In this document: positions 1 through 64,000 of the stretch, in pieces
Position numbering within the stretch: position 1 is the first letter of the stretch
How the letters are laid out: every line of letters begins with the position of its first letter
From: Gemmatimonadota bacterium
GTDB taxonomy: Bacteria; Gemmatimonadota; Gemmatimonadetes; Palauibacterales; Palauibacteraceae
NCBI GenBank assembly: GCA_021295785.1
Contig: JAGWBR010000018.1
Coordinates: 1 to 64,000, forward strand
Reading direction: 5' to 3'
Length of the DNA: 64,000 nucleotides
Notes under the pieces: generated by a model
What the model was told of the DNA's origin: nothing
Database searches by the model: none
What the model saw: only the letters and a program-made list of their open reading frames with translations
Translations under genes and position numbers: made by a program

Positions 1-144
1 CAACTCAAATCCTGCAAATGCTGCGTGCCACCCCTCGAATATCCGCAGGGCCACATCGCGTGGGACCTCAGGGCGTGGACCAAGCGGCCATGAGTTACAC
101 CCGGCCACTGCTATCGATGCCAGAACCGCGGCTGCTATCTTCAT
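1..144 (-). CDS. Lipoprotein, N-terminal part only (runs off window start)
   Basis: Reading the minus strand from an ATG at 144 gives 48 open codons to the edge. The protein begins MKIAAAVLASIAVAGCNSW: a basic start, a hydrophobic stretch and a lipobox (VAGC) with the lipidated cysteine at residue 16. A GAGGA ribosome-binding site lies 6 nt before the ATG. This predicts an envelope lipoprotein anchored in the inner or outer membrane. The visible remainder (ending RIFEGWHAAFAGFEL) matches no family I recognise. It lies downstream of the S1-type protease gene on the same strand with a 56-nt gap. The signal peptide is clear; the function is unknown. Confidence 0.6.
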   Translation of the reverse strand, partial: MKIAAAVLASIAVAGCNSWPLGPRPEVPRDVALRIFEGWHAAFAGFEL

Positions 145-200
145 GTTCGTTCCTCGCACAATCGCTCTCCCTCCACTGGCCTGGTAGCTCCTCATTGTGA

Positions 201-1190
201 TCAATGTGGACAAAGATCTGGGTCCTCTCCGTCCTCTAGGACACAAATGATAATATAGGTCGAGGCTTCGTTTCCATCAGCATCCGTTACGGTGAGATCC
301 AGCAATCCCGAAAACCAGATTTCACCAGTGATTGAGGACCCTGTGCCGCTGAGAACACCGGACCACTCATACGAATACGGTGATGTCCCACCAAAGGTGA
401 AAGCCAACCACGTCTCGGTTTCTCCGGGCTCGACGATCGTCGGCCCATAGATCTCGGCAGAAAGAGGCCGTGGCGGTGGCAGCGTCTCCGAAAGCACGTC
501 AAGCTGCCCAAGTTCTGCCTCGATGCCACCCAATGGGCTAAACCAAGAGGTGTAGTCAAAAAGCCACCAAGTCGACCCCCAGTGGATTCCCGTTAGGGTC
601 GCGCCGCCCCCACCGCGCCACTTGAACACGGGCGCCCCGCTGTCACCACCACGCCTGCGGTAGTTAGTGCCGTACTGACACATCAATTTCCTTGTCAGCC
701 CTCTAAACCACGTGGTGGCGCAGGTGGTCTCGATCGTACCTGACGTCCAGCCAGTCTCGTAGCCCACCTTGTCCACCCTTTCTCCATGCGAGGGATACTT
801 GTCAACCCAGAAAATGTCGAAATACGGGTTGTCAGAGTCGATGGTGGTGGAACCGTCTTGTGAACTGTTAATGGATCGCCACGTTGTCCGCGCGATCGTG
901 CCGACCGCGAAATCCACACCATCGGCATATCCGGAAAGAGCAGATTCGCTGTATCGGCAAGGGAAAAAAAGGAGACATGTGTGGACTGCTTCTGGATCGT
1001 CTAGCTCGGCTCCGATGGAGTCAGCGGATCGGACCCACGCTTGGTAGAAGGGCGTGCCATCGGTGGCCCACACTTCATAAGTGCAGTGACCGTTGGTGAT
1101 AAACGCAGCCACTCCGTCCCGCAACGCGTTGAATCCCAACGTGCACAATCTAGCCTTGGCAGGATCCGATGTGGGGCGAGCGATCTGCAT
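201..1190 (-). CDS. Chymotrypsin-fold (S1) serine protease domain with C-terminal Ig-like domain; N-terminus uncertain
   Basis: Counting from the ATG at 1190, the catalytic triad is visible: His35 in FITNGHC, Asp93 in GVDFAVG and Ser183 in RGGDSGAPVF. A GYETGWTSG segment is typical of alpha-lytic-type bacterial proteases. Residues about 255-329 look like an Ig/PKD-type beta domain, as often appended to secreted proteases. The frame stays open upstream into cysS, but no signal peptide with a credible start was found: between the cysS stop (1319) and 1190 only weak TTG candidates occur. The gene may therefore be N-terminally truncated or use an odd start. Such enzymes are secreted endopeptidases. 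The fold is fairly certain; activity is not. Confidence 0.65.
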   Translation of the reverse strand: MQIARPTSDPAKARLCTLGFNALRDGVAAFITNGHCTYEVWATDGTPFYQAWVRSADSIGAELDDPEAVHTCLLFFPCRYSESALSGYADGVDFAVGTIARTTWRSINSSQDGSTTIDSDNPYFDIFWVDKYPSHGERVDKVGYETGWTSGTIETTCATTWFRGLTRKLMCQYGTNYRRRGGDSGAPVFKWRGGGGATLTGIHWGSTWWLFDYTSWFSPLGGIEAELGQLDVLSETLPPPRPLSAEIYGPTIVEPGETETWLAFTFGGTSPYSYEWSGVLSGTGSSITGEIWFSGLLDLTVTDADGNEASTYIIICVLEDGEDPDLCPH

Positions 1191-1318
1191 ACCAGCCCGG
1201 ACCGGCCGGAGGCGGCTGGGCGCGAGGTGCGTCAACGGAGCGTCTACCCAGCTCAACGTCAGAGTGAGTGGATACGTCGATGCCAGGATGAGCGTACGGG
1301 CACGATCATCTCCCGGGG

Positions 1319-2824
1319 TCAGTCGCCGGCGGCGACCGTTACGGTGTTTGAGCCGATCAGCATTCGGGTCCCGCCGGGGGAGTCCTCCACCGCAATCCCC
1401 CGGGTCTGGAGTTCTTCGCGGATGGCGTCTGCTGTTGCCCAGTCCCGGTCCGCCCGTGCTTTGAGACGAGCCTCCGCCCTGGCCACGGCCCACGCTTCCA
1501 GGTCGCCGTCGGTCTCGGTTCCTTCTGAATCCCGAAGGGCCAGGACCCCCCAGACGCGGTCGAAGTCATCCAGGAACGCAAGCGTCGCGCGAAGCTCCGC
1601 TGCCCGGGAGTCGCCACTGCCGGCTGCGGTCAGCGCCTGGTTGGCCTCGCGGACCACACCGAACACCGCGGCCAGCGCCTGACTCACGTTGAGGTCGTCG
1701 TCCATGGCGGTCTCGAAGTCCCGGCGGGCGCGAGCTACGGCCTCTTCGAGGGCGGAGCTCGCGCCCGGCGGCGATTCGTCCTTCCCCGTCGCGGCGTCAA
1801 GGGCTTCGCAAACACGGCGGCGCAGCTGGTGGATCCGGTCAACGGATTTGGCGGCGGCTTCAACTCCCGCGAACGTGAAATTCAGCCTTGTCCGGTAGTG
1901 GCCGCTGAGCAGCAGGTAACGAAGCGACGACGGCCTCAGTCCGCGGTCCAGCAAGTCGGGGATCGTGTAGCAGTTACCCAGCGACTTCGACATCTTCTCG
2001 CCCTCTACCTGGAGATGTGCGGCGTGCAACCACATACGGGCGAAGATCTTGCCGGTTGCCCCTTCGGACTGGGCGATCTCGTTAGTGTGATGGGGGAAGA
2101 GATTGTCGACCCCGCCGGCGTGAATATCCAGCGTATCGCCCAGGTATTCCATGGCCATCGCCGAGCACTCCAGATGCCAGCCCGGGCGGCCGGGTCCCCA
2201 GGGCGAGTCCCAGACCGCCCCGGCCGCCTGCTCGCCCCTCGCTCCCCCCTTCCACAGCACAAAGTCTCGGGCATCTTCCTTGTCGTACTCCTCGTCCGCG
2301 GCCGCTTCAAACGCCCGTTGGGCACCGGCCGGGGCCGGGCCGGCCGAAAGGTCTATCCCGGCAAGTTGCCCGTACCCTGCCTGCCTGCTGATGGCGAAAT
2401 ACACGCTCCCGTCGCGCTCGTAGGCCAGGCCGCGCTCGGTCAGACGCTCAACGAGGCTCACCATTCCGTCTACGTGCTCGGTCGCCCTTGGACGGTACTC
2501 CGGTTCCTCCAGGCCAAGGGTGCCCCAGTCTTCGGCAAAAGCCTCAATCACCGGCCCGGTGGTCGCGGCCAGGTCCGCTCCCGATTCCAGCGCCGCGTTG
2601 ATTGTCCGGTCGTCTACGTCGGTCAGGTTCATGACCTGGGTTACCTGGTACCCCTTCCACCGCAGGTAACGCCGAAGCAGATCCTCCCACAGGAAAGTGC
2701 GAAAGTTTCCGATGTGGGCGCGGTCGTATACGGTGGGGCCGCACGTGTAGATCGTCACCCGGCCCGGCTGGAGGGGTCTGAGTTCCTCCAACCGGCGGGA
2801 CATGGAGTTATGCAGACGGAGTAT
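1319..2824 (-). CDS. cysS: Cysteinyl-tRNA synthetase (apparent ATA start)
   Basis: This class I aminoacyl-tRNA synthetase charges tRNA-Cys in the cytoplasm. The protein has the zinc/cysteine motif YTCGPTVYD, the HIGH-type signature AHIGN, the nucleotide loop GEKMSKSLGN (KMSKS) and the expected C-terminal DALR/anticodon region, about 500 residues in all as usual. Family members begin with an LRxxNT-like stretch right after the start. Here LRLHNS is preceded by ATA at 2824, with GGAGG 7 nt upstream. The first ATG (2803) has no ribosome-binding site and would remove that stretch. The upstream gene's stop (2808) lies inside this start region, suggesting coupling. The function is very secure; the start is inferred. 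Confidence 0.93.
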   Translation of the reverse strand: MLRLHNSMSRRLEELRPLQPGRVTIYTCGPTVYDRAHIGNFRTFLWEDLLRRYLRWKGYQVTQVMNLTDVDDRTINAALESGADLAATTGPVIEAFAEDWGTLGLEEPEYRPRATEHVDGMVSLVERLTERGLAYERDGSVYFAISRQAGYGQLAGIDLSAGPAPAGAQRAFEAAADEEYDKEDARDFVLWKGGARGEQAAGAVWDSPWGPGRPGWHLECSAMAMEYLGDTLDIHAGGVDNLFPHHTNEIAQSEGATGKIFARMWLHAAHLQVEGEKMSKSLGNCYTIPDLLDRGLRPSSLRYLLLSGHYRTRLNFTFAGVEAAAKSVDRIHQLRRRVCEALDAATGKDESPPGASSALEEAVARARRDFETAMDDDLNVSQALAAVFGVVREANQALTAAGSGDSRAAELRATLAFLDDFDRVWGVLALRDSEGTETDGDLEAWAVARAEARLKARADRDWATADAIREELQTRGIAVEDSPGGTRMLIGSNTVTVAAGD

Positions 2825-3467
2825 CGCGCCACCTCCGGTAGGCCTCTGCCTCTTGGGGCATGCTCTCCCGCAGTTCGTCCAGACAACCCCCGAGCTGTCC
2901 GTCTCCAAGCTCCAGCGCCAGCCCGGCCAACACCCCCGCGTCCCGGGCAAACACCCATTGGTCGAGCGGTTCGAATGCCGGCCCGCCGAGGAGCGTGCGC
3001 GCCGCGATCCACCCGTCCAGGAATCCGTTCAGCGCCACCAGTTCGCGTTCGAGCAGCTCATCGCACGGTACATCCGGGTCCATTCGAACCGCCTCCATGC
3101 GTAGAACGGCGTAGCTGATGTAGGCCCGGCCCGCCTCCCTCAGGTTGCCGGGCATCAGGACCACCGCGGAGGAGTCGGTGACCACCTCCGTGGCGTGCCA
3201 GGGCCAGGCGTTTGCCGGCTGTTGTCCGTCGACGTCCGGGCCGTAGTCCGGGTAATAGAGAACATCCGGGTCTTCTTCCAACCAGTTGCGGAGAGAGTCG
3301 GTGTAGTCCCGGTAGGTCAGCAGGGTCGCGGCGTCGAAATCCAGCCTGCCGCGGTCGGATAATTCGATCCACCGCTGCCCCTGGAGCTGCGAAGGGGCGA
3401 AGGCGGCGAACGAGGCCGCCGTCAATGCCGCGCCCGCGAAAAACCCGCCTGGGCCGGGCCTACTCAA
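2808..3467 (-). CDS. Secreted or periplasmic protein of unknown function
   Basis: This 219-residue protein starts at TTG 3467, overlapping the glmS stop (TTGAGTAG), which suggests translational coupling. The N-terminus (MSRPGPGGFFAGAALTAASF) resembles an export signal with possible cleavage near residue 30. The rest is acidic and rich in Trp and Tyr, with no motif I recognise. It ends inside the cysS start region, so it sits in the glmM-glmS-cysS transcription unit. Whether it serves envelope sugar metabolism or is a passenger cannot be told from sequence. Confidence 0.6.
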   Translation of the reverse strand: MSRPGPGGFFAGAALTAASFAAFAPSQLQGQRWIELSDRGRLDFDAATLLTYRDYTDSLRNWLEEDPDVLYYPDYGPDVDGQQPANAWPWHATEVVTDSSAVVLMPGNLREAGRAYISYAVLRMEAVRMDPDVPCDELLERELVALNGFLDGWIAARTLLGGPAFEPLDQWVFARDAGVLAGLALELGDGQLGGCLDELRESMPQEAEAYRRWRDTPSA

Positions 3468-5373
3468 CGGTCACGCTCTTCGCGAGGTTCCGGGGCCGGT
3501 CAACGTCACAACCCCGCATCACCGCGATATGGTAGGCCAGCAACTGGAGGGGAATCACGTTGATCACCGGCTGCAGGAGCGGCATGGTATCGGGGACCTC
3601 GATCAGGGCGTCGGTGGAATCCTCCAGATCACGATCTCCCGTGCTGACAACTGCGACAACCCGGCCACCCCGGGCGCGAACTTCTTCCAGGTTCATGACG
3701 ACCTTTGAATAAACCGGGTCACGAGTGGCCAGGAACACCGCCGGCATGTCTTCGTCAATCAGCGCGATCGGCCCGTGTTTCATCTCGGCCGCCGGGTACC
3801 CCTCGGCATGTATGTAACTGATCTCCTTCAGTTTGAGCGCGCCTTCGAGTGCTATTGGGAAATTTGGGCCCCGGCCCAGGTACAGGAAATTCCCGGCGGC
3901 TGCGAACCGCCGGGCGATGCGCTTGACCTCGGCCTCGGCGGCAAGCGCTTCGGCGGCCAGGGCCGGCAACTCGGTCAGCGCCTCCGCCCACTGCTGTCTG
4001 CGTTCGCTGTCCAGCCCGCGTCGCCCAGCCAGTCGCAGCCCCAACAGGACCAGCGCCAGGACCTGACTGGTGAACGCTTTCGTGGACGCGACCCCGATTT
4101 CCGGGCCGGCACGCGTGTAGACCCCCGCCCCTGACTCCCGCGCCAGAGAAGACGCCACCGAGTTGACGATGCCAAATGTGGGCACGCCCCTCGATGTGGC
4201 CAGGCGGAGAGCGGCGAGCGTGTCGGCCGTCTCGCCCGACTGTGAAATGGCACCTACGACCGTTCGTTCCCGGTCCAGAACCGGCCCCCGATACCTGAAC
4301 TCGGACGCGTACTCGACTTCCACGGGGATTCGCGCCAGCTCTTCGATGATGTACTCCCCGACCAGGGCAGCATGCCAGCTGGTGCCGCATGCGGTCAGGA
4401 CAATCCGGTCCGCGCGGTCCAGAGCGGCGTCAACCGGTTCCATTCCGCCCAGAGCAACCCGCCCGTCGGCCGTGAGCCGTCCGCGGAGCACGTCCCGAAG
4501 GGTCTCGGGCTGTTCATGGATCTCCTTGATCATGAAGTGATCGTGCCCGGACTTGGTTGCCTCGCCCATTGTGCGGGACACCTCCTTCACGGGCCGCGTT
4601 ACTCGCGCGCGACCACCCACGCTGCCGAAAGTGGACCCCGCGTTGCGGATATCCCACCCGTCGGCGCTGATTACCGCCACGTCCCCGTCTTCCAGATAGC
4701 TGACCTCGCGGGCGTGGTCGATGACCGCGGCGAGGTCGGAGGCGGTCCAGATCCCCCGGGAGGGTGCGGATTCCTTGCCGGCCCGGTCTGCGCGCTCCGC
4801 CGCCAGCAGCAGCGGGGCTGACCGCCGCAGGGCCACGATCTGCCCGGGCGCGAGGTCCGAAACCACAACGACTCCGGCGGCACCCTTGATCAACGCCATT
4901 GCCTCTGCCGTCGCCTCGGCCAGGTCGCCCGCGAACAACCTCTCAATCAGGTGCGGGATCACTTCGCTATCTGTGTCGGTCCTGAACTTGCACCCCAGGT
5001 CGGTGAGTTTGTCCCGGAGCTGGCGCCAGTTCTCAACCACCCCGTTGTGGGCCACGGCGATGCGTTGCCGGCAGTCGATGTGGGGGTGGGCGTTGGTTGC
5101 CGTTGGAGCGCCGTGCGTGGCCCACCGGGTGTGGGCGATAGCCACATCACCCGAGAGTTCGGCCGCCTTGGCCTCGGCCACCAACCCGCCTACGTCCCCG
5201 GCACGTCTCACCACGCGCAGACTGGTCGCGCCGCCGCCAGCCCCGGTGGCCGCATTGGCTGCGGGAACCGCGATCCCGGCGGAGTCGTAACCCCTGTACT
5301 CCAGCTTGCGCAGGCCTGCCAAGACCAGGCGGGCCGCCTCGCCCGCCCGAACGCACCCGACTATTCCGCACAT
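3460..5373 (-). CDS. glmS: Glutamine--fructose-6-phosphate aminotransferase (isomerizing)
   Basis: This enzyme makes glucosamine-6-phosphate from fructose-6-phosphate and glutamine, the first step to UDP-GlcNAc for peptidoglycan and LPS. The start is fixed by MCGIVG, in which Cys2 becomes the N-terminal nucleophile after Met removal. The glutaminase domain shows LEYRGYDSAG, HTRWATHG and AHNGVVEN. Two SIS sugar-isomerase domains follow (TACGTSWHA, ISQSGETADT, STKAFTSQ), and the end LAKSVTVE is diagnostic. At 637 residues it is slightly longer than usual because of small Ala/Gly-rich insertions in the glutaminase domain. It lies 4 nt after glmM, so consecutive pathway steps are co-transcribed. 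Confidence 0.97.
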   Translation of the reverse strand: MCGIVGCVRAGEAARLVLAGLRKLEYRGYDSAGIAVPAANAATGAGGGATSLRVVRRAGDVGGLVAEAKAAELSGDVAIAHTRWATHGAPTATNAHPHIDCRQRIAVAHNGVVENWRQLRDKLTDLGCKFRTDTDSEVIPHLIERLFAGDLAEATAEAMALIKGAAGVVVVSDLAPGQIVALRRSAPLLLAAERADRAGKESAPSRGIWTASDLAAVIDHAREVSYLEDGDVAVISADGWDIRNAGSTFGSVGGRARVTRPVKEVSRTMGEATKSGHDHFMIKEIHEQPETLRDVLRGRLTADGRVALGGMEPVDAALDRADRIVLTACGTSWHAALVGEYIIEELARIPVEVEYASEFRYRGPVLDRERTVVGAISQSGETADTLAALRLATSRGVPTFGIVNSVASSLARESGAGVYTRAGPEIGVASTKAFTSQVLALVLLGLRLAGRRGLDSERRQQWAEALTELPALAAEALAAEAEVKRIARRFAAAGNFLYLGRGPNFPIALEGALKLKEISYIHAEGYPAAEMKHGPIALIDEDMPAVFLATRDPVYSKVVMNLEEVRARGGRVVAVVSTGDRDLEDSTDALIEVPDTMPLLQPVINVIPLQLLAYHIAVMRGCDVDRPRNLAKSVTVE

Positions 5374-5377
5374 TCCC

Positions 5378-6865
5378 CTACCCCCCGCCCCCTGCCCCGG
5401 CGGCCGTTTCCGCGGGCGGGGACTCGCGCAGATCACCGAGTACACCCCCGGCCCAGTCGGCCCGGCCGTTTGCCGCAGCTTCATCTCCCGCCTCCACGAT
5501 CACCCTGAACACAGGCTCTGTACCGGAGGGGCGTGCGTGCACCCAGGAACGATCGGGCCAGTCGAGCCTGATCCCGTCGCTCAGGTCGATCTCGACTCCG
5601 GGCGGGGCGGCCTCTTCAAGTGCGTCGAGCGCGGCCTGCACCGGCATCCCCTCCACAGGAAGGCGTCGCTTGACGATGGTGTAGCCGGGTCGGCCGGCAA
5701 TAATCTCGCTCAGCGGTTTTTCCTCGTTCGCCAGGAACTGCAAGGTCAGTGCGGCGGCCAGGGGTGCATCGCGGGTCAGCTGGAGGGGCTGGTAGATCAC
5801 TCCCCCGTTTCCTTCGCCCCCAATGGCGGCGCGCCGGGCGATCATCTCGTCCACGACGTTGGCCTCCCCCACCGGAGACCTGTAGAGATCCGCCCCCGCC
5901 CGGCGCGCCGCGTCCTCAATGCAGTTGCTGGAGGAGAGATTGGTGACCACCGGGCCTTCATGCCCGGCCGCGGTCAACTCCACCGCCAGTGCCAGAGTCC
6001 AGTCCTCCCCCACGGGCCGGCCGGTCTCGTCCACCAGCGCCAGGCGGTCCACGTCCGGGTCTACCGCCATTCCGATGTCGGCACCCGTCGCCTCCACCCA
6101 TGTGCAGAGGTCGCCCAGGTTATCCGGGAGCGGTTCCGGGGCCCGGGGGAAACGGCCGTCCGGCTCCCCCCCGATGACCTTGACCATGCACCCGAGCCGT
6201 TCCAGCAATTGGGGCATGATCACGCCGCCGGCCCCGTGCACGCAGTCCAGCACCACGCGGAGGCCCCTGGACGCGATCGTCGGCCGGCGCACCACCGGGA
6301 GGTTCAGGATCGAATTGATGTGGAAATCGGTTCCGCCGAAAAACGGCGCGACGCTGCCGCGCAGGCCCGACCAGGGGCCGCGGGGCGGCTTGGCTGGTGT
6401 TTCGAAAAGGCGCTGGACCTCCAGGCTTTCCGCACGTGTCAGGAACCGACCTTCCGATGATACCAGTTTGAGACCGTTCCACTCGGCGGGGTTGTGTGAA
6501 GCGGTGACCAGGATGCCGCCGACCACGGTGGGATCGCGGCCAATCGCCAGCAGGGCCGTCGGAGTCGGGGCAATCCCCATGTCGAGCACGTCGAACCCTT
6601 GTTCGGTCAGGCCCTGGCACGCCGCCTCGTGCAGCTCGGGACCGGACACGCGGCCGTCGCGGGCCGTAACCACGCTCCTGGGGCCGCCGGTGCGCCGCTT
6701 TCGGAGCCAACCCCCACGCCGCCGGCCGGCCGGCCCAGTGGCCCCGGCGGAATCGCGGAGCCGGCGGGCGAACGCACTCCCGTAACGCCGTGTAACCCCC
6801 GGCGTCAGAGATTCACCCGCGATTCCTCTTATTCCCGATGCCGATACGATCAGGTCACTGCCCAT
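5378..6865 (-). CDS. glmM: Phosphoglucosamine mutase / phosphohexomutase
   Basis: This alpha-D-phosphohexomutase interconverts 6-phospho and 1-phospho sugars. The phosphoserine loop (TASHNPAEWNG), the Mg site (DPDVDR), the sugar loop (GEGNGG) and the phosphate-binding loop (RPSGTEPVFR) are all present in order over 495 residues. Placement directly before glmS favours glucosamine-6-phosphate as substrate, although sequence alone does not exclude phosphomannomutase activity. An Arg/Gly-rich insertion near residues 40-62 and a Gly-rich tail are unusual. The ATG follows the upstream gene's TGA directly (TGAATG). Confidence 0.92.
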   Translation of the reverse strand: MGSDLIVSASGIRGIAGESLTPGVTRRYGSAFARRLRDSAGATGPAGRRRGGWLRKRRTGGPRSVVTARDGRVSGPELHEAACQGLTEQGFDVLDMGIAPTPTALLAIGRDPTVVGGILVTASHNPAEWNGLKLVSSEGRFLTRAESLEVQRLFETPAKPPRGPWSGLRGSVAPFFGGTDFHINSILNLPVVRRPTIASRGLRVVLDCVHGAGGVIMPQLLERLGCMVKVIGGEPDGRFPRAPEPLPDNLGDLCTWVEATGADIGMAVDPDVDRLALVDETGRPVGEDWTLALAVELTAAGHEGPVVTNLSSSNCIEDAARRAGADLYRSPVGEANVVDEMIARRAAIGGEGNGGVIYQPLQLTRDAPLAAALTLQFLANEEKPLSEIIAGRPGYTIVKRRLPVEGMPVQAALDALEEAAPPGVEIDLSDGIRLDWPDRSWVHARPSGTEPVFRVIVEAGDEAAANGRADWAGGVLGDLRESPPAETAAGAGGGG

Positions 6866-7369
6866 TCAGTCGCCCCTTGCCTGGCCATCTCGGCCGCGTC
6901 CACTGCCCCCACGGCCCGCGGGACCGCTTTTTCCCGCCGACTCCCGCGCCCCCTTCGCCTTCCGTGCCGCAGCACGGTCTGGCAAGGAGGCCTCTTCCCA
7001 CCGCACCGCAAGCGCCGCAATCCGCCGGCGGACCCGGGGCAAGTCGGACGGCCCGACCGTTGCGGAGACGAACGACCCCGCCCATCTGGTCACCTGTCCC
7101 GACTCCGCCATGAGCGCACTCAGTTCCGATCGCACGTGGTCGGCTGTTTCCCGCACGCTCGCTCCCGACGGCAGTTTCAACAGAACGTGCAGCCGGTCCG
7201 GCAGCGCCAACACTTCCACGGCGTCCGCCCCGAACCACCCGCACACAGCCACTGCGTGCGCCTCCACCGCCGACCGCCGGTCGCGCCGGAGACTGCTGCG
7301 TCCGCTGCACGACCACGCCAGGTGGACATACAGTCGGTGGGGATCGGGCCGTTGCACACCCACTACCAT
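6866..7369 (-). CDS. IS200/TnpA-REP-like (Y1 HUH fold) protein, catalytic residues lost
   Basis: The protein aligns by eye with the single-domain HUH transposase fold: an HLAW beta strand near the start, then LALPDRLHVLLKL where family members have PDHVHLL, then SVRETADHVRSELS, and WAGSFVSATVGPSDLPRVRRRI in place of the usual W-x-gYF-x-x-xG-x-D-x-x-x-VrrYi block. The first His of the metal-binding HxH is Arg, and the catalytic Tyr is missing. It therefore cannot be a normal transposase and may be a domesticated nucleic-acid-binding protein. The tail from about residue 125 is basic and Gly/Arg-rich. It is the first gene of the glm operon, abutting glmM. The start at ATG 7369 removes an unconserved upstream stretch. 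Confidence 0.6.
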   Translation of the reverse strand: MVVGVQRPDPHRLYVHLAWSCSGRSSLRRDRRSAVEAHAVAVCGWFGADAVEVLALPDRLHVLLKLPSGASVRETADHVRSELSALMAESGQVTRWAGSFVSATVGPSDLPRVRRRIAALAVRWEEASLPDRAAARKAKGARESAGKSGPAGRGGSGRGRDGQARGD

Positions 7370-7502
7370 GCCCGCGGGTCTTAACCGGGTATCAACAAAC
7401 ACGGCGCCAAGCCCGACGCGAGCAGGCAATAACTTAACCCCGCCAAGCCGGCCACCGTGCGACCCGACCAACCCAACTCAAGCCAAAGCCGGCGAACGGC
7501 CG

Positions 7503-7519
7503 GGCGCCGTTTTGGCGCC
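7503..7519 (+). promoter_or_regulatory. Hairpin in leader of the PLP-enzyme gene
   Basis: GGCGCC-GTTTT-GGCGCC forms a perfect 6-bp stem with a 5-nt loop, 49 nt before the start at 7569. It lies in the roughly 200-nt gap between the divergent 7369 and 7569 genes. I could not match the leader to a known SAM or SAH riboswitch, so it may be a weak attenuator or incidental GC-rich structure. Confidence 0.25.
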
Positions 7520-7568
7520 GTCCGGGGTTGCCGGGCACCCGGAATCCACTACAACCAGGGACGAGCGA

Positions 7569-8729
7569 ATGACTGAGCTTGCAGGAGTCGGGTTCGGAAC
7601 ACGGGCAATACACGCCGGGCCGCCCCCCGATTCGGCCACGGGGGCGGTGATGATGCCCATCTACCAGACCTCCACCTACGTGCAGGACGGGGTGGGCTCG
7701 CCGCGCGACGGTTACGACTACGCCCGCACCAAGAACCCGACCCGCGAGGCGCTGCAACAGACCCTGGCCTCGCTGGAGGGCGGCAGGCACGCGGCGGCGT
7801 TCAGTTCCGGGCTGGCGGCAATGGAAGCCATCTTCAAATCGACGCTTCGCCAGGGCGATCACATGATATGCGGGCAGGACGTATACGGCGGCGTGGACCG
7901 GATGCTGCGCCTGGTATGGTCGGGGCTCGGAGTTGAATTCGACTTCGTGGATTCGTCCGACGTGGATGCGGTCAGGGCGGCGATCCGGCCCAACACTCGC
8001 CTGATTCACGTCGAGACCCCCAGTAACCCAACCATGACGCTGACCGACCTCGCGGCCTGCGCCGAGGTGGCGCACTCCGCCGGGGCGCTGTTGACCGTGG
8101 ACAATACATTCGCCTCGCCGTTCCTCCAGCGCCCGCTGAGCTTCGGGGCCGACGTGGTGATGCACTCGACAACCAAGTTCATTAACGGGCACAGCGACAT
8201 GTTGGGCGGTGCCCTGGTGACCGATTCCGAAGAGCTCGCGGACGCGTTCGGGTTCCAACAGCGGACCGCGGGCGCAGTGCCGGGACCTTTCGACTGCTGG
8301 CTGGCCCTGCGCGGCGCGAAGACCCTCCACGTGCGGATGCCGGTCCACTGCTCCAACGCGATGAGGCTGGCCGAGATGCTCGCCGAGCGGAACGACCTTG
8401 ATTCGGTGCGCTACCCCGGCTTGACGTCCCACCCTCAGCACGATCTGGCGCGCCGGCAGATGGACGATTTCGGATCGATGTTGAGCATTGATCTGGGTTC
8501 GAACGAACGCGCAGAGCGGTTTTGCGGCTCGCTCCGGCTGTTTCAGCTGGCGGAGAGCCTCGGCGGGGTGGAGAGTCTGGCCTCGGTCCCCGCCCGTATG
8601 ACCCACGCGTCGGTCCCCGCCGAGAAGCGCGCGCGGATCGGGATTACCCCAGGGTTGACCCGCCTGTCGGTGGGGATCGAGAACGTGGCCGATCTGGAGC
8701 ACGATCTGAACGCAGCCCTGGCTACCTGA
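7569..8729 (+). CDS. Cystathionine gamma-synthase/lyase family PLP-dependent enzyme
   Basis: This fold-type I PLP enzyme of the Cys/Met metabolism family has 386 residues, the usual length. Evidence: TRAIHAG near the start, QTSTYVQDGVG, YARTKNPTRE, FSSGLAAMEA, VDNTFASPF, and the PLP lysine K203 in HSTTKFINGHSD. Such enzymes make cystathionine from an activated homoserine and cysteine, or cleave cystathionine; sequence alone does not separate MetB, MetC and MetB/CGL activities. The ATG at 7569 is chosen because the family begins just before TRAIHAG; the longer upstream frame is antisense noise. It is transcribed divergently from the glm operon. Confidence 0.92.
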   Translation: MTELAGVGFGTRAIHAGPPPDSATGAVMMPIYQTSTYVQDGVGSPRDGYDYARTKNPTREALQQTLASLEGGRHAAAFSSGLAAMEAIFKSTLRQGDHMICGQDVYGGVDRMLRLVWSGLGVEFDFVDSSDVDAVRAAIRPNTRLIHVETPSNPTMTLTDLAACAEVAHSAGALLTVDNTFASPFLQRPLSFGADVVMHSTTKFINGHSDMLGGALVTDSEELADAFGFQQRTAGAVPGPFDCWLALRGAKTLHVRMPVHCSNAMRLAEMLAERNDLDSVRYPGLTSHPQHDLARRQMDDFGSMLSIDLGSNERAERFCGSLRLFQLAESLGGVESLASVPARMTHASVPAEKRARIGITPGLTRLSVGIENVADLEHDLNAALAT

Positions 8730-8877
8730 GGGCCGGAACGGGGCCCCGGCGGCGCAATCCAGCGGAAACATCGTACCCCCGATTCCGTAAGTTCCCAGAG
8801 CAGACTTGAACTGGCACGGAACCGGGCGCACGCGGGTTCTTACGAGTCTCAACCACACATGTACGACGGAGATGACG

Positions 8878-9915
8878 ATGGCGGACTCTGAAAAGAACAA
8901 GAAGGCGGCGGGCAAGGCCGGCGGCAAGGGGAAAAGCGACGGCGGCAACAATCAGCGCAGGGTTCTCAAGGAGATCGCGCCGTCCTCGTGGGAACACCCG
9001 GCCGATCGCGCCGCCCTCAATGCCCTGCGCAGAATACCCGGTTTTGACGCCGCGGTGCGGAAGCTGTTTGCGATGTTCGGCGAGCGGGCCCTAAGGCTGG
9101 CTTTCAAGGCCAACGCGGTCCGTACGTCCGACAACCAGTACGGGTGGGTGCACCGCCGCCTGACCCGGGTTTGCCAGGTTCTGGACGTCGAAAAAGTGCC
9201 CGAGTGCTACATCTCCCAAACTCACGAGGTGAACGCGGGGGCGATCGGCTTCGGCGAGCCGTTTATCGTCCTGAACTCCTCGCTGCTGGAGATCCTCACC
9301 GAAGACGAGATGGAAACCGTCTTGGGGCACGAGGTCGGCCACATCGCCTCCGGGCACGTCGTCTATCGGACCATCCTTTTCCTGCTGCTCCAGCTCATGA
9401 AGGGGCGGGCGATTCTGGCCGGGATCGCGCTGTTGCCCATCACGATTGGGCTGCTGGAGTGGTACCGGAAAAGCGAGATCTCCTGTGACCGGGCCGGGTT
9501 GTTGTCGGTGCAGGACCCTATCCAGTCCCAGCGCGCGCTCATGAAGTTGGCGGGCGGAATGCGCGGCGGAGAGCTGGACCTCGACGAATTCGTGGCCCAG
9601 GCCGAAGAGTACCGGAACAACCGGGAACTCCTCGACTCCGTCTACAAGATCTTCAACATGCTCTTCACCACCCATCCGTTTGCTGTCATCAGGGTGGCCG
9701 AACTGAGGGACTGGATCGATAGCGGTGCGTATGACGCCATCCTGGCGGGCGACTACGACCGGCGGGGCGAGCAACCGGAACGACGGTACATCGACGAACT
9801 GCGTGAGGCTGGAGGGGGCTACGCACAGGGGGCTCGCGAGATGATGCGCGATCTGGACGGGGCCATCGATCGCCTGCGGTCGCGGTTCTCCGAAGGGAAG
9901 TCTCGCAAGAGCTGA
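8878..9915 (+). CDS. M48 family zinc metallopeptidase
   Basis: The zinc signature HEVGH (residues 151-155) and the downstream SEISCDRAG, supplying the third ligand, mark an M48 (HtpX/YcaL-like) peptidase of 345 residues. A hydrophobic stretch about 165-190 is probably membrane-associated. The start is Lys/Gly-rich and there is no cleavable signal, so the catalytic site is probably cytoplasmic-facing membrane quality control; this is inference. GGAG lies 6 nt before ATG 8878; a second ATG is two codons earlier. The stop overlaps purD (TGATG), so the pair is co-translated without obvious functional kinship. Confidence 0.88.
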   Translation: MADSEKNKKAAGKAGGKGKSDGGNNQRRVLKEIAPSSWEHPADRAALNALRRIPGFDAAVRKLFAMFGERALRLAFKANAVRTSDNQYGWVHRRLTRVCQVLDVEKVPECYISQTHEVNAGAIGFGEPFIVLNSSLLEILTEDEMETVLGHEVGHIASGHVVYRTILFLLLQLMKGRAILAGIALLPITIGLLEWYRKSEISCDRAGLLSVQDPIQSQRALMKLAGGMRGGELDLDEFVAQAEEYRNNRELLDSVYKIFNMLFTTHPFAVIRVAELRDWIDSGAYDAILAGDYDRRGEQPERRYIDELREAGGGYAQGAREMMRDLDGAIDRLRSRFSEGKSRKS

Positions 9916-11225
9916 TGCCTGCACCCACACTGCTGGTAGTCGGCGGTGGGGGGCGCGAGCACGCGCTGGCCTGGTCGCTCCGGCGCGAGGCCCCGGATGC
10001 GGAAATCCTGACAGCGCCGGGGAATCCTGGCATCGCCGGACTGGCCGAGTGCATCCCGGCAGGAGCCGGGGACATCGATCAACTGGCCCGCCTGGTTCGC
10101 GAGCGGAACGTTGATTTGACCGTGGTGGGCCCGGAGGCGCCGCTTGCCGCGGGACTGGTCGACCGGTTTGAAGAGCAGGGATTGGCCGCGTTCGGGCCCT
10201 CGCGGGCCGCTGCCCGGCTGGAGTCTTCCAAGCTGTTCGCCAAGCAGGTAATGCGAGACGCCGGCGTGCCCACGGCGGACTGGGAGACATTTTCCAGCGC
10301 GGGGGCGGCGCTGGAGTACGTGGACCGGCATATGGAACCGTTGGTGGTCAAGGCATCGGGCCTGGCCGCCGGCAAGGGTGCGATCGTTTGCGAGACCCGC
10401 GAGGAGGCCCGGGCCGCGGTCCGTTCGATGCTGGTGGAGAAGAACCTGGGATCCGCCGGCGCGCAGATTCTGATTGAGGAATGCATGACCGGGCCGGAGC
10501 TTTCGATCTTCTTTTTGTGCGACGGTCACGGCGCATATCCGCTCCTCACTTCAAGGGATTACAAGCGAGTCGGCGAGGGGGACCAGGGTCCCAACACGGG
10601 CGGGATGGGTGCCTACTCCCCGGCGGGGGCCGCCGGGGCTTTCGCCGGATCCGTGGACGAATTGGTAGAGATCGTTCGGATCAAGATCGCCATGCCGGTT
10701 ATTGAGGCGATGGCGGCAGCCGGAACGCCTTACCGGGGCTTCCTCTACGCCGGTTTGATGTTGACCGGGACGGGCCCCCGCGTGGTCGAATTCAACTGCC
10801 GTCTCGGCGACCCCGAGGCACAGGTTGTCCTGCCCCTGACCACCTCTGGATTGATCGAGCCGATGGCTGCCGCTGCTCGAGGGGAACCGCTCGGAGACTG
10901 GGAGGCCGGGAATGCGGACCGTGCGGCGCTGACCACAATTCTGGCGAGCGCGGGGTATCCGGCATCCGCCGACAAGGGCCGGGCCGTCGAACTGCCCGAT
11001 TTCAACCCGGAAGAAGTGATTGTGTTTCATTCGGGCACCGCGACCGAGGGAGGCAGGCTGGTTACGGCCGGGGGCCGGGTGCTGGCCGTGACGGGGTTTG
11101 GCGATGATCTGGATCAGGCTGCGCGCCGCAGCCGCCGGGCTGCGGGCAAGGTCAGGTTTGACGGTCGCCACTACCGAACGGACATCGGCTGGCACGAGAC
11201 GGGTCATGGATCTCCGGTCGGCTAA
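9915..11225 (+). CDS. purD: Phosphoribosylamine--glycine ligase
   Basis: GARS catalyses the ATP-dependent joining of glycine to 5-phosphoribosylamine in de novo purine synthesis. Seen in order: VVGGGGREHALAW at the N-terminus, VVGPEAPL, FGPSRAAARLESSK, the ATP-grasp segment VVKASGLAAGKG, GDQGPNTGGMGAYSP and FNCRLGDPEAQ, over 436 residues as expected. The ATG overlaps the preceding stop by 1 nt. mutM follows 3 nt after the stop. Confidence 0.97.
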   Translation: MPAPTLLVVGGGGREHALAWSLRREAPDAEILTAPGNPGIAGLAECIPAGAGDIDQLARLVRERNVDLTVVGPEAPLAAGLVDRFEEQGLAAFGPSRAAARLESSKLFAKQVMRDAGVPTADWETFSSAGAALEYVDRHMEPLVVKASGLAAGKGAIVCETREEARAAVRSMLVEKNLGSAGAQILIEECMTGPELSIFFLCDGHGAYPLLTSRDYKRVGEGDQGPNTGGMGAYSPAGAAGAFAGSVDELVEIVRIKIAMPVIEAMAAAGTPYRGFLYAGLMLTGTGPRVVEFNCRLGDPEAQVVLPLTTSGLIEPMAAAARGEPLGDWEAGNADRAALTTILASAGYPASADKGRAVELPDFNPEEVIVFHSGTATEGGRLVTAGGRVLAVTGFGDDLDQAARRSRRAAGKVRFDGRHYRTDIGWHETGHGSPVG

Positions 11226-11228
11226 CCG

Positions 11229-12068
11229 GTGCCCGAGCTGCCGGAAGTCGAGACGATCCGCCGCGACCTGAACCAACAGATTCCGGGTGCCGAGGTTGCT
11301 GGCGTGCTGGTGCACCACCGCGACCTACTTCTTTCCGGTTGGACCCCGGGTCGTTTTGGCGCTGCGGTCACGGGTTCCGTGTTCGGTCCGCTGGTCCGGC
11401 GCGGCAAATTCCTTGGTTTTCCGCTCGGCAAGGGCGACGCGCGCCGCGTGATGAGGGTTCAGCTGCGAATGACCGGCCGGTTTGCCATCGGGGCCGATTC
11501 GCCGCCGCCGGAGGCCGGATTTCGCCATCCGGGCATCGATTTTGCCCTGGCCGACGGGCGCACCCTTTATTACGACGATGTCAGGCGCTTGGGCGGCATC
11601 GACCTGCTGCTCCCCTCCGAGTGGCGCCAGATGTCACGCAATTTGGGTCCCGAGCCACTTGCAAGGTCATTCACGGGAAAACGACTGCACACGATCCTCG
11701 CACCGCTCAAGGCTCCAATCAAGAACGTTCTTCTGGACCAGCGTCGCGTGGCGGGAATCGGGAACATCTACGCCAGCGAGGCCCTGTTCCGCGCCGGCAT
11801 CGACCCAAGGCGGCCCGCGGGCGAGTTAACCCTGGACGAGGCAAGGGGCCTGCACCGGTGGGTGCGCCGCATTCTGCGGGGAGCGCTTGAAGCTCGCGGA
11901 ACCAGGCTGCGGGATTACCAGGCGGTCAACGGGCGCTCGGGCAGGTACCGCGACAAACTCCGCGTGTACGGACGGTACGGTGAGCCTTGCCCCCGATGCC
12001 GCCGGTCGATCGACCGGCTCAACCAGGCCGGCAGGAGCACCTTCTTCTGTCCCGCGTGCCAGCGGTGA
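11229..12068 (+). CDS. mutM: Formamidopyrimidine-DNA glycosylase
   Basis: Fpg/MutM excises 8-oxoguanine and formamidopyrimidines and nicks the abasic site. The GTG start gives MPELPEVE, in which Pro2 is the Schiff-base nucleophile and Glu3 and Glu6 are conserved. The helix-two-turn-helix (GIGNIYASEALFRAGIDP) and the C-terminal zinc finger (CPRC...FFCPACQR) are intact. The length of 279 is normal. Its stop overlaps the next gene's GTG by 4 nt. Confidence 0.97.
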   Translation: MPELPEVETIRRDLNQQIPGAEVAGVLVHHRDLLLSGWTPGRFGAAVTGSVFGPLVRRGKFLGFPLGKGDARRVMRVQLRMTGRFAIGADSPPPEAGFRHPGIDFALADGRTLYYDDVRRLGGIDLLLPSEWRQMSRNLGPEPLARSFTGKRLHTILAPLKAPIKNVLLDQRRVAGIGNIYASEALFRAGIDPRRPAGELTLDEARGLHRWVRRILRGALEARGTRLRDYQAVNGRSGRYRDKLRVYGRYGEPCPRCRRSIDRLNQAGRSTFFCPACQR

Positions 12069-12655
12069 CCGATTCCCGGACCGATGCCGAGCTTGCGGAA
12101 CTTTGCCTCGACGGAGATGAATCGGCCGCCCGGGAACTCATCTCCAGATTCGAGCGCCCAGTCTTCTCGCTCATCTACCGCATGGTGCGCGACAGGGAGC
12201 TGGCGGAAGACCTGGCCCAGGAAGCGTTTGTGAAGACTTTCAACAACATGCGGATGTACGATCCCCAGCAGAAGTTCTCGTCGTGGTTGTTCAAGATCGC
12301 CTACAACCTGACCATCGATTACCTGCGCAGGAAACGTGTTCCGACTGTCTCGCTGCAAGGTGCCCCGGACGCCGTCACCCCCGATCAGCAAGCCGCTACC
12401 ACAATCACGCCCGAGGCACCGGGGCTGGGTCCCGAGGACCGTGCCGAGGCGTCGGAACTGGGAGCACACCTTGAACGGGCCATCGCCCGGTTGAGGCCCG
12501 AATACCGCACCGCCATCATTCTTCGCCACGTGCAAGGATACCCCTACGGAGAAATTGCCGATGTCATGGACAAGCCCCTTGGAACCGTGAAGACCTACAT
12601 TCACCGCGCGCGCCACGAGCTACGCGACGCCCTCGCGTACCTGCGGGACGAATGA
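12065..12655 (+). CDS. ECF-type RNA polymerase sigma factor
   Basis: This 196-residue sigma-70 family protein contains only regions 2 and 4. Region 2 includes YRMVRDRELAEDLAQEAFVKTF and KFSSWLFKIAYNLTIDYLRR; region 4 includes LRPEYRTAIILRHVQGYPYGEIADVMDKPLGTVKTYIHRAR, a helix-turn-helix for -35 recognition. An acidic Pro/Thr-rich linker joins them. The GTG at 12065 overlaps the mutM stop. The membrane protein next door (12747) may be its regulator, although the usual zinc-binding anti-sigma motif HxxxCxxC is absent. Confidence 0.92.
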   Translation: MTDSRTDAELAELCLDGDESAARELISRFERPVFSLIYRMVRDRELAEDLAQEAFVKTFNNMRMYDPQQKFSSWLFKIAYNLTIDYLRRKRVPTVSLQGAPDAVTPDQQAATTITPEAPGLGPEDRAEASELGAHLERAIARLRPEYRTAIILRHVQGYPYGEIADVMDKPLGTVKTYIHRARHELRDALAYLRDE

Positions 12656-12746
12656 CCTTTTCCGGGGCCGGTGTCGGCGGGACAGCCGCACAACCGTCCG
12701 CAATCGCGAAACCATGCGCCGAATCCGCGCGTAAAGAAAACCGGTC

Positions 12747-13331
12747 ATGACCAGACACAACAACGCTGGGCCCGACGCCAGCGGAGCTGCACGCAAAATG
12801 CCCCGATCGCCAGCCCCTACGGGAGACGTTGACGAGCAGACCTTGCCGGTAGTCCGCGAGCTTGGGCGCGCCCCCGAGTTTGCGCCGTCCGCGGGTTTCG
12901 CCGCGTCAATCCTGGCGCGCATTGCCAGCAGGTTCTTCTGGCGCCGGCGGCTCGCAGAACTTCGCGGCGATCTGCGGTTCTTGACGCGGCGTCCCGTCAC
13001 AGCGGCCGCGACGGCTGCCGTTGCCGCGGTCGGGCCCGTGATCGCCTGGCTTGTTATCGGCCCATCCGCCACGGCCCAACTGGGCCGGTCGGTGGTCGAT
13101 TTTCTGGCCGTCGCGGCCGCCGACGCCGTGTTGCTGGTGGGTCGGACGGCGCTGCGGTTGGGGCTCCTCGACTCCACGGGCTCTGCGGGTGGTGTGCTTG
13201 ACCCGACCACGGCGCTTATTGCGCTGCTCGCGTTCGGGGCTGTCGCCACGGCCTCGGCGTGGATCATGGTTCGTCAGTTGGCCCGGGTCGGTCCCGCGCC
13301 GGCAGCGGAAGCAACAGGAATTGAAATATGA
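12747..13331 (+). CDS. Membrane protein, possible sigma-factor partner
   Basis: This 194-residue protein has a soluble N-terminal part of about 80 residues and three hydrophobic segments (about 84-107, 112-133 and 155-178). It follows an ECF sigma gene after 91 nt and overlaps the bactofilin-like gene by 4 nt (ATGA), an arrangement typical of anti-sigma or accessory membrane proteins. No zinc anti-sigma motif is seen, so the role is inferred from position only. The ATG has only a weak purine-rich ribosome-binding site. Confidence 0.55.
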   Translation: MTRHNNAGPDASGAARKMPRSPAPTGDVDEQTLPVVRELGRAPEFAPSAGFAASILARIASRFFWRRRLAELRGDLRFLTRRPVTAAATAAVAAVGPVIAWLVIGPSATAQLGRSVVDFLAVAAADAVLLVGRTALRLGLLDSTGSAGGVLDPTTALIALLAFGAVATASAWIMVRQLARVGPAPAAEATGIEI

Positions 13332-14674
13332 TTTACTATCAACCTTCCCCCGCGAAGACGGCTGCTGTTGTCCTGGCAGCCGCGGCAGCGGCGTTTCATC
13401 CCGCAGGGGCATCCGCGCGGGGCGGCTCCGGCGCCCCAACCGCCCAATCGGCCGAATCTGCCGGTGCGGCCGTCCAAGATGCGATCGGGGAATGGCAGCT
13501 AGACATCGAGTTGTGGTTTGAAGGCAACATTCTCGCCTTCGACTTCGCCGAGACCCTGGGCCGTTTGGAATCACTGACGGGATACCTCGCCGAGGAAGGC
13601 CCTCTTGGGGCTCAGGCGGCGAACGCCGCGGACGGGAGCGCGGCCCCGCTGGGGCTTGCCCTGATTGTGCACGGCGACCGCACCGTGGAGGCGAGCCGGA
13701 CCATCGAGGGGAGCGTGGCTCTGTTGCAGGGTGAACTGACGGTCCTTGGCCAGATCGAAGGTGACGCATACGTCCTTGACGGCCACCTCTCGCTTGATGA
13801 CGGTGCCCGCGTAGCGGGCGGCATCGTTGTTCTGGGCAGTGGGCGTCTTTCCGTGAATCCGGAGGCCACGGTCGCCGGCGAGACGATTTTTGAGCGCGCG
13901 GCCGATGCCCCGATCGTGCCGACCGCGGCCGACGCGGTTGAATCCGCTACCGGCTCCGGGGCCGGCACGGTGACCGGCGCTCAGTCGACCACGGTTGGCG
14001 ACGCGGTCGTGGAGGTCCGGGCACTTTCCCAACAACGGACGCTGATCGAGCGCCGTGAACAACCGAATTTCTTTTCTCGCGCGGCAAGCAACGTGACCGG
14101 CGCCGTCGGGGGGCTGTTTGGAGTGGCCCTGACCTTTCTGATTTCGGCTTTCGCGGGAGTTTTCACTGTCCGGTTTGGGGGTTCGCGCGTTGAGACTGTC
14201 TCCAACACCGTGGCGAAGGAGTTTTGGCGGTCTGCCGCTATGGGGGTTGCCGGCCAGATCCTGTTCGTGCCGGTGATATTGCTGCTCGCAATCCTGGTTG
14301 TTACGGCTTTTGCGGTCCCATTCTTCATCGTGGCAACCCTGCTCGCTGCGGGGGTGGGCTATCTGTGCGCCGCGCACGCGGTCGGGACAATGTTTTCTTC
14401 GGTCGACTACAGGTCCGAAATCTTGCAGCGATTGCGCGGCTACGGCTCCGTGAGGCATGTCCTGAACGGGCTCGGTATCATGCTGTTACCGTTCGCCGCG
14501 GTGGCGGTTCTGGAGGTTCTGGGCGGAGCGGCCCCTGTCGTGCGGGGCCTGACACTGGCGGCCGCGATTGCCTTCTCGTGGCTGATGGGAACGGCCGGAT
14601 TCGGTGCCGTCCTGTTGACGCGGGGCGGGAGCCGGGCCGTTGTCGACGATTGGGCCGGAGGCCAGGCCTCTTGA
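13328..14674 (+). CDS. Bactofilin-like polymer-forming domain protein with C-terminal membrane segments
   Basis: A signal-like start (about 1-30) precedes a periplasmic region. Residues about 120-185 show the short-period beta-helix pattern of bactofilin (CcmA) domains: hydrophobic-Gly-x rungs such as RTIEGSVALLQGELTVLGQIEGDAYV. Four or so hydrophobic segments follow (about 262-285, 300-335, 335-350 and 385-430). The layout suggests a membrane protein displaying a polymerising or scaffold domain. It overlaps its neighbours by 4 nt on both sides, so it is co-translated with the sigma-linked cassette. Partner molecules are unknown. Confidence 0.6.
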   Translation: MIYYQPSPAKTAAVVLAAAAAAFHPAGASARGGSGAPTAQSAESAGAAVQDAIGEWQLDIELWFEGNILAFDFAETLGRLESLTGYLAEEGPLGAQAANAADGSAAPLGLALIVHGDRTVEASRTIEGSVALLQGELTVLGQIEGDAYVLDGHLSLDDGARVAGGIVVLGSGRLSVNPEATVAGETIFERAADAPIVPTAADAVESATGSGAGTVTGAQSTTVGDAVVEVRALSQQRTLIERREQPNFFSRAASNVTGAVGGLFGVALTFLISAFAGVFTVRFGGSRVETVSNTVAKEFWRSAAMGVAGQILFVPVILLLAILVVTAFAVPFFIVATLLAAGVGYLCAAHAVGTMFSSVDYRSEILQRLRGYGSVRHVLNGLGIMLLPFAAVAVLEVLGGAAPVVRGLTLAAAIAFSWLMGTAGFGAVLLTRGGSRAVVDDWAGGQAS

Positions 14675-15675
14675 GGCCCGCGCGAGGTCTGGCCGCTTTG
14701 GCGGCCCATCCGATGTCCATCGCCGCCGTGGCCGGCGCGGCTGCCGTTCCGGGCGCCGCCGCCCGGGAACCAGCTGCTTCCGCCCGCACCGTTGCGACCG
14801 GCGCGATCGTCCAGGAGCGGGACTGGCGCGACCTTCATGTGTCCCGCGGTCCGGCCGGAGTGGAATCCTTCGCGGTTGAGATCATCTTCGCCGCGAACCA
14901 CATCGATATCGCCCCCGGCGACGGTGACATGCTCTACGACGCGCATGTGCGGTACGACGCGGGGGGCACAATCCGTCCGCTGCGCAGCTGGAACTTTGCG
15001 GATGGGCGCGCCACGCTTCGGTTCTCCCATCTGGGACCGGAGGACACTCCGGGAACCACCGGACCGTTCGAAGACGAACAGGCAATTGAGCGGTTAAGCG
15101 CCCCGCTGGACGGGCTGGGATCTTTCAGCCTCCTCCTCAATCCCCGGGTAATGACCACCGTTGAGACGACCGTCGGGGGCTCCGATGCGCGTCTCGAGCT
15201 CGGCGGGCTTACCCTCGACCTGGTCCGTCTCTACACGGCAGCGGCCCAGATGGAGGTTTCTTTTGGGGCCCCCAACCGGACTGCCATGGACACGCTTGTG
15301 GTGGCAACTGGGGCAGCCGTCCTCCGCATGGAGCGACTGGGCAACGCACGTTTTCGGCACTTTGGTTTCAAGAGCCTGCTGGGCTTGTCAAAGCTTGATT
15401 TTTCCGGAGACTGGGAAGCCGATGCCGAAATGGACTTACAGGTGGTCCTGGGTGACGTCGAGATTCACGTGCCCACGACCCTGGGGGTGGAAGTGGTGCG
15501 GGGCGGCGGGGCGGTGCTCGTGTTGGCTTCGGACTTCTCCGAGGCTCAGGAGAACGACAACATCCTCAGAAGTCCGAACTGGTTCGGCGCGGAGCACAAG
15601 TTGACCATCCGGGTGGCGTCCGACGGCTTGGGGCTGGTCCGGATCAGCCGCGGGTATCCGGAGGGTCGCCAGTAG
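14671..15675 (+). CDS. Secreted LiaF/toastrack-like beta-solenoid protein
   Basis: TTG 14671 overlaps the preceding TGA (TTGA) and gives a 334-residue protein with an Ala-rich export signal ending near residue 40; ATG 14713 is an alternative start. Residues about 165-280 repeat the pattern found in the LiaF C-terminal and DUF4097-type adhesin folds: LELGGLTLDLVRL, MEVSFGAPN, LRMERLGNARFRHF, LDFSGDW, MDLQVVLGDVEIHVP. LiaF proteins modulate envelope-stress signalling. Sitting in a sigma-factor operon, this one probably senses or reports cell-envelope state; that is inference. Confidence 0.6.
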   Translation: MRPARGLAALAAHPMSIAAVAGAAAVPGAAAREPAASARTVATGAIVQERDWRDLHVSRGPAGVESFAVEIIFAANHIDIAPGDGDMLYDAHVRYDAGGTIRPLRSWNFADGRATLRFSHLGPEDTPGTTGPFEDEQAIERLSAPLDGLGSFSLLLNPRVMTTVETTVGGSDARLELGGLTLDLVRLYTAAAQMEVSFGAPNRTAMDTLVVATGAAVLRMERLGNARFRHFGFKSLLGLSKLDFSGDWEADAEMDLQVVLGDVEIHVPTTLGVEVVRGGGAVLVLASDFSEAQENDNILRSPNWFGAEHKLTIRVASDGLGLVRISRGYPEGRQ

Positions 15676-15717
15676 CACCGTAACCCCCTCCAGTCGGCCC
15701 CGCGCCTGGTCGACTCT

Positions 15718-16638
15718 TCAGTCCGCGGTCGCCTTTGCCAGCCCGGCCAGAGAATCAAGGCGTGCTGCAGCCCGTCGGGCGATTTCGTAAAACGCCTCCG
15801 CCTCGGGCGAGTCCGGACGACCGACCGTTGCCGGAACCCCCCGGTCGCCTTCCTCCCGCACCGCCAGCCCCAGGGGCACCGCCCCCAGGAACGGCAGCGA
15901 CAGCGACCCGGCCAGCTTCTCCCCGCCCCCCGCCCCGAATATGTCGTGGACACTGTCACAGTCCGGGCAGGCGAACCCGCGCATGTTCTCCACCACGCCC
16001 AGCACCGGGATTTCGAGTTTCTCAAACATCCTGATGCCCCTGAGCACGCCTCCCACGGCCACATCCTGCGGGGTCGTCACCATCACTGCGCCGTTGACCC
16101 TCACCAACTGGCACAACGACAACTGGGCATCACCGGTCCCCGGCGGCAGGTCAATCACCAGGTAGTCGAGCTCGCCCCAGTCCACTTGCTGCAGGAACTG
16201 CCGGATCACCCCCATGATGATTGGTCCCCGCCAGATGGCCGGGGCGTCTTCCTCGATCAGGAAACCAATGCTCATCAGCCGCACCCCGTGGGCCTCGATC
16301 GGTTGGATCGACTTCCCGACCACACGAGGTTTCTCCCGCACCCCGAACATCGTCGGGACATCGGGACCGTAGATGTCGCCGTCCAGCAGCCCGACGCGGT
16401 GGCCCATGCGCGCCCACGCGGCGGCCAGGTTGGTCGACACGGTGGATTTGCCGACTCCCCCCTTGCCCGAACTGACAGCCACGACCGAGCCCACGCCCTC
16501 CATGGGCGGGGCCTGCGACGGGTGACGGCTGGCTGCGCCCCCGTCGGCTACCCGGTCGGGGGTGGGGGGCGGACGGGTTGTAGGTGTGCCCGCCGAAGCG
16601 ATTGGAAGGGGTCTTCCCCCGGAGTCTTGGGACGCCAA
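15718..16638 (-). CDS. mrp: Mrp/NBP35-type Fe-S carrier P-loop ATPase
   Basis: This 306-residue ApbC/Mrp-like protein assembles or delivers Fe-S clusters. It shows the deviant Walker A SSGKGGVGKST, LLDGDIYGPD, DYLVIDLPPGTGD, TTPQDVAV, and CPDC, the bridging-cluster cysteine pair. The FSCA (DUF59) domain common at Mrp N-termini is replaced by a Pro-rich stretch of about 45 residues. The TTG at 16638 is preceded by GAGG at 8 nt. It is the last gene of a minus-strand run after a penicillin acylase gene, with a 33-nt gap. Confidence 0.92.
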   Translation of the reverse strand: MASQDSGGRPLPIASAGTPTTRPPPTPDRVADGGAASRHPSQAPPMEGVGSVVAVSSGKGGVGKSTVSTNLAAAWARMGHRVGLLDGDIYGPDVPTMFGVREKPRVVGKSIQPIEAHGVRLMSIGFLIEEDAPAIWRGPIIMGVIRQFLQQVDWGELDYLVIDLPPGTGDAQLSLCQLVRVNGAVMVTTPQDVAVGGVLRGIRMFEKLEIPVLGVVENMRGFACPDCDSVHDIFGAGGGEKLAGSLSLPFLGAVPLGLAVREEGDRGVPATVGRPDSPEAEAFYEIARRAAARLDSLAGLAKATAD

Positions 16639-16671
16639 AAAAAAGCCTCGTCGTTTGGTCGGTTAGTCGGC

Positions 16672-19149
16672 TTAGCCGGGGAGACGCTGCAAAGTGGTTG
16701 GAGTCGGTTGCAGGCGCAACACTGGTCCGTCCGCTCGCTCCGACTCGGCGGCTACCGGGTCAGTAATCGTGTGGAAGGATACGGGCGATACCTCAATGAG
16801 GCGGGAATCTGGCCACCGGGCAGCCATGTCCCGGTAGTGCCCGTCCAGGGGATTCCCGGATTGCCCGGAAGGCAATAGAAACCACGCCCGCGGCCCGTCC
16901 GGCGACATGCTCGCCACGAACCGCATGCTGGGCCCCGCATCACCGACCCTCGGCCAGGTCCAGGCCCCTTCGCCCGGTGCGGCCCACCCGAATCCCCGGG
17001 CCACCCGCACGGTGAACCGCCCACCCCGCGCCGGGAACGGCCCCACATTCAGGCCGAAGAGCCGATTCAAGGGCTCCACGCTCCCCATGGCGTGGGACGA
17101 TTGCTCCCACCGGGCCTGCCCCCAGCGCAGACCAGCGGTCAACGCCGCGGTGCGGGCAGCCTCTGTTTCGAGCTGTTCCAGTGTCTCCGTTTCCGGGGTG
17201 CGAGAGTCGTCGATCCACGCCGGATCGCGCTCGGTCAGGATACGGTGGAAGTTCAGGTCCGGCAGGCGACCCGGGTGCACCAGCTCGTCACTTGCGATCA
17301 GGTCACGAAGGCGGAACAGCCAGGCGAAGAAGGGGGCGGGCCCCTGCGCATCTGTCTCGGTCCGAAGGTCCCAGTCCGCAAGAATCTGGGCGAGCCGTTC
17401 TTCACCTGCGCGCCGGGCCGCCGCGACGGCGCGCGGGCGGAATTCCGCGGCCAGCAGGCTGTGCGAATCCAGCTGGAGCAGCCTCATTTCTTCGACCGTC
17501 CAGCCGGTGGCGTCCCTCACCAGGTCGTCGATCCGTTTGGCCCGGTAGGGCAAATAGTACCGGGTGTTGATTCGACCAGCGGCTTCGGCGCTCTGGAGGT
17601 TGTTGGCCGACACAAGGTACCCGGAATCGGGGTTCCTGAGGCGCGGTAGTGAATCCGCGGGCCAGTAGCCAGTGGTCCACCCTCCCCTTGCAAAACCCGC
17701 GGACTTGGGCGGAGACGAGAGGGTGGGACCGAGCGCTCCGGGCTCCCTCACGGGCAGGCGTCCGACCAGCCTGAACCCGATATCCCCGTCAGTACTCGCG
17801 AAAACCAAGTTCTGGTGCGGCAGGGCAAAGTCCCTGGCGGCTGCGTCCAATTCGTCCGCGTTGGATGCACGCCCCATTCCGTAGAGGGCCGTGGCGCCGT
17901 ATGGATCGAAGCCGGTCCACGCCATGGAGAGAGCAACACCGCCCCCTGGGCGGAGGTCGGTGATCAGAGGGCCTCTGGGTGTACTCCGCACCGAATGGAC
18001 GTACGGTTCTCCGGCCCCTCGCACCTGGATGTGTTCAACACGCTCGCCGAGAGGCTCCCAGCCTCCGCCTTCGGTTCGGTACATGCGGCGGGCCAGGCCG
18101 AGCGCCTCGGCCGAAAAATCCGAATCGTCGGCCGCCGCGTTGGTGAACGTCCACGCAACATTCCGGTTCAGTCCGATTACGATGCCTGGCACGCCGGGAA
18201 TCGACACTCCGACCGCAGAGTAACCGTCGGCGGCGGTGAGCGAATTCAGGTACCAGGTGGACGGGGCCGTCAAGGCAAGGTGCGGGTCGTTGGCAATCAG
18301 AGGGTGCCCGTCCGCGGTCCTCGAACCCGCGAGTGCCCACGAATTGGATCCCCGGAGCCCGATCCCGTACAGCAGCCCGGTCGGGTCGAGCGGGGGGGCG
18401 GGGGGGAGGCGGGTATCGGGGTGGGGCGGGCGGGCGGGCGGGCCTCTGTCGCCGGGTTGATGCACCAACGTGGTGGCGCTCGCGGGGAGTGGTTGTTGGG
18501 TGATGGTCGGATCCCAGTCGGGGAGCCAGTCTTCGAGCGCGCGCCGCAGGTCGGCCCCCAGACCGGCCCTGAGGTCAATCAGACCCAGCTCCTCCTCCCA
18601 TCCCGCCAGGTCCAGGGCCATGATCCTGGTGATCGCCAGCGAAGCCTGCGGGGACCACGGTTCGGGCTCGGAACCGACCAACAGGAACTCGGGGGGCCAG
18701 GGGCCCCGCCAGTCCGCGACTCTGGCATTCACGCCAGCCGCATAGGCCTCCAGCAGATGCAACACCCCGGGTTCAACATTTTCCAGTTCCCTGCCCGACG
18801 TGCCCCAGAAATCGAGGGTGCGCAGCATCATGTCGGTCCGCAGAGCGGGTTCTCCAAACAGTTCCGCCAACCGTCCCCGGGCAATTCGGTTGAACATCTG
18901 CATCTGCCAAAGACGCTCACCTGCGTGCACAAACCCCTGCGCCCACATCGCGTCCGCCTCGGTACGAGCGAAAATGCGGGGGACCGCGTGGTCGCCGAAC
19001 CGGACCGTCGCCGGTTTGGACAACCCGGGCGCGTCGAATGTTCCCGTTCGAGGTTGAATCGAGAGCGATAACCACCAAGTGCCCGCCGTGATCGCCGAGG
19101 CCAGCAACAGAACGCCGGCCGCCGCCGCGTCCCGGGATCTACTCATCAT
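16672..19149 (-). CDS. Penicillin acylase family (S45) N-terminal-nucleophile amidase
   Basis: Exported S45 hydrolases are made as a precursor that cleaves itself before a Ser nucleophile. Here the cleavage site is GSNSWALAGS, with Ser at about residue 268. The N-terminus has a hydrophobic export segment (about 8-30). The alpha-subunit motif PRIFARTEADAMWAQGFVHAGERLWQM and the beta-subunit segment HPLIANDPHLALTAPSTWY fit the family. A Pro-rich stretch before the cleavage site probably forms the spacer. Substrates may include acyl-homoserine lactones or amides; sequence does not say. The start (tandem ATGs) overlaps the upstream regulator gene by 11 nt. Confidence 0.9.
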   Translation of the reverse strand: MMSRSRDAAAAGVLLLASAITAGTWWLSLSIQPRTGTFDAPGLSKPATVRFGDHAVPRIFARTEADAMWAQGFVHAGERLWQMQMFNRIARGRLAELFGEPALRTDMMLRTLDFWGTSGRELENVEPGVLHLLEAYAAGVNARVADWRGPWPPEFLLVGSEPEPWSPQASLAITRIMALDLAGWEEELGLIDLRAGLGADLRRALEDWLPDWDPTITQQPLPASATTLVHQPGDRGPPARPPHPDTRLPPAPPLDPTGLLYGIGLRGSNSWALAGSRTADGHPLIANDPHLALTAPSTWYLNSLTAADGYSAVGVSIPGVPGIVIGLNRNVAWTFTNAAADDSDFSAEALGLARRMYRTEGGGWEPLGERVEHIQVRGAGEPYVHSVRSTPRGPLITDLRPGGGVALSMAWTGFDPYGATALYGMGRASNADELDAAARDFALPHQNLVFASTDGDIGFRLVGRLPVREPGALGPTLSSPPKSAGFARGGWTTGYWPADSLPRLRNPDSGYLVSANNLQSAEAAGRINTRYYLPYRAKRIDDLVRDATGWTVEEMRLLQLDSHSLLAAEFRPRAVAAARRAGEERLAQILADWDLRTETDAQGPAPFFAWLFRLRDLIASDELVHPGRLPDLNFHRILTERDPAWIDDSRTPETETLEQLETEAARTAALTAGLRWGQARWEQSSHAMGSVEPLNRLFGLNVGPFPARGGRFTVRVARGFGWAAPGEGAWTWPRVGDAGPSMRFVASMSPDGPRAWFLLPSGQSGNPLDGHYRDMAARWPDSRLIEVSPVSFHTITDPVAAESERADGPVLRLQPTPTTLQRLPG

Positions 19150-19771
19150 CTGCACTGGCAGTGGATGTGTCCGCACGGGCCATCACGGCGACCGACACGT
19201 AGTGAGAACCGTCCCCGAAGATCAGTCCGCGGGCGGTGAGCGTTTCAAGCGCCTCGGTCGCCTGCCGGTCACCAGTGCCAAGGCGCCGGGCAACTGCCTC
19301 GGTAGTCCGGGCCGTCCCGGCGCGTCCGAGTCGGGTCACCTCTTCCCAGGCCCGGTTTTCCCGGTCGCGGATTTCGCCCAGCAGCATCCCCCTTCCGCCG
19401 GTTCCCTCGGCGCACGCCGCCAGGCCCCTCCTCGCGAGGGCTCTTTGAATGGGCTCGCGGGTGTGCTCGCTCACACCGCGCAGCAGTGCCAGGACCCGGC
19501 GCGCCCCGCCCTGTCCGGTCCGCTCCACGATCTTGGCTACGATCTCGTCCGCGCAGGCGTAGTCGATCATCACAACATGGGTAAGATCCAGCACGGCCAC
19601 CGCAGCACCCCGCGCCCTGGCCAGTCGGGCCTCGATCTCCATCCTCAGTGCCCGCCCCGTGGAGCGCGTAACCAAATGGCTGAAGAACCCAGCGTGCTCG
19701 ACCACTACTTCCGGGGCATCCCCGAATCCGGAGGACGGGCGCCTGCCCGCCGATCGCCCCAACCGGGTCAT
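19139..19771 (-). CDS. STAS-like domain / winged-helix regulator
   Basis: This is a 210-residue protein. The N-terminal half has a STAS/DUF4325-type fold (AVLDLTHVVMIDYACADEIVAKI at about residues 68-90). The C-terminal half looks like a winged helix (about 150-185, TTEAVARRLGTGDRQATEALETLTARGLIF). It overlaps the STAS/ATPase gene by 4 nt (ATGA). STAS and GHKL proteins commonly form partner-switch modules; a DNA-binding STAS protein beside its ATPase suggests direct transcriptional output. The target is unknown. Confidence 0.65.
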   Translation of the reverse strand: MTRLGRSAGRRPSSGFGDAPEVVVEHAGFFSHLVTRSTGRALRMEIEARLARARGAAVAVLDLTHVVMIDYACADEIVAKIVERTGQGGARRVLALLRGVSEHTREPIQRALARRGLAACAEGTGGRGMLLGEIRDRENRAWEEVTRLGRAGTARTTEAVARRLGTGDRQATEALETLTARGLIFGDGSHYVSVAVMARADTSTASADDE

Positions 19772-20709
19772 GCGGCCTCCGGCCCCGGCGTGATCGATTC
19801 CTCCGCGGCCGGCAGCACAATCATGACCTGTGCACCGGGGAATGGCGGCAGTCCAGTCTTCACCGAGACTCGATCGGGGGCGTACTCACCGCCCGCGCCG
19901 GCGGCGAGCCGCCTCTCCCACTCGGCGATGTCGCCCACCATCGCCGCGCCGCTGCGGATTCGAAGCGAACCGTGCCATTCGAGTACCTGGCGGCGGATGG
20001 CCTGGAGGCCGTGCCCTCTCCCCCGGTCCTTGAACCGGGACTCGCCGCGTAGCACGGCCGCTTCGAGCGCGGCGGCGGATCCGGTGCTGGCATTCCTTGC
20101 CCCCAACGACTGTTCGAAGCCAATTCCCACATCCATCACCGCAAGCACCGCCACTTCCCGGCCCAGTCTCCGCTGCCAACGGTAGGTCTGCGCGCAGGCC
20201 CATCCGAGTGACCCCGCGTGCTCGACGATATTCTGGCACACCTCGGACAGCATGATCGAGAAGTGGATTACGGATGCCTTGGAGTAGCCCAACCGACCCT
20301 GTAGGATCCGCCGCGCGCCCTCCCCGACCTTCTTCACCACGGCGTGCACGTCTTCGTTGCTGCGAATGGAGGTGATCTCGATCAGCGCGCCGGAGTCGCC
20401 GTGGCGACGGGCCTGCTTGCCGGGGAGCTGGAACACGTTTTGCGCGGCCGGCCAGAACTCCATCCGCTCCATGTAACCGCTCACCTCGCGATTCCGGGGC
20501 GGCTCCAGCATTGGACGTTTCCCCGTGCGCTGTTCGACTTCACGCCCCAGTGCCAGAAGCCCTATCAGGCCGTAGGGAGAGACCCAGGTGACCGCGCTGG
20601 CATCGAAGAGTATCGACACGCCCGACCGTGTGGCGTCCGGAAGTTCCGCAACCAGCGCCTCGAAGGCCTGGTGGTCGAGCTCCGGCGAAACGCTGAGGAC
20701 GCGGCTCAC
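19768..20709 (-). CDS. STAS-GHKL ATPase regulator (anti-sigma/partner-switch type)
   Basis: This 313-residue protein starts at GTG 20709, overlapping the PfkB stop (GTGA). Residues about 20-90 resemble STAS (SILFDASAVTWVSPYGLIGLLAL). From about 150 the GHKL ATP-binding site is clear: N box MLSEVCQNIVEHAG, G1 box MDVGIGF and G2 box RGRGHGLQAI. Such proteins are Ser/Thr kinases or phosphate-sensing switches for STAS partners. The next gene encodes a STAS-like winged-helix protein, so the two probably work together. No sensor or membrane segment is present. Confidence 0.75.
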   Translation of the reverse strand: MSRVLSVSPELDHQAFEALVAELPDATRSGVSILFDASAVTWVSPYGLIGLLALGREVEQRTGKRPMLEPPRNREVSGYMERMEFWPAAQNVFQLPGKQARRHGDSGALIEITSIRSNEDVHAVVKKVGEGARRILQGRLGYSKASVIHFSIMLSEVCQNIVEHAGSLGWACAQTYRWQRRLGREVAVLAVMDVGIGFEQSLGARNASTGSAAALEAAVLRGESRFKDRGRGHGLQAIRRQVLEWHGSLRIRSGAAMVGDIAEWERRLAAGAGGEYAPDRVSVKTGLPPFPGAQVMIVLPAAEESITPGPEAA

Positions 20710-21698
20710 CGTGCCTCGTGCTCCAATGCCGCCCGCAACCCCCGGGTTCCCCGTACTCGTGCGGCGATCCCGCTGGCCCGGGCAGCAGCCTTCGCCGCGC
20801 TCTCCAGACTCTCGCCGGCCAGCAGACGCGCGCAGCAGGTGGCTCCCCAAACGTCGCCGCAACCGGTCGGGTCAAGCTCCTCCGGCCCCCGCCCGCGCCC
20901 GTAGCGGCTCCCGCCCGAACCAAGGTCGGCGCCGACACTGCCTGTCGTTACGGGACCAGGCACCCCCCGGCCACCGTTTTCGTTGCCCTCCGCGAGCCGC
21001 CCGGAAGAAAACCAGGTCGCCCCGCTCTCGCCGCGAGTCACTATGACGGCCGCGGTGCCGCCGCCAGCAGTCTCCTGTGCGAACTTCCATGGATCGGACC
21101 TGTCGTGCGCCAGGGTGGCCAACTCGGATTCGTTCATCTGCACTACGTCAAAGCACCTCATCCAGGCACGGGGGCGCGGCACTGGCCGCATTACCCGCCC
21201 GCCGCCGGGTTCAACTCCAAGGAGAAGGGAGTGCAGGTCGGAGTATACCAACCCGCCAACCGCCGACTTGAGGACGGAGGCCGCGGCCAGGTCAAGCTCC
21301 CATCCGGAGATGAAGTTCACGTATAGAGCGTCGCAGCCCCGCGCCGCATCAAGCGCCTCGTCTGCTTCGAAGCCCGACACGCCGCCGGTCAGGGTCTCCC
21401 GTCGGTTGCCCCGGTCGTAGTAAACAAGTTCAACGCGGTTGTTGGGCTCCGGCACCGTGGCCACGGCCGCGATCGATTCCAGGCGCGTCAACCCGCGGAA
21501 AAAGTCGTCCGCCCGGGCGCGAAGATCTTCTCCAACCTTGATTATCGGCAGGGCCGTCCAGCCACCGGGCAGCGCCGCATCAACAGCCGCGAGCGAGTGG
21601 GCGATTCCGCCCCAACCGTGCACGGCATCCCCGGGGCGCTGGCCCGCCAGGCGAATGGTGTCCCAGACCATAGAGCCGACCACCCCGAGGACGGGCAC
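20706..21698 (-). CDS. PfkB family carbohydrate kinase
   Basis: The ribokinase-fold signature near the C-terminus is DPTGCGDVWGA, where the usual GAGD reads GCGD and the catalytic Asp is kept. The N-terminal LGVVGSMVWDTI and GGIAHSLAA match the substrate-binding GG motif region. The GTG at 21698, directly after the ROK gene's stop, is chosen over an upstream ATG inside that gene. A Gly-rich insertion lies near residues 230-265. The sugar substrate is unknown. Confidence 0.82.
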   Translation of the reverse strand: MPVLGVVGSMVWDTIRLAGQRPGDAVHGWGGIAHSLAAVDAALPGGWTALPIIKVGEDLRARADDFFRGLTRLESIAAVATVPEPNNRVELVYYDRGNRRETLTGGVSGFEADEALDAARGCDALYVNFISGWELDLAAASVLKSAVGGLVYSDLHSLLLGVEPGGGRVMRPVPRPRAWMRCFDVVQMNESELATLAHDRSDPWKFAQETAGGGTAAVIVTRGESGATWFSSGRLAEGNENGGRGVPGPVTTGSVGADLGSGGSRYGRGRGPEELDPTGCGDVWGATCCARLLAGESLESAAKAAARASGIAARVRGTRGLRAALEHEAR

Positions 21699-21699
21699 T

Positions 21700-22806
21700 C
21701 TACGCCACCCTCGGACCTTCGGGCAGCGCTCCGATCCCCTCGCCCTGCCGCTCGGCAAGCAGGAAGGCCCCCGCGGCCCCGACCGACCCGGCCTGGTTGC
21801 CGAGGTGTCCGGTCACGATTTCGAGCCCCCGCCGCATCGGTTCCATGACCCGCTGGCGCACTACCTCACGGGACGGTGCCAGCAGCAGGTCACCTGCACG
21901 GGCGACCCGTCCCGCGACTACGACCCGGTCCGGGTTCAGCGCGCTGATCAGGCTGGCCAAGCCCAGACCGAGCACCTCTCCGGTCTCCTGGACGAGCGAT
22001 TTGCACGCCGGATCGCCCCTCCGCGCCCTCCGCACCACCCTTCTCGCAGTCAGGACAATCGGGCCGCCGCCCGCCTCCTCCCCTTCGGTCCCGCCAAAAC
22101 CGCCTCCGACGGGGCCAATCACCTCGGCCGCACGCGCGGCGATCGCATCGCCCGACACATACGCCTCCAGGCACCCCCGGGCCCCGCAGCCACACTGCCT
22201 GCCGCCGGGATCGATGCAGATGTGCCCCATCTCGCAGGCCAGCCCGCGTGCGCCGCGGAACGGCTGCCCGGCCCACACCAACCCGCCCCCGACCCCCGTC
22301 CCCAGGGTCAGACACAGCAGGCACTTGCTGCCCCGCCCCGCCCCCCGCCACCACTCTCCGAGCGCGGCGGCGTTGGCGTCGTTTTCCAGTGTGCACGGCA
22401 GGCCCGTCCGCGACACCACGGCATCGCTCAGGGGCATCTGGGTCCAACCGAGGCGCGAGTTCTCGACCAACACACCGCGTTCCCCGTCCACGAGGCCCGT
22501 CGCGCCGATGCCCACCCCCAAGACGACCGTGTCCCGAACGGCCCCCGCCTCCCTCCGGTCCGCACGACCGGCCTCCAGGGTGCTCTGCACTGTCTCGGCC
22601 AAGGCAGCCGCCACCTCGTCCTCGTCGCCACTCTGGGGGGTTGAGCGCACCTTCCAGCCCACGGGAGGCCCGGACTCAACGGGAATCAACCCGGCCCGGA
22701 TCGAACTGCCGCCGATATCCACACCCACAACAAATCTCCGCGCGCTCCCTCGGTCATCGGCGGCCCCGGGGTGATCAGCATGGGCGGGCTGGCTGGCCGA
22801 CGGCAC
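21700..22806 (-). CDS. ROK family sugar kinase (glucokinase-like)
   Basis: The ATP motif VVGVDIGGSSIRAG, the catalytic segment LENDANAAALGEWW, the phosphate loop LTLGTGVGGGL and the ROK zinc motif (GHICIDPGGRQCGCGARGCLEAY) are all present. These enzymes phosphorylate glucose, N-acetylglucosamine or N-acetylmannosamine; the family signature does not fix which. There is no N-terminal DNA-binding domain, so it is a kinase rather than a ROK repressor. The GTG start lies 3 nt after the lepA stop. Confidence 0.88.
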   Translation of the reverse strand: MPSASQPAHADHPGAADDRGSARRFVVGVDIGGSSIRAGLIPVESGPPVGWKVRSTPQSGDEDEVAAALAETVQSTLEAGRADRREAGAVRDTVVLGVGIGATGLVDGERGVLVENSRLGWTQMPLSDAVVSRTGLPCTLENDANAAALGEWWRGAGRGSKCLLCLTLGTGVGGGLVWAGQPFRGARGLACEMGHICIDPGGRQCGCGARGCLEAYVSGDAIAARAAEVIGPVGGGFGGTEGEEAGGGPIVLTARRVVRRARRGDPACKSLVQETGEVLGLGLASLISALNPDRVVVAGRVARAGDLLLAPSREVVRQRVMEPMRRGLEIVTGHLGNQAGSVGAAGAFLLAERQGEGIGALPEGPRVA

Positions 22807-22809
22807 CGG

Positions 22810-24642
22810 TCAGTCCCCTTCCACCTGGAGCACGGCCAGAAACGCCTCCTGCGGCACCTCCACGCTGCCCACCCGCTTCATTCGGCGCTTCCCTTCTTTC
22901 TGCTTCTCCAGGAGTTTGCGCTTCCTGGTGATGTCGCCCCCGTAGCACTTGGCGGTCACGTTCTTGCGCAGCGCCTTCACCGTGGTTCTGGCGATCACGT
23001 CCCGGCCAATCGCCGCCTGAATCGCCACGTCGAACAACTGCCTCGGGATCAGCGCCTTGAGCCGCGATGCGACCCTGCGCCCGAAGTCGTAAGCCCGTTT
23101 TCGGTGGACAATCACGCTGAGGGCGTCCACGGGATCCCCGTTCAGCAGGATGTCCAGGCGCACCAGGTCCGAGGAAGCGTGCCCGACGAATTCCCAGTCC
23201 AGCGATGCGTACCCGCGCGAAACCGACTTCAGCCTGTCGTAGAAATCCAGCACGATCTCGGCCAGCGGCATCTTGTAGGTCATTTCAACCCTGGCGCCGT
23301 CAAGGTAGGACATGCTCGCGTACTCGCCGCGGCGGTCATGGCACAGTTTCTGGATGGCCCCTATGTAATCTGACGGCGACACAACCCGGACGGCGACAAA
23401 CGGCTCGCGCACCTCCTGCACCCGGCCGCGGTCCGGCATCTTCGAGGGGTTTTCTAGGTTCAGCAGCTCGCCGCTCGTCAGCACCACCTGGTATTCCACA
23501 TTCGGGAGCGTCGTGATCAGGTCCAGATCGAACTCCCGCTCCAACCGCTCCTGAATGATCTCCATATGGAGAAGACCCAGGAATCCGCACCTGAACCCAA
23601 ATCCGAGCGCAATCGATGTTTCTGGTTCGTAATGCAGGCTCGCGTCATTGAGCTGGAGCTTCTGCAGCGCGTCGCGCAGCTCCTCGAAATTGTCGCTGTC
23701 CGTCGGATAGAGGGCGGCGAACACCATCGGCCGGGCCTCCCGGTATCCGGGCAGCAGCTGTTCGGCCCGCCGGGACGCGTCCAGCACCGTGTCACCCACG
23801 CGGGTGTGCCCCACGTTCTTGATTTGCGCGGTGAAGTACCCCACCTCCCCGGACCGGAGAACTCCGGTCGGACAAAGCCCCAGCCTCATGAACCCAACTT
23901 CGTCCACCTCGTAGCCCGCGTCGTGCCGCCCGAACTCCACGCGCCCTCCCGCCCGGAGTTCACCGTCCATCACGCGCACCATCGGCGTGGCCCCCCGGTA
24001 CCGGTCGTACTGGGAATCGAAAATCAGCGCCCGGAGCGGGGCGTCCGGATCGCCGGCGGGTGGCGGAATGCGGTCCACAATCGCAGTCAGAACATCGTCG
24101 ATTCCGCGGCCCTCCTTGGCCGACGCGAGAAGCACATCTGCCGGCTCGCAGCCGAGCAGCTGAACGACCTCGGCCGTGGCTGCCCCCGGATCCGCCCCCG
24201 GCAGGTCGATCTTGTTGAGGACCGGGATCACTTCCAACCCGGCGTCCAGCGCCAGCAGAAGGTTGGCCACGGTCTGCGCCTCAATGCCCTGCGCTGCGTC
24301 CACTACCAGCAGCGCGCCCTCGCACGCCGCCATGCTCCGGCTGACCTCGTAGGTGAAATCGACGTGGCCCGGCGTGTCGATGAGGTTCAGTTGATAGGTG
24401 TTCCCGTCGCGGTGGCGGTGTTCGAGCCGGACCGCGTTGAGCTTGATCGTAATGCCGCGTTCCCGCTCCAGATCCATCGAGTCGAGGACCTGGTCCTTCA
24501 TTTTCCGCGCTTCGACAGCACCGGTCCGTTCGAGCAGGCGGTCGGCCAGGGTCGATTTCCCGTGGTCGATGTGGGCGATGATCGAGAAATTCCTGATCAA
24601 CGAAAGGCCCAAGCCGGTGCTCCCGGACGGTGCGGAGGTCAT
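22810..24642 (-). CDS. lepA: Elongation factor 4 (LepA) GTPase
   Basis: EF4 is a ribosome-bound GTPase that affects back-translocation and initiation fidelity. G1 [17 protein letters not shown]2/G3 [12 protein letters not shown] and DTPGHVDF, and G4 NKIDLPGA are intact. The characteristic C-terminal domain ([47 protein letters not shown]) separates it from EF-G. The length of 610 is standard. It overlaps the following metallo-hydrolase gene by 4 nt. Confidence 0.97.
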
Positions 24643-25409
24643 ACTTCCACCCGCAGCCCGTCAAAGGCCGGCTCTGACCCGCTCGGGAGCCGCCTGGCGA
24701 TCTCGGCGTGCGGCGTCCCGTGAGCGATATGAGTGATCAGGGTCCGCCTGACTCCCAGACTGGCCCCGAGTTCCGCCGCCTGCTCCATCGAGAAGTGCCC
24801 GGGGTGCGGGCGGCCGAACCAGAGGGCGTTCACCACAAGGGTCTCAATCCCGCTGAACACGTCTCTGGCGGGGCCGGGCAGCCGGTTCGCGTCGATCAGG
24901 ATGCCGAGGCGGCCCACCCGGAACCCGTAGCTGAAGTGAATCCCGTGGGGCAAACGGACACAAGTAATCGAGAAGCCGGCCGCCTGGATTGTGTCGCCAT
25001 CTCCGTAGGGCATCACATCGAGGCCCGGGACCGACGATTCGGGCTGGCGCGGGCCGTCCGACCACACGTACCCGAACCGGCGGCGCAGTTCTTCTTCGAA
25101 CTCGGCTGGCACGTACATCGGCAGGCGGCGCGATCCGCGAGTGAAGACTCTCAAATCGTCCAGCCCGTGAATGTGATCGGCATGGGGATGCGATATCAGC
25201 ACCGCCCCCAGGTCCTTGATTCCCTCTCTCAGGAGTTGAAGCCGCAGCTCGGGAGGAGCGTCGATCAGGACCCTTCGTCCGTCATCCTCCAGCAGCAGCG
25301 CGTGCCGGCCGCGCCGGTCCCGGTGATCCTCCGACGAACAGGACTCGCATTCGCACCCCACCACGGGCACGCCGAATGAAGCGCCCGTCCCTAGGAAGCG
25401 GAGTCGCAC
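24639..25409 (-). CDS. PhnP/RNase Z-like metallo-beta-lactamase-fold hydrolase
   Basis: This is a 256-residue MBL-fold protein. It opens with [20 protein letters not shown], whose cysteines are typical of the PhnP/YycJ-like subgroup, then shows the di-metal motif [21 protein letters not shown] and a C-terminal [12 protein letters not shown] 25409 with AGGA 6 nt upstream is preferred to a TTG inside pyk. PhnP acts on cyclic phosphodiesters; assigning that substrate here is inference. Confidence 0.85.
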
Positions 25410-25419
25410 GCGGGTCCTG

Positions 25420-26871
25420 TCAGAGCTTCTCAATCCTCATCATGTTGGTGGTGCCCGGCACATGGAACGGGACTCCCGCCGTGACCACCAGCCGCTCGCC
25501 GGGCCGGGCCAGCTCCTGCGCCAGCGCGTTCCTCCGGGCGGCGGTCAGCATGGCCTCGTAGCTGATCTCCCCCGAGAACAACACCGGCTTCACCCCCCAC
25601 ACCAGCGCGAGCTGGTTGTAAGTGGACTGCTGGTCGGTCATGGCCATCACCGGCACGTGCGGGCGCTGGGCCGCGACCATTCTGGCAGTGTGCCCGCTCC
25701 TGGTGAACGTGACGAGCAGCGGCGCATCAAGCCGGCCCACGGCCTGGACCGCGGCTGCCGCAATCGCCCCCGAGGTCGTCTGCTGAATATCGGCAACACC
25801 GCGAACATGCCGGCCCGTCCTCCCTCTGCCTGGCATGGGGCGCGCCGGGGAAAGCGTCTCGCCTTCGATCCGCCGAATGATCGTGTCCATGACCTCCACC
25901 GCCGCCACGGGGTTCGCTCCGACCGCCGTCTCCGCCGACAGCATCACCGCGTCGGTTCCGTCCAGCAGCGCGTTGGCCACGTCAGACACCTCGGCCCTGG
26001 TCGGGATCTTGCTGTCGATCATCGACTCGAGCATCTGAGTCGCGGTGATGACCGGCCGCACGCGTTCCTGCGCCATGCGGATGATCCGTTTCTGGACCAG
26101 CGGCACTTCCTCGAACGGCAACTCCACGCCGAGGTCGCCCCTGGCCACCATCACGCAGTCGGTCCCGCCCATCACGTCGGGCAGGCGTTCCAGCGCCTGC
26201 GGTTTTTCGATCTTGGCGATGAGCAGGCAGCCCGAGGCCATCAGCTCGCGCACCGTCTCCAGGTCCTTCGGTTTCCTGACGAAACTCAGCGCCAAGAAAT
26301 CGAAACTGGCGTCGTTGGCGAAGGCAATGGCTTCCCGGTCACTCTCTGTGAGGGGCGGAAGGCGGGTCGCCGTGCCGGGCAGGTTGATTCCCCTTCCGGA
26401 GTGCAAAATCCCGGAATTTTCGGCTTCCGCGACCAGCTCCCCGACCGCGGGCCCGAGCCTCTCGACCATGAACTCGAGCCGGCCGTCGTCCAGCAGTAGT
26501 CGCGCTCCGGGTTCCATGTCCTGAAGCATCGGCGGACCGATCGTAGAAATCTCGCCGGGGCTGGCCTCCTCCCCGGGCGGCAGGAACCGGTACTGGTGCC
26601 CCGCTTCGATCGACGCCGTCTCCCCCGGGAGCTCGCCAACTCTGAGCTTGGGTCCGCGCAGATCCCCCATGACCGCCAGCGGGCGGCCCAACTCCTGGCT
26701 CGTGCCCCGGGCCAGGCTGACGATCTCCGCCGCCTTCTCATGGGAGGCATGGGCGAAGTTGATCCGGAGCGCGTCCGCCCCCGCCTCAATCAGTGCCCGC
26801 AACACCTCCGGTGACCAAGACGCCGGACCGACCGTGGCCACTATCTTCGCTCTGCGGAATACAGCCTTCAT
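25420..26871 (-). CDS. pyk: Pyruvate kinase
   Basis: Final ATP-generating step of glycolysis. The barrel begins KIVATVGPAS and RINFAHASHE; the active-site segment LLIAKIEKPQALER, VMVARGDLGVE and TATQMLESMI are complete. The C-terminal domain has MTDQQSTYNQLALVWGVKP. It has 483 residues. It appears to be the first gene of the minus-strand run ending at mrp, with rpsU divergent. Confidence 0.97.
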   Translation of the reverse strand: MKAVFRRAKIVATVGPASWSPEVLRALIEAGADALRINFAHASHEKAAEIVSLARGTSQELGRPLAVMGDLRGPKLRVGELPGETASIEAGHQYRFLPPGEEASPGEISTIGPPMLQDMEPGARLLLDDGRLEFMVERLGPAVGELVAEAENSGILHSGRGINLPGTATRLPPLTESDREAIAFANDASFDFLALSFVRKPKDLETVRELMASGCLLIAKIEKPQALERLPDVMGGTDCVMVARGDLGVELPFEEVPLVQKRIIRMAQERVRPVITATQMLESMIDSKIPTRAEVSDVANALLDGTDAVMLSAETAVGANPVAAVEVMDTIIRRIEGETLSPARPMPGRGRTGRHVRGVADIQQTTSGAIAAAAVQAVGRLDAPLLVTFTRSGHTARMVAAQRPHVPVMAMTDQQSTYNQLALVWGVKPVLFSGEISYEAMLTAARRNALAQELARPGERLVVTAGVPFHVPGTTNMMRIEKL

Positions 26872-26963
26872 TCGCGTAGCCTCGGTGTTGGTGGAGTGAG
26901 CCCTTCCCGGCCGTCTTACCGGAATTTCGGCAGGGATTGCCGGCGCTTCGATACGGGCTCGGC

Positions 26964-26993
26964 TTGACGCGAATCCAGCCGGGGCGCTATTCT
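26964..26993 (+). promoter_or_regulatory. Sigma-70-like promoter of rpsU
   Basis: TTGACG (26964-26969) and TATTCT (26988-26993) are separated by 18 nt in the intergenic region before rpsU. Transcription would begin near 27000, giving a short leader that carries the GGAGGAG ribosome-binding site at 27013-27019. Confidence 0.55.
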
Positions 26994-27026
26994 ATGCGGT
27001 TATCACTCTTTTGGAGGAGAATATAC

Positions 27027-27224
27027 TTGCAGTATATCCTGCGCGAAAACGAAGAACTGGAGCGGGCGCTCCGCAAATTCCGTCGCAAGGTGCAACGGGC
27101 GGGGATCTTCCGCGACCTGAAGAAGCACCGTTTCTACGAGAAGCCCAGCGAGGCGAAACGCCGCAAGATCAAGGCGGCGGAGCGACGCAGACGCCGCAGG
27201 AGGCGCCGTCAGCTAACCCGCTGA
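27027..27224 (+). CDS. rpsU: Small ribosomal subunit protein bS21
   Basis: This 65-residue protein matches bS21: [35 protein letters not shown] followed by a run of Lys and Arg. TTG 27027 is chosen because GGAGGAG lies 7 nt before it and the protein then begins at the usual point; an ATG much further upstream would add foreign sequence. Its 3' end overlaps that of ispG on the other strand by 12 nt. Confidence 0.95.
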
Positions 27225-28493
27225 AGTAACCACGTCGGCCGCAGGTTCAGCTTGCTGCTCTCCCGGCCCCCCCGGGCCGAATCGCCGCTCGACGTACTCG
27301 TCCAAGATCCCGAGGAACTCCTCGACCAGGCCCTCCCCGCGCAGGATCCCGTACCGCTCGCCGTCCATGTAGACCGGCGCGGTCGGTGCCTCGAAACTGC
27401 CGGGCAGGCTGATCCCGATATCGGCGTGCTTTGATTCGCCGGGGCCGTTGACCACGCACCCCATCACGGCCACCGACAGACTCTCCACACCGGGGTAGAC
27501 CTGCTTCCACCGAGCCATGCGCTCGTCGATGTGCCGCTCCACGTCCAGGGCCATCTCCTGGAAGAACGTGCTTGTGGTGCGTCCGCAGCCCGGACAGGCC
27601 GTCACCTGGGGCCGAAAACTCCTCAGCTCCAGCGACTGGAGAATCTGCTGAGCGATCTTCACTTCCTCGGTCCGGTCACCGCCTGGTTGAGGTGTCAGGG
27701 AAACGCGGATCGTGTCTCCGATTCCGTCCAGCAACAACGCCCCGATCGCCGCGGACGATGCCACCGTGCCCTTCCGGCCCATCCCGGCCTCGGTCAGCCC
27801 CAGGTGCAGAGGGTACTGGCACCGCGCCGCCAGACGCCGGTACACGTCAAGCAGGTGGGGCACCCGCGAGACCTTGGCGCTGAGGACGATTCGGTCCGGC
27901 CCGAGCCCCAGATCCTCGGCCGCCGCAGCCGATCTCAAGCCGCTCTTGACAATGGCGTTCTGCATTACGGCTGAGGCATCTTCCGGCTGCTCAAGCCGGG
28001 CGTTATCGTCCATCATCTGCGTGAGCAGTTTCTGGTCGAGCGACCCCCAGTTCACACCGATCCGGACGGCCTTGCCGAATTCCATGGCAGCGTTCACGAT
28101 GGCCGCGAACGGCTCGCCCCCCTGCTTTGACCCAACGTTGCCAGGGTTGATGCGGAACTTGGCCAGCGCCCGTGCGCAGTCCGGCCGGGCCTTGAGCAAC
28201 AGGTGCCCGTTGAAGTGGAAATCGCCGACGAGCGGAGCCTCGCACCCCGCGTCGTCCATGCGCTGGCGGACTTCGGCCACCGCGGCGGCGGCTTTCGGCG
28301 TGTTGACCGTGATGCGCACCAACTCCGAACCGGCCCGGGCAAGGGCGACCGCCTGCGCCGCCGTCGCCTCCGCATCTTCGGTGTCCGTATTCGTCATTGA
28401 CTGGACCGCGATCGGCCAATCGCTGCCCAGGCAGACACCACCTACGTCAACTGTAGTGGTCTTGCGGCGGGTTACCGAGCCAGACTCCACCAC
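27213..28493 (-). CDS. ispG: (E)-4-hydroxy-3-methylbut-2-enyl-diphosphate synthase
   Basis: IspG (GcpE) reduces ME-cPP in the MEP isoprenoid pathway with a [4Fe-4S] cluster. Seen: [17 protein letters not shown] and [14 protein letters not shown] near the start, [19 protein letters not shown], and the cluster ligands in TACPGCGRT and GCVVNGPGE. The length of 426 is right for the single-barrel bacterial form. It follows nrdJ on the same strand. Confidence 0.96.
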
Positions 28494-28529
28494 GTCACCA
28501 CCAGTTCCTGTTTCCGCGCAAGCCGGCTG

Positions 28530-31190
28530 CTACCCGCACTGGCTGTAGCCGCAGCTGTGGCACTTCTCACACCCCTCTTCAAACGCCAGGGCGCTGTTGC
28601 AGTCCGGGCAGTGCCCGATAAAGCTGCGGGCGTCCTGTCCTAGCTGTAGCTGGATTCCTTCGCGGTCCGCCAAATAGCGCTCCATCGCCTGGGCTATGGC
28701 GTCCGGTCCCGACAACACCTTGGAGGGTCCGATTCCGATGGCCCTGTCCGACGATATGCCCCGGAGTTGTTTGTGGACGTGGTCCAGCGACACGCCCGAC
28801 CGCAGGGCCAGCGAGCAGAGGCGACCAATGGCCTCCGCGTCGGCCGTGGCCGCACCGCCACCCTTGCCAAGGGCGACGAACACTTCAAACGGCCTGCGTT
28901 TCTCGTCTTCGTTAATCGTCACGTACATCACTCCAAGAGGCGTGTCCATCCGGCGGGTCTGGCCCCGCAACAGCGACGGCCGCTCCCTCGTGCTGAGCCT
29001 GGGCAGGGACTCGCCCTCGGCAAGGCTAAGCCGGCGCTCAAGGTTTTCCAGCTGGGTGCTCAGGACCCGGTTGGCTTCACCGCTTTCGCGATTGGCCTCC
29101 CGGAGCTGGGTCATTTCCACCTTCAACCGCTGATTTTCCTGGACGGCGTCGACCAGTTCATCGGTTCCATCCCCGTCTACACCGCTGGCGTCGCCAAGAG
29201 CCGCTGCCTCGGACAAGGCACCGTCCACTGCCTCCGCCGAACCGCTGCGCGAGGTCTGGTTCCGCACCGCCCTGGCCTGCGCGCCCGTTGATAGCACCTG
29301 TTCGTCGCGCGAGCCGTCGCGGTACACCGTGACGCCCTTGCATTTGAGGGCGAACGCCAGCTCGTAGATCTCGCGCACGTCCGCGATGGTCGCGGTGGTC
29401 GGGAAGTTGCAGGTCTTGGAAATCGCCGAATGGGTGTGTCGCTGGAACGCCGCCTGCATGCGGATGTGCTGCTCGGGCGTTACGTCGTGGGCGGTGACGA
29501 AAACACGCTGCGTTTCGGTCGGGACGTCATCGAAGTGGATGTGTCCCTCGCCCGCGATCCGCCCCATCAATTCGTCGGAATGCCAGCCCCCGGCCTTTGC
29601 CCGCTCCACAAAATCGTCGTTCACGTCGGGCATCAGCGACCCGGCCTGGTTCCGCATGAACGCCACGGCGAACAGCGGTTCGATGCCGCTGGAGCAACCG
29701 GCGATAATCGAAATGGTTCCGGTGGGCGCCACCGTGGTGAGGTTGCAGTTGCGGAGGCGCTGCTCTGGCTGCACCCTTTTGCCGTCGGGGGTGCGCGCGC
29801 AGGTCTCGTCGGGACCCCAGATGGACTCGGCCCACTCGGGGAATTCGCCCCGCTCCTCGGCCAGGCGCTGTGACTCGGCGCGGGAGGCTTCGTCAACGAA
29901 CTTCATGACCTTCTCGCCGAGTTCGACCGACTCCTTCGACCCGTAGGCGATGCCGGCCCGCACCAGCGTGTCGGCCCAGCCCATCACGCCCAGCCCAACC
30001 CGACGAATGCGCTTGGACAGATCGTCGATCCGCGGCAGCGGGTACTTGTTGGCGTCGATGACGTTGTCGAGGAAGTGGATCGAATCGGCGATGCCCTTCC
30101 GCATGCCTTCCCAGTCGATCTCGCCGTCTTCGCTCACGTAGAATCCAATGTTCACCGACCCCAGGTTGCAAACGTCGTAGGGCAGCAGCGGCTGCTCGCC
30201 GCAGGGGTTGGTGGCTTCGTAATCGCCGACGTGCGGGACCGGGTTGTAGCGGTTGGCCTCGTCGATGAAAAAGACGCCTGGTTCGCCGTTCCGCCAGGCT
30301 CCCTCGACGATCTTGTCGAAGACTTCGGCCGCTTTCAGTTGACCGACCGACTCGCCCGTTCTGGGACTCAGCAGGTCGTATTCCTCGTCGGCCTCTACCG
30401 CCCGCATGAACGCGTCGGTGACCCCCACCGAAATGTTGAAATTGGTGACCTTGGTGCGGTCGGCCTTGCAGTCGATGAAGTTCAGGATGTCGGGGTGGTC
30501 GACACGCAGAATCCCCATGTTGGCCCCTCGCCGGGTCCCGCCCTGCTTGACCGCTTCGGTTGAGGCGTCGTAGACCTCCATGAACGAGACGGGCCCGCTT
30601 GCGACGCCCATCGTGGAATTGACCACATCGCCGGACGGGCGCAGGCGGCTGAACCCAAACCCCGTGCCGCCGCCGCTCTGGTGGATCACGGCCATGTCCC
30701 GCAGGGTCTCGTAAATCCCCTTCAGGCTGTCGGGCACCGGCAGCACGAAACAGGCCGACAACTGGCCCAGCGGCCTGCCCGCGTTCATGAGCGTCGGGCT
30801 GTTGGGTTCAAACTCGCCCTCGGCCATCATGTTGTAGAACCTCTCGGCCAGCGCGGTGGCGGTTTCCGGGTCGGCTCCGTGCTTCAGGTCTTCGGAGGCG
30901 ATGACGGCGGCCACCCGCCAGAACATGTCGCGCGGTTCTTCGGTCGGGCGGCCCGCCGCGTCCTTCTTCAGGTAACGCTTGGCAAGGACTGTCTGCGCGT
31001 TGGCGGCGAGCTTCGGATGCGGCAGGTGCGCGGGGGGTTTTGAAGGATCTGGATTCCGGGTTTCCCCGGCTGTAAACCCGGAGTCAGGGTCCGGGGAATC
31101 AGCAACAACCTCCGGGGTCCACAACGCGTCCAGTTGCTGGCCTGCGGTTTCTGTCCCCGATACCACTGTCCCCGGTTGCTGCATCCTCAT
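28530..31190 (-). CDS. nrdJ: Adenosylcobalamin-dependent (class II) ribonucleoside-diphosphate reductase
   Basis: This enzyme makes deoxyribonucleotides using coenzyme B12, so it works with or without oxygen. The barrel has [46 protein letters not shown], the active-site [20 protein letters not shown] and [18 protein letters not shown]. The C-terminus has a TSCPD domain (about 765-850) and a zinc-ribbon-like tail with paired cysteines ending SCGYSQCG. A coiled-coil-like insertion (about 690-740) lies between barrel and TSCPD. ATG 31190 has a GAGGAGGGG ribosome-binding site. I found no cobalamin riboswitch upstream. Confidence 0.95.
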
Positions 31191-31418
31191 CCCCTCCTCA
31201 TTCGTGGTATCCGACTGGACACTGAAGACTGCGCGACGATTGTCGGCGGACCTTCAAGTTATGGTGTCAGGGCCTTGAAGGAAAAACCAATATCCAGCTC
31301 CGCGCTCCGTGCCCAAATACCGGGCCACACCACGCTCCGTTTTGGTCGTATCGTCCGAGTTTGCCGATCCCGTGGGAGACGGCCGTTGCGCCGTTAACGT
31401 ACTCGCGCGCCTCGACTC

Positions 31419-31900
31419 TCACCCACACTTAGAGCATGAACGGGCTGAGAGGGAGAGCGTGATGCGAGGGGCGAAGGGAGGGATGTGGGTGCGTCCGAGC
31501 CACCTGCGGACGACGTTTCCGTTCTTGGACTTGACCAGCGCGTTGTCGTTGGAGCGCCGGGGTCTGGACTTGGTGAACTGGCCAACGTGGAGCTTGTTCA
31601 GCAGGCGGGCGACCCGGTGGTTGACGTACTCGGTTCCGTTGTCGGCATGGAAGCCCAGAACCCGGAAGGGGAACGCGGTGACGAGGGCCTCGAGCACGGG
31701 CACGAGGAAGTACTGCAAGCTGTTGGTACTGGGTCACTTCGTCGACCATGTTGATTACGAACACCCCCTTCCCGCCGTCGCGGTCGCCGGAGTGCACGGT
31801 GTCGAAGCGCACGAAGCCGGGGCGGCCCTGAGGGCGGGGCTTGCCGCGCACGCCGATGGAGGAGGGCGCGGCGCACGAAGCGCTCGTCTCCAAAACTTCG
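31419..31900 (-). pseudogene. Integrase-core transposase remnant (IS481/IS3-like DDE), frameshifted
   Basis: Two frames carry pieces of one DDE integrase. The upstream part (about 31900-31730) reads GRPGFVRFDTVHSGDRDGGKG then VINMVDEVTQYQ. The downstream part (31718-31419) reads FLVPVLEALVTAFPFRVLGFHADNGTEYVNHRV, then LHVGQFTKSRPRRSNDNALVKSKNGNVVRR. About 6-10 residues are missing at the junction, and neither the full N-terminus nor the C-terminus is present. The first two acidic catalytic positions (DTVH, HADNG) survive; the Glu expected near ALVKSKNG is Lys. It is a dead insertion-sequence relic. I could not define terminal inverted repeats. Confidence 0.75.
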
Positions 31901-32057
31901 TGCTGGCGTCGCAGGATCTCCTGTGGACGCCGGAACCGCCCGCCACCGCCTGATGGCTACGCGGCATCACTGCTCTGGACCCGCCGGCGAGGGAGCCGGA
32001 TCGAGAAGGTGCTGAAAGCGGCCCCCCGGGCGCGCAGCGCCCGTCCACAACAGTCAG

Positions 32058-32087
32058 TTGCGCGTGGCGGCCAGCTTCCACTATGAT
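32058..32087 (+). promoter_or_regulatory. Candidate promoter of the LRR gene
   Basis: TTGCGC (32058-32063) and TATGAT (32082-32087) are spaced 18 nt apart, giving a leader of roughly 85 nt before the ATG at 32181. The rest of the gap between the integrase relic and this gene shows no coding signal. Confidence 0.45.
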
Positions 32088-32180
32088 GGTCTCACACCGT
32101 CCGGGTGCCCTCCGCAGCACTCTCATCACCGCAGCGCGGGATGCCGGGCTCAAACCTCAAGTCAATTCAAGGAGAACAAC

Positions 32181-34300
32181 ATGACCAACCCCAAGCACCT
32201 CAAGCCATCCGTCGTTGCGCTGGTGGCCCTGGCGGTCGGCGGCGGTTGCGGCGACCCGGTGGATCCGGTCGGGGGCGTGGTTCCGGCCGGGGCCGTGGTT
32301 GCGGAGAATGCCAGAGACAATGATTGGCCGATCGGACAGCGCGAGGTGTTGGATTCCGTCTACTCGAAGACGGGCGGGAAAAGATGGAACGACAACACCA
32401 ACTGGCTGACAGACGAACCGCTCGACGAATGGTACGGCGTGTCCGCGGACGCTAAGGGAAACGTCTTGGGGCTGAACCTGGGCGACAACGGGCTGACGGG
32501 CTCGATCCCGGCCGAACTCGGGGATCTGAGGAGCCTGACGGAGCTCCATCTCTCCGACAACGACCTCACTGGCCCGATTCCGGCTGAACTCGGGGATCTG
32601 GATAGCCTGACGGATCTCCACCTCTCCGACAACGACCTCACTGGCCCGATTCCGGCTGAACTCGGGGATCTGGACAGCCTGACGGATCTCCATCTCTCCG
32701 ACAACTACCTCACGGGCCCGATTCCGGCTTACCTCGGGGATCTGGAGAGCCTGACGGATCTCCGGCTTCACGGCAATAGCGGACTGAGAGGTCCGCTTCC
32801 CAACGCCCTGGCCGGGGTGCCCCTTAACACGTTCCTCTGGTACGACACTGGTCTCTGCGCGCCCACCGACGCGCGTTTCCAGGCGTGGCTGGATTCGATT
32901 TCAGACGAACAGGGGGCACTGGACTGCGGGGACCGCTGGGTATTGCATTTGTTCTACGGGGATACGGACGGGGAGAATTGGGACAACAACACCAACTGGC
33001 TGACGGACGAACCGCTCGGCGACTGGTACGGCGTATCCGCGGACGCTCAGGGAAACGTCACCCGGCTCAGCCTCGTCAACAACAACCTCACGGGCTCGAT
33101 CCCGGCCGAACTCGGGGATCTGGAGAGCCTGACGGAGCTCCATCTCCCCAGCAACGACCTCACGGGCTCGATCCCGGCCGAACTCGGGAATCTGGAGAGC
33201 CTGATAGGGCTCTTGCTCCAGGGTAATAGCGGACTGAGAGGTCCGCTTCCGGATTATATCCATCTCTCCGACAACGACCTCACTGGCTCGATCCCGGCCG
33301 AACTCGGGGACCTGGAGAGCCTGACGAAGCTCAACCTCTCCTACAACAGCCTCACGGGCTCAATCCCGGCCGAACTCGGGAATCTGGCGAGCCTGACGCG
33401 GCTCAGCCTCTACAACAACGACCTCACGGGCTCGATCCCGGCCGAACTCGGGAATCTGGAGAGCCTGACGGCGCTCAGCCTCTTCAGCAACGGCCTCACT
33501 GGCTCGATCCCGGCCGAACTCGGGAATCTGGAGAGCCTGACGCGGCTCAGCCTCTCCGACAACTACCTCACGGGCCCGATTCCGGCTGAACTCGGGAACC
33601 TGGAGAACCTGACGGCGCTCAGCCTCTTCAACAACGGCCTCACTGGCTCGATCCCGGCCGAACTCGGGGACCTGGAGAGCCTGACGGCGCTCAGCCTCTA
33701 CAACAACGACCTCACGGGCCCGGTCCCGGCCGAACTCGGGAATCTGGAGAGCCTGATAGGGCTCTTGCTCCAGGGTAATAGCGGACTGAGAGGTCCGCTT
33801 CCGGGACACCACTCTACGTCTTTTACTGGTACCTCACCGGTCTTTGCGCGCCCACCGACGCGGCTTTCCAGGAGTGGCTGGATTCGATACCGGCCGAAAT
33901 CGGGGGACCGAACTGCGGGGACCGTTCGGTGTTGGAGGTATTCTACGGGGCTACGGACGGGGAGAAGTGGAACGACAACACCAACTGGCTGACGGACGAA
34001 CCGCTCGGCGACTGGTACGGCGTATCCACGGACGCTCAGGGAAACGTCCTCGCGCTGGACCTGGGCGACAACGCGCTCACGGGCTCGATCCCGGCCGAAC
34101 TCGGGAATCTGGAGAGCCTGAGTTCGCTCTTGCTCCACGGCAATAGCGGACTGACCGGTCCGCTTCCCAACGATCTGACCGGGACGCCCCTCCACACGTT
34201 CCACTGGTACGACACGGGTCTCTGCGCGCCCACCGACGCGGCTTTCCAGGCGTGGCTGGATTCGATTCGAGACGAACAGGGGGCGGGGGATTGTTCATGA
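32181..34300 (+). pseudogene. Leucine-rich-repeat lipoprotein, broken by a frameshift
   Basis: GGAG precedes ATG 32181. The start is a lipoprotein signal (VALVALAVGGGC, lipid Cys about residue 23). Three modules follow, each opening with a cap such as NDNTNWLTDEPL..WYGVSADA, then 24-residue plant-type LRRs (LTGSIPAELGxLxSLTxLxLxxN), then a closing unit GNSGLRGPLP...DTGLCAPTDAxFQAWLDSI. About 14 LRRs are present. At 33802/33803 the closing unit of module two lacks 13 nt present in its two homologues. The frame then runs out at 33992, while the natural continuation reads on in another frame to 34300. Intact, it would be a surface binding protein of about 700 residues. Confidence 0.75.
32480..33790 (+). 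repeat. 72-nt tandem repeats encoding LRR units
   Basis: The DNA repeats with a 72-nt period built on a near-identical core encoding LTGSIPAELG. Units differ mainly at the variable L-x-x-L positions (HLSDND, SLYNND, SLFSNG). At about 33246 a closing unit is joined directly to the middle of an LRR (GPLPDYIHLSDND), which looks like unequal recombination within the array. Confidence 0.8.
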
Positions 34301-34723
34301 CTACAGGATCAAGTGCATGATCGCCGATCGAGAGGCGCCGACACGGAGAAGCCACATCGAGGCGCACCGGTAGTGCCGCGGCGCACAGCTTCCTGAACAC
34401 GGTGCGGCGGCCGGCGGGATTCAAGCCGCGTCGAGGGCGCACCTTCAAGGTGAGCACGGGCCCGCGCTTCGCGGAGAAGCAGAAAGACTGTGTAGCGCCG
34501 TTTCGTAAACCCGCCGGACAACGCGGTCGTCTTCGGGTTCAACCAGAAGAGCCCGGCAACCTGCCCTCGGCCCGGAGGTCTCCTCCCGTGGTTCGGAGCA
34601 CCGCCGGGCTTCCTCCGGATTGGATCCGATGTGACCGGGATTCCCGATGGAGTGGACGGCCCTCTCAGGGCGGCATCGCGATGTGCCAAAATGGGGAGGA
34701 GACATCCAAAGGGAGAGGCTAGC
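34301..34723. other. Stretch with no recognisable gene
   Basis: About 420 nt lie between the broken LRR gene and the OsmC-type gene. Both strands hold open frames of about 100 codons, but none has a ribosome-binding site, family motif or likely composition. The minus-strand frame contains GLFWLNPKTTALSGGFTKRRYTVF, which I could not assign. It may be decayed mobile DNA continuous with the integrase/LRR patch. Confidence 0.4.
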
Positions 34724-34735
34724 GCTAACGTTAGC
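34724..34735. repeat. Perfect 12-bp palindrome over the OsmC stop codon
   Basis: GCTAACGTTAGC is its own reverse complement and covers the TAA stop of the minus-strand gene. No T tract follows, so it is not an obvious terminator; an operator or chance are both possible. Confidence 0.3.
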
Positions 34736-35189
34736 TGATGTCAGCCGACCAGGTGATTTCGACGGAGTCCTTCAGAGTCTGGGCCATGGGGCACTTTGCC
34801 GCATGTGTCTGCAGGGCCCGGTTTACCTTGTCTTTCGGAGCGCCGTCAGGCAGCCTGAGCGTGTAGTCCACGTGGATCCTGGTCAGCACGACGACCCGGT
34901 CCACCAACTCGTTGATTCCCTCGGCAGAAGCCCTGATGGCTTCCGGCGGCATCGAGATCCCGCGCACCTCCAGTGCGCCGTTGAGTGTACCGAGTAGTCA
35001 AGCAGCGGCGGCGGCCACCAGGTGATCAACCGGCAGCGCCAAGTCTGGTTCGTCGGTAAGTCCAAAATGCTGTTTGACGGGGCCGTGAACACCAAAGTCC
35101 ACCTCCCAGCGATCCGCCAGCGTGGCCCGGCGGTGGACTCCCGCAACCTTGGCGACGCTCGAACGCGCCGTGTATACCGAATCTGTCAT
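34731..35189 (-). CDS. OsmC/Ohr-family peroxidase, probable selenoprotein (Sec64 encoded by in-frame UGA)
   Basis: OsmC-family enzymes reduce organic hydroperoxides with a Cys pair. From ATG 35189 (GGAAGGGA upstream) the frame reads MTDSVYTARSSVAK to LPVDHLVAAAAA, meets TGA at 35000-34998, and continues in the same frame as LLGTLNGALEVRG to TAA at 34731. The TGA falls exactly where the family has its peroxidatic Cys (AAxxCLxGTL), residue 64. The second conserved Cys is intact (Cys133 in HAAKCPMAQTL), and the total of 152 residues is normal. Sequence after the UGA is well conserved, so the gene does not look decayed. With the hairpin at 34962-34978 this fits Sec insertion; an ordinary nonsense mutation of TGC/TGT to TGA is the alternative. 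selA, selB and selC are not in the window. Confidence 0.75.
34962..34978 (-). promoter_or_regulatory. Bacterial SECIS-like hairpin downstream of the in-frame UGA
   Basis: On the minus strand GCGCAC-TGGAG-GTGCGC forms a perfect 6-bp stem with a 5-nt loop. The stem begins 19 nt and the loop 25 nt after the UGA. The second loop base is G. Published bacterial SECIS models ask for a stem of at least 4 bp, an apical loop about 16-37 nt from the UGA and a G in the first two loop positions, all met here. It lies inside the coding sequence, as bacterial SECIS elements do. SelB binding is inferred. Confidence 0.6.
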
Positions 35190-35250
35190 TGTGATCCCTT
35201 CCGTTTTGGTCTCGAAAACCGTGGTCCGCAAGGTACCGGTCGCTGGGGCC

Positions 35251-36396
35251 TCAGCGCAGGCCGTCGGCGCGGGTGAGCGAACCCAGTTGCCTGGCTCCCG
35301 ATGCGCCGGTCGCCCAGGACGCGTTTCCGGGGTACCCGAGCACATGTTGCCGCGCCAGCAAGGCGAAGGCAACGGCCTCCCGGGAATCCCCGTCGGCCCC
35401 CAACGCAGACAGGCGGCGAAACTCAGTCTGAGGGGCCAGTGCGGCCAGGCGACCTGCCAGAGCCGGGTTGTTGGCTCCGCCGCCGCACAGATAACAGGTG
35501 CTCGCTTCAAACGGGATCCACCGGTACGACTCGGCAATCGTTCGCGCCGTCAACTCCGTGAGCGTGGCGACCAGATCCTCCGTGGTCAGCCCGGCAAACC
35601 GGGTCAGCCAGTCCCGCAGACGGTCTCCGCTGAACCGTTCTCGCCCGGTGGTTTTCGGGGGCGGCAGCGCGAAGTATGGGTCGTCGAGCCAGTAATCCAG
35701 CGCCGGCCGTGACACGGCCCCCGCCGCGGCGATCTTCCCGCCGTCGTCGTAGCGCAGCCTGCCGCCCGTGAGTGTTTCCACCGCACCGTCCAGGAGGGCC
35801 ACGCCGGGACCGGTGTCGAAGGACTGTGGCGTGGTGTCGCTGGTGTCCGCCGACCCAGGGAGCGCGGTCACGTTGGCGATCCCGCCGATGTTCTGAACAA
35901 GCCGGGCCTCTTCGCCCTGGAACAAGAGCCAGTCGGTATGGGCCGTGAGCGGGGCACCGTGGCCGCCGGCCGCCATGTCCCGGGTCCGGAAGTCAGAAAC
36001 GACGTCGCAACCCGCGACCTCCGCGATTACCGAGGCCTGCCCGATTTGGAGCGTGGCGCCCGCTTCTTCACCGGCGGGTGGAATGTGCCATACCGTTTGG
36101 CCGTGACTCCCGACGGCGGCCACCTCACCCGCACTGACGCCGGCAGAGTCAAGGACATCCAACACGGCCTGGCCGATCTGGTGGCCGAGTTCAAAGTCGA
36201 GCGCGCACAGGGCGGCGGCCGAGCCAGACTCGATGGCATTCCGGATCTGGGCACGGGTCTCCGCCGCGTAGGCCGACGTCGCGAATTCCACCAGACGCCA
36301 CCGGTCGGGGCGCTCGCCCGTGCCCTCGATCTCGACCAGCGCCACATCGATTCCGTCCAGCGACGTCCCGGACATCACTCCGACCCATAGGGTCAA
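35251..36396 (-). CDS. anmK: Anhydro-N-acetylmuramic acid kinase
   Basis: AnmK phosphorylates and opens 1,6-anhydro-MurNAc during peptidoglycan recycling. The start GVMSGTSLDGIDVALVE is the family signature. GSHGQTVWH, DFRTRDMAAGGHGAPL, NIGGIANVT and FDTGPGVALLD follow, and near the C-terminus CGGGANNPAL. It has 381 residues. The gene lies between a lipoprotein gene and the OsmC-type gene on the same strand, and its presence supports a peptidoglycan-containing diderm. Confidence 0.95.
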   Translation of the reverse strand: MTLWVGVMSGTSLDGIDVALVEIEGTGERPDRWRLVEFATSAYAAETRAQIRNAIESGSAAALCALDFELGHQIGQAVLDVLDSAGVSAGEVAAVGSHGQTVWHIPPAGEEAGATLQIGQASVIAEVAGCDVVSDFRTRDMAAGGHGAPLTAHTDWLLFQGEEARLVQNIGGIANVTALPGSADTSDTTPQSFDTGPGVALLDGAVETLTGGRLRYDDGGKIAAAGAVSRPALDYWLDDPYFALPPPKTTGRERFSGDRLRDWLTRFAGLTTEDLVATLTELTARTIAESYRWIPFEASTCYLCGGGANNPALAGRLAALAPQTEFRRLSALGADGDSREAVAFALLARQHVLGYPGNASWATGASGARQLGSLTRADGLR

Positions 36397-36399
36397 GAG

Positions 36400-37239
36400 T
36401 CAGTATGCCGCAGGGTCGAAGACCGTGTAGTGCAGCGGCTCGTCAAGACGCACCCGAAGTATCCATCCCGCCGAGAAGGGGACCGCGCCGGGCCCGTCGG
36501 CCTCGACCATGCGAGACCATCCGGCCGGCACCACGAACACGGTCCCGCCCGCCGTGGCCTCGGCCCCGCCGGCAGTCGCCGATTCCGCGCCCGCCAAGAC
36601 CCCTCCCAGAATGGTCGGTACGGATGACATCGGCAGCCCCGGCAGTCGCAGCGGATCCGCCGTGACTATCGACGCCGTCAGCGGCCATTCATTGCCGTCA
36701 AAGAACACCGTCTCGAAACGCACACCCAAACGCACGCCGCCGCCGGGCGCTGCACCCACCAGGGTCACCACCCCGCGCAGCAACGAGTTTACTTCCAGCA
36801 TGATCCGGTGATTCTCCACCATCGGACGCGTGACCGAGGCCGTTACCGGATCGCCCGGGCGTGCCGTCGACAGGTCGATCCCCTGCAAGAGCTCGACCTC
36901 GAAAACGCCCCCGGCGGGCATGACCTGGTCCAGGCGCCGAAAGCCAACCGGTACTTCGTCATCCGCAGCGGCGGGGGCCCCGGTGTTCTGGCCGGGCATG
37001 GGTAGCCGGGAAATCGCCGTGGGGAAACGGCCCATCGGCCCGCTCTCGGTGCCTGTCGAGTTCGCGCCGTCCGCGTTCGCATCGGCCCGACCGGCCTCGC
37101 CCCCGGGAGCCGCCTCGCAGGCCAGGGCCAAAGCGGCTGCGCAGAGCACCGCCGTCCGAAGGAGAGCGGGAACCCGGAACCAGGCAAAGGCTCTGGACGG
37201 GGCAAGCGCCGGGGACTGTAAGCAATTCACGGTGAACAA
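36400..37239 (-). CDS. Lipoprotein of unknown function
   Basis: A long N-terminal region leads to a hydrophobic segment and lipobox-like ALALAC (Cys about residue 41), so a later start within the first 25 codons is likely. The mature part has a low-complexity linker, then a beta-rich domain (about 105-175: VFEVELLQGIDLSTARPGDPVTASV, NHRIMLEVNSLLRGVVTLV). This resembles the periplasmic beta domains of TrbI/VirB10-like proteins found as solitary lipoproteins. The function is unknown. It ends 4 nt before anmK begins. Confidence 0.55.
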   Translation of the reverse strand: MFTVNCLQSPALAPSRAFAWFRVPALLRTAVLCAAALALACEAAPGGEAGRADANADGANSTGTESGPMGRFPTAISRLPMPGQNTGAPAAADDEVPVGFRRLDQVMPAGGVFEVELLQGIDLSTARPGDPVTASVTRPMVENHRIMLEVNSLLRGVVTLVGAAPGGGVRLGVRFETVFFDGNEWPLTASIVTADPLRLPGLPMSSVPTILGGVLAGAESATAGGAEATAGGTVFVVPAGWSRMVEADGPGAVPFSAGWILRVRLDEPLHYTVFDPAAY

Positions 37240-37434
37240 GATTTCTGGCGGGTCCGGGCTGACAAGACGATAGGCGGAGCCGGAAAAATACCGGCGTCCG
37301 GGGCCGGACCGAATCTAGCGGGCTGCCGGCGGCGGCAGCCACATCGCCCGCAAGCCGCGGGGATTACAACCGCCCGGCGGCGGTTAACTTGGCCCCGACC
37401 AGAACACGGACCGACAATACACCAACGCGCATAC

Positions 37435-39270
37435 ATGAACACGATCAGGTCGCTACTCCCCTATTTCCGGCGCTACCGCACGGGTATCGCATTCGGGTTG
37501 ACCCTGGTCGTGCTGAGTAACCTGTTCACCGTCGCCGCCCCGCGCATCGTGAAACTGGCCGTGGACGCCCTCACCGCCGGAGACGGGCAGGAAGTGGTGC
37601 TTCGGTACGCGATTTTTCTTGTAGTCGTGGCGATCGTCGGAGGCGCAATCCGGTATGCCATGCGGGAGATCCTGAACGGGATCAGCCGTCGCATCGAGAC
37701 CGATCTGCGGGACGACCTGTTCGACCACCTGCTCCGCCTGCCCCCCGAGTTCTACGACGGATGGGCGACGGGCGACCTGATGAGCCGTGCCACAAACGAT
37801 GTCCAGGCTATTCGGATGGCGGCCGGTCCGGCGGTGATGTACGCGCTCAACACGGCCACGATTTCGGTGCTGGCCATCGGATCGATGATCTGGATCGACC
37901 GCAGCCTCACGCTGCTCGCGATGATCCCGATGGTCGCGATCCCTCCCCTGGTGTTCGGGTTCGGGAATCAGGTCCAGATTCGGTTCACCAAGATTCAGGA
38001 GCAGTTTTCGGAGATTTCCGCCTTTGCGCACGAGAACCTGTCGGGGACGCGAATCGTGAAGGCCTACGTGCAGGAAAAACCACAGGCCAGGCGGTTTGCG
38101 GACCTGAACAGCCGCTACCGCGCCCTGAACCTCTCGCTGGCGCGGATCTGGGGGCTGTTCCACCCGTCCCTGGGCCTCTGCACCGGTGCGGGGGCAGTCA
38201 TCGCCCTCTGGTTCGGCGGCGGCCAGGTGATCCGCGGCGAAATGACCATCGGCGACCTGGTGGCGTTTTCGTTCTATCTGACGCTTCTGATGTGGCCGAT
38301 GGTCGCACTGGGATGGGTCACCAACCTGTTCCAGCGCGGCGCAGCCTCGATGGGCCGGATCCGGGAGTTGTTCGACACCGAGCCCGCCATCGCCACCCCG
38401 CCCCGCCCCAGCGGACTGGGACAGGTCGCCGGTCGCATCGAATTCCGCGACGTGAGTTTCCGGTACAAGGGAATGGACCGCGACGTGCTCAGCAACATCT
38501 CCTTTTCCATCGAACCGGGGCAGGTAGCGGCCATCGTGGGTGGCACGGGCAGCGGCAAGTCCACCCTGGCCGCGCTCATCCCCAGGCTGCGCGACGTCAC
38601 CGGCGGGCAGGTTCTGATTGACGGCGTCGATGTGCGGGACGCCGACCTGGAGGAGTTGAGGCAGGCCGTGGCGTTTGTGCCTCAGGAGCCGTTTCTGTTT
38701 TCGACGCGGCTCAGGGCCAACATCGAGATGCGGACCAACGGAAGGCGCCCGCCGTCGGCGGAGACGGGGAGCGACGGGGCCGGCATGAATCCCCTGGTCG
38801 CGACTCCCCGCCTCACCCGCGCCATGGAGGCGGCGCAGCTCAACAAGACGCTCGACATCCTGCCCGAGGGGATCGACACCCGCCTGGGCGAACGCGGCGT
38901 CAACCTGTCGGGCGGCCAGAAACAGCGCGCCACACTGGCCCGCGCACTCTACCGCGATGCCCCCGTGCTGGTGCTGGACGATGCGCTCTCGGCAGTCGAT
39001 TTCGAAACCGAAGCCGCGATTCTCGCCGAGCTCAGGTCCTACATGGCGGGTCGCACGTCGGTTATCGTCTCCCACCGGGCATCCTCGGTGAGGAACGCCG
39101 ACATCATCATCGTGCTACAGGACGGCAGAGTGGCGCAGACCGGCCGCCACGACCAACTGATGGCAGCCGGCGGCGCCTACGCCCGACTGCTTCACAGGCA
39201 ACTGGCCCGTGAAGAACTCCATAGCATCGAGGCAGTGCGCCGCGCCGGGGGCGCCAGACCCCGGGTTTAG
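37435..39270 (+). CDS. ABC exporter, fused membrane and ATPase domains (MsbA/MdlB-like)
   Basis: Type IV ABC half-transporter of 611 residues. Six hydrophobic helices occupy about 15-310, including RIETDLRDDLFDHLLRLPPEFYDGWATGDLMSR, typical of the coupling-helix region. The nucleotide-binding domain has Walker A VGGTGSGKST, a Q loop at AFVPQEPFLFS, signature LSGGQKQR, Walker B VLVLDDALSAVD and H-loop VSHRAS. A Gly/Pro-rich insertion lies between Q loop and signature. Substrates (lipid, drug or peptide) cannot be read from sequence. A scrap of this gene's 3' end recurs at 42892. Confidence 0.92.
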   Translation: MNTIRSLLPYFRRYRTGIAFGLTLVVLSNLFTVAAPRIVKLAVDALTAGDGQEVVLRYAIFLVVVAIVGGAIRYAMREILNGISRRIETDLRDDLFDHLLRLPPEFYDGWATGDLMSRATNDVQAIRMAAGPAVMYALNTATISVLAIGSMIWIDRSLTLLAMIPMVAIPPLVFGFGNQVQIRFTKIQEQFSEISAFAHENLSGTRIVKAYVQEKPQARRFADLNSRYRALNLSLARIWGLFHPSLGLCTGAGAVIALWFGGGQVIRGEMTIGDLVAFSFYLTLLMWPMVALGWVTNLFQRGAASMGRIRELFDTEPAIATPPRPSGLGQVAGRIEFRDVSFRYKGMDRDVLSNISFSIEPGQVAAIVGGTGSGKSTLAALIPRLRDVTGGQVLIDGVDVRDADLEELRQAVAFVPQEPFLFSTRLRANIEMRTNGRRPPSAETGSDGAGMNPLVATPRLTRAMEAAQLNKTLDILPEGIDTRLGERGVNLSGGQKQRATLARALYRDAPVLVLDDALSAVDFETEAAILAELRSYMAGRTSVIVSHRASSVRNADIIIVLQDGRVAQTGRHDQLMAAGGAYARLLHRQLAREELHSIEAVRRAGGARPRV

Positions 39271-39275
39271 ATGCT

Positions 39276-41183
39276 TCAGCGCGGATCGAGATCATCGTCG
39301 GCTTCATCCAGCAGCCTCAAATCGCGGGTGGCCTCGACCAGGCGGATGAACTCTCCGCGGTAACCCCGCGGATCGTCGCCGCGACCTTCCTCGGCAAGTC
39401 CGATCACCTCTTCGAGGGTCAGGGCGCCCGAATGCTCGGAGTCCCTGAGTAGCATGCCGAAGCCCGCCACCGCCGAGGCGAACCTGAAGTCGGCCGAGGG
39501 CGTCGCCTCCTGGTCCCAGACGTTACGGGCCAGGAGGCGGCTCTCGGTTCCGTTGGGCTCCTTGTAGCGGACCTTCACATGGAGCAGCTCCCCATCGAAC
39601 TCCGAGGGAGTCTCGGATTCGGCGGGATCCTCCGACGGCTGGTAGCGCAGATCGTCCACGCTGCCCGCGCCCGGCACCTCGAGTCCTGCCGGCACCACCT
39701 CGTAAAGGGCCGTGACGGCGTGTCCCTGACCCATCTCCCCGGCGTCCTTGGTGTCGTCGTTGAAGTCTTCGTCGGCCAGCAAGCGGTTCTCGTAACCGAC
39801 GAGGCGGTAGCCCGCGACCCGCTCCGGGTTGAACTCCACCTGGATCTTCACGTCCTTGGCAACGGTGAAGAGGGTCCCGCCCATCTCCTCGACCAGGGAC
39901 TTCTTGGCTTCCAGCAGGCCGTCGATGTAGTGGAAGTTGCCGTTTCCGTGATCGGCGATCTGCTCCATCTTCGAGTCCTGAAGATTGCCCGTACCGAACC
40001 CGAGCACCGTCAGGAAGCTCCCGCTCTCGCGCTCCTTCTCGATGAGGCGCACCATCTCGCCGTCGCTCGACGGGCCCACGTTGAAGTCGCCGTCGGTGGC
40101 GAGGATTACGCGGTTGTTGCCGCCGTCGATGTAGTTCTCGCGCACCACCTTGTATGCGAGCTTCAAGCCCGCGCCTCCGGCAGTGGTTCCGCCCGCCTCC
40201 AGCTGCTCGATCGCCGATAAGATCTTCTTGCGCTCGTTTCCGGGAGTGGATGGCAACACCAGGCCCGCCGCGCCGGCATAGACCACGATGGCGACCCGGT
40301 CCTCGGGCCGCAGCTCCTCGACCAGCAATTGTAGAGATTTCTTGACGAGCGGCAGCTTGTCGCGTGAATGCATCGATCCCGAGACGTCGAGCAGGAAGAC
40401 CAGGTTGCTCGGCGGCAGTTCGCCCAGGTCAACGGACGGCGCGTGGAGGCCGATGCGAACCAGCCTGTGCCGTGGTTGCCAAGGTGCGCTCCACACCTCG
40501 GTTTCGACCGCGAAGGGGTGCTCGGCCGAAGGCTGCGCTTCGTCGTACGGGAAGTAGTTGATCATCTCCTCGATCCGCACCGCGTCAATGGGCGGGCGGG
40601 CACCGTCGTTGAGGAAGCGCCGGACATTGGCGTAGGACGCCCGGTCCACATCGATCGAGAACGTGGACAGGGGAGCCGAGCTCACTCTGCGGAATCCGTT
40701 CTCCTCGATGTAGGCGTAGGATTCGCGGTCCAGTGGCCGCATTGCAAAGGCTGCCGCCGCAGCGGGGTTGAGCTGCGGCGCGAAAATCAGTTTGGCGGTG
40801 ACAGTGACCCCGTCAAGCCTGATCGCCGTCTCCTGGAGCGCGAAGTCCGCGACCGTTCCCGCTCCGTCCTCCACCGTTGCCTGGCGAATCTCGGGATCAA
40901 AGCCAACAAGTCTGACGCTCACCTCGTGAACGCCGACCGGCACGTTCTCGATCCGGTAACGGCCCGAGGCGTTTGTTTGCCCGGAGCCCACGGCCAACCC
41001 CCCGGCGGACATCACCGTCACTTGGGCGCCCGACAGCGGCCGGCCCTCATCGGCATGGGTGACCGTGCCCTCGACCCAGCCCGTCGCGGGGGGATCGAAA
41101 ACCGACCCGGCGGGACCCGTGGCAACCTCGGACACGGGAACAAGGAAGAAAGCTGCGAACAGGGCGAAGGACTTCAGACTCAT
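39276..41183 (-). CDS. Secreted VWA-domain protein with carboxypeptidase-regulatory-like and DUF3520-type regions
   Basis: This 635-residue protein has an export signal (1-25). A CarboxypepD_reg-like beta domain (about 35-120) follows: GWVEGTVTHADEGRPLSGAQVTV. A YfbK-type N-terminal region has SYAYIEENGFRRVSSAPLSTFSIDVDRASYANVRRFLN. The von Willebrand A domain has its metal site FLLDVSGSMHSRDKL at about 258, then LATDGDFNVG, then the C-terminal DUF3520-like region. The family is common in Bacteroidota and Gemmatimonadota; its ligand is unknown. It is convergent with the ABC exporter, with 5 nt between stops, and has a GAGGAG ribosome-binding site. Confidence 0.9.
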   Translation of the reverse strand: MSLKSFALFAAFFLVPVSEVATGPAGSVFDPPATGWVEGTVTHADEGRPLSGAQVTVMSAGGLAVGSGQTNASGRYRIENVPVGVHEVSVRLVGFDPEIRQATVEDGAGTVADFALQETAIRLDGVTVTAKLIFAPQLNPAAAAAFAMRPLDRESYAYIEENGFRRVSSAPLSTFSIDVDRASYANVRRFLNDGARPPIDAVRIEEMINYFPYDEAQPSAEHPFAVETEVWSAPWQPRHRLVRIGLHAPSVDLGELPPSNLVFLLDVSGSMHSRDKLPLVKKSLQLLVEELRPEDRVAIVVYAGAAGLVLPSTPGNERKKILSAIEQLEAGGTTAGGAGLKLAYKVVRENYIDGGNNRVILATDGDFNVGPSSDGEMVRLIEKERESGSFLTVLGFGTGNLQDSKMEQIADHGNGNFHYIDGLLEAKKSLVEEMGGTLFTVAKDVKIQVEFNPERVAGYRLVGYENRLLADEDFNDDTKDAGEMGQGHAVTALYEVVPAGLEVPGAGSVDDLRYQPSEDPAESETPSEFDGELLHVKVRYKEPNGTESRLLARNVWDQEATPSADFRFASAVAGFGMLLRDSEHSGALTLEEVIGLAEEGRGDDPRGYRGEFIRLVEATRDLRLLDEADDDLDPR

Positions 41184-41355
41184 CTCAAGACTCCTCGTTG
41201 GACGGCGACCGACAACCGGGCTCGCTGGTCCAGCAGCGGAAGCAAGCCCCTGTGTCAGTTAGACGCCCGTAGAGGCCTCATCGTGACAACTTGTCCCGAA
41301 CGGCCGCGCCGGAGGCGGCAGACACCAGGTCTGGTTCGAGGGGGAAAAGCGAGGC

Positions 41356-42255
41356 CTATCCCGCGTCTTCGTCGAAATAGTCCTCATCGATTCGCTTGAT
41401 CTCGTAGCGGTTGCCTGTTCGGACGCCTATTCCGTGCCGCACCATGAGACGCGCCAGCTCGTCGCCGTCGATCAGCACGATACGTTTCGGACTTCGCTCG
41501 ATGTAGTCACGGGCGGCACTTGTGAAGCTCGCCGTGGTGACGAATACACCCTTGGTCGTGCCCGCCGCATCGATTGCGCCGGCGAAGTTGCGCAAGTCGC
41601 CTGCACCCACCGAGCCACTTGCCGCGTACTTCTTCGCCTGCACGTAAATTTCGTCCAGCCCGAGCTTGTCCTCCTTGATGGTACCGTCGATACCACCGTC
41701 GCCCGTACGGCCGGTGACGAGGCCCATCGCCCTGTCGCCGCCGCCATACCCCATGGCGATCAGCAAGTCCACGGTCACTTGCTCAAGGAAGTCCGGGGAT
41801 GCGGCACGAACCCGGCGCAGCACGTCGGTTTCCAGCCCGGCGGTAAGCTGCCGGGCGGCGCGTTCCAGCGCTTCCTCGGGCGTCTCGACCTCGTAAGCGG
41901 TCGTCCGCGGCGCTTCATCGTCGCGCGGAGGCGACGGGTCCGCCCCCTTCCACTGCAGGTAAGACGAATACTCCTTGAGCAATCGCAAGTCGACACAAGC
42001 GGGTTTTCTTGACAGCAGCTGCCGGCCCTGGCTCGTTAACCGGCATACTCCCCGCCGAGGCCGCTCCAGGAGCCCTGCGCGCTCCATGTACGTGACGGCC
42101 CAGCTCACCCGGTTCACAAAGGTCGTCTGGCTGCCGCTGGGGATGCGTTCTCGCAAATCGTCTGCGGACAGCCCCACTGCAGTGGCCACGCGTTCGCGGA
42201 TCTGCGAGATCTGCGCCTTCGCTCCGTCTTCAAGCGCCTTGAGGACCGGGAGCAT
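41356..42255 (-). CDS. Mrr-like restriction endonuclease / Mrr_cat nuclease
   Basis: The N-terminal winged helix (Mrr_N, about 1-85) is followed by the PD-(D/E)XK Mrr catalytic domain. LEQVTVDLLIAMGYGG and then GRTGDGGIDGTIKEDKLGLDEIYVQAKKY supply the D..D-QAK type active site. Mrr enzymes cut methylated or foreign DNA. The conserved N-terminus normally begins x-P-D-F/Y-Q-x-L-M-L-P; here SVPDFQSL lies just upstream of ATG 42255, but no ATG, GTG or TTG precedes it before an in-frame stop. A few residues may be lost or an ATC start used. Confidence 0.85.
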   Translation of the reverse strand: MLPVLKALEDGAKAQISQIRERVATAVGLSADDLRERIPSGSQTTFVNRVSWAVTYMERAGLLERPRRGVCRLTSQGRQLLSRKPACVDLRLLKEYSSYLQWKGADPSPPRDDEAPRTTAYEVETPEEALERAARQLTAGLETDVLRRVRAASPDFLEQVTVDLLIAMGYGGGDRAMGLVTGRTGDGGIDGTIKEDKLGLDEIYVQAKKYAASGSVGAGDLRNFAGAIDAAGTTKGVFVTTASFTSAARDYIERSPKRIVLIDGDELARLMVRHGIGVRTGNRYEIKRIDEDYFDEDAG

Positions 42256-42357
42256 GAGCGACTGAAAGTCAGGAACGGAGATGTGTTTTCTCGGTTATGC
42301 GGGTGGTTGGGGGGGGCTGGGGCGGGACGTCGGCCCGGCGCGAATCGTGCGACTGAT

Positions 42358-42645
42358 TCACAGCATCCTGGGCCTCAGGTCATTTCGCACCCGAATTCTG
42401 TACCGAACGAGTTTATGCAAAACATCGAAGTCGAGCGGAGGTTGTTCGTTTCGGCGCAGTGCTGCGCGCGCGATCCCGATGCCGACACCGAGGCGCGACA
42501 CGATGCCCAGTGCGCGCATCCCCTCGGCCAAGAGTTGCGGTAGCAGGCTAGTCTGGGGCGCCCGAAACGTTTCGGGCCTCACGGGCCCGTAGGGGCGTCC
42601 AGGACTCAGGACCTTCAATCGGTAGGCGATCATGGCAGTGCTCAC
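42358..42645 (-). CDS. Hypothetical protein next to helicase remnant
   Basis: This 95-residue frame begins at a GTG overlapping the helicase remnant's stop (GTGA). It has no motif I recognise and no clear ribosome-binding site. The coupling geometry is its only support, and it may be a spurious frame in decaying DNA. Confidence 0.25.
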   Translation of the reverse strand: MSTAMIAYRLKVLSPGRPYGPVRPETFRAPQTSLLPQLLAEGMRALGIVSRLGVGIGIARAALRRNEQPPLDFDVLHKLVRYRIRVRNDLRPRML

Positions 42646-42891
42646 TCCAACCCCATCTCGGCCAAGAACTGCGACGCCTTCTTCGAGTACCCGTTGTACT
42701 TCCTGGCGCGCGTCAAAGTCAATGTCTCCCGGGCCCGGGTGATCGCCACAAAACAGCTCCGCCGCTCTTCCTGCACCTCCCTGCTCCGGGGCCCGCGCTG
42801 CAGGGCTCGGTAGGACGGAAATACCTCCTGGGCCATCCCGATCAGGTACACACCAAACGCTTCATCTTTTCGCCGAACAGTTCGCTGCGAA
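42642..42891 (-). pseudogene. UvrD-like helicase, C-terminal remnant
   Basis: The last about 75 residues of a superfamily 1 helicase: VYLIGMAQEVFPSYRALQ then EVQEERRSCFVAITRARETLTLT (motif VI with the VAxTRA core) and a normal-looking end SQFLAEMGLE. Motifs I-V are absent. The coding match stops at the junction with the ABC-gene scrap at about 42892, so the 5' part was deleted. Confidence 0.7.
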
Positions 42892-42949
42892 GCAGACCGG
42901 CCGCCACGACCAACCAATGGCAGCCGGCGGCGCCAGACCCCAGGCCTAG
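42892..42949 (+). repeat. Duplicated scrap of the ABC exporter 3' end
   Basis: 42892-42934 matches 39135-39177 at 41 of 43 positions (encoding GRHDQxMAAGGA). 42935-42949 then matches the last 15 nt of the same gene (39256-39270) at 12 of 15. The intervening 78 nt of the gene are missing, and the join falls in a GGCGCC shared by both sides. It ends in its own TAG and touches the beta-barrel gene's stop. Confidence 0.75.
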
Positions 42950-43674
42950 TTCGAGAGCGAAAACCCGAACACCATCAGTGCCCGGTCGACCTCGGGGTTC
43001 AGGATTACCTGCGAGAAGATCGGAAGCGAGAACGAGTCGGTGACGGCGAGCGAAGTGCTCCCCGTGACGCCGACGTTGACGATCCCGCCGCTGTCAAGGC
43101 CGTAGAAGTCGCTTTCGCCGGTCACCCCTCCAACATGGGCCCGGACCGCAACGTCACCCTCGGCCAGCAAAAAGCCCGCCTCCACATAGGTGCCGCTGCC
43201 GTCGGTCATGGCGGCCACCATCAGGTCAACCGGAAAAATCTCCGGTCCGACGAAGGTCACCATCGCTTCGACGTTGTGGCTGTCCGCGTCTCCGAATCCC
43301 ATGTCGGTTTCGGACCCGGGGAAATAGTGGTCCCTCAGGGTGACCCCGACCGAAAGACCGGATTCCGATTTAACCGTGTACCCCACGTAGGCATCCGCCT
43401 CGTTGGCGGCTGAACCGAGGCCTTTCGTCGCCCCGGCGGCGGACACGGTGAACGAGCCCCATGCTCCGATTTCGAATCCGCCGTCCGAATAAGCCAGGGC
43501 GGGCTGCACGGAGAACGCCTCGCCGAAATCAAAGCCGCGCCACACGTAGCGCGACACGAAATCCGCACCGACGGTCCACTGGGCCACGGTCGGACCGGCA
43601 GAAGCGAACAGAAGGCCTGTGGCCAGGCCACAGGCACGAACACGCCGAAAATTACTGGTCTGACAATTGGCCAT
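42946..43674 (-). CDS. Outer-membrane beta-barrel protein (TorF/Gcw_chp-like)
   Basis: A Sec signal peptide ends near PTVAQ (residue 32). The mature start WTVGADFVSRYVWRGFDFG is the hallmark of the TIGR02001/TorF family of small barrels. Alternating hydrophobic strands follow (FEIGAWGSFTVS, ADAYVGYTVKSESGLSVGVTLRDHYF) to a C-terminal ALMVFGFSLSN. It has 242 residues. GGGAGAAG precedes the ATG. The cargo is unknown. Confidence 0.8.
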   Translation of the reverse strand: MANCQTSNFRRVRACGLATGLLFASAGPTVAQWTVGADFVSRYVWRGFDFGEAFSVQPALAYSDGGFEIGAWGSFTVSAAGATKGLGSAANEADAYVGYTVKSESGLSVGVTLRDHYFPGSETDMGFGDADSHNVEAMVTFVGPEIFPVDLMVAAMTDGSGTYVEAGFLLAEGDVAVRAHVGGVTGESDFYGLDSGGIVNVGVTGSTSLAVTDSFSLPIFSQVILNPEVDRALMVFGFSLSN

Positions 43675-43774
43675 TTGAGCTTCTCCCTTGGGCGGTTGGT
43701 AGTTCCAGGTTCGTTGGGTGATCGTTGGATTTGTTCGATTGGCAGCAGGCCCGCCAGGGGCACGTGAACCGAAC

Positions 43775-45559
43775 CTAGCCGGCCCGTGACTCCCCGCTGG
43801 AAGATAGCGCGTTGACTACCGGACGCAGGCGGGCGAGCACCACCCGCATTGCCTCGCTGAGACCCACCTCCATCAGCACGCCCGACGCCTTTTCGTGGCC
43901 GCCTCCGCCCAGCCCCGCCGCCACCTCCTGAACATCCGCGGGGCCGTTGGACCTGAACGAGACCTTGGTGCGGTTGTGCGAGAGCGCGCGGAACAATACG
44001 CCAACTTCAATTCCCTGCAGCCGCCGCGGGAAATCGACCAGCCCCTCCAGATCCTCCCACGTGGCCCCGGTCCTCTGGAGAGCACGGTGGTCCAGGGCAA
44101 CCCACGCGATCCCCCCTTCGGACTGTAGCGAGCCCAGCGCCAGCTTGGTCAAGGCCATTCGGCCCATCGAAAACGTCCCGTACAGAACCCGGTAGAACTC
44201 GGACAAATCCACTCCGGCAGCCAACAACTCGGCCACTATCCGGTGGGCGCGGGGAGTGGTGTTGGTGAACCGGAACGACCCCGTGTCGGTGGCGATGGCA
44301 ATGTACAGGGCCTGTGCCTGCTTGAGGGTGATCTCACCTCCGTCCAGGGCTATCAGATCGTAGATCAGCTCGCCCGTGGCGCATGCGGTCGAATCGCGCA
44401 GGGCGATCTCCATCAGGTCAGGCCCGGTCGGTGGATGGTGATCGATCACAACGCCGCCAAGTCGCTCGGCGTGGGGGGCCAGCCCGCCCAACCGGCCCCT
44501 CTCGGCCGTGTCGAGGACCACCATCGTATCGGCTTCTGACAGAAGGGCCTCCGCCTCCGGAGCGCGGGCGTGGGCCTCGGGAATTCCCTCGGTCAGAAAG
44601 GAGAGGTAGTCGGGGGCGGGGGTGGGGGTAACGATGGCTGCTCCGATGCCCCGGCCCTGCAACCACCGCGCGAGGGCGGCCATGCTGCCGTACCCGTCTC
44701 CGTCAGGGTTGACGTGAGTCGTGAGAACGACCCGACGTGCAGCGAGCAGGCGGTCGCGAATCTGTTCCAGGGCTTGGCGGCGGGGGGGCGGGGGGGGTTC
44801 GACAGGCTGTGGGGATCCGGCCTGGGAGTGCCGGGCCATTGGGCGATCCGCGATTTCCGCACCGCCAACCGCCTCCCACACGTGCCGGGCGGCGCTGGCC
44901 AAATCTTCAACGGATCCCTCGTTCATGATCACGTGGTCCGCTTTGGAGCGTTTGTGATTCGGGTCCATTTGTGCTGCGTCCACGGCGTCAAAGTCGGTTT
45001 CCGTCCAGCCCCTGGCGACGGCTAGTTCCCTGCGCAGGTCCCGGTCGGCGTCCACAACAACAACCACCCCGAAGTCCCCTTCCATGCCGGTCTCGAAAAG
45101 CAGCGGAATTTCTTCCACCACAACGGCCACGCCCTGCCCCACCAACTCGTCCAGGCGCTGCGCCCTGAGCCTGGCCACTCCAGCGTGCACCACCCTCTCC
45201 AGCCGCGACCTGGCCTTCGCATCCGCGAACACGATGCGGCGCATGGCTTCCCGGTCGAGGCGGCCGTCGGGGAGCAGGGCCGCATCCCCCCAGTGAGACC
45301 GAATCCGTTCGAGCGCCTCGGACCCCCGCCGGACTGCCTGGCGCGCCAGGTCGTCGGCGTCGATGCGGGCGGCTCCCCACTTCTCGAAGAGGCGTCCGAC
45401 CTCGCTCTTCCCCGCACAAACACTGCCGGTCAGCCCGATCCGAAACGGACCGGAAGAGGAGCTGTCAGACGTCGGAGCAGTCTCCGTGCGGGTAGGGGTG
45501 GCTGCAGTGTGGACAGTGGCCCGCCTTGCAGCCGGCGATTCGCGGCGACTGGGGCGCAC
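43775..45559 (-). CDS. Fusion of dephospho-CoA kinase and DHH phosphoesterase (CoaE-NrnA)
   Basis: One open frame of 594 codons joins two enzymes. Residues about 37-235 are CoaE, the last step of CoA synthesis: P-loop GLTGSVCAGKS, RIDADDLARQAV, EIPLLFETGMEGDF and DPNHKRSKADHVI. After a Pro-rich linker (about 236-262), residues about 270-590 are a DHH/DHHA1 phosphoesterase like NrnA, which degrades short RNAs and pAp: THVNPDGDGYGS, VVLDTAERGR, VIDHHPPTG and GGGGHEKASG. An ATG at 44839 at the linker could start the second enzyme alone, but no stop separates them. The only canonical start, GTG 45559, overlaps the upstream hydrolase gene by 95 nt, so the true start is uncertain. Confidence 0.88.
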   Translation of the reverse strand: MRPSRRESPAARRATVHTAATPTRTETAPTSDSSSSGPFRIGLTGSVCAGKSEVGRLFEKWGAARIDADDLARQAVRRGSEALERIRSHWGDAALLPDGRLDREAMRRIVFADAKARSRLERVVHAGVARLRAQRLDELVGQGVAVVVEEIPLLFETGMEGDFGVVVVVDADRDLRRELAVARGWTETDFDAVDAAQMDPNHKRSKADHVIMNEGSVEDLASAARHVWEAVGGAEIADRPMARHSQAGSPQPVEPPPPPRRQALEQIRDRLLAARRVVLTTHVNPDGDGYGSMAALARWLQGRGIGAAIVTPTPAPDYLSFLTEGIPEAHARAPEAEALLSEADTMVVLDTAERGRLGGLAPHAERLGGVVIDHHPPTGPDLMEIALRDSTACATGELIYDLIALDGGEITLKQAQALYIAIATDTGSFRFTNTTPRAHRIVAELLAAGVDLSEFYRVLYGTFSMGRMALTKLALGSLQSEGGIAWVALDHRALQRTGATWEDLEGLVDFPRRLQGIEVGVLFRALSHNRTKVSFRSNGPADVQEVAAGLGGGGHEKASGVLMEVGLSEAMRVVLARLRPVVNALSSSGESRAG

Positions 45560-46232
45560 CGCAGACCCGGCACGGTTCGGTCAACCCCGCCAGGAAGGGA
45601 TTGGTCTCGGCCTCCCGCGCCACGGTGGTGGAGCCTCCGTGCCCCGGATGCAGTCTGAACCCCGGCGGAAGCGACAGAATCCGCGACACGATTCCGTCAA
45701 TAAGCGTCTGGAAGTCTCCGCCCCACAGGTCGGTGCGTCCGATCGAACCGGCAAACACTGTATCGCCCACGAACGCCTGATCGTCCCCCACGAACACCAC
45801 GTGCCCCGGGGAATGCCCGGGCACATGCCTCACCGACAGGTCGATCTCGCCGAACACGAGCCTGTCTCCGTCGCAGAGTTCCAGATCCGGCTTGGGCGGT
45901 TGTTCTACCGAAAGGCCAAAAAGGGCTCCCGATTCAACAGTGCGCTCGTAGACGGGAAGATCGGCACCGTGCAGATAGACCGGCGCATCCCACCGGCGTT
46001 TGAGCGCCGCCACCGCGCCCACATGGTCAACGTGGGCGTGGGTCAGCAGGATCGCCGAAATGCGGTCGGTGGTCGTTTCCAGAGCCCGGATAATGCGCGT
46101 GGCCTGGGCACCGGGATCGATCACCACGGTGTTGCCGCATGGCGCGGGGCCGAGGATGTAGCAGTTGGACTGGAACGCGCCGACCGTCAGGCGAGACGGC
46201 AGCAGCGCCGGGTTTGAAGTGGCTGTTGTCAA
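45465..46232 (-). CDS. Glyoxalase II-like MBL hydrolase with C-terminal zinc ribbon
   Basis: MBL-fold motif LLTHAHVDHVGAVAAL, then HVPGHSPGHVVFVG, FVGDTVFAGSIGRTD and HPGHGGSTTV are typical of the YcbL/GloB-like group. The C-terminus adds a Cys/His ribbon (CRVCG...CKAGHCPHC), unusual for the family. TTG 46232 lies 7 nt after the upstream stop and gives 255 residues. Likely a thioester or lactoylglutathione-type hydrolase; the substrate is not provable from sequence. Confidence 0.85.
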   Translation of the reverse strand: MTTATSNPALLPSRLTVGAFQSNCYILGPAPCGNTVVIDPGAQATRIIRALETTTDRISAILLTHAHVDHVGAVAALKRRWDAPVYLHGADLPVYERTVESGALFGLSVEQPPKPDLELCDGDRLVFGEIDLSVRHVPGHSPGHVVFVGDDQAFVGDTVFAGSIGRTDLWGGDFQTLIDGIVSRILSLPPGFRLHPGHGGSTTVAREAETNPFLAGLTEPCRVCGAPQSPRIAGCKAGHCPHCSHPYPHGDCSDV

Positions 46233-46239
46233 ACCGCTG

Positions 46240-46599
46240 TCAAACCGCGAACGATGTCCCGCAACCGCAACTGCCGACCGCGTTGGGATTCTCGAAGGTG
46301 AACCCGCTGCCCTGGAAAGAGCTGGCATACCCGATGGCCACGCCGGCCAGGTACTGGGCGCTGAACGGATCGATCACGACTCGAACTCCCTCCGAATCGA
46401 ACGAAAAATCGTCTTCACGCGGCCCGGCGTCCATGTCCAGGCCATATTCGAAACCCGAACACCCTCCGGGGATTACGCTCACCCGGAGCACGCCACTCTG
46501 GTCTTCCTCGGTGTCCTGTCCCGCCTGGAATTCGCGCACTTTCCGCGCGGCCTCCGGCGTCAGCGTGACCAGAGGTTCACCGATCTGGGTCTGACTCAT
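46240..46599 (-). CDS. HesB/IscA/ErpA-type iron-sulfur cluster carrier
   Basis: A-type Fe-S carrier of 119 residues with the three cluster cysteines in VIPGGCSGFEYGL and GSCGCGTSF. An acidic loop (DTEEDQ) precedes the first strand. It overlaps trxB by 4 nt (ATGA). Together with mrp elsewhere in the window it supplies Fe-S enzymes such as aconitase and IspG. Confidence 0.93.
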   Translation of the reverse strand: MSQTQIGEPLVTLTPEAARKVREFQAGQDTEEDQSGVLRVSVIPGGCSGFEYGLDMDAGPREDDFSFDSEGVRVVIDPFSAQYLAGVAIGYASSFQGSGFTFENPNAVGSCGCGTSFAV

Positions 46600-47540
46600 T
46601 GTTTCTGCTCCCTCAGATTCAACAGGTATTTCTCGGCCGCGAAAACCGCCGTGGTGGCATCGCCCACCGCCGTGGTAATCTGGCGGACCAGCTGAGACCT
46701 GGCGTCGCCCGCGGCAAACAACCCCGGGACCGAAGTCCGCATGTCGCGGTCCGTGGAAAGGTAACCCGCGCCGTCATGGTCGACGTGCTCCTCGATGATG
46801 CCGGTGTTGGGGGTGAAACCTATGAAGATGAAAACCCCCGTGGCGGCTATCTCCGATTCGTCGCCCGTGTTCACGTCCTTTACAACCACGCCGGTCGCAC
46901 CGCGTTCGTCTCCGGTAATTTCCGTGACTACCGAATTCCACACAATTCTTGTCTTGTCGTGTTCGCGGAACCTGCGCTGGAGCAGCGCCGCTGCCCTGAG
47001 CTCGTCCCGCCGGTGGATCAGCGTGACAGAGCGCCCGTAGCGCGTCAGGAACTCGCCTTCCTCCACCGCCGCGTCCCCGCCCCCCACCACCACGATGTCT
47101 TCGCCGCGGAAAAACGCCCCGTCGCAGATGGCGCAGTAACTGACGCCCTTGCCCATGAATTGGGCTTCGCCGGGCACGTTGAGGGGGCGCGGTGTTCCGC
47201 CCGCGGTGAAGATCACGGCCGGTGCCCGGTATGTCTTCCCGCCCTCGGCCACCGCCAGGAATCGCCCCTCTTCGTCGCGCCGGAGCACTTCGATATGGGC
47301 TCGCTCAACCTCCACCCCGAACTTGGCGGCATGCCCGGCCATCTGGTCCGCGAGTTCCTGACCACCGACCTCCTCCACGCCGGGGTAGTCGTCTACCAGT
47401 TCGGTCAGTAGCAGCTGGCCTCCGGGGAGACCCGCTTCGAGCATCACCGCGCCCATCTCCGACCGGCCGGCGTAGAGGGCGGCGCAGAGCCCGGCGGGGC
47501 CCGCTCCCACGATGATCAGTTCGTGGTCGCGTATTTCCAT
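46596..47540 (-). CDS. trxB: Thioredoxin reductase-like FAD/NAD(P) disulfide oxidoreductase
   Basis: FAD motif ELIIVGAGPAGLCAALYAGR, PGGQLLLTE, the redox centre SYCAICDGAFF (CxxC), the NAD(P) motif VVVGGGDAAVEEGEFL and the FAD end motif FAAGDARSQ are all present. Counting from ATG 47540 it has 314 residues, typical of low-molecular-weight TrxR. ATG 47546 is equally possible. The start overlaps the 3' end of the PHP gene by 25 nt. Confidence 0.92.
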   Translation of the reverse strand: MEIRDHELIIVGAGPAGLCAALYAGRSEMGAVMLEAGLPGGQLLLTELVDDYPGVEEVGGQELADQMAGHAAKFGVEVERAHIEVLRRDEEGRFLAVAEGGKTYRAPAVIFTAGGTPRPLNVPGEAQFMGKGVSYCAICDGAFFRGEDIVVVGGGDAAVEEGEFLTRYGRSVTLIHRRDELRAAALLQRRFREHDKTRIVWNSVVTEITGDERGATGVVVKDVNTGDESEIAATGVFIFIGFTPNTGIIEEHVDHDGAGYLSTDRDMRTSVPGLFAAGDARSQLVRQITTAVGDATTAVFAAEKYLLNLREQKQ

Positions 47541-48370
47541 TCGCATCGCTTTTCGATCTGGTCCAGCCACTCTACCGGAACTTTCTCCGTGCCCGGCCCG
47601 GGCCGGTGACCTTCGGGGCCGTGCCAGTCGGACCCGCCGCTGGGCAGCAGGTCGTGTTGTTCGATCAGCTTGAGCGCCATCCGCCGCACGCCGGGGGAGT
47701 TGGACGGGTGCATGACCTCGATACCGTCCAGTCCCTGTTCGATCCACTCCTTGATTAGTTCGACCGGGTAGGTGGTTCCGGGGTGGGCCAGAATCACGAC
47801 GCCACCCGCTGCGTGCACCGCCTTGAACACGTCAGACGGCGGAATCGGCGCCTTGTCCAGGTAGGCCGGTCCCCCTTCTCCGATCCACTTGTCAAAAGCG
47901 TCGCCGATTCTCCTCACGAAACCCCGGCGGACCAACTCTCGGCCGATGTGCGCCCGAGTAACAGCCGCGTCCCCCGCCGCGGCCTCGACCTGCTCCATCC
48001 GCAGGGGAACGCCCACCGTGTTGAGCAGCCGCACGATTTCAACCGCCCGCCCGTAGCGGTAGTCCTTGCACTCCTTCATGAAACCAAGCAGGTCTTTTGA
48101 GTCTGGATCGAATCCGTAGGCCAGCAGGTGCGGCGCGTACCCGTCGATTCTGGCCGACAGCTCGGTCGCCGAAAGCAACCGCACGCCAAAGCGCCGGGCC
48201 GCCTCCCACGCCTCGTTGAGTCCCGCCACGGTGTCGTGATCGGACAGCGAAAGCCCAACCACGCCCGCGTGGACGGCCCGTTCGACGACGGCGGCAGGGG
48301 CCAGTTGCCCGTCGCTGGCCGTGGAGTGGAGGTGCAGGTCAACCTTGCCGCCGCCGGTGTTGCCGTTCAA
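47516..48370 (-). CDS. PHP-domain phosphoesterase
   Basis: The PHP metal sites are visible: VDLHLHSTASDGQL, SLSDHDTVAGL, VILAHPGTT and SGGSDWHGP. The length of 284 and layout match the YciV/RnmAP-like group, which acts on 3',5'-bisphosphates or 5' RNA ends. TTG 48370 overlaps the upstream stop (TTGA). Confidence 0.88.
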   Translation of the reverse strand: MNGNTGGGKVDLHLHSTASDGQLAPAAVVERAVHAGVVGLSLSDHDTVAGLNEAWEAARRFGVRLLSATELSARIDGYAPHLLAYGFDPDSKDLLGFMKECKDYRYGRAVEIVRLLNTVGVPLRMEQVEAAAGDAAVTRAHIGRELVRRGFVRRIGDAFDKWIGEGGPAYLDKAPIPPSDVFKAVHAAGGVVILAHPGTTYPVELIKEWIEQGLDGIEVMHPSNSPGVRRMALKLIEQHDLLPSGGSDWHGPEGHRPGPGTEKVPVEWLDQIEKRCEWKYATTN

Positions 48371-48609
48371 GCGTAAACTGGATAATCGGTGGGCGCACCC
48401 ATCGACCTGGACTGCTCAAACAGCCCCTCCAGCGCCGCCCGGTCCAGATCTCCCAGGTCTCCAACCTGGTCCGCGCCGCCGACCACCAGCACCCGGTAAG
48501 GCCGCTGGTCACTCGTTGTGCAGAAGAAAACCAGCACCCGACGACCATTCTCCACGGTGTCTTCGATTCGCCACTGATCGCCGTCCGCCTTGAACGTCGG
48601 TCCCGCCAT
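48367..48609 (-). CDS. Small conserved-looking protein of unknown function
   Basis: This 80-residue protein begins MAGPTFKADGDQWRIEDTVE and contains RRVLVFFCTTSDQRPYRVLVVG. The strand-rich pattern suggests a compact beta domain. It overlaps the PHP gene by 4 nt. No signal peptide or motif was recognised. Confidence 0.5.
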   Translation of the reverse strand: MAGPTFKADGDQWRIEDTVENGRRVLVFFCTTSDQRPYRVLVVGGADQVGDLGDLDRAALEGLFEQSRSMGAPTDYPVYA

Positions 48610-48675
48610 TATCGGTAGCCTGTCTTCTTGAATGTGTCGTTTGTACTTCCGGGGGGCTGCCAGACCGCCGCCACG

Positions 48676-49149
48676 CTAACCCGAACCCGCCAGCGCCGCG
48701 ATTGTCCCGTCCCTTGTCGGGATCGGCGATCCGTGGGGATCGGTAGCCGGGTCCCCGAGGTTCCTGGCCATCGCATCAATCAGGGTGTCGGAGGCGGAGT
48801 GCTCCAATCGCTCCGCCTCTTCATGGACGTTGTCGACGGTGAAACCCAGTTTCTCGATCAGGTAAGACTCGATGACCCGGTGCCGCCGGATGATGCGCAG
48901 CGCTTGCAACTCGCCGCGGTCCGTCAGCTGAGCACCCCGATAAATCCTGTGGTCCACCAGCCCCCTGGCGGCCAGCCTCTTCACCATCTTGGTCACCGAC
49001 GCGGCACTCAGTCCCAGCTCACCCGCCAAGTCGTTGGTGGACGCGAGGTCGTCCTCGCGGGTCAGTTTATAGACTGCTTTCAGACAGTCCTCAACGGCCC
49101 TGCTGGCCTCCATCCCGTCGGCGCGCGCCGGCCCCGCCCCGTCGCCCAT
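48676..49149 (-). CDS. DtxR/MntR-type metal-dependent transcription regulator
   Basis: The N-terminal winged helix (AVEDCLKAVYKLTREDDLASTNDLAGELGLSAASVTKMVKRLA, about 16-60) and the dimerisation/metal region (LIEKLGFTVDNVHEEAERLEHSASDTLIDAM) match the family; the HEEAERLEH ligand set favours Mn or Fe. With 157 residues it lacks the SH3-like third domain. Candidate targets are metal transporters, none of which is adjacent. Confidence 0.9.
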   Translation of the reverse strand: MGDGAGPARADGMEASRAVEDCLKAVYKLTREDDLASTNDLAGELGLSAASVTKMVKRLAARGLVDHRIYRGAQLTDRGELQALRIIRRHRVIESYLIEKLGFTVDNVHEEAERLEHSASDTLIDAMARNLGDPATDPHGSPIPTRDGTIAALAGSG

Positions 49150-49155
49150 GAGCCG

Positions 49156-50298
49156 TCAGCCCCGCGCGGTCCGTGGCGGCGAGCGTTCCGCCCCGTCGAA
49201 ACTGGCCAGGGTCAGGTACTTCGCCAACAGGCTCGCTGCCCCCTCCAGGTCCTCCAGGTCAATCATCTGGTTGGGGCTGTGCATGTACCGGTTGGGAACC
49301 GAGATCAGGGCCGTGGCGACTCCGCCCGCGACCGTGAAAATCGAATCGGCGTCGGTCCAGGAAGGCCCGGCCGAGGCCTGCCACTGCACTTCCAGTCCGC
49401 CCTCGCGCGCCGCGTCCGCCAGGGCGTTGGTCAGGTGCGCGTCCAGGTTGGAGCCGCGGCTCAGAACCGGGCCCCCGCCCAATTTCACATCTCCAAACCG
49501 GGCCTTGTCCGACTTGGGGTGATCGGTCGCGTGCGTGACATCGATCGCCACGGCGGCGCGGGGCGCGAGCCGAAACGCGCTCGGCCTCGCCCCGCCACCG
49601 CTGTTGAGCCCGATCTCTTCCCGGGTGGTTGCAACGGCCACGGCCCGCACGCTCTCCAGTCCGGCGTCTGCCGCCCGGCGCAGCGCCTCCAGGGCCACCG
49701 TCGCGCCGGCCCGGTCGTCCACCGACCGCCCGGCAATCCTGCCCTGCCCCAGATGAAGCGTGTCGGACCGCACCACGCCAACATCTCCCACGGCCACCGC
49801 CTCCCGGGCCTCGTCGCCGCTGGACACGCCGATGTCTACCCACAGATCCTTGAACGACACCGCTTTCTTGCGCTCGTCGGGGTCGAGCAGGTGGATGGCC
49901 CGTCGCCCCACAACGCCCGTTACGCCCGACTCCGGGGCCGCCGGCCCCGGGGCTGCGGCGGACGAAAGAAACTCAACCCTCTGGCCCACCAACACCTGGG
50001 TGTCCCACCCTCCGACGGGGCTCACGAAAAGGAACCCGTCGTCGTCGATGTGGTGGACCATCAGACCGATTTCGTCGATGTGTCCCGCCAGCATGACCAC
50101 GGGGGCATTCTCCGGTCCACAGGCCGCAAACGAGTTTCCGAGCGAGTCCACCCAGGTCTCACTGGCGAATTCGTCCGCAATGGACCGCCACTGCGCCGCG
50201 GCGGCGCTCTCAAACCCGGAAGGGCCGGGCGCGTCGAGCAGGCGGAGAAGAAACTCCCTGGTCCGCGATTCGGCCGCGGGCGCTGGCAAATCTGGCAT
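49156..50298 (-). CDS. M42-family aminopeptidase (glutamyl/TET-like)
   Basis: Dimetal peptidase of 380 residues: VMLAGHIDEIGLMVHHID (first ligand), RSVDDRAGATVALEAL (bridging Asp), ATTREEIGLNSGG (catalytic Glu pair), AIDVTHATD and a late PNRYMHSPNQM His. ATG 50298 overlaps the upstream stop (ATGA). Probably a cytoplasmic aminopeptidase forming large oligomers, as M42 enzymes do. Confidence 0.92.
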   Translation of the reverse strand: MPDLPAPAAESRTREFLLRLLDAPGPSGFESAAAAQWRSIADEFASETWVDSLGNSFAACGPENAPVVMLAGHIDEIGLMVHHIDDDGFLFVSPVGGWDTQVLVGQRVEFLSSAAAPGPAAPESGVTGVVGRRAIHLLDPDERKKAVSFKDLWVDIGVSSGDEAREAVAVGDVGVVRSDTLHLGQGRIAGRSVDDRAGATVALEALRRAADAGLESVRAVAVATTREEIGLNSGGGARPSAFRLAPRAAVAIDVTHATDHPKSDKARFGDVKLGGGPVLSRGSNLDAHLTNALADAAREGGLEVQWQASAGPSWTDADSIFTVAGGVATALISVPNRYMHSPNQMIDLEDLEGAASLLAKYLTLASFDGAERSPPRTARG

Positions 50299-51104
50299 CA
50301 GCCCGTCGGCGAGCCGCCGGACCCGGGCCGGACGAACAGCGAATCCGGGAGGTCGGGGTTGAGTTCCACATCGTCCACGCGAAGCTCTCGGTTCAACGAA
50401 CCGTCGGCGTTGCGCCAGGTCCTTGTCAGCACGTACCTGAAGCGGCCGATCGACCCGTACCCCGTCCACCAGGTGCGGGAGCGGTTCTCGCCCCCCTCCG
50501 AGATGTAATGCACCTCCTCGGGATAGGGGTCCTCGTCCCTGAACAGATAAAACCACTGGTCGCCCGGCTGTTGGCCCACACCGTCCCCGAAGGTCACCCT
50601 CATCTCGAATCCGCCCTCCGGGTCCGGGGACGCAACCCTGTTCACTCCGGGGTCCATGAGTTTGTAGGGGAGGCCGAACCAGTAGACCACGTCCCGGCCC
50701 ACGTACTCGGACTCGTCCCACGCCCGGATTCCGGGGGCCAGCAATGAATCGTTGAGCGTGGCCCACATCTCCGAACCCGTGAAGACCTGCACGTAGAGCC
50801 CCTCGGCCTCCGGGCGTTCGATTCGCGTCTGTTCGACCCCGTCCATCTTCCTGTATTCCACCCGACGCGGGCGCATGCGCCGCACCGCGCCGGTTGAATC
50901 GAACCACACGGTCATGATCGTGTAACGGGCCGAGGAAATGTCGTGCCAGGCGCCGAGTCCGCCCGCCGCATCCAGCCACTCGGCGGTCAGCGAATCTGCA
51001 AGCGCCTCCTCCGCGGTGGGTGCCATGCCTGGTTCCCCGCAACCGGCCAGAACCGCCGCGCAGGCCGCCACCAAGCCCGTTCCGCCACTCAGTGCCTTGA
51101 CCAT
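50298..51104 (-). CDS. Lipoprotein of unknown function
   Basis: ATG 51104 has GAGGAGG 8 nt upstream. The signal peptide ends in lipobox AVLAGC (Cys22). The 247-residue mature protein is rich in Trp, Tyr and acidic residues (YVGRDVVYWFGLPYKLMDPG, GDQWFYLFRDEDPYPEEVHYISEGG), resembling outer-membrane lipoprotein-sorting or LolA-like beta sheets. That likeness is only suggestive. Confidence 0.6.
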   Translation of the reverse strand: MVKALSGGTGLVAACAAVLAGCGEPGMAPTAEEALADSLTAEWLDAAGGLGAWHDISSARYTIMTVWFDSTGAVRRMRPRRVEYRKMDGVEQTRIERPEAEGLYVQVFTGSEMWATLNDSLLAPGIRAWDESEYVGRDVVYWFGLPYKLMDPGVNRVASPDPEGGFEMRVTFGDGVGQQPGDQWFYLFRDEDPYPEEVHYISEGGENRSRTWWTGYGSIGRFRYVLTRTWRNADGSLNRELRVDDVELNPDLPDSLFVRPGSGGSPTG

Positions 51105-51126
51105 GCGTTCCTCCTCGTTAGAATGC

Positions 51127-52110
51127 TCAGTAAATGTCAAGGTCACGGCCGTAGACCGTGGCCCCCGTGTAGCCCGCCGCCGCAACCTCGGCCAACATCT
51201 CCTCGGGAGAAGCCCCCCAGTGCAGCTGATGATGCAACACCAAGAGCCCCGGGCGGGCTTCCGCCGCGATCGCCGCCAGCTCTTCGGTAGAAGTGTGGGC
51301 GCCCGCGTGGTACCTCCGCCACTCTTCGGGCCGGGTCCGCCAAGTCTCAAGGGAATAGACCTCGTGCACCAGAACATCACACCCCGCGCAAGCGTCGACC
51401 ACGGCTCGTGAGGGTGTGGTATCTCCCGATAGCACGATCACGCGGTCCGCGGTCTCAAACCGGAATCCGAACGACTCGTCCCAGCCCGTGTGAGGGACGG
51501 CGAACGCGGTGACTCGCACCAGGCTGTCTTCGTAGACCAGTCCCGGGCCGATTTCGACAGTCTCCACGCGCCATCCATCGGGTTCGGAGGGCTGGAGCCC
51601 GGACAGACGATTCTGGATGTCGGCGCGCCACGCCCCGGTCAGGTGGTCGGCCATCCGAGCCGTGCCGACCGGCCCGAACACCCGCAGCGGACCAACCCGT
51701 TCCGCCACCCAGGACGTGTGGATCAGGTCGGGCAGCCCGATCGTGTGGTCGCTGTGCAGGTGGGTCAGAAAGACGATGTCCAGCTGGTCCGCCGCCAGAC
51801 CCCCAATCCCGTATGCGGTCTGGGCTTCAGCGGCTCGCCTTACGACCCCGGTGCCGGCGTCGACCAGGTAGGCGCCGCCGTCCACCACAATCGCGGTCGC
51901 CGGTCCCCGGGCGTGAGGTTCCGGGTTGGGCGTTCCGGTCCCCAGCAGCACCACCCAGGTCCCGTCAGAGTAGTCCGCCCCGCCGTCGGCCGCCCGCGGC
52001 GCATCCGTTTCGAGGTCTGGCGCGGAAGCAGCCATCGTCTCTCCGGCGTTTTCACCGGGGCGATCACCACAGGCCGCCGCGGAAACCACCGCCGCTCCGG
52101 CAAGCAGCAC
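51127..52110 (-). CDS. Exported MBL-fold hydrolase (lipoprotein)
   Basis: The lipobox SAAAC is near residue 14 counted from GTG 52110. That signal is short, and the reading frame continues upstream with RGCAARAG, so an ATT at 52140 or a CTG may be the true start. The catalytic part has VVLLGTGTPNPEP, FLTHLHSDHTIGL, VLSGDTTPS and LVLHHQLH, placing it near arylsulfatase/RNase Z-type MBL enzymes. The substrate is unknown. Confidence 0.82.
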   Translation of the reverse strand: MLLAGAAVVSAAACGDRPGENAGETMAASAPDLETDAPRAADGGADYSDGTWVVLLGTGTPNPEPHARGPATAIVVDGGAYLVDAGTGVVRRAAEAQTAYGIGGLAADQLDIVFLTHLHSDHTIGLPDLIHTSWVAERVGPLRVFGPVGTARMADHLTGAWRADIQNRLSGLQPSEPDGWRVETVEIGPGLVYEDSLVRVTAFAVPHTGWDESFGFRFETADRVIVLSGDTTPSRAVVDACAGCDVLVHEVYSLETWRTRPEEWRRYHAGAHTSTEELAAIAAEARPGLLVLHHQLHWGASPEEMLAEVAAAGYTGATVYGRDLDIY

Positions 52111-52142
52111 CGCCCCTGCCCGCGCGGCGCAACCGCGAATGG

Positions 52143-52232
52143 TCAGGAGCTCGATGTGGCGTCTTGAGGCGCAGCGCTGTCCGCCGAATCGCCCGCCGCT
52201 GCGGCAAAGGAAGTGGTGCGCGGTTTCGTCAT
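52143..52232 (-). CDS. Possible 29-codon coupled ORF
   Basis: An ATG overlaps the stop of the choice-of-anchor-B gene (ATGA) and reads MTKPRTTSFAAAAGDSADSA to a TGA directly before the hydrolase signal. It may be a tiny coupled peptide or, more likely, chance. Confidence 0.15.
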   Translation of the reverse strand: MTKPRTTSFAAAAGDSADSAAPQDATSSS

Positions 52233-54632
52233 GGGATCAGCCTCTCTTCGACAGGTTTGACCAGGAACAGACCCTCCCGCCGGCTCGAAAGGAGGATCGT
52301 TCCGCTGGCAAAATACGGGTACACACTCCAGGTGCCGTCGAAGCCGGCGGAGTCTTCACTCCACGGGGTCGTGTCGAAATGGCCGACCTCCACCGGGTTC
52401 TCGGGGTCGGTGATGTCCATGATCCGCAGTCCGGCCCGGTTGTTGGCCATGAACAGGCGATCGCCCTTGGTATAGAGATTGTGGTCGGTCACGCTGGTCT
52501 GGTTCATGTGCTCCCTCACGAGAACCGGCTCTTCCAGATCCGACACGTCCCAAACCAGCGTGCGGGTCCGGTCGACCAGGCCGCCGGTCTCGTCCAGCTC
52601 GTCATTGGAATAGAAGTACCGGTGGTCCTCGGTCAGCCATCCCTGGTGCACGTAGGCCGAGTTCGCGTACTCGGCCGACGAGATGATGAGCGGATCGGTC
52701 TTGTCGGTCACGTCCTGAATCGACAGCGCGGTTTCGTTGGCGCTGATGCAGACCTCGCGGCCAGCGTAGTCCGCGTCAGGCCCGGCATAGACCACGCACT
52801 GCGCGTCGTGCGCGTTGCCGGTACCGCGCCGTCCAGTCCCCTCGTGCGCCAGGCACCCGGCGAAAACCGGGTTGGCCGGGTCGTTGATGTCCACCATGTG
52901 CGAACCGCCTCCACACGTCTCGCCGCCACCCGAGGAGCCGACCAGGTAGGCGTACCCGGTTTCCTCGTTAATCGCCACGTTGTGGGACGAGGCGATGTCG
53001 GTATACAGATGGTCGGGCTCAAACTCCCGCGCTTCCCGGACGTCGCGCAGACGGGTCAGGTCAAACACCTGCATCCCGTGCTGCCCCGCGCCGTCGGCCA
53101 CGATGAACACGTGGTCGCGGAAAACCTTCATGTCACGCCAGGTGCTGGAGTTGCTCCCTTCGGTCTTGGCCAGGTTGCCCAGGTAACGTGGACCATAAGC
53201 GTCGGTAACGTCCACGAACGCGGTCCCGTCCATTCGACCGACGATCGCGTATTCCCGGCCGGTCAGCGGATCGGTCCAGCCCCACACGTCGTTCAGCCGT
53301 GCCCCCCGGGCTGCACCGATCTCCTCGCGCGGCAGGAAAGAGAGCAGGTCGACTCCGTCGCAGTCGAAACCGGCGGCATCGCCCTCTTCGCAGTCAACCT
53401 GGCCACCGGAAATGGCCGCCAGACCAACCTGCTCCGTAATCAGGCGGCCCGCGTACTCCCAGCTGGTGCCGTGCTCGTCGGAGGCGACGAAGGCCCGCAG
53501 AGCGCCGGCACCGAAATCTTCGGCCGGGTTTCCGACCGCGCCGAGCGGCCCGCCCATCGCGGCAACCAGGCCCCCGATCGATTGCGTTCCCGGTGCGTCT
53601 GCGAGCGCCGGTGCCTCGGAAAGCATGACCCACTGGCCTGTTGCACCGTCGCGCCCGGCACCCGCCGTGCTGAAAACCCGGGTGTTCTGGGCACTGGCAA
53701 CAACCACTCTCGAGCCACTGGTAGCCAGGGCCACGGGCCCGAATCCGCTGCCGTCCGCCACGACCTTCCGGCTGGTCCACCCAGCGGGGGCAGGCGAAAA
53801 TTCGTATACGGCCTGACGCATGTCGGCGGCCAGGACTGCCCCGCCCGACAGGGCCACGGCGGTGGCGGGCAGGGGCTCCGCACCGGTCTCGGCCGGGAAC
53901 GAGAGCACTTCGGGGGATCCCCATTCGCCGTCCGGGCCATCGCCACGGCGGAACACCACCGCCGCCAACCCCGGCTGGTTGGCGGGCGAGGGGGCCATGA
54001 CCACGATCCCGTCTCCCATCACCATCTGCCCAATCGTGGTCGGGCGCGGTGCTCGACCGGCGCCCGGTCCGCGACCCCTTGAAGCCGGTTCCGCCGCCGG
54101 AGGTTGCAGGATGGCCTCAAGATGCGGGCCTTCCTGGCCGTCCACTCGGTACAGGGCCGCGGCAGCCCCGCCACCCTCGCCCGGAAGCCGGCCCGCAACC
54201 AGCAAATGCGAACCGCGCGCTGCGATCACGCCGCCGATGTCAACCAGGTCACCCGCGTGGATGGACCAAGACGGGCCAAGATCGCCAGACAAACCCACGT
54301 CGCCGATTGGGTAGGCATGCACCGCCGGGTGCTCTCCGCCGGCACCCACTCGTCAGGGCCCTGCCAAACCCGTCGCGGACAGCAGCGTCGGGCCCGGTCA
54401 GCGGAGTCAGTTCCGACCAACCATGGTCATACCGCGAATAAACCCTGACCGTGCCTGGCAGCCGCTCGTGGCTGGCCTCACCGGCCATGATCAAATGCCC
54501 CGAAACCGCCAATGCGCCGCCCAGACCTTGGGCCGCCGCCGGTTGCGGCAGTGGTGTGAAACTGGCGGCGAGGCCGACTGCGATGGCCGCCACTCCAGCC
54601 AGGGGAGACAATGTGGAAAAACGTCGCGTCAT
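52229..54632 (-). CDS. Choice-of-anchor-B secreted protein, with a 1-nt frameshift near the N-terminus
   Basis: A Sec signal (ATG 54632, MTRRFSTLSPLAGVAAIAVG, cleavage about AAAQG) opens one frame, which reads to DAAVRDGFGRALTSG. At about 54350 the sense continues in another frame as GAGGEHPAVHAYPIGDVGLSG. Removing one G from the GGG there restores a single protein of about 800 residues. The rest has LVIP-like repeat blades and the family core: GRMDGTAFVDVTD, SNSSTWRDMKVFRDHVFIV, SSHNVAINEETGYAYLVG and MDITDPENPVEVGHFDT. Such proteins are secreted beta-propellers of unknown role. The shift may be a sequencing error. Confidence 0.75.
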
Positions 54633-54684
54633 TTTCTTGGTCCCTTCAGAGATTGCGGTTCCCTCGGTCGGTCGGCACATGCGG

Positions 54685-56163
54685 TCAGACCGCGCAGGCG
54701 GTAGTGGGTTGGGGCGGGGCAGTCAGACCCGGTGCCCGCGTAATGTTGTCATTCACATATAAGACATCGAACCCCTCGCGCGCGAGATAACTCGCAGCGA
54801 TGGCGGCGCGCCCTCCGGTCTTGCAGTGCACGATCAACGGGCCGGGCCGGCCGGCGTCGATGGCTTCCCTGAGCATGGCCGTCCGGGACGGAAGCTGGGT
54901 ATGCGTGGCGTTCAGGGATCCGGGAATGTGTCCCGACGCATGCTCCGTGGCGGCCCGCACATCAAGCACGGTGCCCCGCCCCGCCTCCAGCACCTCTTCC
55001 ACCTGTCGGTAATCGACCTCGGTTATCGAGGCCCTGCCCGCCAGCTCCATGGCCTGCACAACTGCTTCGGGGGGTGCCCAGCCCACACAGTTGTCCAGGC
55101 CTACCCGCCAAAGGCACCGCACCAGCATTTCGACCGCCAAGTGGTCCGCCACCAGCGCGAACGGCTGCTCCGGGTCGGTCAACAATGACCCAACCGAGGT
55201 CGGGAACGAGCCCGAGGGCAGCGCGTAGATCGACCCTGGCAGATGCTCCTCCATGAACGCCGACCGGTCGCTTCGCGCGTCCACCACCAGCGGTGCCCCC
55301 GCCAGCTGGGCCGGACTCATCCGCGGCGGAAGTTCCCACGACCGGAGCAGGTCGGGTCCGTGCTGGTTAACACGCTTCATTCTGCTGAAATACGAGGGGG
55401 GCTCGGGCTGTTCGTCCAGGATGTACTTCACAAACTCCCCGGCGCCCTCGGCAGCCTTGAGAATCGCCTCGTTGAAAAGACGTTCGTAGCCAACCGTGCT
55501 GCCGTGGACCGCGCCGAGACTCTTTCCGCACGCCGATCCCGCTCCGTGCCCCGGCCAGACCTGCACGTAGTCGGGCAGCTCCAGAAACCGACCCAGCGAG
55601 GCGTGCAGGTCGCGGGCCGACGGCTTCATCGCTCCTTCCACTCCGACCGCCGATTCCAGTAGATCAGGACGGCCCGCCGAGCCCACGAATACGAAATCCC
55701 CCGTGATCACGCCCATCGGGGTCTTCGCACCGAACCCGCGTTCGCATACCAGGAACGAGATGTGTTCCGGCGTGTGCCCCGGCGTGTGTATTACGTAAAG
55801 GCGGACCTGCCCGACGCGGATCACGTCTCCGTCCTTGACCAAAGTGACCGGGGCCTGGTTGCTGCTCCCCGGCCCCGACCCGTCACCTCCGCTCGCCCAA
55901 CTGTAGCGCCAATCCCCGGGTCCGCACGCCGACAGATAGACCCTTACGCCGCTGTTCGCGAGTTGCCGCGAGCCGGAGACGAAATCGGCGTGGATGTGGG
56001 TCTCGGTCGCCGCGGTCAAGTTGAGCCCCGCGATGCGGGCCGCGTCGAAGTACCTGTCCACGTCCCTCTGCGGGTCAACGACGATTGCTTCTCCCGTGCG
56101 CTGGCACCCGATCAGGTAGGCGTTCTGAGAAAGTGCCGGGTCGGCGATTCGCTCAAAGAACAC
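54685..56163 (-). CDS. Persulfide dioxygenase-like MBL protein with two rhodanese domains
   Basis: An ETHE1/BlhA-like MBL domain (about 1-245) has TETHIHADFVSG, HTPGHTPEHISFLV, GDFVFVGSAGRPDL and QVWPGHGAGS. It is followed by a rhodanese domain lacking an obvious catalytic Cys (about 285-370) and a second with HCKTGGRAA (about 385-480). Such enzymes oxidise glutathione persulfide in sulfide detoxification. It has 492 residues and overlaps the M20 gene by 11 nt. Confidence 0.88.
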   Translation of the reverse strand: MFFERIADPALSQNAYLIGCQRTGEAIVVDPQRDVDRYFDAARIAGLNLTAATETHIHADFVSGSRQLANSGVRVYLSACGPGDWRYSWASGGDGSGPGSSNQAPVTLVKDGDVIRVGQVRLYVIHTPGHTPEHISFLVCERGFGAKTPMGVITGDFVFVGSAGRPDLLESAVGVEGAMKPSARDLHASLGRFLELPDYVQVWPGHGAGSACGKSLGAVHGSTVGYERLFNEAILKAAEGAGEFVKYILDEQPEPPSYFSRMKRVNQHGPDLLRSWELPPRMSPAQLAGAPLVVDARSDRSAFMEEHLPGSIYALPSGSFPTSVGSLLTDPEQPFALVADHLAVEMLVRCLWRVGLDNCVGWAPPEAVVQAMELAGRASITEVDYRQVEEVLEAGRGTVLDVRAATEHASGHIPGSLNATHTQLPSRTAMLREAIDAGRPGPLIVHCKTGGRAAIAASYLAREGFDVLYVNDNITRAPGLTAPPQPTTACAV

Positions 56164-57403
56164 TTGCGCGGTCCTCTTTCAAAAGGGATTCGGGCGAAAC
56201 GGGGTCGGGCAGCCGCGGCAACGCCAGCAGTCCCGCCAGGAGAGCGGCCCGCTCGATCGTCCGTTCCAGGTACAGGAACTCGTGGTCGGCGTGGGCACCG
56301 TCCCCCACCGCACCGAGGCCGTCCAGGGTGGCGGTTCTGAGGCTGGTGATGTTCCCGTCGGACCCGCCTCCCGATTCGCCTTGCTCCAGGTTCAGGCCGA
56401 TGTGGCGGCCGATCTCGCGGGCCGACTCCCACAGAAGGGTGTTGCGGGGTGTGCGTTCAAGAGCCTCTCGCTCAATGCCCCCCGTAACCGCCAGGGAGGT
56501 TCTTGAGAGGCCAGATCGAAGCGCGCCCACGGCGGCCTCAAGTCTGCGGGCGTCGCGACCCGTCCAGACCCGGACATCAACCTCCGCCCGTGCCCGGGCC
56601 GCCACGACGTTCGAGCGGGTGCCGCCTTCCATCACCCCGACGTTGACCGTAACCCCTCGGGCGGGATCGTTCAGGGCCACCACCCGCCCCACGATTTCGG
56701 CCATCGCGTGGACCGCCGAGGCTCCGTCGGCCGGGGCGAGGCCCGAATGCGACGCCACCCCTTCAACGGTGAACGCGAAGCACCCGACTCCTTTTCGGCG
56801 CGTCTTGAGTGCTCCCTCTTCTCCAAGGGCCGGCTCCAACACGAACACCCTGCCGACTTCGCAGGCCAGTTGGTCGATCATCGGCGCCGATGACAAACTG
56901 CCGATTTCCTCGTCCGCGTTAATCAGGAAGCCGGTCGCGAGTCCGCTGTCCGCGCCGTCGTTGCAGGCTTCCATGGCCCGCAGCGCGAACAGACCCACCG
57001 CCAGCCCGCCCTTCATGTCGAATACGCCGGGCCCGCGAATGACCCACTCCGGTCCCCGGGCGACGCATTCGGCGGGCATGGTCGCCAGCGTGCCTGACGG
57101 CCACACGGTATCGAGGTGCCCGAGAAGCAGCTGATCCATGCGTCCTCCGGGCGGGCGCGCCAGGATGTGAGGCCCCCAGGCTCCGCCCGGGACCAGTTCA
57201 ACGGTCAACCCCAGCCCGGTCAACTCGCGAATCAGGATCTCGCGGACATCGCCCTGGAGTTCCGGCTCGGTCGAAGGGGACTCGGCCCGGGCCAGTGCCA
57301 GCACCAGTTCGGCGAATTGGTCGTGCTGCCCCTTTAGCCAACTATTGGCGGCAAGCGCGATTCCCGTGGCAGGCGCGATTCCCGCGGCGGGGTCAGCGGT
57401 CAA
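56153..57403 (-). CDS. M20-family metallopeptidase (carboxypeptidase G2-like)
   Basis: Zn ligands and catalytic residues: LLLGHLDTVWPSGT (His, Asp), GVFDMKGGLAVG (bridging Asp), NADEEIGS (Glu pair) and VLEPAL; the last His lies in DGAHADHEFL. The dimerisation domain is about 190-300. The TTG start overlaps the preceding gene's stop. Glutamate carboxypeptidases remove C-terminal Glu from folates or peptides; the exact substrate is unproven. Confidence 0.9.
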   Translation of the reverse strand: MTADPAAGIAPATGIALAANSWLKGQHDQFAELVLALARAESPSTEPELQGDVREILIRELTGLGLTVELVPGGAWGPHILARPPGGRMDQLLLGHLDTVWPSGTLATMPAECVARGPEWVIRGPGVFDMKGGLAVGLFALRAMEACNDGADSGLATGFLINADEEIGSLSSAPMIDQLACEVGRVFVLEPALGEEGALKTRRKGVGCFAFTVEGVASHSGLAPADGASAVHAMAEIVGRVVALNDPARGVTVNVGVMEGGTRSNVVAARARAEVDVRVWTGRDARRLEAAVGALRSGLSRTSLAVTGGIEREALERTPRNTLLWESAREIGRHIGLNLEQGESGGGSDGNITSLRTATLDGLGAVGDGAHADHEFLYLERTIERAALLAGLLALPRLPDPVSPESLLKEDRASVL

Positions 57404-58198
57404 GGCTGTCGTCCGAACCGTTTCCTCCCGGGGACTCGCTCAGTGTTCCCCAGATCAAGTCGGCGTGTGCCTGGTATTCGGGCCTGTCCGGCATTCCCCG
57501 GGCCGTGCCCGCCGCCAGGCGTTCCCGGTGGGCCGCGGCAACGTCCGGCGCACCGCCGGCATCCGCGGCGCGCACCGCCAACGCCAGTCCCAGCAAGTGA
57601 CCGGGTTCCCGGGCCAGGATCCCGTCCGCGGTTTCGGCCGCCCCCGCGAGGTCGCCCGACACCAGCAAGAGCATTCCCACATGAAACCAGCGGTCCAGAT
57701 CCATGTCCGTCTCGGGCACGGCCGCGTACGCTCTCAACCCCATCTCAAGAAACCGCGCTGCGTTTTCCGGATTGGTTGAATGCTCCATCATGGCGCGGTC
57801 AAACAGGCGGTCCGCGGCCTCGGTTGGCCCCATGGTGGCCAGGTCCTCGGCGGAGGGCATGCCCCCGGAGACACCGGCGGCGCTTCCGGGTTGGGCCCCC
57901 GGCCCGCCACCGGTCATCACCATGTCGCCCCGGCGCTCAACGCTGCCCCGCTGGACCAGCAGAGCAATGACCAGCGAGAAGGCGACCAGTGAGACCCCCG
58001 CCAAGATCCAGGGAACCCGGGCCGGAAGGTCCTTCCGCTCCCGGCCCCGCAGGGCCCGGCCGCAGTCCTGACAGTACATGGCCCCCGCGGCGTGCCTTGC
58101 CCCGCAGCGCGGGCAGGCGGCGGCCTTCAGAGCCGCGCCACATTCCCCACGGAACCGGCCGCCCAGTCGATACCGCACCTCGTGCAGGTCTCGGTCAC
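57393..58198 (-). CDS. Zinc-ribbon membrane protein with TPR-like C-terminus, N-terminal frameshift
   Basis: The frame open from 58178 encodes GECGAALKAAACPRCGARHAAGAMYCQDCG, a TM helix (about 55-75) and a helical TPR-like C-terminal half (about 115-245). The missing first knuckle exists in another frame: GTG 58198, with GGAG 8 nt upstream, reads TETCTRCGIDWAAGS. Adding one base between 58150 and 58151 (for example T) joins them as a normal ribbon CTRCGIDWAAGSCGECGAAL. So either a one-base deletion or an assembly error breaks this gene. Function unknown; probably a membrane-anchored scaffold. Confidence 0.6.
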
Positions 58199-58286
58199 GC
58201 GCCTGGCTCCCCGCCCCGGTCCGGGGGGTTCATCAAGTTGCTAGTCACAAGCAGCAATTTACTCCCCGTTGGCTGCTCTCGTTTTG

Positions 58287-58315
58287 TTGCTCGGACTGCG
58301 TGTCGAAACGATATT
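58287..58315 (+). promoter_or_regulatory. Candidate promoter of the ccm operon
   Basis: TTGCTC (58287-58292) and GATATT (58310-58315) are 17 nt apart, about 80 nt before the ccmE start. The match to sigma-70 consensus is only moderate. Confidence 0.35.
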
Positions 58316-58396
58316 CCACACCATGATCAGGGCATCTTTTTCGTGGCCGGATGGGTGCGGTGCCGTTTGCCTCGCCGGCGCTACCAGGGAGGCAGC

Positions 58397-58837
58397 GTGA
58401 AATCCAGGCGCCTGTGGATGCTGGCGGGATTGGTCGCCGCCGGCGGTGCCATCTGGCTGCTCGCCTTCGGCGGCCTGAACCAGAACATGGTTTTTTTCAT
58501 GACCCCGTCCGAGTTGCAGGCCGGCGAGCCCTTGCCGCCCGGGACCTCAATGCGGCTGGGCGGTCGGGTCAAGCCGGGCAGCGTGCAGTGGGACGCCGCC
58601 CAAACACGGCTCCGGTTCGTCCTTACGGATGAGGGGGCGGAGATCAGCGTGGCCGGATCCGTGGCCCCTCCGGCAATGTTCCGCGAAGGGATGGGGGTGG
58701 TGGTGGAAGGGACCTACGGCCCGGGTCAGGTATTCCAGGCCGACGGAATCATGATCAAGCACTCCAACGAATACGCGCCCCCGGGTGACGGCGTCGACCC
58801 CTCGCAGACATATCGCTCGCTCCTCGAAAGTAGCTAG
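58397..58837 (+). CDS. ccmE: Cytochrome c maturation protein CcmE
   Basis: CcmE is the membrane-anchored periplasmic heme chaperone. One TM helix (about 7-25) precedes the OB-fold: MTPSELQAGEPLPPGTSMRLGGRVKPGSV, FVLTDEGAEISV, FREGMGVVVEGTY. The heme-binding His is in IMIKHSNEYAPP. GGGAGG precedes GTG 58397. It has 146 residues and is first in ccmE-F-G-H, all plus strand. Confidence 0.93.
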   Translation: MKSRRLWMLAGLVAAGGAIWLLAFGGLNQNMVFFMTPSELQAGEPLPPGTSMRLGGRVKPGSVQWDAAQTRLRFVLTDEGAEISVAGSVAPPAMFREGMGVVVEGTYGPGQVFQADGIMIKHSNEYAPPGDGVDPSQTYRSLLESS

Positions 58838-58846
58838 CCGCACATA

Positions 58847-60898
58847 GTGGGCCCCGGGATGCTTGGGACTCTCGGATACGCCTCGTTGGTGGCGGCGTTT
58901 CTGGGTGCCGCCATCGGTTGCTGGTGCGGTCTGAAAGCAGGGCTCGACCGAACCAGCGACGAGCGGGTCCTCCGGGTCTGCGCGCTTGCGGCCCGCCGGG
59001 CCGCGTTCTTCACCTTCGGTGCAATGTCGGCCGCGATGCTGGCGATGGAGGCGGCGCTGCTGAGCCACGACTTCAGCGTCGAATACGTCAGCCGGGTCGG
59101 CAGCCTGGAAACACCCGCGTACTACACGGCGATCTCGTTGTGGAGCAGCCTGGACGGATCCATCCTGTTCTGGGCCTGGATCCTGTCCGGTTTCGTGGCT
59201 CTTTTCGCGTATTCGCGGCGGCGCGACGGGACCGGCTCTCCCCTGTCCGGCGAGCGCGGCGGCCTGCCCCATGAGCTGCGTAACACACCCCTCGTGGTTG
59301 CGAGTTGCTGCATTGTTGGCCTGTTCTTCTACGGGCTGCTTCTGGGGCCGGCGAACCCGTTCGGTATTGTCGATCCGCCTCCGACCAACGGCCCCGGCCC
59401 CAATCCGCTTCTCCAGAACCACCCCCTGATGGGCCTGCACCCGCCCATGCTGTACTTCGGTTTTGTTGGAATGACGGTCCCGTTCGCGTTCGCCGTGGCG
59501 GGGCTCATTCGGGGCAACGTCGAGACCCGATGGCTCAGAGAATCCCGCCGGTGGATGATCGCCGCGTGGGCGTTCTTGACGATGGGGATCATCGGGGGCG
59601 GGTGGTGGTCGTACGAGGTGCTGGGGTGGGGCGGAGCGTGGGCGTGGGATCCAGTTGAAAACGCCTCGCTGCTGCCGTGGCTGACCGCAACCGCGTTTCT
59701 GCATTCTTCCATGGTGCAGGAAAAACGCGGCATGCTGAAGACGTGGAACCTGTCGTTGATGATCGGCACCTTCTTGCTGACCCTGTTCGGCACGTTTCTG
59801 ACTCGTTCGGGGGTCCTCGATTCAGTTCACTCGTTTACCGAAGGGGTCATTGGGCCGATCTTCCTGGCGTTCATCGCGCTGCTGTCGCTTGCCTCGCTCG
59901 CTCTGATCGGCTGGCGGAGCGACAGGCTGCACGCGCCGGGTCGCATCGAGGGTGCGGTGTCGCGCGAGACGGCGTTCCTCTTCAACAACCTCCTGCTGGT
60001 CGGGCTCACTTTCACCGTTCTGCTGGGCACGATGTGGCCCCTCGTTGTCGAGGCCACGAGCGGCGACCGGATAAGCGTGGGCGCGCCCTACTTCAACCAG
60101 GTCTCAAGTCCGGTCGGGCTCGCGCTCCTGTTCCTGATGGGCATCGGCCCGGTGTTGCCGTGGCGACGCGGGGCGGGAGCCGCGGCCCGGGGAGCGCTGG
60201 GCCGGGCCGGCGCGGCCGGAGCCGTGGTGGCCGCGGCCGCCCTGGCGCTGGGCATGCGCGAGGTGATTCCCGTGCTGACCCTTCTCGCCGCGGGTTTCGT
60301 AATCTGCACGATTGTGGAAGAATTCGTGCGGGCCATCAAAGCCCGGTCGCTGGCGGGCCGGTCGACAGTTGCTGCTTTTCTTGAGTTGTTTGCGCGAAGC
60401 GGTCGCCGGTACGGGGGGTATGTCGTGCACATGGGCGTGGTGGTGATCGCGCTGGCCATTTCGGTGTCGTGGACGTGGAAGACCGAACGCGAACAGACGC
60501 TGTTCAAGGGCCAGCGCCTGGCAGTCGGCGAATACGAAATCGAGTTCGTCGAGCTGTGGACCCGGGAGGAACCGCACCGTTTCGTGGTTGGTGCCTCGTT
60601 CGATGCCTACCGCGGCGGCTCACTTCTCGGACGCCAGGATCCCCGCCTCAACCTTTACGTCAGGGACCCAAGCCAGCAGTTGATCGCCACGCCGGCTGTG
60701 GCCAGTTCGCTTTCCAGCGACCTGTACCTGACGCTGATGGCGGTGGACGCCGACAACCTGGAGCACGCGACCGTGAAGGCCATCGTCAATCCGGGCATGG
60801 CCTGGCTTTGGGCCGGCGGGGGGATCATGGGCGTGGGTGCCCTGTTGGCCATCGTGCCGTGGGGATTTCGGCGCAGGCGCGCGGTGCCTCTTGAATAG
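58847..60898 (+). CDS. ccmF: Heme lyase CcmF
   Basis: CcmF joins heme to apocytochrome c at the periplasmic face. It is a 683-residue, many-helix membrane protein with the WWD heme-handling motif WWSYEVLGWGGAWAWDPVENASLLPW, MGLHPPMLYFGFVG, and a C-terminal periplasmic domain plus final helix. GTG 58847 is used, with ATG 58859 as alternative. It lies 9 nt after ccmE. Confidence 0.95.
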   Translation: MGPGMLGTLGYASLVAAFLGAAIGCWCGLKAGLDRTSDERVLRVCALAARRAAFFTFGAMSAAMLAMEAALLSHDFSVEYVSRVGSLETPAYYTAISLWSSLDGSILFWAWILSGFVALFAYSRRRDGTGSPLSGERGGLPHELRNTPLVVASCCIVGLFFYGLLLGPANPFGIVDPPPTNGPGPNPLLQNHPLMGLHPPMLYFGFVGMTVPFAFAVAGLIRGNVETRWLRESRRWMIAAWAFLTMGIIGGGWWSYEVLGWGGAWAWDPVENASLLPWLTATAFLHSSMVQEKRGMLKTWNLSLMIGTFLLTLFGTFLTRSGVLDSVHSFTEGVIGPIFLAFIALLSLASLALIGWRSDRLHAPGRIEGAVSRETAFLFNNLLLVGLTFTVLLGTMWPLVVEATSGDRISVGAPYFNQVSSPVGLALLFLMGIGPVLPWRRGAGAAARGALGRAGAAGAVVAAAALALGMREVIPVLTLLAAGFVICTIVEEFVRAIKARSLAGRSTVAAFLELFARSGRRYGGYVVHMGVVVIALAISVSWTWKTEREQTLFKGQRLAVGEYEIEFVELWTREEPHRFVVGASFDAYRGGSLLGRQDPRLNLYVRDPSQQLIATPAVASSLSSDLYLTLMAVDADNLEHATVKAIVNPGMAWLWAGGGIMGVGALLAIVPWGFRRRRAVPLE

Positions 60899-61466
60899 GG
60901 GTGCGCCGCACAGAGTCAGGCGCTTGTTGGTCTGGCTGGGGCCGGTGGCGGTGCTCGTTTCGCTGCTGCTGCTGTTGCGGTGGGGGCTGACCCGCGATGT
61001 CCAGACTCTCCCGTCGGCTCTCGTCGGGAAACCCGCCCCCCAGTTCAATTTGGCCACCCTGTATGTTCCGGCCGATTCGCTTGCCCTGGCCGACCTGGAG
61101 GGGCGGGTGACGTTGGTCAATTTCTGGGCGTCCTGGTGCATTCCCTGCGTTCATGAACACCCGGTCCTGACTCATGTAACGGAAACCTGGGGGCAAGACT
61201 CGGTGGCCCTTGTCGGCATCCTGTTTCAAGACAGCCCGGAGAACGGAAAGCGGTTCATGGAGCAGTACGGGGGCGACTGGCCCCTGCTCACCGACAACGG
61301 CAGCACCACGGCAATCAGCTACGGGATGTACGGCGTGCCGGAGACCTTCTTCATAGGAGCCGACGGGGTCGTGGCCAGAAGACACGCGGGAGCGGTTACA
61401 TGGGACCTGGTGGAGTCCACGGTCGATTCGCTGCTCCGGGCCCGCAGGGACCTCGGTTCCCAATGA
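60891..61466 (+). CDS. ccmG: Thiol-disulfide oxidoreductase CcmG/DsbE/TlpA-like
   Basis: One TM helix (about 12-30) anchors a periplasmic thioredoxin fold with the redox centre FWASWCIPCVHEHP and cis-Pro GVPETFFIG. It keeps apocytochrome cysteines reduced. TTG 60891 overlaps the ccmF end. It has 191 residues. The CcmG name rests on position; TlpA is an equivalent label. Confidence 0.9.
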   Translation: MNRGAPHRVRRLLVWLGPVAVLVSLLLLLRWGLTRDVQTLPSALVGKPAPQFNLATLYVPADSLALADLEGRVTLVNFWASWCIPCVHEHPVLTHVTETWGQDSVALVGILFQDSPENGKRFMEQYGGDWPLLTDNGSTTAISYGMYGVPETFFIGADGVVARRHAGAVTWDLVESTVDSLLRARRDLGSQ

Positions 61467-61975
61467 CACGCCGGGCCCGCTCCGCTCAGGTGTTGCTGAC
61501 GGCCGGACTGCTTCTGGCGGTTGCTGCTCCCTCTCCGGGTGCGGGGGCCGGGGCGCCTGCTCCTCAGTCGGTGGAAGGGGCCTTCGATGCCCCGGCCCCG
61601 GCTGACACTGCCGGATCAGGGGCTCTGGCCGGGGGCGCGGCAGCCGCCTCCGCCCTGCCCGAGGTCAAAATCCAGGAGACCGCCGCGCAAATCGGCACCC
61701 GCCTGCGCTGCCCCTTGTGCCGGAACCAGTCGGTCACCGAATCGCCCTCGCGCATCGCCCGCGGCATGCAGGCCGAAATCCGCCAGCTCCTCCGGGAGGG
61801 CATGACCCCCGACGAGGTAGAGGCCTACTTCGTAGATGCCTACGGGCCGTGGATCCTCCTGAACCCCCCGGCCGACGGAATGGGACTGGTGGTGTACGTA
61901 GTGCCGCCGCTCATTTTCCTGGGAGGGGGACTGTTTCTGTTCTTAAGGCTCCGCGCGGCGCGATCAGCCGCCTGA
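61463..61975 (+). CDS. ccmH: Cytochrome c maturation protein CcmH
   Basis: CcmH handles the apocytochrome CxxCH thiols. A signal peptide and Ala-rich spacer lead to the signature LRCPLCRNQSVTESPS, then the helix bundle and a C-terminal TM (about 145-165). The ATG overlaps the ccmG stop (ATGA). It has 170 residues. The convergent aconitase gene ends 47 nt beyond. Confidence 0.93.
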   Translation: MTRRARSAQVLLTAGLLLAVAAPSPGAGAGAPAPQSVEGAFDAPAPADTAGSGALAGGAAAASALPEVKIQETAAQIGTRLRCPLCRNQSVTESPSRIARGMQAEIRQLLREGMTPDEVEAYFVDAYGPWILLNPPADGMGLVVYVVPPLIFLGGGLFLFLRLRAARSAA

Positions 61976-62022
61976 GATGACCCCCGGCCCCGACCGGGAG
62001 GCGGCGCCTGGCCGACTTCCCC

Positions 62023-64000
62023 TCAGGCCTCGCCCAGTTGTTGCCGCAGCACCGTCTGAAGTATTCCCCCGTTGCGGTAGTACCGGACCTCCGCGGCGGT
62101 ATCGAGCCGGGCCAACACCTCGAACACCGTTTCTTCGCCCGAATCGCGACGCGCCGACACACCCAACTTCACCCGCGGACCCAAACCCGTTTCGATCCCG
62201 CAGATGTTGTATTCCTCGGTCCCGTCCAGCCCCAACGAACCAGCCGATTGCCCGTCCAGAAACTCCAGGGGGAGTATCCCCATTCCAATGAGATTCGACC
62301 GGTGAATCCGCTCGTAGCTCACCGCGATCGCAGCCTTGATTCCCAGCAGGAACGGCCCTTTCGCGGCCCAGTCCCGGCTGGATCCTGACCCGTAGAGCGA
62401 TCCCCCGATCACTACCAGCGGCACTCCGTCTCGGCCGTAGCGCTGAGCCGCGTCGAAAATCGTGGTCTGATCTCCGGTGGGGACGTGGACGGTGTAACCG
62501 CCCTCGACTTCCGGCACCATCAGGTTACGGAGGCGGATGTTGGCGAACGTGCCCCGGACCATCACTTCGTGGTTGCCGCGCCGCGACCCGTACGAATTGA
62601 AATCGGTGCGCGACACGCCCTTGGCCATGAGGTACTCCCCCGCGGGCGAATCCACCGCGATCTGCCCCGCGGGCGATATGTGGTCGGTGGTCACGGCGTC
62701 GCCCAACAGGGCCAGGCATCTTGCTCCCGAGATGTCCCCGGGGTCGGGGGCCCGCCGTGTCATCCCGTCGAAGAAAGTCGGCTTGCGGACGTAGGTAGAG
62801 CTCTCGTCCCACGCAAAGGTGGACCCCGCGGGAACGGGGAGCGCTCGCCACCGGTCGTCCCCGTCGTAGACCGACGCGTACTTGAGCGTGAACATCTCGG
62901 TCTTGACCGATTCGCGAACGGCTGCCGCGATCTCGGGACCCGAAGGCCAGATGTCCCGCAGGTAAACCGGTTCCCCGTCGGTGCCCGTGCCGAGCGGTTC
63001 GCTGTACAGGTCAATGTCCATGCGCCCGGCCAGCGCGTAAGCCACCACCAGAGGCGGCGAGGCCAGGTAGTTGGCCCGTGAGTCCGGGCTGATGCGCCCC
63101 TCGAAATTCCGGTTCCCCGACAGAACTGAGCAGGCCACCAGCCGGCGCTGCCGGATCGCCTGCGAAATCTCGGGCGGCAGCGGACCGCTGTTGCCAATGC
63201 ACGTCGTGCACCCGTAACCCACTACGTGGAAACCCAGGGCCTCGAGGTCGTCCAGCAACCCGGCTCCCCGCAGGTACTCCGTCACCACCATCGAGCCGGG
63301 CGCGAGGCTCGTTTTCACCCATGGCCGGCTGGTCAGCCCCCGCGCCGCTGCGTTCCGGGCCAGCAGCCCCGCCCCGACCATGACCGCAGGGTTCGAGGTG
63401 TTGGTGCAGCTGGTGATGGCGGCGATAACCACCGAACCGTCCCTCAGTTCAAAGCTCCGCTGGTCGCCTTCGGGCCCCACCATCTCCACGGCGGCCGGCC
63501 CCGATCCGTGCTGGTTCGCCCCGGTCCCGTTGCGCCCCCGGAACGCCTGCAGAACATCCCGGAAGTTCTCTTTGCTCTGCCGAAGCGGTACGCGCTGCTG
63601 GGGAAGCTTCGGCCCCGCGATGGCGGGATCGACCGTGGAGAGATCCAGGTCGATGGTGCGGGTGTAGGCCGCGCCGTGGGTGCCGCCGTCCCCCTCGTGA
63701 AACATGCCCTGAGCCCGGCAGTACGCCTCAACCGTGGCGACCCGCCCGGCGGAACGGCCCGTGAACCGCAAGTAGTTGAGCGTTTCGGCGTCCACGGGGA
63801 AGATCGCGCACGTCGAGCCGAATTCGGGAGACATGTTGCCCAGGGTGGCTCGGTCGGCCACCGACAGCGCCTGCACGCCCGGTCCAAAGAACTCCACAAA
63901 CCTCCCGACGACGCCGGTCTCGCGGAGGATCTCGGTCACTCTGAGCACCAGGTCGGTGGCGGTCGCGCCGTCGGGCAGCCTGCCGTGCAGCCTCAGGCCA
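62023..64000 (-). CDS. acnA: Aconitate hydratase, partial (N-terminus beyond window)
   Basis: The frame is open to the right edge, beginning GLRLHGRLPDGATATDLVLRVTEIL. [4Fe-4S] ligands are in AAITSCTNTSNP and GYGCTTCIGNSGPL. The swivel domain has SRTDFNSYGSRRGNHEVM and GSLYGSGSSRDWAAKGP. The substrate loop and end match AcnA/IRP-type aconitase rather than AcnB. About 658 of roughly 890 residues are present. TCA cycle enzyme; its cluster probably depends on the carriers encoded here. Confidence 0.95.
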   Translation of the reverse strand, partial: GLRLHGRLPDGATATDLVLRVTEILRETGVVGRFVEFFGPGVQALSVADRATLGNMSPEFGSTCAIFPVDAETLNYLRFTGRSAGRVATVEAYCRAQGMFHEGDGGTHGAAYTRTIDLDLSTVDPAIAGPKLPQQRVPLRQSKENFRDVLQAFRGRNGTGANQHGSGPAAVEMVGPEGDQRSFELRDGSVVIAAITSCTNTSNPAVMVGAGLLARNAAARGLTSRPWVKTSLAPGSMVVTEYLRGAGLLDDLEALGFHVVGYGCTTCIGNSGPLPPEISQAIRQRRLVACSVLSGNRNFEGRISPDSRANYLASPPLVVAYALAGRMDIDLYSEPLGTGTDGEPVYLRDIWPSGPEIAAAVRESVKTEMFTLKYASVYDGDDRWRALPVPAGSTFAWDESSTYVRKPTFFDGMTRRAPDPGDISGARCLALLGDAVTTDHISPAGQIAVDSPAGEYLMAKGVSRTDFNSYGSRRGNHEVMVRGTFANIRLRNLMVPEVEGGYTVHVPTGDQTTIFDAAQRYGRDGVPLVVIGGSLYGSGSSRDWAAKGPFLLGIKAAIAVSYERIHRSNLIGMGILPLEFLDGQSAGSLGLDGTEEYNICGIETGLGPRVKLGVSARRDSGEETVFEVLARLDTAAEVRYYRNGGILQTVLRQQLGEA

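What the first reader, a model, noticed from the sequence alone, without database searches (positions are those of the whole stretch)
34731..35189. OsmC-family peroxidase with UGA replacing the peroxidatic cysteine plus a bSECIS-like hairpin
Seen: an intact 152-codon frame interrupted only by TGA at 35000-34998, at the site of the family's peroxidatic Cys (AAAAA-x-LLGTL). The partner Cys133 is conserved, and a 6-bp stem with a 5-nt loop (34978-34962) starts 19 nt after the UGA with G in the second loop position. Known: Sec commonly replaces catalytic Cys, and OsmC-like selenoproteins have been reported from environmental genomes. Inferred: this is a functional selenoprotein that standard gene callers would split into two fragments. 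A random nonsense mutation would not be expected to hit this one codon and come with a fitting hairpin.
Basis: partly seen in the sequence, partly recalled or inferred. Interest (0 to 1): 0.88.

Follow-up and report, generated by a model that had tools for sequence, protein, structure and literature searches.

The report
Selenocysteine OsmC peroxidase, Gemmatimonadota-type
A small bacterial antioxidant-type gene that looks broken by a stop codon is very probably a selenium-containing protein: the same "stop" and the RNA hairpin that recodes it recur in its close relatives, and none of those read has ordinary cysteine there.

Summary
Confirmed. The 152-codon OsmC frame (minus strand, 35189-34731) is broken only by TGA at codon 64; a 6-bp/5-nt hairpin starts 19 nt later. 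In 60 genomes (own plus 59 relatives) 56 of 58 matches carry one in-frame TGA. Of 468 GTDB stretches the tool returned 80; all 80 have TGA at this column. The hairpin is complete in 79 of 83 distinct sequences, with concerted codon swaps that keep pairing, and its synonymous sites are nearly frozen. The genome has tRNA-Sec(UCA), SelA, SelB and SelD, while TGA ends the neighbouring anmK. The predicted fold is OsmC/Ohr; the partner Cys133 is conserved. OsmC-like selenoproteins are known since 2005. New here is the clade: centred on Gemmatimonadota, no Cys form seen, two paralogous groups, far below NCBI's curated Sec-OsmC cut-off (four of six members 20-30 bits against 95, two unmatched). Likely a Sec/Cys hydroperoxide reductase; substrate and reductant are inferred.

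The parts
34731..35189 (-). osmC-like selenoprotein gene (152 aa with Sec64; stop TAA)
   Evidence: PF02566 54 bits; group A/B relatives with TGA in 36 of 60 genomes, own included
34998..35000 (-). UGA codon 64, read as selenocysteine, in the column of the family's reactive Cys
   Evidence: TGA in 80 of 80 named loci read; column aligns to Cys of T. thermophilus OsmC 1ukk
34962..34978 (-). bSECIS-like hairpin GCGCAC-UGGAG-GUGCGC, 19 nt after UGA
   Evidence: 79 of 83 distinct sequences keep all six pairs; synonymous sites nearly frozen; concerted codon swaps at 72/75
34791..34793 (-). Cys133 codon, presumed resolving cysteine (CP motif)
   Evidence: invariant in 25 of 25; 79 of 80 unique genes, the other unreadable there (X)
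35195..35202 (-). Shine-Dalgarno-like GGAAGGGA, 5 nt before the ATG
   Evidence: read by eye from the sequence
35251..36396 (-). anmK (anhydro-N-acetylmuramic acid kinase), upstream neighbour on the same strand; ends in TGA, so TGA is a normal stop here
   Evidence: PF03702 324 bits

Best explanation
The gene encodes a functional selenoprotein of the OsmC/Ohr superfamily. UGA 64 is decoded as selenocysteine by SelB and tRNA-Sec(UCA), directed by the hairpin just downstream inside the coding sequence (supported by conservation and by the presence of the machinery; Sec insertion itself not shown). Sec64 sits in the central helix where OsmC/Ohr enzymes carry the peroxidatic Cys. It most likely reduces an organic hydroperoxide to the alcohol, becomes a selenenic acid, and is resolved by Cys133 as a selenenylsulfide, which a cellular dithiol then reduces (inferred from Ohr/OsmC chemistry; a lipoylated protein is the likeliest donor). 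The gene belongs to a clade in which every copy read here uses Sec.
For: Single TGA in an otherwise intact frame. 56 of 58 matches in 60 genomes have exactly one TGA; of the two without, one is a fragment that begins after the Sec site and one a canonical Cys OsmC. TGA in 80 of 80 named loci read. Every row listed by the search of 395 phylum genomes has one TGA (152 genomes matched, list cut by the tool). Hairpin: 79 of 83 complete, slid controls pair 3-66% of cells against 96%; shuffling the 3' arms gives at most 62 complete stems of 83 in 1000 trials (related rows can exceed such shuffles without structure); residues 72/75 change together as A-V, V-A, A-A so that pairing is kept. Mean relative codon entropy 0.17 in the six hairpin codons against 0.67 in 45 other conserved columns, p 0.0006; the one freely varying site is the last loop base. 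selA, selB, tRNA-Sec TCA and selD in the genome. AlphaFold model mean pLDDT 95.7; the 50 listed Foldseek hits are OsmC/Ohr or, for 1ml8, described only as structural genomics.
Against: No protein or RNA measurement and no reads. Three relatives with the TGA gene lack part of the machinery: G036 (no tRNA-Sec and no SelB over cut-off), G033 (no SelB), G016 (no tRNA-Sec); all are draft genomes. Four of 83 distinct sequences, all group B, break the standard stem. Local MFE is no better than shuffles. The catalytic Arg and Glu of Ohr could not be mapped with certainty. The model was built with Cys for Sec and as a monomer.
Confidence: 0.93

Rival explanations
1. A nonsense mutation or sequencing error split an ordinary Cys OsmC gene.
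For: A lone in-frame stop is what such a gene would show.
Against: The same codon is TGA in 80 of 80 named loci read, from many separate assemblies; protein conservation continues past it; silent sites in the hairpin are nearly frozen.
Confidence: 0.01
2. The organism reads UGA generally as an amino acid (a variant code).
For: Would also leave the frame open.
Against: TGA ends anmK beside it and is the terminal stop of 24 of 30 group-A genes read; the long ORFs nearby (886, 611 and 635 aa) are open under table 11; a full Sec system is present.
Confidence: 0.01
3. A selenoprotein of OsmC fold whose job is not peroxide reduction, for example sulfur or selenium transfer or another thiol exchange.
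For: The clade is far from characterised OsmC/Ohr (12-20% identity to PDB hits; long branch to the ten Cys rows in the tree). The Glu after the conserved Pro of 1ukk is not kept; D55 lies one residue on. A different Cys OsmC-family protein also exists in the genome.
Against: Sec and partner Cys occupy the two redox positions of the family, and the predicted fold is OsmC/Ohr.
Confidence: 0.2
4. UGA is a regulated stop: a 63-residue product is the real one and read-through is incidental.
For: Sec insertion is usually inefficient (recalled).
Against: The downstream 88 residues are under protein-level constraint, with invariant residues as far as P134 and W147; the 63-residue part lacks half the predicted fold and Cys133.
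Confidence: 0.02

Closest known systems
OsmC-like selenoproteins of the Sargasso Sea and GOS metagenomes (PMC1088965, PMC2398784)
   Same: OsmC-like protein (COG1765/PF02566) with Sec in a redox motif and, for Sargasso, a predicted bSECIS (figure-legend and table passages seen)
   Different: Listed with 3 and 5 Sec sequences and motif UxxT; here Thr is at +4 (ULLGT, UMLGT, ULTGT).
NCBIfam NF041052 OsmC_like_Se
   Same: OsmC-related (seleno)protein, aligned over the C-terminal two thirds
   Different: Of six clade members scored, four reach 20-30 bits against a cut-off of 95 and two have no match at E 0.001; 0 of 200 phylum genomes hold a match over the cut-off
Canonical OsmC / Ohr peroxidases (E. 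coli OsmC 1nye/1qwi, X. fastidiosa Ohr 1zb9/4xx2, Ohr with dihydrolipoamide 6ebg)
   Same: Predicted fold; positions of the reactive and the resolving residue against 1ukk
   Different: Sec instead of Cys; 12-20% identity in the listed hits; GVH motif and invariant H35, D55 and H129
Type C Sec-OsmC of the same phylum (L237-L244)
   Same: OsmC-family protein with in-frame TGA at the reactive site and a hairpin after it (folded for one, read by eye in the others)
   Different: Another sequence type: motif UTSMT/UMSMT and a different stem (UCGCGC...GCGCGA)

Membership tests
OsmC/Ohr superfamily (PF02566) | Profile match over the gathering score | tested here: met
   54 bits against 27.5
OsmC/Ohr superfamily (PF02566) | OsmC fold | tested here: met
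   pLDDT 95.7; the 50 listed Foldseek hits are OsmC/Ohr (1ml8 described only as structural genomics), TM by query up to 0.78
OsmC/Ohr superfamily (PF02566) | Two redox residues, reactive and resolving Cys | tested here: met
   Column 64 (Sec) and Cys133 align with the two Cys of 1ukk
OsmC/Ohr superfamily (PF02566) | Catalytic Arg and Glu (Arg19, Glu51 in X. fastidiosa Ohr, passages) | tested here: inconclusive
   R20 and D55 are invariant, but their equivalence is a guess from spacing; D55 aligns one residue off; no coordinates were available
OsmC/Ohr superfamily (PF02566) | Organic hydroperoxide reduction | not testable with these tools
   needs enzyme assay
Bacterial selenoprotein | In-frame UGA conserved at a redox site across species | tested here: met
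   80 of 80 loci read; 56 of 58 matches
Bacterial selenoprotein | bSECIS hairpin shortly after UGA with G in the first two loop positions (rule recalled) | tested here: met
   4 of 83 exceptions
Bacterial selenoprotein | selA, selB, selC, selD in the genome | tested here: met
Bacterial selenoprotein | Cys homologues at the Sec column | tested here: met
   canonical OsmC, e.g. L073 PEELIAAAHAGCF and 1ukk; none among the clade members read
Bacterial selenoprotein | Sec in the product | not testable with these tools
   needs 75Se labelling or mass spectrometry
NCBIfam NF041052 OsmC_like_Se | Score over the curated cut-off of 95 bits | tested here: not met
   six members scored: 20.1-29.6 bits in four, no match at E 0.001 in two
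Sargasso/GOS OsmC-like selenoproteins | UxxT motif as printed | tested here: not met
   U-L-L-G-T, Thr at +4; published sequences not available

The most novel reading that the evidence does not exclude
An obligately selenium-dependent OsmC clade, with two paralogous groups in many Gemmatimonadota, that acts as a lipoyl-dependent selenoperoxidase tied to 2-oxoglutarate dehydrogenase: a gene cluster typed as its E1 subunit lies divergently upstream in 20 of 80 loci on several branches of the clade, often with a conserved ~70-aa four-cysteine protein directly before osmC. In this reading the chemistry cannot revert to Cys, and the SECIS RNA has in turn steered the protein sequence (residues 72 and 75 change in concert).
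Probability: 0.25. Interest if true: 0.7.

Novelty: new variant of a known kind. Interest (0 to 1): 0.5.

Why it matters
A gene finder under the standard code splits this gene (one search lists its halves in separate ORFs), and the curated Sec-OsmC model does not cover the clade, although 36 of 60 genomes examined carry it. It shows Gemmatimonadota, a largely uncultured phylum, using selenium for an OsmC-type enzyme with no Cys stand-in seen inside the clade. The hairpin is a clean case of an RNA signal and a protein sharing codons, with residues 72 and 75 exchanged together so that base pairing survives. A clade with no Cys form makes the question of what Sec can do that Cys cannot directly testable.

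Tried and rejected
Considered and rejected: nonsense mutation or sequencing error (80 of 80 loci read have TGA); general recoding of UGA (TGA ends anmK, and 24 of 30 group-A genes); hairpin significance by MFE alone (z -0.39), dropped in favour of covariation and codon entropy. Contig foreign to the genome: unlikely but only moderately tested. After its own copy the window's ribonucleotide reductase has 15 of the 16 same-genus genomes as its 15 best hits by score, at 70-72%; the 16th (G004) gave only fragments; other genomes reach 66-70% over long stretches and up to 76% over partial ones, so the margin is small (my note says 16, the recount gives 15).

Led nowhere or limited: the neighbourhood analysis gave no conserved partner for the window's own gene (anmK upstream here). 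The paper search for selenoprotein with Gemmatimonadota gave six listings, none about this by title and start of abstract; in the Palauibacterales paper the only 'selen' hit is an author name in the references. A scan of the window for other TGA-interrupted frames with a strict hairpin gave four hits including this one; the other three look like no known protein by eye and were not searched. In one search the 45 control columns include the TGA column itself (entropy 0), which works against the reported difference.

Only 80 of 468 confirmed GTDB stretches were returned; the other 388 were not read. The weak hits were not read one by one.

Full report
What is there. On the minus strand, 35189-34731, an ATG-to-TAA frame of 152 codons is interrupted once, by TGA at codon 64 (35000-34998). 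A hairpin GCGCAC-UGGAG-GUGCGC lies at 34978-34962, 19 nt after the UGA, with G in the second loop position. Taken alone the hairpin is only suggestive: 22 of 1469 TGA triplets in the window (both strands, this one included) are followed by a strict hairpin of this kind and 167 of 1469 by a looser one, and the folding energy is ordinary for the composition (z -0.39).

The family. Read through, the protein matches Pfam OsmC with 54 bits, cut-off 27.5. AlphaFold gives mean pLDDT 95.7 (Cys in place of Sec, monomer, 38 sequences). The 50 listed Foldseek hits in the PDB (61 at E 0.001 or better) are OsmC/Ohr proteins at 12-20% identity, one of them (1ml8) described only as structural genomics. In the profile alignment to T. 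thermophilus OsmC (1ukk) the Sec column falls on that protein's first Cys and Cys133 on its second.

Conservation of UGA. In 60 genomes, the window's own and 59 relatives, 37 have a match, 58 matches in all; 56 have exactly one TGA inside. The other two are a fragment that starts after the Sec site (L072) and a canonical Cys OsmC of G045 (L073). So 36 of 60 genomes carry the TGA type; 21 of these 36 hold two matches, one of each of two groups, A (48-64% to the window's protein, 99% for its own copy) and B (35-42%). I read 30 group-A genes, all 30 TGA at the same column, and 17 of the group-B genes, all TGA. In named GTDB contigs the tool confirmed 468 stretches and returned the best 80; all 80 have TGA at the column and no second stop in the aligned stretch. 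Some of these are the same genes as in the G-handle set. In 395 genomes of the phylum 152 have a match at E 0.001, and every listed row carries one TGA (the list was cut by the tool, and the weak hits were not listed). Most named loci are Gemmatimonadota MAGs; five are labelled Acidobacteria or Acidobacteriota (L115, L119, L120, L122, L129). L096/L097, labelled Deltaproteobacteria, and L151, labelled Gammaproteobacteria, sit among near-identical Gemmatimonadota copies in the tree and are probably misbinned.

The RNA element. Of 83 distinct 48-mers (127 sequences), 79 form all six pairs; 96% of cells are paired, against 3-66% when the frame of pairing is slid along. Shuffling the 3' arms among sequences gives on average 53 and at most 62 complete stems in 1000 trials; relatedness alone can beat such shuffles, so this is support, not proof. 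The codons of residues 72 and 75 occur as GCA/GTG (60), GCG/GCG (15), GTG/GCA (3), GCG/GTG (1, a G-U pair) and GCC/GCC (4, the group-B lineage that breaks this stem). So Ala-Val, Ala-Ala and Val-Ala exchange together and keep the pairing even when the protein changes. Across 80 unique genes the six hairpin codons have mean relative codon entropy 0.17, against 0.67 for 45 other conserved columns (Mann-Whitney p 0.0006); five of the six are nearly fixed, and the free one, Glu74, has its third base at the last loop position. The 45 include the TGA column itself.

The machinery. The window's genome (2.18 Mb, 36 contigs, 85% complete) has a tRNA-Sec with anticodon TCA (78.6 bits; ARAGORN), SelB (295 bits), SelA (465 bits) and SelD (247 bits), each over its family's cut-off. 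Of the 36 genomes (of 60) with a TGA gene, 34 have SelB over the cut-off and 34 have tRNA-Sec over the cut-off; G036 lacks both, G033 lacks SelB, G016 lacks tRNA-Sec. Of the 24 others 19 have SelB and 19 have tRNA-Sec (tallied by hand). So the machinery is common in the group and its presence alone would not single out this gene. TGA is an ordinary stop elsewhere: it ends anmK next door and 24 of 30 group-A genes.

How it most likely works. Seen: the frame, the conserved UGA, the hairpin, the machinery genes, the predicted fold, the partner Cys (invariant in 25 of 25; 79 of 80, the last unreadable). Inferred: SelB delivers Sec-tRNA at UGA 64; Sec64 attacks a hydroperoxide; Cys133 resolves the selenenic acid; a dithiol reduces the selenenylsulfide. 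This follows X. fastidiosa Ohr, where Cys61 reacts, Cys125 resolves and a lipoylated protein reduces (passages of PMC5962072), and a PDB entry of Ohr with dihydrolipoamide (6ebg). In 20 of 80 loci a gene cluster lies divergently upstream whose one typed member is the E1 subunit of 2-oxoglutarate dehydrogenase; in 15 of these a Cu-oxidase_4-type gene lies between (clusters by BLAST, one member of each typed). These loci are spread over several branches of group A (for example L123, L153, L146, L133/L126, L110, L094 and a 15-row clade), but the window and its genus mates do not show it. It is a hint towards lipoyl enzymes, no more. R20, H35, D55 and H129 are invariant and are candidates for the active site; I could not place them in space.

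Evolution. In a maximum-likelihood tree of 135 rows group A is one side of a fully supported branch, and no Cys row falls inside A or B (only ten Cys OsmC rows were included, and the bootstrap had not quite settled; B is not shown to be one clade). The window's protein lies in a supported clade of 42 rows (100/95), six of them labelled Longimicrobiales, and not with its own genus, which sits elsewhere. Genus mates are at 49-57% identity while others reach 68-70%. The contig itself probably belongs to the genus: its ribonucleotide reductase has 15 of 16 same-genus genomes as its 15 best hits, at 70-72%, though the margin over other families is small. Transfer and differential loss of paralogues are both possible.

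Compared with what is known. OsmC-like selenoproteins were reported from the Sargasso Sea (3 sequences, UxxT) and GOS (5, UxxT) (passages seen) and are listed in reviews of 2022 and 2026 (passages). The present clade has Thr at +4. NCBIfam's NF041052 scores it 20-30 bits in four members and finds no match at E 0.001 in two, cut-off 95, and 0 of 200 phylum genomes exceed that cut-off. Listings for OsmC with selenoprotein or selenocysteine, for selenoprotein with Gemmatimonadota, and for Palauibacter showed no description of it in the held open-access library; subscription papers and preprints were not searchable. A third Sec-OsmC type (UTSMT/UMSMT) occurs in eight further genomes I read.

Verdict. 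Almost certainly a genuine selenoprotein, of an already known kind, but in a distinct clade with no Cys form seen and outside the curated model. Interest moderate.

Noticed in passing
L237-L244 (genomes G045, G184, G119, G118, G151, G193, G154, G067): A third OsmC type of the phylum also has in-frame TGA at the reactive site (UTSMT/UMSMT) with its own hairpin UCGCGC...GCGCGA (folded for one, read by eye in the others); a separate gain of Sec in OsmC is possible.
   Followed up: partly
22 of 75 GTDB loci with at least 300 nt upstream, e.g. L128:4784-4999, L113: A conserved ~70-aa protein with four cysteines (GLCxxCxHHRvtGNRRGSrFYLC...YPPLPVxxCxGfE) lies directly upstream of osmC; the one tested has no Pfam match. 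Not seen upstream of the window's gene.
   Followed up: partly
20 of 80 GTDB loci, e.g. L113:979-3909, L091; 15 with the middle gene: Recurrent order: 2-oxoglutarate dehydrogenase E1-type gene divergent, Cu-oxidase_4 gene, often the small Cys protein, then osmC(Sec). One member of each cluster was typed.
   Followed up: partly
window 34731-35189: The window's copy groups away from its own genus, suggesting transfer or differential paralogue loss.
   Followed up: partly
L057-L060, L069 (group B): Group-B genes of one lineage break the standard stem; whether they use another hairpin was not settled.
   Followed up: partly
window 32058-34300: Leucine-rich-repeat protein whose reading frame appears to shift near 33900-34000 into a second ORF that continues the repeat (by eye).
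   Followed up: no
window 31419-31953: Looks like an integrase/transposase fragment (by eye).
   Followed up: no
G036, G033, G016: Genomes with the TGA osmC gene but without a detected SelB and/or tRNA-Sec; draft assemblies, cause unknown.
   Followed up: no
L245 (G000:C25): The same genome carries a separate OsmC-family protein with Cys at the reactive site.
   Followed up: partly
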